A stretch of 40,104 nucleotides of DNA from NCBI GenBank assembly GCA_017396225.1, contig JAFQMP010000040.1, positions 1-40,104 on the forward strand. Reading direction: 5' to 3'. Position numbers and translations under genes: made by a program. Below the pieces are notes generated by a model that saw nothing but the letters and a program-made list of their open reading frames with translations, was not told where the DNA came from and ran no database searches. Within the stretch, counting starts at the first letter, position 1. Every line of letters starts with the position of its first letter. The DNA is from Clostridia bacterium (lineage in GTDB: Bacteria; Bacillota; Clostridia; Oscillospirales; CAG-272). Shown piece by piece: positions 1-40,104 of the stretch.

Positions 1-39
1 CGCGTGCTGCTTGCCGATGGCAAAACCGATTTTGTCTAA
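1..39 (+). CDS. C-terminal end of an unidentified upstream gene (partial)
   Basis: Only the last twelve codons are present, reading RVLLADGKTDFV before a TAA stop at 37-39. The product cannot be identified from this fragment. That it is a real gene end is inferred from the rho-independent terminator that begins nine bases after the stop and from the same orientation as the following pseudouridine synthase gene. It belongs to the host chromosome, not to the prophage. Confidence 0.5.
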   Translation, partial: RVLLADGKTDFV

Positions 40-47
40 CATTTTTT

Positions 48-70
48 AATGCCCACCTTTGGTGGGCATT
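48..70 (+). terminator. Rho-independent terminator after the first gene
   Basis: A perfect 10-bp stem (AATGCCCACC, loop TTT, GGTGGGCATT) directly follows the stop of the preceding frame. The T-run is on the upstream side (TTTTTT at 42-47) and only weak on the downstream side, so it may act mainly in the minus direction or as a bidirectional element. Confidence 0.6.
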
Positions 71-114
71 ATCTTCACGTATTTTCACGAAAAATGTCGG
101 GAAAGGAGGGTAAG

Positions 115-1257
115 ATGCCTCAGATTTTATATGCCGATGCAGATATTCTTGTTGTGGTAAAGCCTGTGGGCCTGCTCTCTGAGGAAGCCCCTGAGGGCTC
201 GCTCCCCACGTTGCTTGCCACCGACTACGGCAGGCTCTATCCCGTCCACCGTCTTGACCGCGTTGTGGGCGGTGTCATGGTCTATGCGCGCAACGGTAAA
301 TCTGCCGCCGCACTTTCGCGCGCGGTCAGTGAAAACCGCCTGATCAAGCGCTATATCGCCGTGCTTGAGGGCAAGCCCGAAAGGGACGCGGATACCCTTT
401 CGGATTTGCTTTTCAAGGACGCAAGGCAGGGCAAGAGCTTTGTGGTGAAAACGCCGCGCAAGGGAGCAAGGGCGGCAGAGCTTTCCTATACCGTAACGGG
501 TGCTGCCGTTTATGGAGAAAAGCCCCTCACCCGTGTGGCCGTCACCCTCAAAACAGGGCGCTCGCACCAGATACGCGTGCAGTTTTCCTCACGCGGCACG
601 CCCCTTGTCGGGGACGGCAAATACGGCGCGCGTGTCAAGGCCGCATCGCCTGCTTTGTTTGCCGTCTGCCTGACCCTTCCGCACCCCAAGGACGGACGGG
701 AGCTGACCTTTGCGGCAAAGCCGCAGGGCTTCCCCTTTGACCTTTTTGCGCCCACCGAAACCGAGCGCAAATATCTCATCAAGATGCCCGATGTGTCGGC
801 GCTTGCCCGATTGCCCGACTGTCGTATTTTGTCAATGGAGCAGACCTACCTTTCGGCAGAGCAAGGGGAAACCCACCGCGTGCGATTGGTGCGCGAGGGT
901 GCTTCTGTTACTTATATTGAAACCACCAAGGTGCGTGTGAACGCGCTTTCTGCCGTGGAGCGTGAGAAGGAGATTTCCGCCGCGCGCTACGGGGAGCTGC
1001 TCGCCCTCGCAGACCCCACGCGTCATACCGTTATCAAAACACGCTATCGCGTGCCTGTGGGCGCGCGAGAGGCGGAGATTGACGTGTATCCCTTCTGGCA
1101 GGACAGGGCTGTTCTGGAAATAGAGCTTGCCGACGAGCGCGAAACGGTTTTCCTGCCCGACTTTGTTACGGTGCTGCGTGAGGTCACGACAGATTTCCGC
1201 TATAAAAACGTCAATCTGGCAAAATCCGTGCCAAACGACGAAATTTTTCAGTCATAG
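115..1257 (+). CDS. RluA-family pseudouridine synthase fused to a C-terminal CYTH domain
   Basis: Residues 1-210 are an RluA-type RNA pseudouridine synthase. The catalytic aspartate is D48 in the HRLD motif (45-48), followed by an unusual RVVGG instead of the common DTSG, and the second family signature GRSHQIRV is at 148-155. Residues 214-380 match a CYTH domain: the ExExK signature is at E215, E217 and K219, followed by YLI, and alternating charged strands end in a late ExE (LEIELADE). CYTH proteins (class IV adenylate cyclase, thiamine triphosphatase, inorganic triphosphatase) bind triphosphates in a tunnel with divalent metals. The ATG at 115 is chosen because GGAAAGGAGGG at 100-110 sits just before it; an ATG at 49 lacks such a site and falls in the terminator. 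The target uridine and the role of the CYTH part are unknown. Host gene. Confidence 0.85.
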   Translation: MPQILYADADILVVVKPVGLLSEEAPEGSLPTLLATDYGRLYPVHRLDRVVGGVMVYARNGKSAAALSRAVSENRLIKRYIAVLEGKPERDADTLSDLLFKDARQGKSFVVKTPRKGARAAELSYTVTGAAVYGEKPLTRVAVTLKTGRSHQIRVQFSSRGTPLVGDGKYGARVKAASPALFAVCLTLPHPKDGRELTFAAKPQGFPFDLFAPTETERKYLIKMPDVSALARLPDCRILSMEQTYLSAEQGETHRVRLVREGASVTYIETTKVRVNALSAVEREKEISAARYGELLALADPTRHTVIKTRYRVPVGAREAEIDVYPFWQDRAVLEIELADERETVFLPDFVTVLREVTTDFRYKNVNLAKSVPNDEIFQS

Positions 1258-1275
1258 GGAAGCGCAGAATTTGTT

Positions 1276-1360
1276 GGAATTACCCCTTCCGACAAAATCC
1301 GCGCCAAAGCGTAAAAAGGCTCGAAAATGGAAGGAATTGCCCCTTCCGACTGCTTCCGAC
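1276..1360. repeat. Direct repeats upstream of the S24 repressor promoter
   Basis: GGAATTRCCCCTTCCGAC occurs at 1276-1293 and again at 1333-1350, 57 bp apart, differing at one base. A third partial copy, CTTCCGAC, is at 1353-1360. Each long copy is an imperfect palindrome (GGAA...TTCC). They lie between the stop of the pseudouridine synthase gene and the -35 box at 1415, where an upstream regulator or the repressor itself could bind. Function is inferred only from position. Confidence 0.5.
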
Positions 1361-1414
1361 CTTTTCCTTTTCGGAAAATATTTCTGTTTTTGGAAAGAAA
1401 ATTCGCAAAACCTC

Positions 1415-1443
1415 TTTACAAAGCGGAAAAATCGTGCTATAAT
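1415..1443 (+). promoter_or_regulatory. Sigma-70 promoter of the LexA-like gene
   Basis: TTTACA at 1415-1420 and a perfect TATAAT at 1438-1443 are separated by exactly 17 bp. The start codon at 1475 is 31 bases past the -10 box, giving a short leader with AGGAG at 1461-1465. Confidence 0.85.
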
Positions 1444-1474
1444 GATGCCAAAGACGGAAAAGGAGTGCCTTTTT

Positions 1475-2272
1475 ATGGATTACATCAAGCGCATCAAGCA
1501 GATTAAAAGCGAAAAAAAGATGACGAATGAGGAGCTGGCGGAGAAAACGGGCATCGCCGTGGGTACACTCTCCAAGATTCTCGCAGGCATCAGTGAGTCG
1601 CCCAAGCTTTCCAATTTTGTCGCCATTTGTCAGGCACTCAACTGCTCACTCGACTACATTATGTATGGCATTGAGGAAAACCGCAACAACTACACGCTGG
1701 ACGAGAATGAGATTGCGCTGGTGGAGCAGTACCGCACGCTTGATGCGCGCGGTAAAAGCGCGGTGGACGCGCTCCTGTCACATGAAGCAAGCACGTCACC
1801 CACCGCGGCAAAAAAGCCTGCGGAGCGCCCGACCTTCTACCGCCCTGAGCCCTTGGCTGACCGCCTGGCTGCCGCGTATGCCGACAGCAAAAACGGCTTT
1901 TCGCGCCGCACGCTTCCGCTTTACGATTTGCCTGTTTCCGCAGGCACGGGCGTGATGCTCGATACCGATACCGCGGACGAGATTACCGTCAGCGACAACT
2001 CCCGCACCCGTGAGGCTGATTTTGCCCTGCGCATCAGCGGCAACTCGATGGAGCCCCGCTATCGCGACGGCGATATTCTGCTCGTACAGGAAGCCGATGC
2101 CGTGGAGTTTGGTGAGCTCGGTATTTTCCTGCTTGACGGCAACGGCTTTTTCAAGGTGTTCGGCGGTGACCGTCTGTATTCCCTCAATCCCGATTACGGT
2201 GATATTCTTTTGAAGGATTTTCAGGACGTCCGTGTCGCAGGTCGCGTCATCGGCAAGCTGAAAAAGAGATAA
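1475..2272 (+). CDS. LexA/CI-like repressor: XRE helix-turn-helix plus S24 autopeptidase
   Basis: A 265-residue transcription repressor of the LexA/lambda CI type. Residues 4-64 form an XRE helix-turn-helix, 70-140 a linker, and 147-265 an S24 peptidase fold. The putative self-cleavage bond is A156-G157 in the motif SAGTG. The catalytic serine is S191 in GNSMEP and the lysine is K227 in FFKVF, so the RecA-stimulated cleavage machinery looks intact. ATG 1475 is preferred over upstream in-frame ATGs because they lie before the promoter. The gene is transcribed alone between a consensus promoter and a terminator. It sits in host DNA over 1.4 kb outside the prophage end, so it is a chromosomal regulator rather than this phage's repressor. 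It could be the SOS repressor or a domesticated phage CI; the sequence does not decide. Confidence 0.85.
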   Translation: MDYIKRIKQIKSEKKMTNEELAEKTGIAVGTLSKILAGISESPKLSNFVAICQALNCSLDYIMYGIEENRNNYTLDENEIALVEQYRTLDARGKSAVDALLSHEASTSPTAAKKPAERPTFYRPEPLADRLAAAYADSKNGFSRRTLPLYDLPVSAGTGVMLDTDTADEITVSDNSRTREADFALRISGNSMEPRYRDGDILLVQEADAVEFGELGIFLLDGNGFFKVFGGDRLYSLNPDYGDILLKDFQDVRVAGRVIGKLKKR

Positions 2273-2279
2273 TCTACAT

Positions 2280-2314
2280 AAAAAAGGCACCGCCATGTAG
2301 GCGGTGCCTTTTTT
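2280..2314. terminator. Bidirectional terminator between the repressor gene and rsmA
   Basis: The hairpin AAAAAAGGCACCGCC / GGCGGTGCCTTTTTT with loop ATGTA has A/T runs on both sides, so it can stop transcription of the convergent genes at 2272 (plus) and 2317 (minus). Confidence 0.9.
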
Positions 2315-2316
2315 GG

Positions 2317-3186
2317 TTAATTCTCTGCGAGTTTGTCTGCAATCATATCGGCAAGGGTTAAAAATTCAGCCGTGGAAAGTCGCTCGCCGCGAATGTCGGC
2401 GCTGTGACCTGCGGCGACCACAATGTCGGTTAAAACGCTCTTGTCAAGCTCGGGAAAGCCTGCGGAGAGGGCATTCGGGAGTGTCTTGCGGCGCTGCTCG
2501 AAGGCGGCGCGGATTGTACGGAAGAAGATGCGCTCGTTCTTGGGCTGGTAGGGCTTTTCCTCGTGCAGGGTGATGCGCACCACGGCGGAATCAACCTTGG
2601 GCGGCGGCATAAACTGCCCTGCCGCAACGGTAAACAGCTTTTCTGCCACACCATAGTAATTGAGCACGGCGGTAATCGCGCCGTAGGCACCGCTGCCTGC
2701 CTTGGCAACAAGGCGGTCGGCAACCTCCTTCTGAATCATAATGGTGATATGACGGAAGGGAAGACCGCTTTCAAGGAGCTTCATCAGAATCGGTGTGGTA
2801 ATGTAATAGGGAAGATTGGCACAGACCGACACAGGACCCTCTGCAAAGGCGGGGGCAAGGAGTGCCGCAATATCCGCCTTCATCACGTCCTCGTTCACCA
2901 CGGTTACGTTGTCAAAGTCGCCTAACGTGTAGGCAAGGGCGGGAATCAGGCTTTTGTCAATTTCCAGCGCCAGCACCCTGCGGTGTCTTTCGGCAAGCTC
3001 GCGGGTCAGGGTTCCGATACCGGGGCCAATCTCCAAAATTGTGCCCTCCGCCGTGTCGGTGCACATTTCGGCAATATCCTCTACCACCAGCTTGTTGGTG
3101 AGGAAGTTCTGACCGAATTCCTTGCGGAAATGCAGCCCAAACGCCGTCATAATATTTTTCACTGTTTTCTGGTCACAAAGGTTCAT
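2317..3186 (-). CDS. rsmA: 16S rRNA (adenine1518/1519-N6) dimethyltransferase RsmA/KsgA
   Basis: The 289-residue protein is a class I SAM methyltransferase that dimethylates two adenines in the 3'-terminal helix 45 of 16S rRNA during small-subunit assembly. Visible signatures are the KsgA N-terminal motif FGQNFL (about residues 25-30), the SAM-binding glycine loop EIGPGIGTLT (about 52-61), the acidic end of strand 2 (ALEID) and the catalytic NLPYYI motif (about 124-129). Length is as expected for the family. A GAGGTAG sequence precedes the ATG. Loss of KsgA gives kasugamycin resistance in characterised bacteria. A typical single-copy chromosomal gene. Confidence 0.97.
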   Translation of the reverse strand: MNLCDQKTVKNIMTAFGLHFRKEFGQNFLTNKLVVEDIAEMCTDTAEGTILEIGPGIGTLTRELAERHRRVLALEIDKSLIPALAYTLGDFDNVTVVNEDVMKADIAALLAPAFAEGPVSVCANLPYYITTPILMKLLESGLPFRHITIMIQKEVADRLVAKAGSGAYGAITAVLNYYGVAEKLFTVAAGQFMPPPKVDSAVVRITLHEEKPYQPKNERIFFRTIRAAFEQRRKTLPNALSAGFPELDKSVLTDIVVAAGHSADIRGERLSTAEFLTLADMIADKLAEN

Positions 3187-3214
3187 CGTCTACCTCGGTT
3201 GTTTTGATAGAAAG

Positions 3215-3244
3215 ATTATAGCATAAGAGGAGGGGATTTGTCAA
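3215..3244 (-). promoter_or_regulatory. Promoter of rsmA
   Basis: On the minus strand a perfect TTGACA (complement of 3239-3244) and a perfect TATAAT (complement of 3215-3220) are 18 bp apart. A TG one base upstream of the -10 box gives an extended -10. The predicted leader is about 20-25 nt. Confidence 0.85.
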
Positions 3245-3282
3245 TGAAGGGTTTACATGATATCAAGTCGCAGGCAAGATAC

Positions 3283-3688
3283 ACGCTACGCGTGATGAGA
3301 TGCAAGGGCGGCGTTGCCACCCTTGATGATATACGCCGCACTTTGTGCGGCGATGATATACACGCTAACGCGTGATGATATGCCAAGCCTGCGGCTTGGA
3401 TAGAAAATAAAAAGCCACCCGATTGGGGAGCAAATCTTAAACACGAGAGATGTTCGCGCGTCTGCGCGAAAATTCGCACGCCCTGCGTCTGCTAAAAGCA
3501 TCACGCCGCAGGCGTGTATATCATTAATTCCGCGGGAATTGTATATCATCAACACGTAGTGTTGTATATCATCAAGCCGCAGGGGAATACACGCTAACGC
3601 GTGATGAGATATAGGGGCGGCGGCCGCCCCCCTGATGATATACGCCGCACTTTGTGCGGCGATGAGATACCAAGCCTGCGGCTTGGAT
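3283..3688. repeat. Tandem array of short hairpins joined by TGATGATATAC-like spacers
   Basis: At least eleven perfect or near-perfect inverted repeats occur in about 400 bp. They include CACGCTACGCGTG (3283), CGCCGCAC/GTGCGGCG (3334-3352 and again near 3642-3660), CACGCTAACGCGTG (3361 and 3590), CCAAGC/GCTTGG (3383 and 3670), CACGCC/GGCGTG (3502-3516), AATTCC/GGAATT (3526-3540) and CAACAC/GTGTTG (3550-3564). The spacers are variants of GATGATATA. Between 3509 and 3570 the spacer reads in the opposite orientation (TATATCATC), so three sub-arrays alternate in direction. The first and third sub-arrays carry the same hairpins in the same order. No long open frame is supported here. Such arrays resemble REP/BIME-type intergenic repeats. 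Confidence 0.85.
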
Positions 3689-3726
3689 AAAAAAACAACG
3701 GCTCCTGTAGGAGCCGTTGTTTTTTG
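3689..3726 (-). terminator. Displaced original terminator of tRNA-Val
   Basis: The stem AACAACGGCTCC / GGAGCCGTTGTT with loop TGTA is flanked by A and T runs and abuts the left attachment core. Before integration the tRNA-Val gene (minus strand) would have run straight into it, so it is most likely the original tRNA terminator, now 36 kb away from its gene. Confidence 0.75.
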
Positions 3727-3743
3727 GTGGAGACAGTTGGAAT
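3723..3743. other. attL: left attachment core
   Basis: This 21-bp sequence is identical to 39721-39741. It is the remnant of the original tRNA 3' end and contains the complement of the CCA terminus and part of the T arm. Identity stops at both edges (3722 T versus 39720 G; 3744 A versus 39742 C). Confidence 0.9.
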
Positions 3744-3751
3744 AGTGTTAG

Positions 3752-3849
3752 CAACAAAATATTGATAAAAAAGCAACCTTTTTACACTATATATTGTGGT
3801 TTTTGGGGAGTGTGGGTACATATTAGGTACAGAGGTGTGGTTTGGGTAC
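3752..3849. other. Candidate integrase arm-binding sites, left side
   Basis: Between attL and the end of int, (A/G)GGTAC occurs at 3814-3819, 3825-3830 (as TTAGGTAC) and 3844-3849. TTTAGGTAC is repeated near the other end (39574-39594), as expected for arm-type sites on both sides of an attP. CAACAAAATATTG at 3752-3764 is the inverted counterpart, with one mismatch, of 39632-39644. No gene lies in 3744-3861. Confidence 0.55.
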
Positions 3850-3861
3850 GGGAATCAGGTG

Positions 3862-4983
3862 TCAAAAAATGGTGGAGAGGGCCTTTCTGATGAGGTCTGT
3901 ATCGTCGGGCATAACGTGGGAATAGGTGTTGAGCGTCTGCTCAATATTGGTGTGGCCGAGCTGGCGGCTGACTGCTACGATAGATACTCCTTTCGATATC
4001 AGCAAGGATGCACAGGAGTGGCGCAGGTCGTGTATGCGTATTTCCTTGACGCCTGCTTTTTTGATGGCCGCTTTGAAGGTATGGTCTGTGGTGGACGTTG
4101 GCAGGGGACGGGTGCCGCCGAACACAAAAAGCTCAGGCGTCCAGGCATCTGCATATTCCTCCCTCTGCGCTTCCTTGTGTGCAAGCAGCTGTGTAAGGAG
4201 CATTGGTGGCACGGCGATTGTGCGGATACTGCCCTTGTTTTTCGGGGTGGTGACGGCATAGGTGCCGGACGTGGTTTTATTGGTGATGCTTTTGCTGATT
4301 TTGACGGTGGCGTTTTTCTTGCTTGATATCATGATATCATTCCACGTGATTGCCAGCCCCTCGCCGCGTCTGCATCCTGTGACGTACAAAAATGTGAAAT
4401 ACAGGTGATACACAGGGTTGGTGACGTGCTCGGCGAAGTGCTTAAATTCCTCGGGCGTCCACACCTGCATCTCCTTGGGCTGCTCGACGTTCCTTGGGCG
4501 GTCCACCTTGAGAATCGTATTGGTAACCTCAAAATATTTGACACCGTATTTATAGATGGAAGCGAGCGTACAGAAAATCCATTTTTTAGAGGAATAGCTG
4601 CGGTCAAGCCCCTCAATCCAGTCGGAGATGCTTTTGGCCGTGATTTCGCTCATTTTTTTGCCCGTGAAATAGGGCAACAGGGAATTGTTAATCTTGGCGC
4701 GGATATCGAGGTAAGAGGATTCCTTCACGCGTTTCTGCGTGAATTTCAGATAGTGCTCCAGCAGCTCGTCAAACAGCATGGAATCAGGAGAGGGCGTAGG
4801 GGCGGTGATGGCCGCCAGGGTGCGCTCACGCTCCTTGATATAATCCTCGTATCCGTATTGGGCTTCCTTTTTGGTTTTGAAGCCCGAGAGACGCTTATTG
4901 ATGGTGTTGCCGTCCTCGGCACAGGTTTCGCGGAAGCGGACAGACCACAAGCCGCTGCTTTTATTCTTTTCGTATGAGGGCAT
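3862..4983 (-). CDS. int: Tyrosine-family site-specific integrase
   Basis: The 373-residue recombinase catalyses phage integration and excision. Residues 1-60 form an arm-binding-type AP2-like N-terminus (GLWSVRFRE...), about 68-160 the SAM-like core-binding domain, and about 172-373 the catalytic domain. Catalytic residues are visible: R205 in TGCRRGE, a likely lysine near K250, H318 and R321 in HDLRH, H344 in LGH and the nucleophile Y354 in NTYSH. The gene ends 118 bp from the attL core and points towards it, the usual position. AAAGGAGCC precedes the ATG. It follows two membrane-protein genes on the same strand with a 14-bp gap and is probably cotranscribed with them. Confidence 0.95.
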   Translation of the reverse strand: MPSYEKNKSSGLWSVRFRETCAEDGNTINKRLSGFKTKKEAQYGYEDYIKERERTLAAITAPTPSPDSMLFDELLEHYLKFTQKRVKESSYLDIRAKINNSLLPYFTGKKMSEITAKSISDWIEGLDRSYSSKKWIFCTLASIYKYGVKYFEVTNTILKVDRPRNVEQPKEMQVWTPEEFKHFAEHVTNPVYHLYFTFLYVTGCRRGEGLAITWNDIMISSKKNATVKISKSITNKTTSGTYAVTTPKNKGSIRTIAVPPMLLTQLLAHKEAQREEYADAWTPELFVFGGTRPLPTSTTDHTFKAAIKKAGVKEIRIHDLRHSCASLLISKGVSIVAVSRQLGHTNIEQTLNTYSHVMPDDTDLIRKALSTIF

Positions 4984-4997
4984 AGTGGCTCCTTTCG

Positions 4998-5987
4998 TTA
5001 TTTGGGCGTGAGGCCCTTTACCTCTGCTTGGTCAATAATAATGGCGTCTACCTTTATGGCGAGCGCAATCATGTGTTTACAAGGCAACCGGCGCGTTTGA
5101 TAGTCCTTGCAGGTACAGGAAATCAGGGACGTTTGATACTCTTGATAAGATTTGTGGGAGATAACGGAGCACGTGACGCGGTATGGTGTGTGGTCCTTGT
5201 TTACCTTCAAATCTTTGAAAACAAGAGGCTCGGTGGTGGCACGCTTGGCGCGCTCCTTGTCGAGCGCAGAAGCAAATTGCGTTCGTTGGGTATCTGTAAA
5301 ATAATTCGGGTCGATATCCAAAAGCCAAGAGGGGGCTTGACTGCCGATTGGTGTGCTTGCTTTCGGCGAGAGTGCGGCGGATTTGCCGGAGGGCTGAGTC
5401 GGCGACTGTGACTGTGGAGAAACAGTAGGTTGTACCGCTGTCGGAGGGAAATGATTTTCGGAGCCGTGCGTGCGCGGCAAGGGCGGAGTTGCTTGCTTTG
5501 CAGTAGCGCTTTTGCCTTTGCCAGGCTCTTTCGGCAGAGAGGGGGGAGTGGTTGGCTTGGACTTTGCTGTGATTGGTGCCGAGGGAGCTTTGTGTGCTTC
5601 TTCGGCTTTTGTTGGGGGTGGTGTCAGAGGTTTTTGTTCGTTTTGCGGTGGTGCAAATGCTTCCTTTATCTTTTCAACAAGTGGTGAAATGATAAAAGCC
5701 CAAAGCAAAAACAGGCAAAACGGCCCGCCTACAATAGCCAGCGCTATCCAATCGGAGTTGTTACTTGATTTAGACTTGTTTGATGAACCCTCTTTGTTGC
5801 TGCCGGATGAGGAACCGGAACTGCTTGAATGATTAGAGTTAGGGGTGCCGTGATAATGATATTCTCCCGTGGAGTGGTCCCAATGACCGCCATACTGGTC
5901 TGTTCTTCCGGAGTGGGCAAGTATGGGGAGAATTAAAAGAGATAATAACAGGACGATGGTGAAAAGAATAAAGATTTTGCGCTTCAT
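4998..5987 (-). CDS. YHYH-motif membrane protein with a C-terminal SWIM zinc finger
   Basis: A 329-residue protein with an unusual make-up. Residues 1-25 are a strongly hydrophobic signal or anchor. Residues 26-49 carry the metal-binding-like YHYH pattern (HSGRTDQYGGH followed by TGEYHYHG). A Ser/Asn-rich stretch follows (52-77), then a membrane helix at about 79-103 and a long Pro/Ala/Lys-rich linker (about 110-225). Near the end is a SWIM-type zinc finger, CxCx9CxH, with C291, C293, C303 and H305. YHYH domains are usually outside the cell, SWIM domains are usually cytoplasmic nucleic-acid or protein binders, so the protein would link both faces of the membrane. Its place between int and a small membrane protein in the lysogeny block suggests expression in the lysogen, perhaps for exclusion or surface sensing; this is inference. 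No known homologue is recalled with this combination. Confidence 0.8.
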   Translation of the reverse strand: MKRKIFILFTIVLLLSLLILPILAHSGRTDQYGGHWDHSTGEYHYHGTPNSNHSSSSGSSSGSNKEGSSNKSKSSNNSDWIALAIVGGPFCLFLLWAFIISPLVEKIKEAFAPPQNEQKPLTPPPTKAEEAHKAPSAPITAKSKPTTPPSLPKEPGKGKSATAKQATPPLPRTHGSENHFPPTAVQPTVSPQSQSPTQPSGKSAALSPKASTPIGSQAPSWLLDIDPNYFTDTQRTQFASALDKERAKRATTEPLVFKDLKVNKDHTPYRVTCSVISHKSYQEYQTSLISCTCKDYQTRRLPCKHMIALAIKVDAIIIDQAEVKGLTPK

Positions 5988-5997
5988 AAATCTCGGT

Positions 5998-6324
5998 TTA
6001 GTTGTTTCGATTCAATAGGTCGGGCAGAGTGAAAAATGTGAAAAGAAACATAAAGATGTAATATACAATCGTATAGATAATACCAATCAGTGCTGCAGGA
6101 ATTATGCCGAGGAGAGGTATGGAGCCCACAAGCTTGCCCACGATGGTGATAGCTGTGAGGACAATGAACTCTGCCAAGGATACCGCTAAAAAGGGAATGG
6201 TGAAAAGCACTAAGTAAATGGTTTTGAGAACTAAATAGCCGTTGGATAAAGAGTGGATGCCAAAGAAGTATTTCATGCGACCTACAAAGGCGCCTGTCAA
6301 GGAATAGCCATCGGTGTTTGTCAT
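5998..6324 (-). CDS. Small membrane protein of the lysogeny block
   Basis: The 108-residue product has a hydrophilic N-terminus of about 28 residues and two long hydrophobic stretches (about 30-64 and 67-100) that probably form three to four membrane helices with a hairpin at G68-P70. The start at 6324 is chosen for the AAAGGAA site 7 bases upstream; in-frame ATGs at 6381 and 6444 have poor sites and would run into the divergent ImmA promoter region. It lies upstream of the YHYH gene with a 10-bp gap and was probably transcribed with it and int. No family is recognised. Prophage membrane proteins in this position are often superinfection-exclusion factors, but nothing in the sequence proves this. 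Confidence 0.7.
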   Translation of the reverse strand: MTNTDGYSLTGAFVGRMKYFFGIHSLSNGYLVLKTIYLVLFTIPFLAVSLAEFIVLTAITIVGKLVGSIPLLGIIPAALIGIIYTIVYYIFMFLFTFFTLPDLLNRNN

Positions 6325-6375
6325 AACAAAATTCCTTTCGCCCGAGAGGGCTTTTTTATTTCCAAAAATTCCTTG

Positions 6376-6404
6376 TTCCATACGCCACCGTCGTTTGGTA
6401 TGAT
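6376..6404 (+). promoter_or_regulatory. Possible promoter of the ImmA-like gene
   Basis: TATGAT at 6399-6404 has a weak -35 candidate TTCCAT at 6376-6381, 17 bp upstream. The start codon is 20 bases beyond the -10. The gene needs a rightward promoter here because its upstream neighbour is divergent, but the -35 is poor. Confidence 0.4.
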
Positions 6405-6423
6405 GAAAGACGGAGGTGATTGT

Positions 6424-6996
6424 ATGGATTACAAGGTATATCAAAAATCAAGAGATTTTGCGTGGAAAATTTTACTGCGAGAGGGTGTGCGTGAGCTGCC
6501 CGTCGATGTTGTGGCGCTCTGTCGTAAGCTCGGTGTGCGCGTGGTGTGGTATGACGGCGCCCGTGAGGGTGTTGGCGACGGCTTCAGCGTGATGATTAAC
6601 GGCAAGCCGCGAATCTGCATCGAGAGAGGGAAACCTGTGGGACGCACGCGCTTTACGATTGCCCACGAGCTGGGGCACGTGCTGCTCGGTCACGTGGGCC
6701 AATATCATTTGGTGAACCGTGAGCCGTCCTCGGCAGATAATGCGGTGGAGCAGGCAGCTAACACCTTTGCGGCGCGGCTGCTTGCCCCTGCGTGTGTACT
6801 ATGGGGATGTGGCGTGCGTTCTGCCGCTGAAATTGCCACGCTATGCGGCGTGAGCGACGTGGCGGCAGGGTACAGGTGGGCGCGTATGCAAATTCTCCTT
6901 GAGCGCGGAAAATTCTGCACGAGCCCTATTGAGCGTCTGGTGTATCACAAGTTTTCTGAATTCATACTTAATTATCGGCGTCGCCAAGGTCGGTGA
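6424..6996 (+). CDS. ImmA/IrrE-type HEXXH metalloprotease
   Basis: The 190-residue protein carries the zinc metalloprotease motif HELGH at 81-85, followed by VLLGH and a downstream glutamate-rich helix (VEQAANTFAARLL), the pattern of the ImmA/IrrE (DUF955) family. In ICEBs1 of Bacillus subtilis ImmA cleaves the XRE repressor ImmR and derepresses the element. Here the XRE repressor gene is the immediate convergent neighbour, overlapping by 29 bp, so this is the likely anti-repressor protease acting on it. ATG 6424 follows a strong GGAGGTGAT. There is no S24 domain in the phage repressor, which agrees with induction by a separate protease rather than autocleavage. Confidence 0.9.
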   Translation: MDYKVYQKSRDFAWKILLREGVRELPVDVVALCRKLGVRVVWYDGAREGVGDGFSVMINGKPRICIERGKPVGRTRFTIAHELGHVLLGHVGQYHLVNREPSSADNAVEQAANTFAARLLAPACVLWGCGVRSAAEIATLCGVSDVAAGYRWARMQILLERGKFCTSPIERLVYHKFSEFILNYRRRQGR

Positions 6997-7432
6997 CGTC
7001 GGGCAGGGCCAAGAGAGCCTGCAGTTGGCTGTCCGTGATGGTGATTTCTTTGACACCGCCGCCACGGGCGGCTATTTTTATTTGGTGGGTGTGCTCGGTG
7101 GCGGTTCCGTATTTGTCTGCGGCAAGCAAGCCCGTCACAAAGGCGTCCACCTTGATGCGGTCTGTGGCATCGAGGGCTGTGATTTTCGCCCATAGCTCGT
7201 CTTCCTCGCGCTCTACAATGGGGCCGAGGGGGATTTTTTTATCCTCCTTGCCGAGTAGGTAGTCTACGGTGACGTCAAAATATTTTGCAAATTTGAAAAG
7301 CGTTGCCTGGCGCGGAACTGTCTTCTCGTTCCAGCAGGAGTAAGCGGCGTTTGAGAGGCCGTTGTCGGTACACGCTTTGGTGGGCGCGATGCCGCGCTCG
7401 TTACATAATTCAGTAAAAATTTTTTTGAACAT
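6968..7432 (-). CDS. XRE-family phage repressor
   Basis: The 154-residue protein has an N-terminal helix-turn-helix (about residues 1-62, ending in the family-typical TVDYLLGKED). The remainder (about 70-154) is a helical region with no S24 peptidase motifs. It sits divergently from the rightward early operon with an operator-rich gap between, the standard place of the lysogeny repressor. The start MFKKIF at 7432 is chosen for GGAGG at 7437-7441. Its 3' end overlaps the ImmA-like gene, the presumed protease that removes it. No autoproteolysis site is visible, so induction probably depends on that protease. Confidence 0.9.
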   Translation of the reverse strand: MFKKIFTELCNERGIAPTKACTDNGLSNAAYSCWNEKTVPRQATLFKFAKYFDVTVDYLLGKEDKKIPLGPIVEREEDELWAKITALDATDRIKVDAFVTGLLAADKYGTATEHTHQIKIAARGGGVKEITITDSQLQALLALPDVTDLGDADN

Positions 7433-7450
7433 TTTTCCTCCAAATTGCAC

Positions 7451-7555
7451 AAACTTAGCAAACCAAGAGTGTGCATTTGTGACAAAGTTTGAAAACTTAG
7501 CAAAAAATGGTTGACTTTACTATGTTTACTAAGTTATAATAGTTACCGTGGTAAC
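7451..7555. promoter_or_regulatory. Operator region between repressor and early operon
   Basis: AAACTTAGCAAA occurs at 7451-7462 and 7493-7504, 42 bp apart (about four helical turns). The inverted form TTTACTAAGTT at 7525-7535 (one mismatch) lies inside the rightward promoter. The second copy is half of the inverted repeat AAGTTT-GA-AAACTT (7485-7498). A separate perfect dyad, GTTACC-GT-GGTAAC, at 7542-7555 covers the expected transcription start. The first motif is the likely repressor operator and the dyad may be a Cro-like or second regulator site. A leftward promoter for the repressor must also be here but no clear -10 was seen. Confidence 0.7.
7511..7540 (+). promoter_or_regulatory. Rightward early promoter (PR-like)
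   Basis: TTGACT at 7511-7516 and TATAAT at 7535-7540 are 18 bp apart. An operator copy (7525-7535) lies between the boxes and a dyad follows the -10, so binding there would block RNA polymerase. Confidence 0.88.
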
Positions 7556-7612
7556 ATTCCAAAACAAGCATACCACAAAAACTAAGAAAAGTCAACAAAG
7601 GAGGGTTGCGAA

Positions 7613-7816
7613 TTGAGTGTTGCAGAAAATGTACGTGCGCGCCGTGAGGCAAGGGGCCTGACACAGCAGGCGCTGGCGGATTTGTTATCCGTGGGGCGCT
7701 CCTACGTGGCGCAGATTGAGCGCGGCAGCAAGGTGCCCAGTATGTATATGGGTAAGGCGATTGCCGAGGCGCTTGGGTGCTCGGTAGAGGATTTATTGAA
7801 GGAAAGGGAGGTTTGA
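7613..7816 (+). CDS. Cro-like XRE DNA-binding protein, first gene of the early operon
   Basis: The 67-residue protein is a single XRE helix-turn-helix domain: ARGLTQQALADLL is the first helix pair and VGRSYVAQIERG the recognition helix region. It lacks any effector domain, as Cro-type repressors do. It starts with TTG at 7613, supported by AAGGAGGG seven bases upstream and by the absence of a suitable ATG. First gene behind PR, hence the likely antagonist of the lysogeny repressor. Confidence 0.85.
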   Translation: MSVAENVRARREARGLTQQALADLLSVGRSYVAQIERGSKVPSMYMGKAIAEALGCSVEDLLKEREV

Positions 7817-7817
7817 A

Positions 7818-8105
7818 ATGAGCATAGCGGAGAGAGCCGGGAGTGAGTTATATATGCGCGCTTACATGGATGGGTACACCGCAGCTTTGGAAAAGGCCGA
7901 GGCGGAGAGTGCCAAGCCGTTCCTGACGGTAGACGACGTGGTGGCGCGATACGGTGGCATCAGTAAAAACAAGGCATACGGCATTATGCAGGCGGTGCGG
8001 CACTGCTGCAACGGCGGCAAGCTGAACAACGACCGTATGATATTGCGTGCCGAGCTTGAGTGGTGGGAAAGGGAGGTTGATAAGCAGTATAAGGAGCGTT
8101 TGTAG
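7818..8105 (+). CDS. Winged helix DNA-binding protein, excisionase-like
   Basis: A 95-residue protein. The N-terminal half is an amphipathic helix (about 1-32). Residues 35-85 carry a helix-turn-helix arrangement (LTVDDVVARYGGISKNKAYGIM, with the recognition helix after the GISK turn) followed by a short wing with basic residues. This is the size and layout of phage Xis or MerR-like accessory proteins. GGGAGG precedes the ATG, which begins two bases after the previous stop. It could serve as excisionase or as an early regulator; no pairing with the integrase can be shown from sequence. Confidence 0.6.
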   Translation: MSIAERAGSELYMRAYMDGYTAALEKAEAESAKPFLTVDDVVARYGGISKNKAYGIMQAVRHCCNGGKLNNDRMILRAELEWWEREVDKQYKERL

Positions 8106-8303
8106 AAAATTGCCGTTGTTTCTTGTTATAAATTGGAAAATTATATAGAAGAAATGGAAAAAACAAAATGAAAATTGGAAAAAGAAAAGAGCTCTGCGAA
8201 GATGCTTGGCGGCATCGCAGAGCCCAAAGGGGCAGGAATGTGAGAACTCCTGTTCCTCTATTCTATCACAAAACGGAAGAAAAAGCAAGGAGGATTTTGA
8301 AAA
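8106..8303 (+). other. Early-operon leader segment with a long hairpin, no gene seen
   Basis: This stretch is A-rich and contains a strong stem, GCTCTGC-GATGC paired to GCATC-GCAGAGC, at 8191-8223 with a three-base bulge and loop TTGGCG. No T-run follows, so a simple intrinsic terminator is unlikely. It may be an RNA processing or antitermination structure. An open frame at 8168-8374 overlaps the better supported gene at 8304 and is not counted. Confidence 0.4.
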
Positions 8304-8471
8304 ATGTCAATGACTATCGAACAGATGCGTGCAGAGGTTGCGCGGCTTTATTCCGGGGACGGCTGGCGGCGTAAGGTGGCGGCGATGCCTGAGGGGCAAA
8401 TTCTTGCCATATACAACAAGCAGGTGCTTGGGAAGGCAAGCGGTCAGGGCGGTACGGGAAATGCGCGATAA
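8304..8471 (+). CDS. Small early phage protein, 55 residues
   Basis: The frame begins MSMTIEQMRAEVARLY, has a central SGDGWRRKVAAMP segment and ends after a Gly-rich tail. CAAGGAGGATTTTG directly before the ATG is one of the best Shine-Dalgarno sites in this operon. Its stop overlaps the next gene's ATG by 11 bases, indicating translational coupling. I recall similar short proteins (RKVxxMPxxQIxAIY) in early operons of clostridial phages but no function is known. Confidence 0.7.
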   Translation: MSMTIEQMRAEVARLYSGDGWRRKVAAMPEGQILAIYNKQVLGKASGQGGTGNAR

Positions 8472-8760
8472 GGGGCGAATTTCGGCGCGTGGCGTGACGG
8501 TGGGAGAGATTTCGCTCGCCGAGGATTTATTTTTGGCCGAGGGGCTTGTCCTGATGGTGCGTGCGCTGGTGAATGACGTCAACCGTATGCTCGGTGACGA
8601 TTACTTATATTTTTCCGAGTTTGCCTCTATGTGGGTGCTGCTTGCCAAGCGCGAGGGGCAGTGCGACCGTATGGTTGCGAACGGATTTTCAAATGCGGCT
8701 GACCTTTCGGGGCTGGCCCAGACCTTACAAAAAGCAGTAAAAAAGGAGATTGAATTATGA
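8461..8760 (+). CDS. Early phage protein of unknown function
   Basis: A 99-residue, mostly helical protein. ATG 8461 lies within the end of the preceding gene (11-bp overlap); longer in-frame starts would overprint the whole of that gene and lack a ribosome site. Hydrophobic patches (LFLAEGLVLMVRALV and YLYFSEFASMWVLL) suggest a compact helical bundle. The last codons overlap the start of the PcfK-like gene by four bases (ATGA). No family recognised; its linkage to pcfK/pcfJ-type genes suggests an accessory early role. Confidence 0.7.
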   Translation: MRDKGRISARGVTVGEISLAEDLFLAEGLVLMVRALVNDVNRMLGDDYLYFSEFASMWVLLAKREGQCDRMVANGFSNAADLSGLAQTLQKAVKKEIEL

Positions 8761-9161
8761 CGCAGGTACAGATGAAGGCAGTTGCTCTTTTGAAGAGTGA
8801 GGAGCAGAAGCAGGGGGCGAGTGGTGCCAAGGCAAAGGCGGTTTATTCTGCCGTGCGTGATACGCTTGTGTCCTTTTGCGAGCAGAACGAGGAATTTGCG
8901 GATGCTGTGCTGCAATCGGCGGGGACGCTGGGTGCGTGCTGCGAGAAGATTACGGAGAAATGCGGTAACGCAATCTCTGACCTTGACCTTTACGCCCGTG
9001 CGGTGGAGTTTTATTTTCCCGGTGCGGTGATTGAGATGAAAATGACGGTCTACATGAGCAAGTTTGAAAGAGATGCGGCTATGAGAGATGCAAAATCCCA
9101 GTCGAGTGCAAAAGTGCTTGACCTCAGGCTTGAGGATTTGCTTGACCTGGGAGGCGTGTGA
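8757..9161 (+). CDS. PcfK-like protein
   Basis: This 134-residue helical protein matches the PcfK-like family by size and by the conserved core CEKITEKCGNAISDLDLYARAVEFYFPGA (about residues 62-90), followed by a positively charged tail. The family was named from enterococcal plasmid pCF10 and is nearly always followed by a PcfJ-like gene, as here with a stop/start overlap. The biochemical function is not established. It overlaps the preceding gene by four bases and is part of the early operon. Confidence 0.8.
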   Translation: MTQVQMKAVALLKSEEQKQGASGAKAKAVYSAVRDTLVSFCEQNEEFADAVLQSAGTLGACCEKITEKCGNAISDLDLYARAVEFYFPGAVIEMKMTVYMSKFERDAAMRDAKSQSSAKVLDLRLEDLLDLGGV

Positions 9162-10843
9162 TGGAATTCATCCGTGTTTGTGACGAGGACAGGGCAGGGT
9201 GGGGCGATGCCTTTTTCAATATGCCCGACGTGCCTAACGAGGAATTGCTGGAGGTGAGGGGAATATTCTCACATTACATTTTTTACCGACGCGAGAAAGG
9301 GTGCGTGCGTGGGCGTTGCACCTGTTGCGGAAAGGAAATGGTGGCGCGTAAATATGATGAGGGCACGTTCCTTGGGGAATTGTGGGTTGCAAAGGATAAG
9401 GAAACAGGGTATTGTCCCTCATGTGGCGAGGGGGTTGTTTATCGCTCGGCAGGACGGTTTAAGGATTTTAGCACGCTTGACTGTTATCGGAACGTGATAT
9501 TTATTCTGCCGATACACGGTGGGCAGACGGTGTTTTTCCGCTGTTACACGGTATTTGCAAATTATCACGCAGACGGCCCTGTAAGGCTCTGCTTTGTGGA
9601 GAAGGCGCATTACCGTCTTTCGCAAGGGGAGTGGTTTATGGAGCGACGGACGTTCCCGACATACGAGCCGATGATGTTTGACACCTTGGCTTGTTATCAG
9701 GGAATATACGACCGTAACGACGTGGGGCCATGGCAGGCAAGGAAGCGCCCTTGCGACCCGTGGCAAACCTACATGTGGCACTATCCGCATTACGCCTTTA
9801 TGAATATGCAGAAGCTGCAGGACACCTTTCTCAAATACAGTCGGGTGCGGGATTTTAACCGCCTGCGTCCAAAGAGCGGAAGCTATTACAGTGGCGGAAC
9901 AGGGAGCACCAAGCTGATGGCTTATCTTTGCTATTATACGCAGTATCCCACACTTGAAATTGCCCTGCGTACGGGTGGGGGCGAAGCGGCGCGTGACCTT
10001 ATATATTCGCACCAAAAAAACGCACGTGTGGTGAATTGGAAGGCGAGAAATCCGCTTGAATTCTGGCGTGTGAGCAAGGAAGAATACCGCGCGACAGAGG
10101 GGCTTTCCGACAGGCTATCCTTTTTTAAGGATTGCAGGCAATATTTTGGGCGGTTGCCCGTGGTCGACCTTGCGGCTATGTATCGGGACGGCGAGCGACA
10201 GGTGCGTGCGTTCTTTGAAATTCTTGATATGCTTGAGGGCGAAAAGCCCGCAAGGCTCCTCAGATACTGTAACACGCACAGCAAGCAGTATTTTGGCTTT
10301 TACAAGGATTATCTTGAGGCTGCGCGCGAAATCGGGCGGGATATTACGGTACACAACGTGCGCTATCCCAAGGACCTGCAAAGAGCGCACGACGAGGCGG
10401 TTGCGGCACGCAACTACATGAGAAACGAAAAGCAATACGCGGCGTGGGAGAAAAAGGCACGTAAGTATGCAAAGAGCGATGCAAAGCGTCGGAAATTCTA
10501 TGACTTTGCCGAGGGCGACTATTTTGTGCGCGTGGCAAAGGACGGCCCTGAAATCGTGGCAGAGGGCAACGCCCTCGGTCATTGTGTTGGCGGTTACGTG
10601 GACAGGCATGTGACCTGTAAGACGACCATTCTGTTTCTCCGCAGGGTGGCAGAGCCTGACAAGCCCTTTTATACGGTTGAAATGCGAGAGGGGAAGCTGC
10701 AGCAGGTGCATGGCAGTCATAACTGTGGCATCAAAGGTGAGGCGAAGGACTTTTTTGACCGCTGGCTTGCCTGGCTTGAGGCAGGCGGCGGCGTGAGAAA
10801 ACAAACAAGACGTGCAAAAAGCACAGAAAGAGAGGCAGGATAA
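9161..10843 (+). CDS. PcfJ-like protein
   Basis: The 560-residue product has an N-terminal zinc ribbon (CTCC about residue 49, CPSC about residue 85), a long middle region rich in aromatic residues (YYSGGTGSTKLMAYLCYY near 250), a Lys/Arg-rich helical segment (about 410-445), and a C-terminal PcfJ signature LGHCVGGYVDRH (about 475-486) followed by FLRR and PFYTVEM. ATG 9161 shares one base with the PcfK stop and has GGGAGGCG upstream; a GTG three bases earlier is possible. PcfJ-like proteins occur widely on Gram-positive plasmids and prophages, but their activity is unknown. The paired histidine/cysteine signature suggests a metal-dependent enzyme or nucleic acid binder; this is inference. 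Confidence 0.85.
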   Translation: MEFIRVCDEDRAGWGDAFFNMPDVPNEELLEVRGIFSHYIFYRREKGCVRGRCTCCGKEMVARKYDEGTFLGELWVAKDKETGYCPSCGEGVVYRSAGRFKDFSTLDCYRNVIFILPIHGGQTVFFRCYTVFANYHADGPVRLCFVEKAHYRLSQGEWFMERRTFPTYEPMMFDTLACYQGIYDRNDVGPWQARKRPCDPWQTYMWHYPHYAFMNMQKLQDTFLKYSRVRDFNRLRPKSGSYYSGGTGSTKLMAYLCYYTQYPTLEIALRTGGGEAARDLIYSHQKNARVVNWKARNPLEFWRVSKEEYRATEGLSDRLSFFKDCRQYFGRLPVVDLAAMYRDGERQVRAFFEILDMLEGEKPARLLRYCNTHSKQYFGFYKDYLEAAREIGRDITVHNVRYPKDLQRAHDEAVAARNYMRNEKQYAAWEKKARKYAKSDAKRRKFYDFAEGDYFVRVAKDGPEIVAEGNALGHCVGGYVDRHVTCKTTILFLRRVAEPDKPFYTVEMREGKLQQVHGSHNCGIKGEAKDFFDRWLAWLEAGGGVRKQTRRAKSTEREAG

Positions 10844-11860
10844 ATGGCAAATGAAATGACGGTAAAGAGTGGCGCGGGCGTGCCCGCGAGAGAGGCGCGT
10901 GAGATTGCGCTGGAGATTAACACCATCAAGCAACAGACCTTTAGGACTGCGCTGATGGCTGCGGTGGAGATTGGCAGGCTGCTTTGCGAGGTCAAGGAGC
11001 AGATTCCGCACGGTGAATTTGGTGCTTGGCTTGCCGAGAACGTGGATTATTCGGTATCGACGGCTAACAACATGATGCGCCTGTACCGCGAGAGGGAAAA
11101 TATGGCGCAGCTTGATATGTTATCAAGCGACAGTTGGGATATGTTTGAGGGTATGAGCCCCACCAAGGTACTGGCTTTGCTTGATGTGCCGGCAGGGGAA
11201 CGACGCGCCTTTATTGAGCAGACGGGTGCCGAGGGTGCCTCGGTATCAGAGGTCAAGGCGGCTGTCAAGGCCCGTGAGGAGGCTGAAAAACGCGCCGAGA
11301 ATGCCGAGCAGAGGGCGGCGAGTGCGGAAGAACGTGCGACCGCCGCAGAGGACGAGGTGAAGCGTCTTTCGGGCGAGGTGGAATCCCTTGACGTACAGCT
11401 GGCGCTTGCCAAATCTATCGGCGCTTCCGATGAGGAGCGCGCGAAAATTGAAAGGGAGGCCGCTGACAAGGCGAAGGCGGATGCAGAAAAGAAGATTGCC
11501 GCTGCGAAAAAGAAGGCGGAGCAGGAGCTTGAAAAGGCACGCCGTGAGGGTGCAGAGGCCGTTAAAAGGGTGGAAGCCGAGAGGGAAGCTGCTATCGAGA
11601 GGGCGCGTGCCGAGGCGGGGGCGCAGGCCCGTGCGGAGAGTGCCGCCAAAATCGCCGCCTTGGAGGACAAGCTGAAGGCACAGGTTGTTGCCGCCTCGCC
11701 TCACATGGAGCGCTTCAGGGCGCATTTAGAGGCCTTTCAGGGTGCATACCGCCGTATGCTTGACGTGGTGGCAGATGCAGAAGAAACGGCACCCGAGGTT
11801 GCTGTGCAGTTAAGGCGTGTGATGGACGAGCTGGTGTCGAGGCTCACGGGGGCAGCGTGA
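10844..11860 (+). CDS. DUF3102 protein with long coiled coil
   Basis: The 338-residue protein begins with a DUF3102-type domain (about 15-115: EIGRLLCEVKEQIPHGEFGAW and SVSTANNMMRLYRE), which resembles ParB/KorB-like DNA-binding helices. Residues about 140-290 form an uninterrupted Ala/Glu/Lys/Arg coiled coil. A short helical tail follows. Known members occur on phages and plasmids of Clostridia near replication genes. The start follows the PcfJ stop directly, with AGAGAGGCAGG upstream. A structural or segregation-like role in replication is plausible but unproven. Confidence 0.85.
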   Translation: MANEMTVKSGAGVPAREAREIALEINTIKQQTFRTALMAAVEIGRLLCEVKEQIPHGEFGAWLAENVDYSVSTANNMMRLYRERENMAQLDMLSSDSWDMFEGMSPTKVLALLDVPAGERRAFIEQTGAEGASVSEVKAAVKAREEAEKRAENAEQRAASAEERATAAEDEVKRLSGEVESLDVQLALAKSIGASDEERAKIEREAADKAKADAEKKIAAAKKKAEQELEKARREGAEAVKRVEAEREAAIERARAEAGAQARAESAAKIAALEDKLKAQVVAASPHMERFRAHLEAFQGAYRRMLDVVADAEETAPEVAVQLRRVMDELVSRLTGAA

Positions 11861-12660
11861 TGGACGAGGTAAAATGGATAAAGGTTGTTACGGATATCTT
11901 TGACAATCCCAAAATCAAACAACTTGAAAAAATGCCGTCCGGTCATTCCCTTGTGTTGATGTGGTTAAAACTGCTTTGTCTTTGCGGCGAACGTAACAGG
12001 GGCTCTCGTCTGATGCTGACCGACACGGTGCCGTATACCGACGATATGCTGGCAGTGGAGTTCCGCATGGAGGAAAAGGTAGTCAGGCTTGGGCTTGGGC
12101 TTTTTGAGAGCTTTGGCATGATTGAGAGGGTGGACGGTGCCATCGATATTCCTTCTTGGGAAAAATATCAAAATGGCGACAAGTTGGCTGAAATTCGGGA
12201 GCAGACGCGTATCCGTGTGGCAAAGTGCCGCGAAAGGCGGCGGCTTGCCGCAAGTAACGCCGCTTGTAACGTTACAGGTAACGCTACCGAAAGCGTTACG
12301 GTAACGCCTATAGAAGAAGAAGGAGAATCAGATATAGATACTCAATCATTCACTCTTATCGCGCACGTGGGCGCGCGAGAAAAAGAGGCAATTTCGGAGG
12401 AAAATGAGGGGGCGCACCCCTCGGCGGAGCAGAAAAAGCGCTTGCAGCAGACCTACCTCGGCGGCAACCTCGGGCAGGGCGTGGTGATGATGAGCGACGA
12501 GCAGTTTGATGCGCTGTGCGCCGAGCTTTCGACCGCTGAGATGGAAAAATATTTCAAAATCGTAACCGATTGCGAAAGCGCAGGAAAGCATTACCGCAAG
12601 CGAACACATTATCAGGCTATTCTTGATATGGCCGAGAAGGACAGGAGGGTTGAGGTATGA
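11860..12660 (+). CDS. Phage replisome organiser
   Basis: The 266-residue protein starts with the phage replisome-organiser N-terminal domain: EVKWIKVVTDIFDNPKIK and the LWLKLLCL helix, a winged helix that binds origin DNA. Residues about 125-160 are a low-complexity linker (Asn, Ala, Thr, Val, Glu, Asp) encoded by repeated GTAACG motifs, probably the origin itself. The C-terminal part (about 185-266) is helical and in related proteins recruits the host DnaI/DnaC-DnaB helicase. ATG 11860 overlaps the previous stop by one base. It is the only replication-initiation gene seen; no phage helicase or polymerase is present, so replication must use host machinery. Confidence 0.85.
   Translation: MDEVKWIKVVTDIFDNPKIKQLEKMPSGHSLVLMWLKLLCLCGERNRGSRLMLTDTVPYTDDMLAVEFRMEEKVVRLGLGLFESFGMIERVDGAIDIPSWEKYQNGDKLAEIREQTRIRVAKCRERRRLAASNAACNVTGNATESVTVTPIEEEGESDIDTQSFTLIAHVGAREKEAISEENEGAHPSAEQKKRLQQTYLGGNLGQGVVMMSDEQFDALCAELSTAEMEKYFKIVTDCESAGKHYRKRTHYQAILDMAEKDRRVEV
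12254..12306. other. Candidate replication origin with GTAACG iterons
   Basis: Inside the organiser gene GTAACG appears at 12254, 12266, 12278 and 12301, with CGTTAC at 12294-12299. The first three copies are exactly 12 bp apart. The second forms a perfect palindrome GTAACGTTAC (12266-12275). An A/T-rich stretch follows at 12308-12360 and could be the unwinding element. Location inside the initiator gene matches lambda O and many Gram-positive phage origins. Confidence 0.65.
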
Positions 12661-12992
12661 AAAAAGGTTTGATTGATGCCGCGGGCGTTCTGCTCCCCGA
12701 GGAGTTGCGTGGGGCAAGGAAGGTTTACATAGCGGGTAAAATCTCGGGGGATGCAGATTACCGTGCGAAATTTGCCCGTGTGCAGACGGCACTTGTGGGA
12801 GAGGGGTACATACCGCTCTCCCCCTCGGTGCTCCCTGACGGTATGACTACGGCCGACTATATGCGGATTTGCTTTACGATGATTGACGTGGCGGACGCCG
12901 TGCTTTTCCTGCCCGATTGGGAGTTTTCGCCCGGCGCGCGCCTTGAAATGGAATACTGCGGCTATACCGCCAAGAAGGTGGTGGAGCTGTGA
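12657..12992 (+). CDS. DUF4406 protein, nucleoside deoxyribosyltransferase-like fold
   Basis: A 111-residue protein with KVYIAGKISGD near the N-terminus, LSPSVLPDG in the middle and DVADAVLFLPDWEFSPGARLE near the end. This is the signature set of DUF4406, related in fold to nucleoside 2-deoxyribosyltransferases (a Rossmann-like fold with a glutamate near the C-terminus). It may alter nucleotide pools or modified nucleosides, but substrates are unknown. It overlaps the replisome gene by four bases and the next gene by four, so it is a fully coupled member of the early operon. Confidence 0.75.
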   Translation: MKKGLIDAAGVLLPEELRGARKVYIAGKISGDADYRAKFARVQTALVGEGYIPLSPSVLPDGMTTADYMRICFTMIDVADAVLFLPDWEFSPGARLEMEYCGYTAKKVVEL

Positions 12993-13414
12993 AAAAGAGA
13001 GTGATTGATGCTGAGGCGTGGCTCAGACAGGTGAGCAACAGTTGGATGAATTACAACCTGGCCGTTAAGATTATCAGGGAGGCACCTGTTTACGAGGTGG
13101 AGGAGGAGCTGCTTGGCCTCTCCTCTGACGATAAGCGCGAGGTTGTCCGTGCGGTTACGGCGGAGGCTAAGCAAGTGAAATGCCGTGCGTGCGGCAGGGC
13201 AATCAAATGGGTGAAGATGCCCTCGGGCAAGAATATGCCCTGTGATTTGCCCGAAATTCATTATCTCCGTGACGAGAACGGCAGCGAGAGCTTTGTGACA
13301 GAGCAGGGTGCCATTGTGCGCGGTGCGCGCGTGGAGCAAGGCGGCGAGGTAGGGTATATCTCGCATTTTATGACCTGCCCGAAGGCGGATACGTTCAGGA
13401 GGGAACGAAAATGA
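12989..13414 (+). CDS. Zinc-ribbon phage protein of unknown function
   Basis: A 141-residue protein with a GTG start coupled to the previous stop. Residues 1-50 are helical. A half zinc ribbon CRACGRAIKW at about 65-74 is followed by a second cysteine (MPCD) and a late cysteine near FMTCPKA, giving a probable four-cysteine metal site. The family resembles small Gram-positive phage zinc-ribbon proteins but no function is assigned. It lies between a nucleotide-type enzyme and small unknown genes, which gives no further clue. Confidence 0.7.
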   Translation: MKKRVIDAEAWLRQVSNSWMNYNLAVKIIREAPVYEVEEELLGLSSDDKREVVRAVTAEAKQVKCRACGRAIKWVKMPSGKNMPCDLPEIHYLRDENGSESFVTEQGAIVRGARVEQGGEVGYISHFMTCPKADTFRRERK

Positions 13415-13662
13415 GAGTGTCGCAGGTGCTGCACAGCATGGATAAGGACGAAATCGTGTGTATTATTGACAGCGCGCGCCCGGTCGATAATGATGTTATC
13501 TATTCGGGCCCGGTAAGAGGAGTGCATCGTGATTCGTTGTTGAATAGTTTGGGCGTGGATATGCTCTTTGTGATTGATGATGTGTTCTACATTGATGTTG
13601 TAAATCGGTTGAGCGTGAAAAGGGGGAGAAAACGTGAAAGACGCATTGCAAAATTTGATTGA
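13411..13662 (+). CDS. Small phage protein of unknown function
   Basis: The 83-residue protein begins MRVSQVLHSMDKDEIVCIID and ends in a very basic tail (VKRGRKRERR). ATG overlaps the previous stop (ATGA). The core pattern of alternating hydrophobic residues suggests a small beta-rich fold. The last 29 bases overlap the next gene in another frame. No known family. Confidence 0.65.
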   Translation: MRVSQVLHSMDKDEIVCIIDSARPVDNDVIYSGPVRGVHRDSLLNSLGVDMLFVIDDVFYIDVVNRLSVKRGRKRERRIAKFD

Positions 13663-14011
13663 CGCCTTCAGGGAACTTGATGCGCCAAACGACGGCAGGG
13701 GATATACCGAGCACTTGGCGGATTTTTTGCTTACCAACGGCGTTATCGTGCCGCCGTGCTTGGAAGGACAGGACATTTATATTGCCAAGAAAAACAAGGT
13801 TGAAATGACCTTTGCGAGAACATTTAGATATTACGGCAAAGAAATCGGGTTAGAGGTTGAAGCAACGCATTATAAACGTGATTACGATGGGTGGCTTGAG
13901 TTAAAAACCGATATTGTTCACGAAAGTGAATTCGGCAAAACAGTCTTTCTCACCCGTGCCGAAGCCGAGAAAGCACTTGCGGAAAGGATGGGAGAGCGTG
14001 AAAATACTTGA
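13634..14011 (+). CDS. Phage protein of unknown function
   Basis: A 125-residue protein starting with GTG at 13634, preceded by AGGGGGAG. The N-terminal helix (ALQNLIDAFREL) leads to an alpha/beta core (FARTFRYYGKEIGLEVEATHYK) with a short acidic region and a C-terminal helix containing LTRAEAEKALAER, a segment common in small phage proteins that have a degraded nucleotide or restriction-alleviation-like role. No specific function can be given. It overlaps both neighbours. Confidence 0.65.
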   Translation: MKDALQNLIDAFRELDAPNDGRGYTEHLADFLLTNGVIVPPCLEGQDIYIAKKNKVEMTFARTFRYYGKEIGLEVEATHYKRDYDGWLELKTDIVHESEFGKTVFLTRAEAEKALAERMGERENT

Positions 14012-14255
14012 GATTTGGTGGAAAAACAATTCAAAATGCTTTTCCATTAGAAACCACCGCAAGGCGTGGAAAAAAGCGGGAAACAAACCGATGTTTTGCT
14101 TTCGCACGAACGGAGCAAAAAAGAAAAACGGTGATAAGTGCTTTGACGCTCACCTGCACATCGGCTACACCATCTTTAATTACACAAATTTTGATTTGCA
14201 AAAAAAGCAACGAAAAAGGCGAATGAAAGGAGAAGCTGATGGGAATTGTGAGTGA
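13998..14255 (+). CDS. Small aromatic, basic phage protein
   Basis: The 85-residue frame begins VKILEIWWKNN (GTG at 13998, translated as Met) and ends in a basic tail. It is rich in Trp, Phe, Tyr, Lys and Asn and has two cysteines (MFCFRTNG, DKCFDAHLHIGY). GGGAGAGC precedes the GTG. It overlaps the previous gene by 14 bp and the next by 17 bp. This frame is chosen over the +1 alternative at 14008, which gives a low-complexity basic peptide. A nucleic acid-binding role is possible from charge only. Confidence 0.55.
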   Translation: MKILEIWWKNNSKCFSIRNHRKAWKKAGNKPMFCFRTNGAKKKNGDKCFDAHLHIGYTIFNYTNFDLQKKQRKRRMKGEADGNCE

Positions 14256-14631
14256 TTTGAAGCCCTGTCCGTTTTGCGGCGGTGTGGGTGCGGTGGAGAT
14301 GCATTTTTATGAGGGCTATGACGAGGAGGACAACCTCTGTGAGTTGGTGGATTATTTTGCGTATTGCACGAAATGCGGTGTCAGCACGCCATTTTTGAGC
14401 TGCGAGGAAGCGGCGCAGGATGCTTGGGAGGAGCGGTATGTTACGTTGCCTAAAACCGCTTTGAATTGCGACGGGTGCGAGCATCTGGAGAGGGTGAACG
14501 GGCGGATTGTGGACGCTCGGTGCAAGGTGACGGGCATCGCCTTTCCGAAATATGCGACCGAGAGGGCATTGATTACCCCTGCGACCTTTTCCTGCAGTGA
14601 AGCTAAGCCGAAAGGGGGCTATGGCAAGTGA
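14239..14631 (+). CDS. Lar-like zinc-ribbon protein (restriction alleviation-like) with second cysteine cluster
   Basis: Residues 6-16 read LKPCPFCGGVG, the hallmark of the Lar family of phage zinc ribbons, paired with CTKCG at about 43-47 and the usual EEAAQDAWEERY helix. The C-terminal half (about 72-130) carries four more cysteines (NCDGC, RCKV, SCSE) and appears to be a second zinc ribbon, so the protein is longer than classic Lar (about 60 residues). Rac-prophage Lar eases type I restriction in E. coli; most family members are uncharacterised. GGAGAAGCTG precedes the ATG. Confidence 0.7.
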   Translation: MGIVSDLKPCPFCGGVGAVEMHFYEGYDEEDNLCELVDYFAYCTKCGVSTPFLSCEEAAQDAWEERYVTLPKTALNCDGCEHLERVNGRIVDARCKVTGIAFPKYATERALITPATFSCSEAKPKGGYGK

Positions 14632-14855
14632 GGGACGTAAAGGAAAGCACGAAGAAGCTCGCGAAGCAACTTCTCTCTGATGTGGAAGGCTCCTTGACGA
14701 ACGCCTTTCGTGCTTGTGAAACCTCGTGGGATTTGCACGACCTGTATCAGTATGTGCTTGCAAATTTGTTAAAGACGATGCGAGATTGCAAGAGGACGGT
14801 AAAACAAGAAAAAGAGGAGGAGCAGAGAAATGCCGAAAAAACAGAAGAAGCCTGA
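14628..14855 (+). CDS. Small helical phage protein
   Basis: A 75-residue, charged, all-helical protein with a GTG start coupled to the stop of the preceding gene. The sequence has no cysteine cluster or known motif; the last third is Glu/Lys/Arg-rich (QEKEEEQRN). Its 3' end overlaps the next gene by 26 bp. Function unknown. Confidence 0.6.
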   Translation: MRDVKESTKKLAKQLLSDVEGSLTNAFRACETSWDLHDLYQYVLANLLKTMRDCKRTVKQEKEEEQRNAEKTEEA

Positions 14856-15174
14856 TATCATGGATTTGGTTATCCTGGCGGGGCCCGAGGCGGTGCGCTC
14901 GGTGGACGAGCTGGGGTGGAGCTTTCTTGCCGCACACGGCTACGACGTGGCGGGCTGGAACGACGAGGACGAGAATGTCGCAAAGGCCGCGCAGGAGCGC
15001 GTGGCGGCCGCACTTTCCGAGAGGGGCGAGAGCCTTTGTTATCACGGTGCCGTGGACGACAGCTCACCGCGCTTTATCTTTTGGTACACCTTGCGGCGTG
15101 GCAGGCACGAGGTGGCACGCAGTACGGTGCTGCAGTTCAGGCAAGCACCCGAGGGAGAGGGGGCCACGACGTGA
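14830..15174 (+). CDS. Phage protein of unknown function
   Basis: The 114-residue protein starts with ATG at 14830, preceded by AGGAGGAGCAGAG. It reads MPKKQKKPDIMDLVILAGPEAVRSVDELGW, has a well-formed alpha/beta middle (AAHGYDVAGW) and a late SSPRFIFWYTLRRGRHEVARS segment. It overlaps the late regulator start by four bases. I do not recognise a family. Confidence 0.65.
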   Translation: MPKKQKKPDIMDLVILAGPEAVRSVDELGWSFLAAHGYDVAGWNDEDENVAKAAQERVAAALSERGESLCYHGAVDDSSPRFIFWYTLRRGRHEVARSTVLQFRQAPEGEGATT

Positions 15175-15518
15175 AAAAGGATTTATACAGAGATTATGCG
15201 ACCGAGGCCTTTCGTACATACGCGCGGCTCGGCTGTCCGCTTGGGCGGATTGATACGGGGGATGCGGCGCTGGATGCCGATGTCGCAGCGGTGCAGCGCA
15301 CCCTCAAGCATTTTGAAGCGGACGGGCGTGAGGGCGTGGTGGATGCTGTCAGGGCGGTATATTTTGCCGCCCCCGGTGCCGAGATTGGCAAGGGGGATAT
15401 CAGCACCCGTGTGGAACGGTTTGCGGGGGAGTATTATGCTTCGGTGCGGACGGTGTACCGTTGGTTATACCGAGCGCGACTGCGCTTTGCGAAGGAGAGG
15501 GGATTGAGAATAGCATAA
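15171..15518 (+). CDS. Probable late transcription regulator (ArpU/RinA-like)
   Basis: The 115-residue protein begins with GTG 15171 and ends with a helix-turn-helix of sigma-factor region 4 type (about 78-110: STRVERFAGEYYASVRTVYRWLYRARLRFAKERG). It is the last gene of the early operon, followed directly by a strong terminator and then, after one moron gene, by a late promoter that has repeated elements but no consensus -35. Phage proteins of this size and place (ArpU, RinA, LtrA-like) activate late genes. That it acts at 16220-16278 is inferred. An upstream extension of the frame to 14916 overlaps the previous gene and is not used. Confidence 0.75.
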   Translation: MKKDLYRDYATEAFRTYARLGCPLGRIDTGDAALDADVAAVQRTLKHFEADGREGVVDAVRAVYFAAPGAEIGKGDISTRVERFAGEYYASVRTVYRWLYRARLRFAKERGLRIA

Positions 15519-15522
15519 AGAC

Positions 15523-15549
15523 AAAGGCGTGCCGCGGCACGCCTTTTTT
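15523..15549 (+). terminator. Early-operon terminator
   Basis: A perfect 24-base palindrome built on AAAGGCGTGCCG / CGGCACGCCTTT ends in TTTTTT just after the late-regulator stop codon. Confidence 0.9.
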
Positions 15550-15604
15550 GCTTTTTGTGATGGTGGGGGATAATAACGATGTGAAATTTTTGTTGACTTT
15601 TTTG

Positions 15605-15633
15605 TTGATTTTTGGCGAAAACTGTGTTAAGAT
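15605..15633 (+). promoter_or_regulatory. Independent promoter of the moron gene
   Basis: TTGATT at 15605-15610 and TAAGAT at 15628-15633 are 17 bp apart, with TG at 15625-15626 making an extended -10. A better -35 (TTGACT, 15593) does not have a -10 at usual spacing. Confidence 0.65.
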
Positions 15634-15679
15634 AAATGCACAAGGTGTTACCGCGCTAACAAGCGAGGAGGATTTTTAT

Positions 15680-16165
15680 ATGGCGAAAACACTAAATTCA
15701 GCTGTGATAGAAAGACCTGAAGATGCGGAAAATTCTGTCACCACAGAAGCCCAACGTATAATTGAAAAGAGCGAAGACGATAATGTGCAAAGAAAAATGG
15801 TAGACATGATGGCCGATGCTGAACTGCAATACAGAGAAATTGCAGTTAAAGTTGTTAATACATCATTTGACCAACTGAAAGAGCAAAATAAATCTAAAAC
15901 CGAATTGAAGAAAAAGTTTTCGCGTTTTTTTAGGGTTTTCATTTCTTTACAATTTGCTGTTTTGATTGCAATGTTAGTTCTTAAAATATTCTTTGCAAAA
16001 GAAGCAATAACCGAAACAATCATTGTTACGTATATAACAGCAGTGTTTGTAGAAACTCTTGGTGTTGTCGCTATCATGATTAAATATGCCTTTAACTCTG
16101 ACCAAGAGGTTAATATTCTTAGTATTCTCAATGGTGTAATTAAAAACTATCAAAAGTTCAATTGA
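15680..16165 (+). CDS. Lysogenic conversion (moron) candidate: two-helix membrane protein
   Basis: The 161-residue protein has a soluble helical N-terminus (about 1-80, Glu/Lys-rich with coiled-coil character) and two membrane helices at about 84-105 and 112-136, followed by a short cytoplasmic-type tail. It stands alone between the early terminator and its own terminator, has its own promoter and a GAGGAGG ribosome site, and its base composition is visibly more A/T-rich than its neighbours. These are classic marks of a moron expressed in the lysogen. Architecture recalls small membrane effector/exclusion proteins with cytoplasmic sensor domains, but no family is recognised. Confidence 0.8.
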   Translation: MAKTLNSAVIERPEDAENSVTTEAQRIIEKSEDDNVQRKMVDMMADAELQYREIAVKVVNTSFDQLKEQNKSKTELKKKFSRFFRVFISLQFAVLIAMLVLKIFFAKEAITETIIVTYITAVFVETLGVVAIMIKYAFNSDQEVNILSILNGVIKNYQKFN

Positions 16166-16177
16166 TATTTTTTCAAG

Positions 16178-16207
16178 AAAGCTCCCCGAATTTCGGGGGG
16201 CTTTTTT
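16178..16207 (+). terminator. Terminator of the moron gene
   Basis: The stem AAAGCTCCCCGAA / TTTCGGGGGGCTTT is followed by a T-run, directly after the membrane-protein stop and before the late-promoter repeats. Confidence 0.88.
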
Positions 16208-16219
16208 GTTTTGCCCCGA

Positions 16220-16278
16220 AAAGTTGTCAGTAGTGAGCCCAAAGTTGTCAGTAGTAGCACCAAGGGTTGCGGTACAAT
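16220..16278 (+). promoter_or_regulatory. Putative activator-dependent late promoter
   Basis: AAAGTTGTCAGTAGT occurs at 16220-16234 and 16241-16255, exactly 21 bp apart (two helical turns). TACAAT at 16273-16278 is a good -10, but the -35 position (16250-16255) is AGTAGT, part of the second repeat, not a consensus. This matches a promoter that needs an activator bound in place of sigma -35 contact. It lies before the terminase genes; the late regulator at 15171 is the candidate activator. Confidence 0.7.
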
Positions 16279-16338
16279 GGAATTAGAGGAGGGCGCGAGG
16301 TCGCCCTCGCGGATTTCCCAAAAGAGAGGAGTGGTCGC

Positions 16339-16908
16339 GTGGCGAAGGGTAAAAAGGCAGATGAGCAGACGCTTGAGGTTGCGCGAGCGTTCCTTGCGGC
16401 CGGGGAATCGGTTGCGGAGGTGTCGCGCAAGCTGAAGGTGCCCGAGAGCACGGTGCGCGGCTGGAAGAAAAAGTTTGAGCGCGAGGACGAGGGGGCGACA
16501 GAGGCCGCAAAAACGCCCGCAGAGGGCGGCGGGGGCAGAGAACTGCTTCAGCACTATGCCTCGGATAACTTCGCGGAACTTCGCGCCTTAAAAAAGCGCG
16601 AGATGATAGAACGCGCTTGGCGGATTATCGAAAAATCGCAGCTGCTCACCGAAAAGGGACTTGACCGCGCCATCGAGGACGCAGACAAGATTGACAATGT
16701 GCTTTTACTGCTTTCCTCAATGGGGAGTCAGATGTCGGCGGGCGAATTTAAGGCGGCGTTAAAGGTCCTGACCGAATTGAAGGTGATGGACGTCGGCAAG
16801 CTCTCGTCCGTGATGGGTACGATGTATGACAAGCAGGCGCTTGCCTTTGGAGAGGAAACCGCCATCCTTGGCGGTAGCGTGGATGTGCGCCGTTTTGAGG
16901 ATTTATGA
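16339..16908 (+). CDS. Terminase small subunit
   Basis: The 189-residue protein has an N-terminal helix-turn-helix of the terminase small-subunit type (about residues 8-45: a long LEVARAFLAAGESVAEVSRKL region then VPESTVRGWKKKFE). The middle is a Gly/Ala-rich linker and the C-terminal half is helical and would form the oligomerising part. GTG 16339 with AGAGAGGAG upstream is chosen. It directly precedes the large subunit with a four-base overlap, which supports the assignment. It binds the pac or cos site and starts packaging. Confidence 0.8.
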   Translation: MAKGKKADEQTLEVARAFLAAGESVAEVSRKLKVPESTVRGWKKKFEREDEGATEAAKTPAEGGGGRELLQHYASDNFAELRALKKREMIERAWRIIEKSQLLTEKGLDRAIEDADKIDNVLLLLSSMGSQMSAGEFKAALKVLTELKVMDVGKLSSVMGTMYDKQALAFGEETAILGGSVDVRRFEDL

Positions 16909-18743
16909 GTACCATCACCATAGCCGATATTATCGCGAAGCGAAAGGCGCGGTGGGCGGAACGGCACGACCTTGCCTTTGACACAGAACTGGTGCGTGCG
17001 GCAGCCAGGCTGATTCTCTCATCTGATAGTTTGGTTGCCGAGGTGAGGGCGCGGCCGTATCTCCTGATTGAGGCGTGCTTCCACATTGTGGACAAGAAAA
17101 GGGACACGGTGCCCTTCTTTTTCAACGACGTGCAGCGTGACTTTATCGCACAATATGAGAGGTACGGTACGGACAAGCCCTATTTTATCTTAAAGGGCCG
17201 TCAGCAGGGCTTTACCTCGCTGATTACGGCGATGCAGTTAGCGGCCGCGATTACCACGCCGAACTTTGCGGGCATGACGCTTGCCGACAAGGCGGACAAC
17301 ACACGCGCCATCTTCAACGACAAGGCGCGCATGGTGTATGAGCGATTGCCTGACCTGCTGAAGCCAACCGAGCGCTTTAACTCTAAAAACGAGCTGTTTT
17401 TTGATAAGCTCAATGCCTCGTGGCGTGTATCGACTGCCACGGAGCAGGTGGGACGCTCCCGCACGCTGAATTTTGTGCATTTCTCCGAGGTGGCATTTTA
17501 CGCGTGTCCGTTATCCTCGCTGCAAAAGGGTATTGGCGAGGCGATTACCGCCGACGCCTTTCGCATTTATGAAACCACGGCAAACGGCTTTAATGAAGCA
17601 AAGGATTTATGGGACAGCGGCGCTTGTCACAACATCTTTTACGAATGGTGGCGCACGGCGGAATACCGATGCACCGACTATTCTTACCTCGAAAACGCCG
17701 CAGACCCGTGGCTGCTTGCACGTCTTGCGCTCCTCACGGAAAAGGGGCTTGACCGTGAGCAGCTGGCGTGGTATGCCCGCAAGTATGCGGGATATCTTGA
17801 CAAGAGCACCATCAAGCAGGAATATCCCTGCTCACCCGACGAAGCGTTTATTTCATCGGGCGCATCTGTGTTTGATGGGGAATTGGTGAGCAACCGTTTG
17901 GTGGAGCTGTCGGGCGTGCCTGCGGGGCGTCGTGGGTATTTTACATACAAGAAAATCGAGGTGCCGATAAAAGCACCCGACGGCAGCATTGCCGACCACG
18001 AGCTTGTTATTTCCGATATTGCATGGGTGGACAGCCCCGAGGGGTACATCACCCTGCACGAGGAGCCGCGTGTGAAGCGTAATGCACGCGGTGACGTGAC
18101 GCATCAGTGCCCGTATGCCATTGGCGGCGATACCGCAGGCTCGGGCATTGACGCCTATACAGCCAAGGTGGTGGACGGTATGACGGGCTACACCGTGGCA
18201 ACGCTCCGTCAGCAGCGTATTGACGAGGACCTGTATGCCGAGCAGTTATATTGTCTTGGCAAGCACTATCACGAGGCTATCATTGCGGTGGAAACCAACT
18301 ACTCCCGTGTACCTGTGCTGCATTTAGAGCGCCTTGGGTACCCGAACCTCTATATGCGCGAGCGATACGACCGCGCCACCAAGGAGCTGACGCGAGTGCC
18401 GGGCTTTGAAACCACGAGGCAGAGCAAGCACGTGATTGTGTGGGAGTTAGTCAGGCTTTTCCGCGAGAACCCCGAGATTGAGTGTGACGTGCCAACCTTA
18501 AAGGAGATGCAGTCCTTTGTGAAGCGCGATAACGGCGAGCCTGCCGCCTCGGCCGGGGCGCACGACGACCTTGTTATGGCGCTGGCGATTGCGCACGCGG
18601 CAAGAGAGCAGGGCGCGCGGGATTGGCAGCCCTATGAGGGCGAGGAGGACCATTTCCTTGAGGAGAATTTCGGGGACAGTGGGTCTGTTTCCTTTGGGGC
18701 GAGCACCGGGAACGATGCGTATTTTGGTTGGGATGAGATGTAA
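16905..18743 (+). CDS. Terminase large subunit
   Basis: The 612-residue DNA-packaging motor. The ATPase domain includes an adapted Walker A at about 97-105 (KGRQQGFTS) preceded by ILKG, and a Walker B/C region around 185-195 (NFVHFSEVAFY). The nuclease domain follows, with the first catalytic acid in GGDTAGSGID (about 406-415), a second in AVETNYSR (about 463-470), and a late HDDLVMALAIA motif near residue 550. Length and motif order fit terminases of P22-like and related Gram-positive phages. The ATG overlaps the small-subunit stop. Confidence 0.93.
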   Translation: MSTITIADIIAKRKARWAERHDLAFDTELVRAAARLILSSDSLVAEVRARPYLLIEACFHIVDKKRDTVPFFFNDVQRDFIAQYERYGTDKPYFILKGRQQGFTSLITAMQLAAAITTPNFAGMTLADKADNTRAIFNDKARMVYERLPDLLKPTERFNSKNELFFDKLNASWRVSTATEQVGRSRTLNFVHFSEVAFYACPLSSLQKGIGEAITADAFRIYETTANGFNEAKDLWDSGACHNIFYEWWRTAEYRCTDYSYLENAADPWLLARLALLTEKGLDREQLAWYARKYAGYLDKSTIKQEYPCSPDEAFISSGASVFDGELVSNRLVELSGVPAGRRGYFTYKKIEVPIKAPDGSIADHELVISDIAWVDSPEGYITLHEEPRVKRNARGDVTHQCPYAIGGDTAGSGIDAYTAKVVDGMTGYTVATLRQQRIDEDLYAEQLYCLGKHYHEAIIAVETNYSRVPVLHLERLGYPNLYMRERYDRATKELTRVPGFETTRQSKHVIVWELVRLFRENPEIECDVPTLKEMQSFVKRDNGEPAASAGAHDDLVMALAIAHAAREQGARDWQPYEGEEDHFLEENFGDSGSVSFGASTGNDAYFGWDEM

Positions 18744-18749
18744 AAAAAC

Positions 18750-18771
18750 GGGACGTCGAGGGCGCCGTCCC
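18750..18771. repeat. Short hairpin repeat between terL and the next gene
   Basis: GGGACG (18750-18755) pairs with CGTCCC (18766-18771) around a GC-rich loop, followed by CTACA. I recall near-identical short palindromes scattered between genes in clostridial genomes; here it is inside a virion operon with only 44 bp between genes. Confidence 0.5.
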
Positions 18772-18787
18772 CTACAAGGAGGATTTG

Positions 18788-18991
18788 ATGATTTTTGGTA
18801 AAATTCGCAGTCGATTGAGAAAACGGAAGGAAGAGCGGCAGGAAATGCGGTCGCTGGTGGCGGATTTGCGCGGAATGGTTGCCGCACTGGGTGCTCTGCT
18901 GGAGCAGCAGCGCGCGGCGTCTGTGACGACCGATGAGGCGCCTGTCAGTGAGGCGCAGCAGAAGCGTGAATGGTTTGGGGAGGACGTCTGA
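18788..18991 (+). CDS. Small protein between terminase and portal
   Basis: A 67-residue, mostly helical, charged protein (MIFGKIRSRLRKRKEERQEMRS start). ATG 18788 follows AAGGAGG at 18777-18783. Its stop overlaps the portal ATG by one base. No family is recognised. Small coiled-coil proteins in this position occur in several podoviruses. Confidence 0.6.
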   Translation: MIFGKIRSRLRKRKEERQEMRSLVADLRGMVAALGALLEQQRAASVTTDEAPVSEAQQKREWFGEDV

Positions 18992-20907
18992 TGGAGCATT
19001 ATGACCGTGCGGCGGCGCACAAGAAAATCATAGAGGATTTTGACAAGGTGCAGCGCTATCAGGCCACGATGGGCTTTACGAAGAAATTTCCGCTTTACGT
19101 GGATTTTTACGAGGGCAGGCAGTGGCCTGCGCCCACCAGGAACACGCAGGGTCTGCCGCGCCCTGTGCTGAACATCACCAAGATGATTTGCCGCAACAAG
19201 CGCTCGGCTCTGCTGTCTGTCCCGACGCGCATCGTGTATCACGCGGAGAGCTATGATGAGGGCGGTGCCTCGGCGCTTGCCTTTAATCGCTTTGCCGCGT
19301 ACATACAAAAGGAGATGCACCTTGACGCTGCCAACAAGCGTGCGGTGCACGATGCAGTGATTAAGGGCTCGTATTTTTATCATTTCTATTGGGACGGCGA
19401 CGCTGAGGGGCTTGATGCAAGCACCACAGGTGCTCTGCGCGTAGAGGTGATTGAGCCCCTGTCAATCGGCTTTGCAAACCCTGCCGAGCGTGACGAGCAG
19501 AAGCAGGAGTGGATTTTGCTTATATCCCGTGAGCGCGTGTCCCGTGTAAAAGAGCTTTGCGACGACAAGAGCGAGCTTGACCGCATCACGGCCGACGACC
19601 GCCCTGCGGACGGCTACACCGTGGTGGAGCAGGACAAGGATGCGCTTTGCACTGTTCTCACGCGTTATTTTAAGACCCACGGCGAGGTGTGGTACGAGCG
19701 TGCCACCAAGTCCGTGATGCTGCATAAGCCGCGCCCCTTGAAGCCTGACGTATCGCGTGTGTCGCAGGAGATGATGGAGGTGCAGGGTGAGGGTGCCAAG
19801 GTCGTCACGTCGGGCAAGCGCGCGCGCCTTTACCCCATTGTCGCCGGTGCGTATGAGGAGCGCGAGGGCTCTATCTTCGGTATCGGTGAGGTGGAGGGCA
19901 TTATCAACAATCAGCGCGCCATCAATCAGCACGTGGCGATGTCCCTGAAAGATGCTGAGCAATCGGCGTGGAGTAAGTGGATGGTTCTGCCAAACGCCTT
20001 GAACGGACAGCGCATCACCAATGAACCGGGACAAGTGCTGGTGGATTATTCCAAGACCGGCAACGGCATCAGGCGTATCACACCGCAGGCTCTGCTCTCC
20101 AAGCCAATGGATTTGGTGGAGGCGTTGGTTGCGTTGACGCGTGCCGCCACGGGTGCCACCGAGGTGATGACGGGTGAGGCGATTGGTGCCAATATGTCGG
20201 GTGCCGCGATTGCACAGCTGCAAAGCCAGGCAGGACAGCCTGTCGAGGAGTTAAGAGAGCGCTTTTGGGACGTGCAGAGAAAGCAGGGCGAGGTTTTGGC
20301 ACAGTTCTTCCGCCTTTACTACTACGAGGAGCCCTATATTTACGAGGACACCGAGGTGCAGGCAGAGGGTGGCGACGTACAGATGGCCGAGGGGTTCTTT
20401 ACGGGTGCCGAGTTTGATGCGATGCGCTTTGACGTGGTCGTGGAAACGGTGCGCGGCTCCAAGTCTTCTAATGCGGGCGATATTAACCTGCTTGACACCC
20501 TGCTTGCGCGCGGTGCCATTGATGTGGACACCTATCTTGAGTCGTATCCCGATGATGCCATTTCCGACAAGAGCGCACTCCGTGAGGCGCTGATGCGCGG
20601 CAAGGACGGTCAGCTCGGACAGGCCTTGGCGCAGATTGAGCAGCTGCAGGCGCAGCTTGCCGTAATGGGACAGGAGCGGGCGGCGACAGAAAAGGCGCTT
20701 GGCGGTGTGCGTACACTTGCCGAGCAGTATAAGCGCTTGCAAAAGTCGTATGCCGAGCTGGTAGCCGAGGCGACTGCCAAAATTATGCAGGCAAACGGTG
20801 CGATTGAGGCAGGGAACGCGCAGATTGCCGAAACTACGGCGGATGCGACGGAGTTTGCAGCCACGCTTGCCGCAAACGGTATGGTACCGGGAGAGGTGCG
20901 CGGCTAA
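18991..20907 (+). CDS. Portal protein (P22 gp1-like)
   Basis: The 638-residue protein forms the dodecameric DNA entry channel. N-terminal markers are VDFYEGRQWP (about 39-48) and LPRPVLNITKMIC (about 58-70), typical of P22-type portals; the middle includes a stem/wing region with GIGEVEGIINNQRAINQHV (about 298-316) and a conserved ATGATEVMTGEA (about 385-396). The C-terminal 100 residues are coiled coil (the P22 barrel region). ATG 18991 is chosen over upstream starts because GGGGAGG lies eight bases before it. The coupling to terL and scaffold supports the role. Confidence 0.9.
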   Translation: MEHYDRAAAHKKIIEDFDKVQRYQATMGFTKKFPLYVDFYEGRQWPAPTRNTQGLPRPVLNITKMICRNKRSALLSVPTRIVYHAESYDEGGASALAFNRFAAYIQKEMHLDAANKRAVHDAVIKGSYFYHFYWDGDAEGLDASTTGALRVEVIEPLSIGFANPAERDEQKQEWILLISRERVSRVKELCDDKSELDRITADDRPADGYTVVEQDKDALCTVLTRYFKTHGEVWYERATKSVMLHKPRPLKPDVSRVSQEMMEVQGEGAKVVTSGKRARLYPIVAGAYEEREGSIFGIGEVEGIINNQRAINQHVAMSLKDAEQSAWSKWMVLPNALNGQRITNEPGQVLVDYSKTGNGIRRITPQALLSKPMDLVEALVALTRAATGATEVMTGEAIGANMSGAAIAQLQSQAGQPVEELRERFWDVQRKQGEVLAQFFRLYYYEEPYIYEDTEVQAEGGDVQMAEGFFTGAEFDAMRFDVVVETVRGSKSSNAGDINLLDTLLARGAIDVDTYLESYPDDAISDKSALREALMRGKDGQLGQALAQIEQLQAQLAVMGQERAATEKALGGVRTLAEQYKRLQKSYAELVAEATAKIMQANGAIEAGNAQIAETTADATEFAATLAANGMVPGEVRG

Positions 20908-20944
20908 TCGTGATAAAACGCGGCTTGTCCGCTTTTTATACCTC

Positions 20945-20996
20945 GTAAGAATTGTTTTGCAATTCTTACAGGAAGAAATTGCAGAGCAATTCTTCC
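20945..20996. repeat. Two host-like hairpins between portal and scaffold
   Basis: GTAAGAATTG/CAATTCTTAC at 20945-20969 and GGAAGAAATTGC/GCAATTCTTCC at 20971-20996 (one-base bulge) lie in the 155 bp between portal and scaffold. The second resembles the host palindrome at 39929-39950. No T-run follows. Confidence 0.7.
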
Positions 20997-21062
20997 AAAT
21001 TCGCAATGGAATAGCGCAAAAATCCAAAAGCCGTCTTTGGGCGGTGATGAAAGGAGCCAATT

Positions 21063-21884
21063 ATGGCTGACGAAATCAAGGTAGGCACCGAGGGTGCCGC
21101 CAGCGCTGCGGAAACAAGCGGACAGGAGTCCGCGCCCCACGGTGTCGCAGCGGCCGAGGGAACGACAGGCGAGGAAAGCTTTGCAACCTTTACTGATACC
21201 GCGGATACGAGCGCGACGGGTGGCCAACCGCGTGCAGCCGATGGCGGTGATGATGGGGCAAAGAGAAGAAACGCCGAGCAGGCGCGCCGCCGCCGTGAAG
21301 CGGAGCGTGCGCGTGCCATTGAGGATGCAAGACGTGAGGCAATCATTGATGCGCTTGACGGGAAGAACCCCTACACGGGCCGCCCGATGAAGGACGCGGA
21401 CGACGTGGCGGAGTTTCTTGCCATGCGCGAGATTGAGAAAAAGGGCGGTGACCCCGTCACGGACTACTCGGAGCATCTGACCGCAAGGGCAAGAGAGGAA
21501 CGGCTGCAGCGCGAGGAAAGGGAACGCGAGGAGGCGTGGTTTGTAAGTGACCGCGAGGCCTTTGCGGAGAAATACCCTGACGTGAAGCTTGACGAGCTGA
21601 TTTCCGACGAGGCCTTTGCTGATTACGCCGACGGAAAGGTTGGCAAAAAACCGCTTGCCGAAATCTACGAGGGCTACCTGCGCCAGTCTGCACGCTTTGA
21701 GGAAAGGGCGCGCACACGTGCGGCACAGGCGGCGGCAAACCGTGAGGCTTCCCCCGGTGCCCTTGGTACGGCAGGCACGAGCGACACGGGCTTTTACACG
21801 CGTGAGCAGGTACAGGCTATGTCGCTTGCGGAGGTTCAGCGGAACCTCACAAAAATTAACGAAAGTATGAAGCACTGGAAATAG
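21063..21884 (+). CDS. Scaffolding protein
   Basis: The 273-residue protein has an acidic Ala/Thr/Gly/Glu-rich disordered N-terminus (1-65), a long charged coiled coil (about 66-180: RRRREAERARAIEDARREA), and a C-terminal helix-rich part ending NESMKHWK, the basic helix expected to bind coat protein. Position between portal and coat, composition and size all fit internal scaffold proteins of P22-like phages. AAAGGAG is present before the ATG. It is expected to leave or be removed from the mature capsid. Confidence 0.8.
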   Translation: MADEIKVGTEGAASAAETSGQESAPHGVAAAEGTTGEESFATFTDTADTSATGGQPRAADGGDDGAKRRNAEQARRRREAERARAIEDARREAIIDALDGKNPYTGRPMKDADDVAEFLAMREIEKKGGDPVTDYSEHLTARAREERLQREEREREEAWFVSDREAFAEKYPDVKLDELISDEAFADYADGKVGKKPLAEIYEGYLRQSARFEERARTRAAQAAANREASPGALGTAGTSDTGFYTREQVQAMSLAEVQRNLTKINESMKHWK

Positions 21885-21911
21885 AGATAGTTCCGTGCGA
21901 AAGGAGTAAAA

Positions 21912-22781
21912 ATGTTTCAGAATTTTATCCCTAACGTTTGGGCTGCTGAAATTATGGCGGAGGTAGACCGTCTTTGCGTGTTTGCAGCGGACTGCAACCG
22001 CGACTTTGAGGGCAGCGTGAAGAAGATGGGTGAGAGCGTCAAGATCAATGGCGTTGGCAGTCCCACCATTACCGTCATTACCAAGGGTCAGCGCAAATCC
22101 GCAATGCCTGCGCGTGAGCAGATTGAGGATACCTCTGTGATTATGTACATCAATCAGATGGCCATTTTCAACTACGGTATTGACGATATTGACGCGGCAC
22201 AGATGAGCGGCAACGTCAAGAGCAAGCTCAATCAGAAAACCAGCGCACGCATTGCCAGCGAGATGGACAAGCGCGTGGCTACCGTTTGTGCCGGTGCAGA
22301 TGTTCCCAAGCTTTTTGCGTCTGCTAAAGAGCTGGTTTCTGGCGCGGCAGGCGAAGGCGAGATTAACATTCTCACGCTGCTTGACCTTGCGGCACAGCAC
22401 CTTTATGAAAATGACGTGCCTACCACGGGCGTCAGTATCGTAGCGACGCTGTCGCCTGCGGCACACCGTCTGTACGTGGAGGCATACGGCGACAAGGACA
22501 CCGACAATCACGAGCTGATGAAGAACGGCCGCGTGGGTATGTATCACAACATCGTGATTAAGATGTCGAACAACACCGTGAAGGATGCTAACGGTCAGCA
22601 GCATATTTCCATCCGTACCACCGAGGCGGTTGCTTTTGCCAATCCCTTGACGCACACCGAGGCCTACCGTCCCGAGGATGGCTTTGAGGATGCCATCAAG
22701 GGCTACTCGCTCTACGACGCGATGGTGGTTCTGCCCAAGGAAATCGTGGATGCTATTGTCACGATTCCTGCGTTTGAATAA
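21912..22781 (+). CDS. Major capsid (coat) protein, P22 gp5-type
   Basis: The 289-residue protein begins MFQNFIPNVWAAEIMAEVDR and has a long helix followed by the sheets typical of HK97-fold coat proteins; the GESVKINGVGSPTI and TEAVAFANPLTHTEAYRPEDGFEDA segments match the N-arm and P-domain/E-loop pattern of gp5-like coats. It is shorter than P22 gp5 (430 residues), so the insertion domain is probably absent. Its place after scaffold and before a small decoration-like protein supports the call. It is the most abundant virion protein. Confidence 0.85.
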   Translation: MFQNFIPNVWAAEIMAEVDRLCVFAADCNRDFEGSVKKMGESVKINGVGSPTITVITKGQRKSAMPAREQIEDTSVIMYINQMAIFNYGIDDIDAAQMSGNVKSKLNQKTSARIASEMDKRVATVCAGADVPKLFASAKELVSGAAGEGEINILTLLDLAAQHLYENDVPTTGVSIVATLSPAAHRLYVEAYGDKDTDNHELMKNGRVGMYHNIVIKMSNNTVKDANGQQHISIRTTEAVAFANPLTHTEAYRPEDGFEDAIKGYSLYDAMVVLPKEIVDAIVTIPAFE

Positions 22782-22794
22782 GGAGGTGTGAGAG

Positions 22795-23121
22795 ATGATG
22801 CTTACCATGAGAAATGAGATTGCAACCCCGGCGCTGACGGCGCTGACCGCGAATACCGCTAAGGCTCTTGAATGGTCTGAGAGCGACGAGAAGATGGTGC
22901 TTGTTGTGCAGAACACCGCAAGCGCTGATGCGACGCTGACCGTGAAGGCGGGCAACGGCATCCAGGGTGTGGTGGACCTTACCCTGACTGTGCCGAAGCA
23001 GGCAGTATCGCTTGTCAAGCTTGACAGTGGTCGCTTTAAGAACGTATCGGGCGAGAACAAGGGCAAGATTGTGGTGGTTTCTGCGACCGCCCTTTCCTGC
23101 GGCGTTGTCGCGATGGTTTAA
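22795..23121 (+). CDS. Capsid decoration-like small protein
   Basis: A 108-residue, all-beta protein with a repetitive Val/Thr/Ala pattern (ADATLTVKAGNGIQGVVDLTL). AAGGAGGTG is at 22780-22788, seven bases before the first ATG. It lies directly after the coat gene. Size, fold and place suggest a head decoration or stabilising protein similar to Hoc/gpD-like Ig-type proteins; no specific family assigned. Confidence 0.6.
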   Translation: MMLTMRNEIATPALTALTANTAKALEWSESDEKMVLVVQNTASADATLTVKAGNGIQGVVDLTLTVPKQAVSLVKLDSGRFKNVSGENKGKIVVVSATALSCGVVAMV

Positions 23122-23126
23122 GTAAA

Positions 23127-23163
23127 AAGGGACACAGCCGCACTACGGTGGGGCTGTGTCCTT
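23127..23163 (+). terminator. Strong hairpin between head genes
   Basis: AAGGGACACAGCC pairs with GGCTGTGTCCTT with an inner stem, followed by only a weak T-run. It probably reduces rather than stops transcription past the coat/decoration genes, giving more coat mRNA. Confidence 0.55.
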
Positions 23164-23234
23164 ATGCGTTTATATGCAACGAGTGGTTTGGGCGGTTCGA
23201 TTCCGTCACGTTGCCAAAAGGAGGGAATTTACTT

Positions 23235-23858
23235 ATGAAGATAGGAGAAATCAAGGCCGAGGCGATGCGGCTGATGAACGTAGAGCTTGGCGGCATGGCT
23301 GTGGAGAATCTCGCGCTTGACGAGAATGTCAGTGACCTGTATCACCGCCTTGTGGGGGCGCTCAATCGCGGGCTTACGGATTTGGAAACAAAGCGCGTAT
23401 TGCCCCTGAAGGTCGCGGTGCTGACGGAGCCCTTGTATGTCGTGCGTGATGCGGCGGCTTTTTCACTTGATTCGGTTTCTGATATGTTGACGCCTGCCAG
23501 GCTTGAGGTGCGGGGAGAGGATTACATAGAGCGCAGTCAGCCTTTTTCCTTTGAGGCGGGGCGTTTGATGGTATACGGCTATGATAAGCACGCGACCTAC
23601 GAGCTGTATTATCATGGGGTGGTGGAGCGCGTGTCCGATGAGACGTCGGACGATAAGGCGCTTGCCATTCCGCGCCAGCTTGCCGAGGCCCTGCCGTATT
23701 TTATCAAATCGGACGTACACCGCGTGGACGAGCCGGGTGAGGCAAACGACGCGCGAAACTGGTATGAAAACGCCGTGGCGCAGTATGCCGAGGCCCTGAC
23801 CCACGGTGTGCAGGACACGGTGGATACGGTGCTCGGAGGTTTTGCAAATGAAATTTAA
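23235..23858 (+). CDS. Head completion / connector protein
   Basis: A 207-residue protein beginning MKIGEIKAEAMRLMNVE, helical at the N-terminus, with a beta-rich middle (RLEVRGEDYIERSQPFSFEAGRLMVYGYD) and a C-terminal helix containing PYFIKSDVHRVDEPGEANDARNWYENAVAQY. This pattern resembles P22 gp4-like head-to-tail connectors. ATG 23235 follows AAAGGAGGG; the longer frame lacks this and overlaps the preceding hairpin. It overlaps the next gene by 11 bp. Confidence 0.65.
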   Translation: MKIGEIKAEAMRLMNVELGGMAVENLALDENVSDLYHRLVGALNRGLTDLETKRVLPLKVAVLTEPLYVVRDAAAFSLDSVSDMLTPARLEVRGEDYIERSQPFSFEAGRLMVYGYDKHATYELYYHGVVERVSDETSDDKALAIPRQLAEALPYFIKSDVHRVDEPGEANDARNWYENAVAQYAEALTHGVQDTVDTVLGGFANEI

Positions 23859-26334
23859 GACGAGCGTACCGCTAAAGCAGCGGTATACCAAGACGCTTTC
23901 GGGCTTTCGCGGTGTGGATTTGTCGAGCTCGCCCTTGGACGTGGCGCCGAGCAGGGCGACCGAGGCCTGCAACCTGATTCTCCAAAACGGTGTCAACCGC
24001 AAGCGAAACGGCTGGGAGGAGCTTTTCAAGTTAGAGGGGCGCATCAACGGCATTTTCCCCTTTGACGAGGGGGATACTCGCGTGCTGTTGGTGCATGCGG
24101 GTACGAATTTGTGGCGTGTGGAGAAGGGTGAGGGCGCTGCGTATAAAAAGACGCGGGTGAATGGTGAGATTGTATTGACCGACACGCCCTCGCAGTGCTT
24201 TTATCAGAACGGTACGGCACTCCTTGTCGGTTGTGGCACTTATCTTGCGTACGGCAAGCACGGGATCGATGAAGAATATACGTTGAAGCCTGTGAGCGAG
24301 ATTGCCTATGTGCCGACGACGAGGTATACTTATTTAAGAGAAATCGATGAAAGCTTTTCTGTTGAGAGCGTGAATTTGTTGACAGACCGCAGAAAAAACA
24401 AGTTTTTTGTGCAGTCTGAAAAGATACACCCTATGTATTTAGACAGTGAAATAGCCGATGGTACGGTTAATGTTAGAATTTTGACGTCCAAAGGGGATTT
24501 TACAATTAGTCTTACCGTAGAAAATGGCGAAGCCGAAGCCGAAGATTTATCCTACTATAATTATGAATGGCGCATTAAAATTCATAGATTTATTCAAAGT
24601 GGATCTGGTGGATATGTTCAAATTTATATCGACGGCGATATTGAAAATACCGCCGGGATTAAAGAGGTGGTTGTTGAATTTGGTACCAATAGCGGCAGCG
24701 CAGCTCGTATTGATGCTTGCAAATGCGGCACCTTGTTTGGCGTGGACGGCGCCTCGGACAGGCTCTTTCTCTCGGGGAATCCCGGTGAGCCCAACAAGGA
24801 TTTTTTCAGCGAGGCGGGGGATTTTACCTATTTCCCTGACGGCAACGTGCTGACGGTAGGTGGCTCGGATGCGGCGATAATGGGCTATGCAAGGCTTTCC
24901 GATGCGACGCTTGCCATCTTTAAGGAGGAGGCGATGGGAAGCCCCTCCGTCTTTTACCGCACGGGCAAGGAAATTACCGTAAAGGATTATGATGGGCATG
25001 ATATGCCCGCACCCCTGTTTCCGACCGTACCCGGCACCACGGGAGAGCATTTGATGCGGTCGGGTGCGGTGGCAAATCTCTTGGGCGACGTGCTGTTTCT
25101 ATCAAAGAACGGTGTGTTTGGCGTTGAGCTGTCAAGTAATGTTTCTTCCACCGAGCGCTATGCGATAGAGCGCAGTCGTGCGATTTATGAGGACTTGCGC
25201 AAGCGCGACCTTTCAAATGCCGTTTGTACGGTGTTCCGTGGGCGGTATTATCTTGCCCTTGGTGACAAGGAGGGCACCTGCTACGTGGCAGATGCACATT
25301 ACCGTGCCGCCTTTGAGGGGGCAGACACGGGCTATGAATGGTGGGTGTGGAAGAATATTCCAGCAACCTGCTTTGCTATCTTTGAGGACGCGCTGATATT
25401 CGGCACCGCGGAAGGGCGCGTGTGCGGCTTTCACGATGGCTACGTCGACCGCTACGAAACCGAGATTGCCGCAGGTGCAGGTGAAGTGAATCAGTCAGGC
25501 GAAAGGCTTACCTTTGACACGGCGCTTGGAATCAAGACGGGTGATGAGGTAAAACTTAGCGGCAAACTGTACGCTCTGCTGATAGAGGAGTGCACCGTGC
25601 AAAACGGTGTGATACAGATTGAAGCGGAGGATTTGAAGCTGCTCACCGAGCGCCTTTACGTGGGTGCTGCGGTGTATGCCGATAACGTGGGCGAAAGCGG
25701 GCTTGCGCCGAATACGCCTTATACCGTGCTCTCACTTGACCCCGGTGCCTTGACGCTTACCTTGGAGGATGCTGACGGTAAAGAGATTGCTTTGTCCTGT
25801 GGTGGCTTCCGCCTGTCCTTGCCTTTGCAGGGGGTGACCTGTCGTATTGGCGAAACGAGCGGTGCTTACGCCACGCTCTGCGATGTGGAGGGGGCGCCCT
25901 ATCGCCTGGTTGCCTATAACGGTGAACAGGCGAGCGGATTTGTTGCCAAATATCTGCACAGAAGCCCTGTGGTGGCTTCCTGGACCTCTCCTGTAATGGA
26001 TTTGGGGAGCAATATGCACCGCAAGACCTTGCTTGGGCTGTCGGTGGTGCTTGGTACCTACTCGGAGGGGGCGGTGCGCTTTGGCTTTGAAACGAGCGAC
26101 ACGGCCTTTGATAGCGTGGCGCGCGGCGCACAATTGCTGGATTTTGACAAGCTTGATTTTGACAATTTCAGCTTTGCCGCCAACCGCTTTACGAGAAGCT
26201 ACACCAAGCGGTTGAACAAGCGCAATTTTAACTATATTCGCGTGACCTATCGCTCCGAGGACGATGCGGACTGCGCCGTAGAGGGCATCACGCTTTATTA
26301 CAAGATAAATCAGATGAACAGGGGGTTGTATTGA
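23848..26334 (+). CDS. Tail stabilisation / tail hub-like protein
   Basis: The 828-residue protein begins MKFKTSVPLKQRYTKTLSGFRGVDLSSSPLDV, a start found in large tail-nozzle or stabilisation proteins next to P22-like connectors. Residues 1-160 and 290-780 are a beta-propeller-like or beta-rich core with repeated short motifs (GTAEGRVCGFHDGYVD); 161-290 is noticeably more A/T-rich DNA (24330-24715) and is probably an exchanged inserted domain. GGAGG at 23835-23839 fixes the start. The protein likely forms the tail tube or nozzle. The exact P22 counterpart (gp10) cannot be assigned. Confidence 0.65.
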   Translation: MKFKTSVPLKQRYTKTLSGFRGVDLSSSPLDVAPSRATEACNLILQNGVNRKRNGWEELFKLEGRINGIFPFDEGDTRVLLVHAGTNLWRVEKGEGAAYKKTRVNGEIVLTDTPSQCFYQNGTALLVGCGTYLAYGKHGIDEEYTLKPVSEIAYVPTTRYTYLREIDESFSVESVNLLTDRRKNKFFVQSEKIHPMYLDSEIADGTVNVRILTSKGDFTISLTVENGEAEAEDLSYYNYEWRIKIHRFIQSGSGGYVQIYIDGDIENTAGIKEVVVEFGTNSGSAARIDACKCGTLFGVDGASDRLFLSGNPGEPNKDFFSEAGDFTYFPDGNVLTVGGSDAAIMGYARLSDATLAIFKEEAMGSPSVFYRTGKEITVKDYDGHDMPAPLFPTVPGTTGEHLMRSGAVANLLGDVLFLSKNGVFGVELSSNVSSTERYAIERSRAIYEDLRKRDLSNAVCTVFRGRYYLALGDKEGTCYVADAHYRAAFEGADTGYEWWVWKNIPATCFAIFEDALIFGTAEGRVCGFHDGYVDRYETEIAAGAGEVNQSGERLTFDTALGIKTGDEVKLSGKLYALLIEECTVQNGVIQIEAEDLKLLTERLYVGAAVYADNVGESGLAPNTPYTVLSLDPGALTLTLEDADGKEIALSCGGFRLSLPLQGVTCRIGETSGAYATLCDVEGAPYRLVAYNGEQASGFVAKYLHRSPVVASWTSPVMDLGSNMHRKTLLGLSVVLGTYSEGAVRFGFETSDTAFDSVARGAQLLDFDKLDFDNFSFAANRFTRSYTKRLNKRNFNYIRVTYRSEDDADCAVEGITLYYKINQMNRGLY

Positions 26335-28415
26335 TGAATGCAGAAGAATTGAAAGAAAAAATAGCGGATATTGTCGGCGTGGAGCCCGTATCGGCGGATG
26401 AGCAGGCGGGCATCAGGCGGAATACCGCCTACGCCCTGCCCGATTCGCCTGTGTCGCACGGCATGCGCGCCTCGCAGGTAAGGCCCGCCTTTTGGCGCGG
26501 CATTGTGGGCGAAAAGGACGGGGACGGCTACAACGTGGTGTTTTTCCTCAATCGTCTTGCCGCGGCGCTGAACACCGACCTTGAAACGTTGCGTGCGGTG
26601 CTGACTGCTATCGTAGAACGGTGCGAGACGGATTACGGTATGCTTGCGGATTTCGTTGCCGCCGAGGAAGGGGAACGCAAGGCAGCGGATACAGCGCTTG
26701 GCGGACGTCTTGACGCCGAGCAGAGGGCGCGCGAGAGTCTTGACGAAAGAGTTGCATTGTTGGAAAAAATCGGTGATGTCGTCGTCGACGGCGCGAGTGG
26801 CTATATGACGGGAGAACAGGCGTGGCAGCTTGCGCAGCTTGTGGCAATGTGGGAGGAAGACCCCGATACGATGATTAACACGGTTGCTGAGGTTCTTGCC
26901 GCATTTGAAAGTGCCCCCGAGGGTGTGAATGTGGTAAACGCATTAGCCAGCAAGGTTGCGCGCGCTACGGCCCCCAGTGAATGTGAGAATAGTGTCGGTC
27001 AGCTCTATGCTGTTGATCTCGAGCTGAGTGATGTGATGGTAGACGCTTGTGTCGCTGCCGAACCTAACTCCGTACTTTTTAGAGATGATGAGGGACGTGC
27101 AAAGATGGCGGACCCTGTAGACGACCTTGATATTGTCAATAAGAAAACAATGGAAAATGCGGACAGGGCACTTGGTGGACGTCTTGATGCCGAGCAGGCG
27201 GCACGACGACAGGCCGAGGTTCGTATCTCGCATGGAGAAAAACGGCTTGAAAATCTGGAGGCAAGGCTTGACCCTGAGGATTTTGTAACCGATGATACAA
27301 CCACCTACCAAAAGACCGTCCCTGCCACCGCGCTTCCTTATGCGAGTGTTAGCAAAATCGGAACTGCTTTTACGCCTGAGAATTTGTTTGTGACGTTTAA
27401 TGCGATAACGGACACCGAAAGCAAATACGAGGACAGTTTTTATGACGGCTTTCACGAGGACACTGGTAGTTATGCCAGTGTGTCTCACGATGCAGCAGAC
27501 CCCACGATTATGAGAATTTCATGTCCTCATACCAATAATTGCCGTATTACTCTTGGAAAAATACGTCTTCCTGCAGGAACTTATACCATGAGCGGCGCTC
27601 CTGGAGGAAACGAAGAAGAAGGCTATGTTTCGATAAGACTTGCTGGCGTAGAGACCTTTGAAGATAAAGGAACTGGTGTCACATTTGACTGGGCACACGG
27701 TGTCGAGGAAGAACTTGCGTTATCGGTTGAAATTGATATCTCCAGTGGTAGTTATTGGAGTGGCAGGGACGAAGTTTGTAAGATTATGTTGGTTGCAGGA
27801 AGTGAGCAGGCGCCTCACGTCCCCAAAGGCACCTATAACCAGTATGTCAAGGTCACTAAGGTTGTATCTAAAGACTCCTCAGGGAGCGTGATTGACACCT
27901 TTGAAATTCCTGAAAGTGTGCAGTCTATGTTTACTTGTGACGGAGACGAGGTGGATTTCGATGCCCGTGTATTGAGAAGTTATGTGGTCACTGCAGTATT
28001 GCCGACCTCGGGTTGGACAAAATCGACATCGTATTTTTCGCTCAAGTTAAAAACCGCAGGACTTCCTAACCATAACACCAACAAAGCGGAGCAGTCCACG
28101 CTCACGGGTGGCTACGAATATGAAAAGAACTCCTCCAGAGATATGACCTGGTGGCTGGTGAATTCCTTGAGTACCCATTACCTTAGAGTGAAGGACAGCA
28201 GATTCGCAACACTTGACGAATTTACGGCTTACCTTGAAAGCAATCCTTTGACGGTCGTGTATATGGCATCAAAACAACAAGAAATGGATATTTCCGCGCT
28301 TTTGCCGCTTGACAACCTTATCCGCGTGGGCGGTGGTGGTACGCTGACTTTTGTCAATGAGTGCGGCATGCCCATTCCTTCGACAATCACCTATCAACAG
28401 GAGGTAAGCGAATGA
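26334..28415 (+). CDS. Tail fibre / receptor-binding protein
   Basis: The 693-residue protein has a globular N-terminus (about 1-110), two coiled-coil segments with repeated GGRLDAEQ motifs (about 118-150 and 280-315), and a beta-rich C-terminal half (about 320-693). The DNA of the latter is more A/T-rich than the first part, which suggests acquisition of a receptor-binding module. ATG 26334 overlaps the preceding stop; a TTG at 26331 is less likely. Trimeric coiled coils leading to a beta-rich tip are typical of tail fibres. The receptor is unknown. Confidence 0.7.
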   Translation: MNAEELKEKIADIVGVEPVSADEQAGIRRNTAYALPDSPVSHGMRASQVRPAFWRGIVGEKDGDGYNVVFFLNRLAAALNTDLETLRAVLTAIVERCETDYGMLADFVAAEEGERKAADTALGGRLDAEQRARESLDERVALLEKIGDVVVDGASGYMTGEQAWQLAQLVAMWEEDPDTMINTVAEVLAAFESAPEGVNVVNALASKVARATAPSECENSVGQLYAVDLELSDVMVDACVAAEPNSVLFRDDEGRAKMADPVDDLDIVNKKTMENADRALGGRLDAEQAARRQAEVRISHGEKRLENLEARLDPEDFVTDDTTTYQKTVPATALPYASVSKIGTAFTPENLFVTFNAITDTESKYEDSFYDGFHEDTGSYASVSHDAADPTIMRISCPHTNNCRITLGKIRLPAGTYTMSGAPGGNEEEGYVSIRLAGVETFEDKGTGVTFDWAHGVEEELALSVEIDISSGSYWSGRDEVCKIMLVAGSEQAPHVPKGTYNQYVKVTKVVSKDSSGSVIDTFEIPESVQSMFTCDGDEVDFDARVLRSYVVTAVLPTSGWTKSTSYFSLKLKTAGLPNHNTNKAEQSTLTGGYEYEKNSSRDMTWWLVNSLSTHYLRVKDSRFATLDEFTAYLESNPLTVVYMASKQQEMDISALLPLDNLIRVGGGGTLTFVNECGMPIPSTITYQQEVSE

Positions 28416-28687
28416 AGAATGTGAATATGAGGCTTGCGAGAATAAACCGCGCGAGCAGCGAGAGCGCGTGGCAGAGGCTGCGTGGGCGTTTGGTCGTCGA
28501 AAAGATTCGCAAAAAGCGGAGTGAGAGCGAGGAACTTGCTGTGCTCCGCAAGGCTGTGGCTTGTTTGTTTGAGGTAGTGGCAAAGCTCCACGCGGGGGAG
28601 ATTGCCAATGAGGAATTTCTTGCTTACCACGCCGAGGTGGAGCGCATCAAGGCGGAGGTTGACACCTATATGGAGGGAACGGAATGA
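28412..28687 (+). CDS. Small helical protein downstream of the fibre gene
   Basis: A 91-residue basic N-terminus (MKNVNMRLARINRASSES) followed by two helices (ELAVLRKAVACLFEVVAKL and HAEVERIKAEVDTYM). GGAGGTAAGCG precedes the ATG, which overlaps the fibre stop. Possibly a fibre chaperone or lysis-cluster protein; no homologue recognised. Confidence 0.6.
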   Translation: MKNVNMRLARINRASSESAWQRLRGRLVVEKIRKKRSESEELAVLRKAVACLFEVVAKLHAGEIANEEFLAYHAEVERIKAEVDTYMEGTE

Positions 28688-29178
28688 AGAAAAAACTTTA
28701 CATAGTTTTGGGCCTGGTGCTGCTGGTGGCGGCACTGGCTGTGGGTGCGGCGCAGTACGTGGTGGAGGTCACCACGGTGGCGGATAGTACGGGCGAAAGC
28801 CCCGATTTTCAGCAGATTTTGACGGACAAGCTGTTGCCCGAGGCGCTGCGCTTGGTGACCGAAATCGGTGCCTTGCTGGCGCTTCTTTGGCCGCAAATCA
28901 GTGCGATGATGCTTACCGTAAAGGGGGCGTGTGCCAGGTTTGGCACGGCGACGGACGGTGTGACGAACGCCGGGGAGTACGTCAAGCGCTTGGAGCAGGA
29001 ACGAGAGGAGCAGAAAAGGGAGAATGAAGCACTACGCGGTGAGGTTATGGCCCTGCACGGAGAACTGCGTGCAGTGGTGCAGGCGGTGGGACTGATGGCG
29101 TGCGGCAACGATGCGCTTGTTGCCAACGGCACGGCGCGCAAGATTATGGAGGCGTTTGAGCATGAAAACGCAGGGTAA
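28684..29178 (+). CDS. Membrane protein with coiled coil, possible lysis-cluster or ejection protein
   Basis: A 164-residue protein. A hydrophobic anchor at about 5-25 and a second hydrophobic helix at about 52-77 are followed by a coiled coil (about 90-135). ATGA overlap with the previous gene and a 17-bp overlap with the next show tight coupling. Holins have similar two-helix anchors, but the coiled coil is unusual. Ejection proteins forming a trans-envelope channel are an alternative. Confidence 0.6.
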   Translation: MKKKLYIVLGLVLLVAALAVGAAQYVVEVTTVADSTGESPDFQQILTDKLLPEALRLVTEIGALLALLWPQISAMMLTVKGACARFGTATDGVTNAGEYVKRLEQEREEQKRENEALRGEVMALHGELRAVVQAVGLMACGNDALVANGTARKIMEAFEHENAG

Positions 29179-29593
29179 GCTCTATGCGCGCTGGATTTTC
29201 CTTTCAATTTTGCGTGTCGTGGTGACGGTACTACCCCTTGCCATTACCTTTCTCGTGCGCCGTGACGAGTATTTTACCGCCCCGGGGCAGAGCCTGAAGC
29301 TCACGATTGGCGGCGCGCTCTGCCTGGTTTTGCTGGTGCTTGCCGCCCTGGGGAAGCTGAGGGCCCTGCGCCGCATTGTGGCGGTCTTTGGCCTGCTGGC
29401 ACTCTCCTGGCTGTTCAGTGCGATTTTGAAGGATTTGACCTTTCTTTTGTTTATGTGGCTCATCGGTGAGGTCTGTGATTTGATTGTCGCACCCTTCGCA
29501 CTTTACGCGCGCTCGCAGATTGTGGTGACGCAGACGGCGATGGTGACGGCACAGGCGGTACGTGCAGGCGCACAGACGGGAGGCCGCGTATGA
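29162..29593 (+). CDS. Four-helix membrane protein
   Basis: The 143-residue protein has predicted membrane helices at about 12-32, 46-64, 71-89 and 91-111 with basic loops, and an Ala/Thr-rich tail. ATG 29162 lies inside the end of the preceding gene; longer in-frame starts are not supported. Position next to two other membrane genes and before the polyvalent gene suggests a holin-like or DNA-ejection function. No family recognised. Confidence 0.6.
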   Translation: MKTQGKLYARWIFLSILRVVVTVLPLAITFLVRRDEYFTAPGQSLKLTIGGALCLVLLVLAALGKLRALRRIVAVFGLLALSWLFSAILKDLTFLLFMWLIGEVCDLIVAPFALYARSQIVVTQTAMVTAQAVRAGAQTGGRV

Positions 29594-30453
29594 ATGAGCG
29601 CATTAAGGATTTTATTGAGGGCTCGGTCGGTTATTTATCGGCCGCCCTCGTGGCGATTGTGTACGTCGCGGCGGGGTTGCTTATTCCCGGTGTGAACGAC
29701 AAGCCCCTCGTGGATATTATCCGCGAGGGCGTCGTGGGCTTTGCGATGGGCGTGTCGATGAACTTTTGCTTGTCGCTGCAAGGCATTTTGAAGGGCAAGC
29801 GCAGTGTCAAGATGGAGAACACGATAACGGCTCACGGCGAGGCGGTGACAGCCGTGGAACCGCATATTCACCGCCTTGACGGGTGGTGTGAAATGCAAAA
29901 CGCCCGCGCCCTGAAGCAGGAGCGTACGCGTATCCTGATGGCGGCGGGCCTCAGGTACGAGGATTGCTTTGATAAGGACGGCATACCGCGTGAGATGGAT
30001 TTTTCCATACTGCCCGAGGATATGCGTAAAATGCGCGAAAAGGCAATGCGGAAGGCAACGAGGCTCAGGCTGACGACTCTTTCCGCCGCATCGCTTACAA
30101 GCGAGGTCGGCAGGGACGGCGATCCCTTCTATTTTGGTGAGAGCGTGGAGAAATATCAGGCGCGCACCAACTTAAAGGACGCACTTTCTAAGCTTGTGAT
30201 TGCCGTGGGCTTTGGCTATTTCAGCGTGGATATGGTGCTTTCTATGGACGTGGGGGCGCTTTTGTGGCGCGCGCTTTATGTGGTGCTGCTCTTAGCCCTT
30301 GGCGTTTCCAAACTGCTGCGCTCCTATCTCTTTATCACCGACACCTATCGCGGCGGCATTGTCAAGCGCATCAATCATTTACAATCGTTTAAGAATTGGG
30401 CGGAGCAGACGCCCGAGAAGGAGGAAAAAGATGGCAAACACGACCACAACTAA
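29590..30453 (+). CDS. Four-helix membrane protein with a soluble middle domain
   Basis: The 287-residue protein has two helices at about 14-34 and 46-67, a soluble, charged middle (about 75-195), and two helices at about 200-218 and 223-243, with a polar tail. It overlaps the preceding stop by four bases. The duplicated two-helix layout is unusual for holins, which are smaller. It may form part of an envelope channel together with the previous two proteins. Function unknown. Confidence 0.6.
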   Translation: MNERIKDFIEGSVGYLSAALVAIVYVAAGLLIPGVNDKPLVDIIREGVVGFAMGVSMNFCLSLQGILKGKRSVKMENTITAHGEAVTAVEPHIHRLDGWCEMQNARALKQERTRILMAAGLRYEDCFDKDGIPREMDFSILPEDMRKMREKAMRKATRLRLTTLSAASLTSEVGRDGDPFYFGESVEKYQARTNLKDALSKLVIAVGFGYFSVDMVLSMDVGALLWRALYVVLLLALGVSKLLRSYLFITDTYRGGIVKRINHLQSFKNWAEQTPEKEEKDGKHDHN

Positions 30454-31282
30454 GGCCTATTCGCTTGATGAATATATGAGCGAGAAAGAAAAGGAGCTTG
30501 CAAGAGCGAGAGAGGCCGCCAAGCGCGAGGCAGATATTGGCATTGCCAAGCTGCAAAAATATCTGCAGCCCTCGGCACGCACGGCGGCGCAGGGGTACAG
30601 CCAGGGGCTTTCTGAAACCGCGATGATTGCGCTTGAAAACAGCCGACAGCGCGCCCACGCGGCGGCGGATAGCGCATACACCGCAGGCTACAACGATTTG
30701 ATGGCGCAGTACCGCACCGAAAAGAAGGCGGAGCAGGATGGGCTGTATGCTGACGTTATGGGTATCATTGACGGCGGCGAGTGGAACACCGTGGAGGAGC
30801 TTGCAAAATACCTGTACGGTGAGGACGGAAAGAGTGGTGCTACGGCAGGGCTTTCCGAGGCGCAGCGCGCCGTGATTGCGCAGAAATACGGCAGGATTGC
30901 CGCAGACCCGGAGCAGAAAAATGCGGACGAGGACGGCAAAATTGTGCAAGTGGAAGGCGCAAAGCTCAACGGGAACGGCGGTTTCTGGTTCTTTGGTAAA
31001 AAAGATTACAGTAATGGCGATAATTTTTCTGTTGAGATTGATGACACTAAGTATCGTATTGAAAGTGCCGGCGAGGTCAGTGCGGAAAACGGCGCTACCA
31101 AAATTCTCAGTAAGGCAAAAGCAAGTGGTGTAGAAGAAAATCAGGTGTTTGGTTATAACGGGACACTTTACATTTTGCATCAGGGTAAGCTTTATGAGAT
31201 TAAGGCGCGTAAGAGCAGTTACAACGGTTCTGATACCAATAAGCGTAATTACGATTCTCTTTACAGTAAATTCTACGGATAA
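30431..31282 (+). CDS. Probable internal virion (ejection) protein
   Basis: A 283-residue protein beginning MANTTTTKAYSLDEYMSEKEKEL. Residues 20-120 are long amphipathic helices rich in Ala, Glu and Arg, as in internal or ejection proteins of podoviruses. The last third (from about 30990) is distinctly more A/T-rich and beta-like (IESAGEVSAENG, VFGYNGTLYILHQGKLYEIKARK). ATG 30431 lies 22 bases before the end of the previous gene with GGAGG upstream. It directly precedes the giant polyvalent gene and may be ejected with it. Confidence 0.6.
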   Translation: MANTTTTKAYSLDEYMSEKEKELARAREAAKREADIGIAKLQKYLQPSARTAAQGYSQGLSETAMIALENSRQRAHAAADSAYTAGYNDLMAQYRTEKKAEQDGLYADVMGIIDGGEWNTVEELAKYLYGEDGKSGATAGLSEAQRAVIAQKYGRIAADPEQKNADEDGKIVQVEGAKLNGNGGFWFFGKKDYSNGDNFSVEIDDTKYRIESAGEVSAENGATKILSKAKASGVEENQVFGYNGTLYILHQGKLYEIKARKSSYNGSDTNKRNYDSLYSKFYG

Positions 31283-31292
31283 GGGGTAATAT

Positions 31293-34200
31293 ATGGCATA
31301 TAAGCTGACGGCGGCGGACCGCCGCAGACAGGCGGCGCTGATGCGCGCGCAGAGCACCAAGCGATATACACCGAAAAAGGTGTTGAATCCCCCGAAGGCG
31401 AAAGCCGAAGAAAAGCCCGGCACGCTGGCGCGTGTCGGGGCTACGGCGGGGGATATGGCCGCCAACGTCCTGACGGGCCTTGGCAAGGGCATTGAGGGCA
31501 TTTGGGATTTTTCTGTGGGCCTCAGGAGCAGTCTTGTTAGTGTTTTCAGCGAAAAGTTTCGCGACAAAGTACAGGACCTTATTGCAAAGGATTTTACGGG
31601 CGATTGGTATGGCGACGCCCTGCAGGAGGCAACGCACAATTCCTATCTGAACGGCAACAAGGCGGGTCAGATTACAGAGGGCATCGCGCAGGGCGTGGGA
31701 CAAATCTTGCCTGCGGTGGCAATATCGTATATAACGGGCGGTGCTGCTGCGCCTTCGCAGATGGCGGCACTTGCCACGACAATGACGAGTGCGGCAGGTA
31801 CCGCTACCGAGGAGGCCTTTCAGGATGGTGCCGGTTACGGCGAGGGTATGGCGTACGGTGCCGTTTCGGGCGCTATTGAGGGTGCCACAGAGAAGCTGAC
31901 GGGCGGCCTTGGCGGTCTGTACGGTAAGGGCCTTGTCAAGACGGGTAAGGCGGCCCTTAAGGAGGGCGCGGAGCAGGTTGCCAAGACGGGCTTGAAGCGC
32001 GTGCTTTCCGAGGCCGCAGGCGAGGGCGTTGAGGAAATGATTTCCGAGCTTGCCGCACCTGCAACCAAGACCATTTACAAGGGCCGTGATGCGCTTGCCG
32101 AGTACGGCGACGCCGACTACTGGAAGGGCGTTGGCGAGGCAGGTATCATCGGTGCGGGTACCTCGATTGCCTACGGCGGTTCTGTCGGTCGTATCACCAA
32201 AACCTCGGGTGTCTATGCAGATGCGCGCTCGGTGATGGAGGATATTGACGCGCAGACCAAGGCACTTGCCGACCTTGAGAGCAAGGGCAAGTTGACCACC
32301 GAGCGAGAAACGGCTGCCGCTAAGCGCATCAAGGCGGATTATGAGAAGCTTTCTGAGGTTTTGCAGCGTGCCAATCCCAAGGCGCGTGAGCGCATTTTGG
32401 CAAATCCTGTGTTTTCCGCCGCATTTGAGAGCGACGGCGCTTTGCGTGCATCGGTTGTGACCAATCTTGACGCGCGTGTGCAGTATGTCGAGCAGGGCAG
32501 CGGTGGTGAAATGCTTTCGCGTGGCTTGTGGGGCAACGAGCAGGCGGTGAACGAGCAGCTTGCCGCCAACGGCACCCGTATCTATGAGGGAGAACTGACC
32601 GAGGCGGAAACCGAAAATCTTAGTCGATTGCGAAAAGCGCACACGGCGCTCTCTCGCAAGGGCTTGATTGGCACCGAGTTTGTGATTGCCGAGGAGTCCT
32701 CAAGTTTCAGCGCCTATCTTGACGACAAAACCGTGGTGATTGGCAAGGACACCCTGACCGACGGTACATATTTAAGAAAGCTGGTGCATGAGGTAGAGCA
32801 TTTTACCGAGGGCACCAAGGAGTGGACTGAGCTTGCGGCGTTTGTCTTTGAAAAAACAAACACAGACGCGGCAGTGGCGGCTGTGTTGCAATCGGGCTAT
32901 GGCGTCACGCAGGCTGACGTGGATACCTTGCTTGAAAATTTCAAAAGCGGCAAGCTGACCAAGGGACAGCGCACGTTGATTTCCGAGGTGGTGGCAAGCC
33001 AAAGTGAGGCGCTGTTTGGCGACGAGCAGACGATTGCACGCCTGACACGCACCAATCGCTCCCTTGCCGAGAAAATTCTTGACCGCATCAAGGCGTTTCT
33101 TGAGGTATTTACCGCGAAAACCCCCGAGGAAAAGGCAGAGGTACGACGTATGCAACGCGCCAAGCAGCTCTTTGAGCAGGCGCTTGGCAAGGCGGGTACC
33201 AAGTATGCGGTGCGTGAGATGCAAAGCGCCGAAAAAGGCGATGTCGTACTTGACGGAGAGAGTGTGGTAGGGTATAATAATACTGTACCGCAATTTTCCA
33301 CCAAACGGGCGAAATACATATCCTATGATAAGCTTGGTGCAAGCAACGTGGCTTTCATCAGAAGGCAGCTTTATAAGCTTTATCAAGGTGTAGAAAACGG
33401 TATTGCAAACAGTGTGGCAATCGAAAATGGGAACACTGTTTATATTGTCGATTCGGGTTGCGAAAACGGCGATATTTCGTTTGGGGTTAGGGAAAGAAGA
33501 ATTGTTACTGATGCTCAATTAAGGGCTGAAATCATAAGGAGAAGAAACAATGAGTCACTATCAAAAGGGTATATTAGTGATGGATTATCTTCAAGGTTTG
33601 GGGATAGACATGACAACGGTATTGATAGCAGTGTGCGACGAGAATCTGGAGCAGAGTTATCAGCTGATACAGCAGAATCCGCAGATATCCAAGAAGGAGT
33701 TTCTGCAGGCGATGCAGATAGAGGAAGAAGCGGAGTAACGCAGTATTCCCGCGAACAGCAAAGCACCCCCACCGAAAGCGGTGAGGGCGCGGTAGGGTAT
33801 AATGATACTGTACCGCAATTTTCCACCAAACGGGCAAATCAAGACCTCTATACCGCTACAAAGGACTTTGTGCGGGAGGTAGCATTTGCGGACCGTCACG
33901 ACTTTACTCGCTGGCTTTCGTATAAGACTACGGGTATGAGAAAAAACGAAATCAGGAATATCACGATTTATTGTAGTGAGAGGGTTTATTTTTTTAAAGC
34001 CGATGGATATATGCACGGCAAAATGTATCGGTCGCGTTCCGTTAAACATAAAAATGTTATAATAGAAATAAGAAAGGCGTGGGATAATGAAAACAACCAA
34101 AATGTTGATACTATTGATTCGCTGGCTGATGCTTTTGCCATTGAGCGAGGAAGAACAGATTTCGATAGCGACATTACTGGATACGGACCGGGAACGAGTG

Positions 34201-37200
34201 GCTTTGATGGATTTTCTTTCGAGTCATCGTCAAGCGACACACGACGAGATAATGGCGGAAGTGGCACGGATTATAGAATCGACTACGACGAGGTAGACCG
34301 TATTATCAAGGCTCTGCGCGAGATGGTTGCCAAAACGGACGAGGAACCACACAGGCAATTTTCTCGTAAGTTTTTGGGTTCACGAGATGTTGCCTACACC
34401 GAAGCGCAGTACCGCGACTTTGGCTGGGTGCGCGATAATGACGTGATACCGAACGGTGCGTGGCAGGACTTTACAAGTAAGTTTGCCGCTGCCCTTTCGG
34501 GGCGCGTGCATCCACCGATTACCAAAGGCGGAGAATATATGATTGCGGTGAGTGACATTGACGACCCGCAAGCAGAAGGCGTGAACAATATCATTGTATA
34601 CGCCACAGGTACAATAGAAAGCCCCAAGGTTTCAAGGGTGCTGACGATTGACCTTGATAATGAAACTGAACTCGACAGAAAAAGGAGAGAAATTTATGAA
34701 GGTGAGTGGCGAGGAATACAGCCAGCGTTTGAGGACATATTCCGATTCTACTATTCGTCTGATTTTGAGTTTCACAGACCGAGAGCGAGCCGTACGGGCA
34801 TCGGAGATAGTGAGCGAAACGGACAGCGAGGAAGAAGTGGTAAGACTTCTGACCGAATTAAAGAATTCAAAGTAAACGAGGACGGTAGCTTTACCACCGT
34901 TTACGCCGATGGCAGAACCGAGGTGCAATACTCTCGTAAAATTGTGGGCTCGCACGACGCCGCCTACACCGAAGCGCAGTACCGCGACTTTGGCTGGGTG
35001 CGCGATAATGACGTGATACCGAGCGGTGCGTGGGAGAACTTTACAAGCAAATTTGCCGCCGCCCTTTCGGGGCGCGAGCATCCGCCGAAAACCAAAGGCG
35101 GAGAATATATGATTGCGGTGAGCGACATAGACGACCCGCAAGCAGAAGGCGTGAACAATATCATTGTATACGCCACGGGTACAATGGAAAGCCCCAAGGT
35201 TTCAAGGGTGCTGATGATTGACCTTGATAATGAAACAAGTCTTGATGAACAAAGGAGAGATATTTATGCGCTTGAAGGGCGAGGCATACAGCAGACGTCT
35301 GGAGGGTTATTCCATCTCTACGCTGCAACTGATAGCAGATATCAAAGGTATGGACAGGGAAACCGTGCTCAAAGCGGCGGACATTACGACCAACTCGGAG
35401 CTGACCGAGGCAGAGGTAGTAAGACTTCTGACCGAATTAAAGAATTCAAAGTAAACGAGGACGGTAGCTTTACCACCGTTTACGCCGATGGCAGAACCGA
35501 GGTGCAATACTCCCGCAAGCCCACGGGTGCCGCCATCAAGGCAGATGCTGACGTGGAGCGCTTGCGCGTTTACACCAAAAAGGATGCCGAGGCGATTATT
35601 GCCGACGTGGTTGGGCAGTATATGGTGTTTGAGAGCGAGGGCGTTTACGGGCAGCTGGTTGGCAAATCTCAACGCGAGGCGATTGAGGCGCTTTGGCGTG
35701 GTCTGAACAGTGCCGAGCCCGGTATGCAGGGCGGTGTTGCCTTGGATATTGCCGAGTACATCATAAACAACGCCACCGTGGCAAGTGTGTGGGAGCAGGA
35801 CACCACGGAGCAAACCGAAGAAGCCAAGCGCCGCCTTGCGATTCTGCGCGGTCTGATGCACAAGCTTGACCTTTCCTCTATCAAGGACGAGATCGCCCAT
35901 AAGCTTGACGACAAGAAGGGCACGGCGTACCTTGTATGGGGTGCAAGAAAGGGTCAGCAGGGCCTCTCGCTTGACGGCATTGCCGCCGAACTGGTGGAGC
36001 AGGGCTTGCCGATTACGGCGGAGCATCCTGCCGATATTTTCTTTGAGATTATGGACTTGCACCGCAAGGCGGTAGATGCCTTGCAGGGTGAGGCCGCAAG
36101 CTATCTTGCCGAGGTGATGACGGCAGAGGAGCGCCACGCCCTCAAGCAGGATATTGCCAAGGAAATTCTGCGCGCTTTTGACACCAAGGGAGCGCCCTCA
36201 AAGCTGGCACGCACCATTGTCTTTTACGAGGACCAACTGAGCCGTCTGCGTGCCGAGCTGAAGGACGCGCGAAATGCAAACGGCGTAATAAACCGTGTGC
36301 TTGACAAGGCACAGCGCCTGCGTGACCTCAAGGCAGGGCGCTATCTGACCGCGGCGCAGTACCGTGAGGATATTTTCAGGGGCTCGATTGGCAGGCTTGC
36401 CGCTATTAAATACCGTGGCAATCTGCGCGAGGCCTCGGTGCGCGGTATCGTGTCGGAGCTTGCCTCGTGGTATCATACCGATAACCCGCTTTATAAGGGC
36501 GAGGACGCCTTGAAATTAAACGGCGAAATCCTTGAAATGATGAAGGAAATCTCGGGTGGAGAGGGGCGCTTGACCAACGCCGAGCTTGACATGCTTGGCA
36601 AGGTGATGGACTTTTTTGTGCACGAGGTGGAGAACTTTAACAAGGTTTACCGAGAGGGCAAATGGCAGGAGGCAAGGCCGATTGCAAAAAAACATGTGGA
36701 CGGCTTGCATACCGCCAAGCGCCGCCACCGTGGCGGCGTGCTGACGCGTATTGCGGAATCCGGGTATATGCGTATGTTTGCAGACCCGCTTTCCCTGATG
36801 CGCCGCGCCGATGCCTACGAGCAGGGATTTTTTACCGAGAGCTTTGAAAACCTCAGAAAGGGTGCTATCAAGGCGGCTGTCACCAAGCAACGCCTACTCC
36901 AGCAATATGAGGGCTTTTTCAAAAAGCACAAGGGCTACGACAAGCGCTATTTTGGTGAGTGTATCACTTATCGCGGTCAGCTGATTGCCGTGAATGATGC
37001 GATTTCACTCTATATGACGATGCACCGCGAGCAGGCTTACGCAGGCCTTGCACGTGCGGGCTATCAGATTGACGTGGTGACAGACTACAAGGCAAGAACC
37101 TCCAAAAAGGCGGCAGAGCGCGCAGAGGGCTTTGCCACACCGACTGAGCCCCTCAGTCAGGAAAGCCTGAAAAAGCTGATGGAAACGGAGCGTGCGAAGC

Positions 37201-39482
37201 TTAAAAAGCAGTTTACCGCAGACGACCTCAAGATGATTGAGATGATGGAGGATATCTTCCGTCAATGTGCGGAGCTCAAAAAAGTAACAGACCTCACCAA
37301 GCAGGGCTACACCAACCTCACGGGCGGTTATTACTATCCTATCAAGCGCGCACAAACGGCAGACAAGGTTGACCGTCCGCTGGACGAGCTCAGCCGCGTG
37401 ACGGGGCTTTCCTTTAACAAGGATACCGTGCAGGGTGCCAAGGGTGAGCTTCGTATTGAGGCCGCCGACGTGGTGCTGAAGCGCCATATTGACGGTATTG
37501 CCATTTATGCCGGGCTTGCCATTGAAACCGACAATATCAACAGATTGCTGAACCTCAATATTGCAGAGGACAAGCATAAGCCCGTTTCTATCAAATCCGA
37601 GATTGGTGTATCTACCGATTTTGTGCGCGAGATGTGGCGCTTTTTCAAGAAGCTGCAGGCAGACGTAGAGGGCGCTTCCGCAAAGCCGCAGGACCAGCGC
37701 GCATACGACAAGTGGGTGCGCTTTATCCGTGGCGGCTACGCGAAATATCAGCTTGGTGCGAATCCCAAGGTGTGGTTTACGCAGCTGTCCTCGCTTGTTG
37801 CCGCTACAAACCTGCTTGACACCACCTCTATTGTAAGGGGGCTTGGCGTCAGCGGTAAGGACGTAGACAGTTACTGCGAGCTGGCGTGGCTCCGAAACGT
37901 GGACGACCACGCCGCCAAGGCGGAAACCGTGCTTGACAACGTGGGCAAGGTTGGTGATTTCCTGATGAAGCCAATCGGCACCTTTGACCGTATGGTTGTG
38001 GTAAGGTTGTTTGCCGCCTGTCAGGTTGAGGTGGAAAGAAAGCAGGGGTTGACGCTTGGCACCGTGGAGAACAAGCGAGCGGCGGGTGAGCTTTTGGAGA
38101 GGGTTATCCTTGACACACAGCAAAACTCCCTTGCCACCGAGCGCTCGGTGGCGATGCGCTCGCCAGACGAGTTTCTCAAAGGCTTTACAATGTTCTCGGC
38201 AGATGCGATGAAGGGATTTGGCCGCTTTATTGATGCCATTAGCGAGGTGGCAGTTCTGCGTGAGGAATTGAAGCGCACGCATGACCCCAAGCGCCGTGCC
38301 GCACTTGAAGAGCGCCTGAAGGCCGCCAAGACACAGGCACGCAAATCAACCTCGGCACTTGTCGGCACTGCGCTTTTCGGCGCGCTTGTGGCACTTGGCT
38401 TTAAGTGGCTTTACAACAAGGACGACGAGGAAACGCTTTGGAGCTTCCTTGCCGATGCTTTTGGCAATATGCTGGGCGGTCTGCCTCTTGTGCGTGATGT
38501 ATACAGTTTTTTCCAAGATGGCTTTGAGATGGACCATTTTCTGATTGCCACCGGTAATACTGTCTTGAAGGCAGTGTCTGATACCGTGGGGCTTGTCACC
38601 GACTCTATGAACGGCAAAAAGGTAGAACGCCGCGACGTATTGAGCGCTGCGAGAAAGGTGCTCTATGCGGCCGGTCAGCTTGCAGGTATTCCTACAAGAA
38701 ATATCTATAACGTGGCGTATGGCTTGACCAAGCGCACGAGCGAGCCGCTTGCTTACGCGTGGGATAGTAATTTCACCAAGAAAAGCTATTCCGTCGACCT
38801 TGAAAAGGCGCTTGCCGCAGGTGACGACAAGATGGTGGCGACCATTGCCGGCTTGATGATTGATGAGAAAATCGGCATTGAGGACGACAAAACGCGCTCT
38901 GTACTGAAGGGACTTGCGGAGCAGGGGCTTTCCGTTCTGCCGCGCGCGGTGGGGGACACCGTGACGCTGAATGGCGAGGAGCGCAATCTCACGGGCAAGC
39001 AGCAAAAGCGGTTCCGTACCGTCTACGGCGTGGCCGAGGAGGCTGTGGCCGACCTTGTGTGTCTGAAGCGCTTTGGTGAGGCGGATGCCCCTGTACAGGC
39101 TAAGGCGGTGCAGTTTATCTACGATGTTTATTGGAATTTGGCACTTGAGGACGTGCTTGGTGAGGACCTTGCCGAGAAGAATGTGCTCTTTGCCGAGGCG
39201 ATTGACATCGAGAAGCTTGCCAACATTATTGCGATGGCGCGCTCGATTGAGGCGGACAAGGACAAAAACGGCAAGGCGATTGCCGGCACCAAAAAGCGCA
39301 AGGTGGAGCAGCTTGTGAGCTCGCTGCACCTGACCGCCGCGCAAAAGTACATGGTGATGGGCTACCTTGGGTACACCAACGCCAACGGCCGCGAGCAGGT
39401 GGAGCGCTTCATCGGCGGCCTGAAGCTCACCAAGGGCGAGAAAAAGGCGCTGCTGAAATATAGTGGTTATGAGGCTGCGTGA
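31293..39482 (+). CDS. 2729-residue polyvalent protein with metalloprotease motif and effector cassettes
   Basis: This one frame of 2729 codons is the last phage gene. The layout, in order: a basic N-terminus; an Ala/Gly-rich segment (about 45-300) with repeated glycine motifs; a region with the zinc metalloprotease signature HEVEH at 499-503; effector cassettes from about 665 to 1405, separated by Q-F/Y-S-(T/R)-K-type motifs at 667, 817, 842, 1022, 1212 and 1405; a helical segment (about 1410-2130); and a C-terminal part (about 2140-2729) with a membrane helix at about 2353-2376. The C-terminus resembles LPD38, one of the domains of large polyvalent proteins that phages eject with DNA. GGGG at 31284-31287 precedes the ATG. 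Small genes at 33550, 34087, 34696 and 35266 lie inside it in a different frame. Ejection and effector roles are inferred from the family. Confidence 0.85.
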   Translation: MAYKLTAADRRRQAALMRAQSTKRYTPKKVLNPPKAKAEEKPGTLARVGATAGDMAANVLTGLGKGIEGIWDFSVGLRSSLVSVFSEKFRDKVQDLIAKDFTGDWYGDALQEATHNSYLNGNKAGQITEGIAQGVGQILPAVAISYITGGAAAPSQMAALATTMTSAAGTATEEAFQDGAGYGEGMAYGAVSGAIEGATEKLTGGLGGLYGKGLVKTGKAALKEGAEQVAKTGLKRVLSEAAGEGVEEMISELAAPATKTIYKGRDALAEYGDADYWKGVGEAGIIGAGTSIAYGGSVGRITKTSGVYADARSVMEDIDAQTKALADLESKGKLTTERETAAAKRIKADYEKLSEVLQRANPKARERILANPVFSAAFESDGALRASVVTNLDARVQYVEQGSGGEMLSRGLWGNEQAVNEQLAANGTRIYEGELTEAETENLSRLRKAHTALSRKGLIGTEFVIAEESSSFSAYLDDKTVVIGKDTLTDGTYLRKLVHEVEHFTEGTKEWTELAAFVFEKTNTDAAVAAVLQSGYGVTQADVDTLLENFKSGKLTKGQRTLISEVVASQSEALFGDEQTIARLTRTNRSLAEKILDRIKAFLEVFTAKTPEEKAEVRRMQRAKQLFEQALGKAGTKYAVREMQSAEKGDVVLDGESVVGYNNTVPQFSTKRAKYISYDKLGASNVAFIRRQLYKLYQGVENGIANSVAIENGNTVYIVDSGCENGDISFGVRERRIVTDAQLRAEIIRRRNNESLSKGYISDGLSSRFGDRHDNGIDSSVRRESGAELSADTAESADIQEGVSAGDADRGRSGVTQYSREQQSTPTESGEGAVGYNDTVPQFSTKRANQDLYTATKDFVREVAFADRHDFTRWLSYKTTGMRKNEIRNITIYCSERVYFFKADGYMHGKMYRSRSVKHKNVIIEIRKAWDNENNQNVDTIDSLADAFAIERGRTDFDSDITGYGPGTSGFDGFSFESSSSDTRRDNGGSGTDYRIDYDEVDRIIKALREMVAKTDEEPHRQFSRKFLGSRDVAYTEAQYRDFGWVRDNDVIPNGAWQDFTSKFAAALSGRVHPPITKGGEYMIAVSDIDDPQAEGVNNIIVYATGTIESPKVSRVLTIDLDNETELDRKRREIYEGEWRGIQPAFEDIFRFYYSSDFEFHRPRASRTGIGDSERNGQRGRSGKTSDRIKEFKVNEDGSFTTVYADGRTEVQYSRKIVGSHDAAYTEAQYRDFGWVRDNDVIPSGAWENFTSKFAAALSGREHPPKTKGGEYMIAVSDIDDPQAEGVNNIIVYATGTMESPKVSRVLMIDLDNETSLDEQRRDIYALEGRGIQQTSGGLFHLYAATDSRYQRYGQGNRAQSGGHYDQLGADRGRGSKTSDRIKEFKVNEDGSFTTVYADGRTEVQYSRKPTGAAIKADADVERLRVYTKKDAEAIIADVVGQYMVFESEGVYGQLVGKSQREAIEALWRGLNSAEPGMQGGVALDIAEYIINNATVASVWEQDTTEQTEEAKRRLAILRGLMHKLDLSSIKDEIAHKLDDKKGTAYLVWGARKGQQGLSLDGIAAELVEQGLPITAEHPADIFFEIMDLHRKAVDALQGEAASYLAEVMTAEERHALKQDIAKEILRAFDTKGAPSKLARTIVFYEDQLSRLRAELKDARNANGVINRVLDKAQRLRDLKAGRYLTAAQYREDIFRGSIGRLAAIKYRGNLREASVRGIVSELASWYHTDNPLYKGEDALKLNGEILEMMKEISGGEGRLTNAELDMLGKVMDFFVHEVENFNKVYREGKWQEARPIAKKHVDGLHTAKRRHRGGVLTRIAESGYMRMFADPLSLMRRADAYEQGFFTESFENLRKGAIKAAVTKQRLLQQYEGFFKKHKGYDKRYFGECITYRGQLIAVNDAISLYMTMHREQAYAGLARAGYQIDVVTDYKARTSKKAAERAEGFATPTEPLSQESLKKLMETERAKLKKQFTADDLKMIEMMEDIFRQCAELKKVTDLTKQGYTNLTGGYYYPIKRAQTADKVDRPLDELSRVTGLSFNKDTVQGAKGELRIEAADVVLKRHIDGIAIYAGLAIETDNINRLLNLNIAEDKHKPVSIKSEIGVSTDFVREMWRFFKKLQADVEGASAKPQDQRAYDKWVRFIRGGYAKYQLGANPKVWFTQLSSLVAATNLLDTTSIVRGLGVSGKDVDSYCELAWLRNVDDHAAKAETVLDNVGKVGDFLMKPIGTFDRMVVVRLFAACQVEVERKQGLTLGTVENKRAAGELLERVILDTQQNSLATERSVAMRSPDEFLKGFTMFSADAMKGFGRFIDAISEVAVLREELKRTHDPKRRAALEERLKAAKTQARKSTSALVGTALFGALVALGFKWLYNKDDEETLWSFLADAFGNMLGGLPLVRDVYSFFQDGFEMDHFLIATGNTVLKAVSDTVGLVTDSMNGKKVERRDVLSAARKVLYAAGQLAGIPTRNIYNVAYGLTKRTSEPLAYAWDSNFTKKSYSVDLEKALAAGDDKMVATIAGLMIDEKIGIEDDKTRSVLKGLAEQGLSVLPRAVGDTVTLNGEERNLTGKQQKRFRTVYGVAEEAVADLVCLKRFGEADAPVQAKAVQFIYDVYWNLALEDVLGEDLAEKNVLFAEAIDIEKLANIIAMARSIEADKDKNGKAIAGTKKRKVEQLVSSLHLTAAQKYMVMGYLGYTNANGREQVERFIGGLKLTKGEKKALLKYSGYEAA
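33250..33278 (+). promoter_or_regulatory. Consensus-like promoter inside the polyvalent gene
   Basis: TTGACG at 33250-33255 and TATAAT at 33273-33278 are exactly 17 bp apart. It lies within coding sequence, just before cassette A, about 270 bp upstream of the first nested gene. It could supply the nested genes in the lysogen when the late promoter is off. The repeated 45-bp element containing this -10 recurs at 33791-33835 but without a -35 there. Confidence 0.55.
33266..33835 (+). repeat. 45-bp direct repeat flanking cassette A
   Basis: 33266-33310 and 33791-33835 are 45 bp long with one mismatch. They encode VGYN(N/D)TVPQFSTKRA and bracket the first effector cassette and its nested gene. 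Such a repeat would allow cassette loss or exchange by homologous recombination. Confidence 0.85.
33550..33738 (+). CDS. Nested small gene A within the polyvalent gene (+1 frame)
   Basis: A 62-residue frame wholly inside the large gene. AAGGAG at 33536-33541 lies eight bases before the ATG, a better site than that of many ordinary genes here. The product is helical and acidic at its end (MSHYQKGILVMDYL start, FLQAMQIEEEAE end). The overlapping part of the large frame is low-complexity (Asp, Ser, Gly, Arg), as expected if the small frame is the constrained one. The sequence recalls small helical proteins (pattern: helix, NPxATxxE, helix) found with large phage or ICE proteins in Clostridia. 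Product, if made, could be an immunity protein, antitoxin or regulator for cassette A. Needs translation evidence. Confidence 0.65.
   Translation: MSHYQKGILVMDYLQGLGIDMTTVLIAVCDENLEQSYQLIQQNPQISKKEFLQAMQIEEEAE
34055..34063 (+). promoter_or_regulatory. Extended -10 promoter before nested gene B
   Basis: TGTTATAAT gives a perfect -10 with TG one base upstream. There is no good -35, which extended -10 promoters do not need. The nested start at 34087 is 23 bases beyond. Confidence 0.5.
34087..34296 (+). CDS. Nested small gene B within the polyvalent gene (+1 frame)
   Basis: A 69-residue frame with a modest AAAGG site at 34073-34077, nine bases before the ATG, and an extended -10 just upstream. 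Its core, LSEEEQISIATLLDTDRERV then FLSSHRQATHDEIM, has the helical pattern of small proteins that I recall from clostridial phages and mobile elements. The main frame here is low-complexity again (rich in Asp, Ser, Gly). It aligns by eye with nested genes C and D around TDRER. Function unknown; supposed partner of cassette B. Confidence 0.55.
   Translation: MKTTKMLILLIRWLMLLPLSEEEQISIATLLDTDRERVALMDFLSSHRQATHDEIMAEVARIIESTTTR
34696..34875 (+). CDS. Nested small gene C within the polyvalent gene (+1 frame)
   Basis: A 59-residue frame with AAAGGAG at 34681-34687, eight bases before the ATG at 34696. An earlier in-frame ATG at 34648 lacks a site. The product begins MKVSGEEYSQRL and ends VVRLLTELKNSK, an all-helical small protein. 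Its paralogue D keeps GE, YS, RL, YS, ST, LI, DRE and the last twelve residues, although the DNA between has diverged. By eye alignment, this frame is better conserved between the copies than the main frame. This is the strongest case for real translation among the four. Confidence 0.72.
   Translation: MKVSGEEYSQRLRTYSDSTIRLILSFTDRERAVRASEIVSETDSEEEVVRLLTELKNSK
35266..35454 (+). CDS. Nested small gene D within the polyvalent gene (+1 frame)
   Basis: A 62-residue frame with AAAGGAG at 35251-35257, eight bases before the ATG at 35266. Same relative frame and position in the cassette as gene C, and 41% identical to it by hand alignment (about 21 of 51 in the divergent stretch, then 12 of 12). 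It begins MRLKGEAYSRRL and ends VVRLLTELKNSK. Its conservation with gene C in a region where the main frame shares only about a dozen of 50 residues supports dual coding. Function unknown; candidate partner of cassette D. Confidence 0.72.
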   Translation: MRLKGEAYSRRLEGYSISTLQLIADIKGMDRETVLKAADITTNSELTEAEVVRLLTELKNSK

Positions 39483-39496
39483 GGGCAGAAAACAAT

Positions 39497-39525
39497 AAAA
39501 AAGGAGAGGGAAGCCTCTCCTTTTT
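39497..39525 (+). terminator. Late-operon terminator
   Basis: AAAAAAGGAGAGG pairs with CCTCTCCTTTTT (loop GAAG), ending in a T-run 14 bases after the stop of the polyvalent gene. It closes the late operon. Confidence 0.92.
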
Positions 39526-39573
39526 ATTTATAGGTAAGAAAAACCATGTTTTGTGGTATTCTTTAGTGTTGTT

Positions 39574-39644
39574 TTTAGGTACGGATTTAGGTACAAAATA
39601 TAAATTTGTGGTGATTTTAGATGTTAAAAAACAATATTTTATTG
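39574..39644. other. Candidate integrase arm-binding sites, right side
   Basis: TTTAGGTAC is at 39574-39582 and 39586-39594, 12 bp apart, matching the GGTAC sites on the left side. CAATATTTTATTG (39632-39644) is the inverted counterpart of 3752-3764. In a circular attP these would flank the core on both sides. Confidence 0.55.
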
Positions 39645-39688
39645 TGACAAGTTACAAAGTGTTGGTTGTGAAAATGTGTAATATAAAC

Positions 39689-39716
39689 AAAAAACCGTGG
39701 AAAACCACGGTTTTTT
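39689..39716 (-). terminator. Phage-borne terminator for tRNA-Val
   Basis: AAAAAACCGTGG pairs with CCACGGTTTTTT (loop AAAA). On the minus strand it stands just after the tRNA CCA end, with a T-run, replacing the host terminator left at 3689-3726. It lies inside the phage, so it is restored on integration. Confidence 0.85.
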
Positions 39717-39720
39717 GTTG

Positions 39721-39741
39721 TTTGGTGGAGACAGTTGGAAT
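39721..39741. other. attR: right attachment core
   Basis: A 21-bp sequence identical to attL, spanning the T-arm and acceptor 3' strand of tRNA-Val on the minus strand. The tRNA gene is kept whole by the phage copy. Confidence 0.92.
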
Positions 39742-39799
39742 CGAACCAACGACCCCATGCATGTCAAGCATGTACTCTAACCATCTGAGCTATGCCTCC
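39723..39799 (-). tRNA. tRNA-Val (anticodon GAC)
   Basis: A 77-nt tRNA on the minus strand with CCA encoded. The acceptor GGAGGCA pairs with TGTCTCC (one G-U). The D-arm starts at GCTC; the anticodon stem CATGC/GCATG holds loop TTGACAT with GAC; the T-stem is GTTGG/CCAAC with TTCGATT. The discriminator is A. Its 3' end is the phage attachment site. Confidence 0.97.
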
Positions 39800-39828
39800 A
39801 TGTCGCGGCGATTGCCGTAACGCATGAT

Positions 39829-39857
39829 ATTATAACACAACGCCACTCAAATTGCAA
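39829..39857 (-). promoter_or_regulatory. Promoter of tRNA-Val
   Basis: On the minus strand TTGCAA (complement of 39852-39857) and TATAAT (complement of 39829-39834) are 17 bp apart, with TG before the -10. The tRNA 5' end is about 30 bases downstream. Confidence 0.85.
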
Positions 39858-39925
39858 TACCATTTTTCAAACTTTTTGAAAAAATATTAAATTCCGCAGG
39901 GGTGATTGCAGCCGCGTGGCGGTTG

Positions 39926-40104
39926 CATAAGGAAATTGCTTTGTAATTCTTCCGATTACCGAATTGTCTGCGTAGTAGGGGAGGGGTCTCCCCTCCCTAA
40001 AAAAATAAAACGCCAAGGGTGGAATTTTCCGCCTGAGATACCGCCTACGGCGATTTTGCTGCGCAAAATTTCGACTACGGGCTACGCCCTGCGCTCAGAA
40101 TGAC
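39926..40104. repeat. Hairpin repeats in the right host flank
   Basis: In the last 180 bases I see GGAAATTGC/GTAATTCTTCC-like pairing at 39929-39950, GGGGAGGGG/CCCCTCCC at 39978-39997, CCGCCTACGGC, ATTTTGC/GCAAAAT at 40053-40069 and GGGC/GCCC at 40079-40089, ending in CGCTCAGAATGAC (reverse complement GTCATTCTGAGCG), a widespread intergenic motif. No gene is supported in 39801-40104 apart from the tRNA promoter. Confidence 0.65.

Follow-up and report, generated by a model that had tools for sequence, protein, structure and literature searches.

Which function might be assigned to a prophage protein that joins a YHYH domain, predicted to be exported, through a membrane helix to a SWIM zinc finger is the question raised by the window, that is, the whole stretch of 40,104 nucleotides analysed here. 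The preliminary description of this DNA had placed the gene at 4998-5987; frame, strand and ends proved right, the gene being an ATG-started frame of 329 residues on the minus strand. The following features were assigned to the protein.

4998 to 5987, minus strand: YHYH-TM-SWIM membrane protein, 329 residues (open reading frame with ATG start, domain profiles, relative in L003)
5916 to 5987, minus strand: signal peptide, residues 1-24, predicted cleavage ILA/HSGRTD (hydropathy; A/H junction shared by 45 of 51 phage YHYH proteins)
5850 to 5915, minus strand: YHYH_alt domain, residues 25-46, predicted extracellular (NF033223 profile at residues 24-46; genome search, 5850-5918)
5679 to 5747, minus strand: transmembrane (TM) helix, about residues 81-103 (hydropathy)
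5340 to 5678, minus strand: Pro/Lys-rich linker, probably disordered, about residues 104-216 (composition; pLDDT below 50 in a weak full-length model)
5001 to 5339, minus strand: C-terminal domain of about 110 residues holding the SWIM finger (AlphaFold2, 55-sequence alignment)
5073 to 5117, minus strand: CxCx9CxH zinc-ligand motif, C291, C293, C303 and H305 (sequence, Pfam SWIM, invariant alignment columns)

The N-terminal YHYH-type domain was recognised by the NCBIfam profile NF033223 (YHYH_alt; 41.1 bits against a cut-off of 30), while the Pfam YHYH profile PF14240 stayed below its cut-off (15.4 bits against 25). The membrane helix was apparent from a mean hydropathy of 2.42 across residues 81-99, with a low-confidence full-length model placing a helix at residues 77-110, and the linker that follows it, described earlier as Pro/Lys-rich, is 22% Pro and 10% Lys. 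The C-terminal finger matched Pfam SWIM (PF04434) at residues 285-313 with 30.8 bits against a cut-off of 19.6, showed the exact ligand spacing (C291-x-C293-x9-C303-x-H305), and was the sole SWIM match in the host genome. Judged from hydropathy, the YHYH domain would lie outside and the SWIM domain inside, whether the signal is cleaved or retained. The domain anatomy of the protein is well supported; its function is what we infer below.

The setting of the gene was analysed through the following features of the prophage.

3723 to 3743, either strand: att repeat, 21 bp, integrase side (exact match to 39721-39741)
3862 to 4983, minus strand: tyrosine integrase (Pfam Phage_integrase 76.8 bits, PHROG integrase)
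5998 to 6324, minus strand: small multi-TM protein of about 106-108 residues, upstream partner (L003 counterpart, hydropathy)
6424 to 6996, plus strand: M78 (ImmA/IrrE-like) metalloprotease gene (PF06114, 53.7 bits)
6968 to 7450, minus strand: HTH (cI-like) repressor (open reading frame; L003 relative at E 3.4e-14)
7613 to 7816, plus strand: possible cro-like HTH gene (open reading frame)
39721 to 39741, either strand: att repeat, 21 bp, tRNA-Val side (overlaps the 3' end of tRNA-Val, 39723-39799, minus strand, ARAGORN)

Since the two 21-bp repeats match exactly and one overlaps the 3' end of tRNA-Val, the prophage of this gut bacterium, which carries a P22-like portal, was taken as 3723-39741 (36 kb). 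The gene does sit in the lysogeny block, between the integrase and the M78/HTH genes, in the order int - (YHYH/SWIM + small TM) - M78 - HTH - HTH.

A relative with 49% identity over its full length and an identical domain order was found in a Clostridia MAG of the same genus from roe-deer caecum (L002/L003). Only two full-length copies were found, 2 of 98 relatives, and the description of the combination as uncommon is supported. A tblastn search of phage and plasmid collections with the full-length protein matched nothing, and scans of viral contigs with the full protein, the two-sequence alignment or the small TM protein as queries gave no relatives. In L003, a 56% identical partner gene precedes the YHYH-SWIM gene as it does in the window; among 245 genomes of the order, no match to this partner was found beyond L003. 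The position of M78 relative to the pair differs between the two prophages, M78 lying between the YHYH-SWIM gene and int in L003. That the pair stays together while M78 shifts suggests that the small TM protein and the YHYH-SWIM protein form one unit.

The differing placement of M78 also bears on the possibility that the protein acts in the lysogeny switch, sensing an outside signal at the membrane and relaying it to the M78 protease and the repressor so as to tune induction. M78 and HTH genes lie close by in L003, L015, L051, L083 and L183 as they do in the window, and an exported domain coupled to a cytoplasmic finger has the look of a sensor. However, the small-TM/SWIM pair holds in L003 irrespective of where M78 lies, and many TM-SWIM loci have no M78 match, and we consider a role in the switch unlikely.

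YHYH proteins were then surveyed in their own right. The exported HxGRTDxxGGH...YHYH stretch at the mature N-terminus is common to the window protein and YHYH proteins at large (NF033223; PF14240), and a motif scan yielded 51 phage YHYH frames, 20 of them, as a raw count, with an HTH or recombinase gene within 1 kb. Independently of SWIM, YHYH proteins therefore come up repeatedly in lysogeny modules. A predicted signal-peptidase Ala stood directly before the first conserved His in 45 of the 51 (L190-L250; 5913-5915 in the window), so the mature protein would start with His, and an N-terminal-His metal site is possible from these sequences. Five loci (L197, L200, L213, L216, L236) encode YHYH-TM proteins with a different C-terminal cytoplasmic Cys/His finger, and the L228 protein has a RecD2/YrrC-type OB fold on its cytoplasmic side. 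The order HTH - M78 - YHYH - int was seen in L197 and L199 (M78 of L197 and int of L199, left end, partly read by eye). A link to the Ltp family, considered by eye for the GY-rich repeats of the YHYH proteins of L196 and L209 and also for a lipoprotein beside the L197 YHYH gene, was unsupported by profile and PDB sequence searches.

YHYH domains are predicted to bind Zn and are possibly hydrolytic, and those of jumbo phages are tail-associated (PMC7824862), while the YHYH domain of the window is joined via a TM helix to a cytoplasmic finger. Together with the secreted YHYH proteins that carry other fusions in bacterial genomes, the predicted Zn binding would suit an envelope protein of lysogenic conversion, benefiting the host through metal handling or surface remodelling and unrelated to other phages. 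Such a role, however, leaves unexplained both the conserved cytoplasmic SWIM domain and the repeated placement between repressor and recombinase, and appears improbable to us.

The SWIM-containing end of the protein proved to be larger than the finger. Fifty-five sequences align across about 110 residues reaching upstream of it, and an AlphaFold2 model from this alignment predicted one folded domain (pLDDT 93, pTM 0.85); the full-length model, from a two-sequence alignment, was a weak prediction (pLDDT 44). While the CxCxnCxH finger above the Pfam cut-off is shared with PF04434 proteins, the window protein differs from them in being membrane-anchored and in holding its finger within this extended domain. 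Foldseek and VIA-align with the C-terminal domain gave no standout solved structure and no standout OB-fold match, and the best rows of a fold search against viral models included two SWIM-type proteins, with weak E-values. In a SWIM tree, whose deep branches were poorly resolved, the nearest rows to the window protein were those of L003, L015 and L101. The L015 protein has two TM helices and two SWIM fingers and adjoins M78, and that of L101 (2693-4804, 703 residues) combines an N-terminal TM helix, a coiled coil, a SWIM finger slightly below the Pfam cut-off and an Mrr restriction endonuclease. The L101 gene was also seen to lie in a lysogeny region, with a tyrosine integrase resembling that of L003. 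Further fusions joined SWIM to a DnaQ-like exonuclease (L165), to BRCT (L123) and to TM2. As a separate observation, a second C-terminal finger, Hx4C...CxxC, occurs in the SWIM proteins of L118 (2942-3937), L069, L097, L126, L135 and L158; in L118 it follows a TM helix and would be extracellular, a mirror image of the window layout.

The preliminary description had stated that SWIM fingers usually occur in cytoplasmic enzymes, which is true in general, but membrane-anchored SWIM proteins turned out to be recurrent among phages. An IMG/VR search with the C-terminal alignment returned many phage SWIM proteins bearing TM helices, and a motif scan gave at least 119 SWIM frames, of which at least 26 have a strong TM helix, against one match for a control SWIM DNA pattern one base out of frame. 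Among the matches listed, a same-strand recombinase lay at most 1 kb downstream in 11 of 22 TM-SWIM clusters against 16 of 81 clusters without TM (Fisher P 0.007, near-copies removed at 80%). In single-linkage clusters at 50%, the same difference gave P 0.27 among the matches listed, and the test was redone at 80% because the 50% clusters mixed TM and non-TM proteins. When compared with other TM genes of the same loci, 10 of 20 TM-SWIM genes against 3 of 184 were followed on their own strand by a recombinase no more than 1 kb away (among the matches listed, near-copies retained). For all SWIM genes the association was 27/92 versus 34/1525 among the matches listed, which makes it general to SWIM genes and an added effect of the TM helix less sure; in all of these counts, the recombinase and HTH queries were partly drawn from SWIM loci and contigs are cut. 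Several TM-SWIM genes sit directly between repressor and recombinase, and non-TM SWIM genes are placed likewise in chromosomal prophages of the order (L181, L183, L184). Half of the TM-SWIM genes among the matches listed had no detected downstream recombinase, for example those of L014 and L021-L025, which are opposed to structural genes. A family of two-TM SWIM genes (L014, L021, L022, L025, L029, L182) was also observed to lie moron-like, in opposite orientation, amid structural genes.

That SWIM genes, with or without a membrane anchor, so strongly tend to adjoin serine and tyrosine recombinases could be taken to mean that the protein helps the neighbouring recombinase in integration or excision, its SWIM domain binding att DNA. 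An export signal and a TM helix would make little sense in such a helper, the recombinase types vary, M78 intervenes between the gene and int in L003, and membrane-SWIM genes also occur away from recombinases (L014, L021); this explanation is therefore quite improbable. That two unrelated genes were joined by chance or by an annotation error, as the separate occurrence of YHYH and SWIM in other phages might suggest, can be dismissed, because in L003, a second prophage, the relative keeps the domain order in a single, unsplit, ATG-started frame at 49% identity. Neither of the two refutations that the preliminary description had named applies, since the C-terminus resembles SWIM by profile and is predicted to fold as one domain, and the relative shows an intact frame.

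Searches of the open-licence literature found neither membrane SWIM proteins nor YHYH-TM-SWIM proteins described, and known systems were considered for comparison. In lambda, RexA and RexB, encoded next to the repressor, form a comparable pair expressed in the lysogen: RexA, which binds nucleic acid, is soluble, unlike the membrane-anchored window protein, and RexB is a small polytopic membrane protein. In the TP-J34 module, int - ltp - metalloproteinase - cI - cro, the exclusion gene ltp is transcribed from the prophage (PMC3952083), and the window gene occupies the same slot, between int and the metalloproteinase/cI genes (PMC3952083 Table 3). Both proteins have an exported part at the outer face; however, Ltp is a lipoprotein with no cytoplasmic domain, whereas the window protein has a large cytoplasmic part and no lipobox cysteine after its signal peptide (which ends ILPILA/HSG), and M78 is on the opposite strand in the window, unlike the TP-J34 metalloproteinase. 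The phage-resistance proteins PdpSau, of S. aureus prophages, and AbiP, of Lactococcus, combine an N-terminal membrane helix with a cytoplasmic domain of nucleic-acid-binding type, and with the prophage-encoded PdpSau, DNA enters, replication halts and infection is aborted (PMC10127798). From hydropathy and the model, a membrane helix and a C-terminal domain, probably cytoplasmic, are also found in the window protein, and PdpSau/AbiP are its closest tested precedent. Their domain is an OB fold instead of SWIM, they have no exported YHYH domain, and pdpSau belongs to the lysis module while the window gene is in the lysogeny block. The YHYH-TM-OB protein of L228 is nearer to PdpSau/AbiP than is the window protein, resembling them with an exported domain added.

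A role in superinfection exclusion or abortive infection is the reading we favour, although we place it slightly short of an even chance. On this reading, the lysogen would express the prophage-encoded transmembrane protein from the lysogeny block, and its small YHYH domain, rich in His and Asp and probably metal-binding, would be exposed at the outer membrane face. A single helix would span the membrane, and the flexible Pro/Lys-rich tether would hold the folded SWIM domain of about 110 residues in the cytoplasm, where, at the inner face, it may engage DNA or protein of an infecting phage and block establishment, either directly or via a membrane disturbance through the small multi-TM partner. 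The earlier suggestion that the protein could sense the outside and bind DNA or another phage's product inside fits the anatomy and the parallel architectures as a possible mode of action. Exclusion or abortive infection is supported by the ltp-like slot, by the recurrence next to recombinases, by the SWIM fusions (Mrr, DnaQ-like exonuclease, BRCT) and parallel YHYH-TM architectures, by the PdpSau/AbiP precedent and by the conserved partner gene in L003. Against it, occupants of the same slot include regulators and proteins of unknown function besides exclusion genes, half of the TM-SWIM genes among the matches listed have no recombinase detected downstream, the deeper branches of the SWIM tree are poorly supported, and SWIM domains can bind protein instead of DNA. 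Nor is there a confident match to a known defence family: the PADLOC 2023 defence models gave the window protein no significant full-length match, the rows returned (SWIM_XIII, E 0.0029; PDC-S62, E 0.022) being weak and centred on the finger. No paper was found on a SWIM link of retron type XIII.

Many temperate phages that are not related to one another carry similar proteins in this position, which suggests a previously undescribed prophage guard against newcomer phages. Within a class of prophage transmembrane proteins built in mix-and-match fashion, the window protein represents one combination; members of the class would pair an exported module of metal-binding type with a cytoplasmic module of nucleic-acid type. 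Extended to the temperate phages of gut Clostridia and their relatives, this would amount to a combinatorial guard family in the repressor-integrase gap, with an exported metal-binding module (YHYH or Cys/His finger), a helix and interchangeable cytoplasmic modules (SWIM, Cys/His finger, OB fold, sometimes a nuclease), coupling events at the outer face to the capture of incoming phage DNA or protein; we regard so broad a proposal as conceivable but rather doubtful. If true, it would define a widespread, unnamed prophage gene set recognisable by architecture and position, supply, for anaerobic gut bacteria, a family of superinfection-exclusion or abortive-infection proteins that can be tested, and give a function to exported YHYH and membrane-tethered SWIM domains, both of which are without one in this setting.

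Two further observations were made in the window. The structural region closes with a single frame of 2729 residues (31293-39482), for which Pfam gives no informative match. At 3216-3757, near-identical peptides (e.g. ISSRVSVY) recur in overlapping minus-strand frames, which suggests that a short array of intergenic repeats lies at the edge of the prophage.
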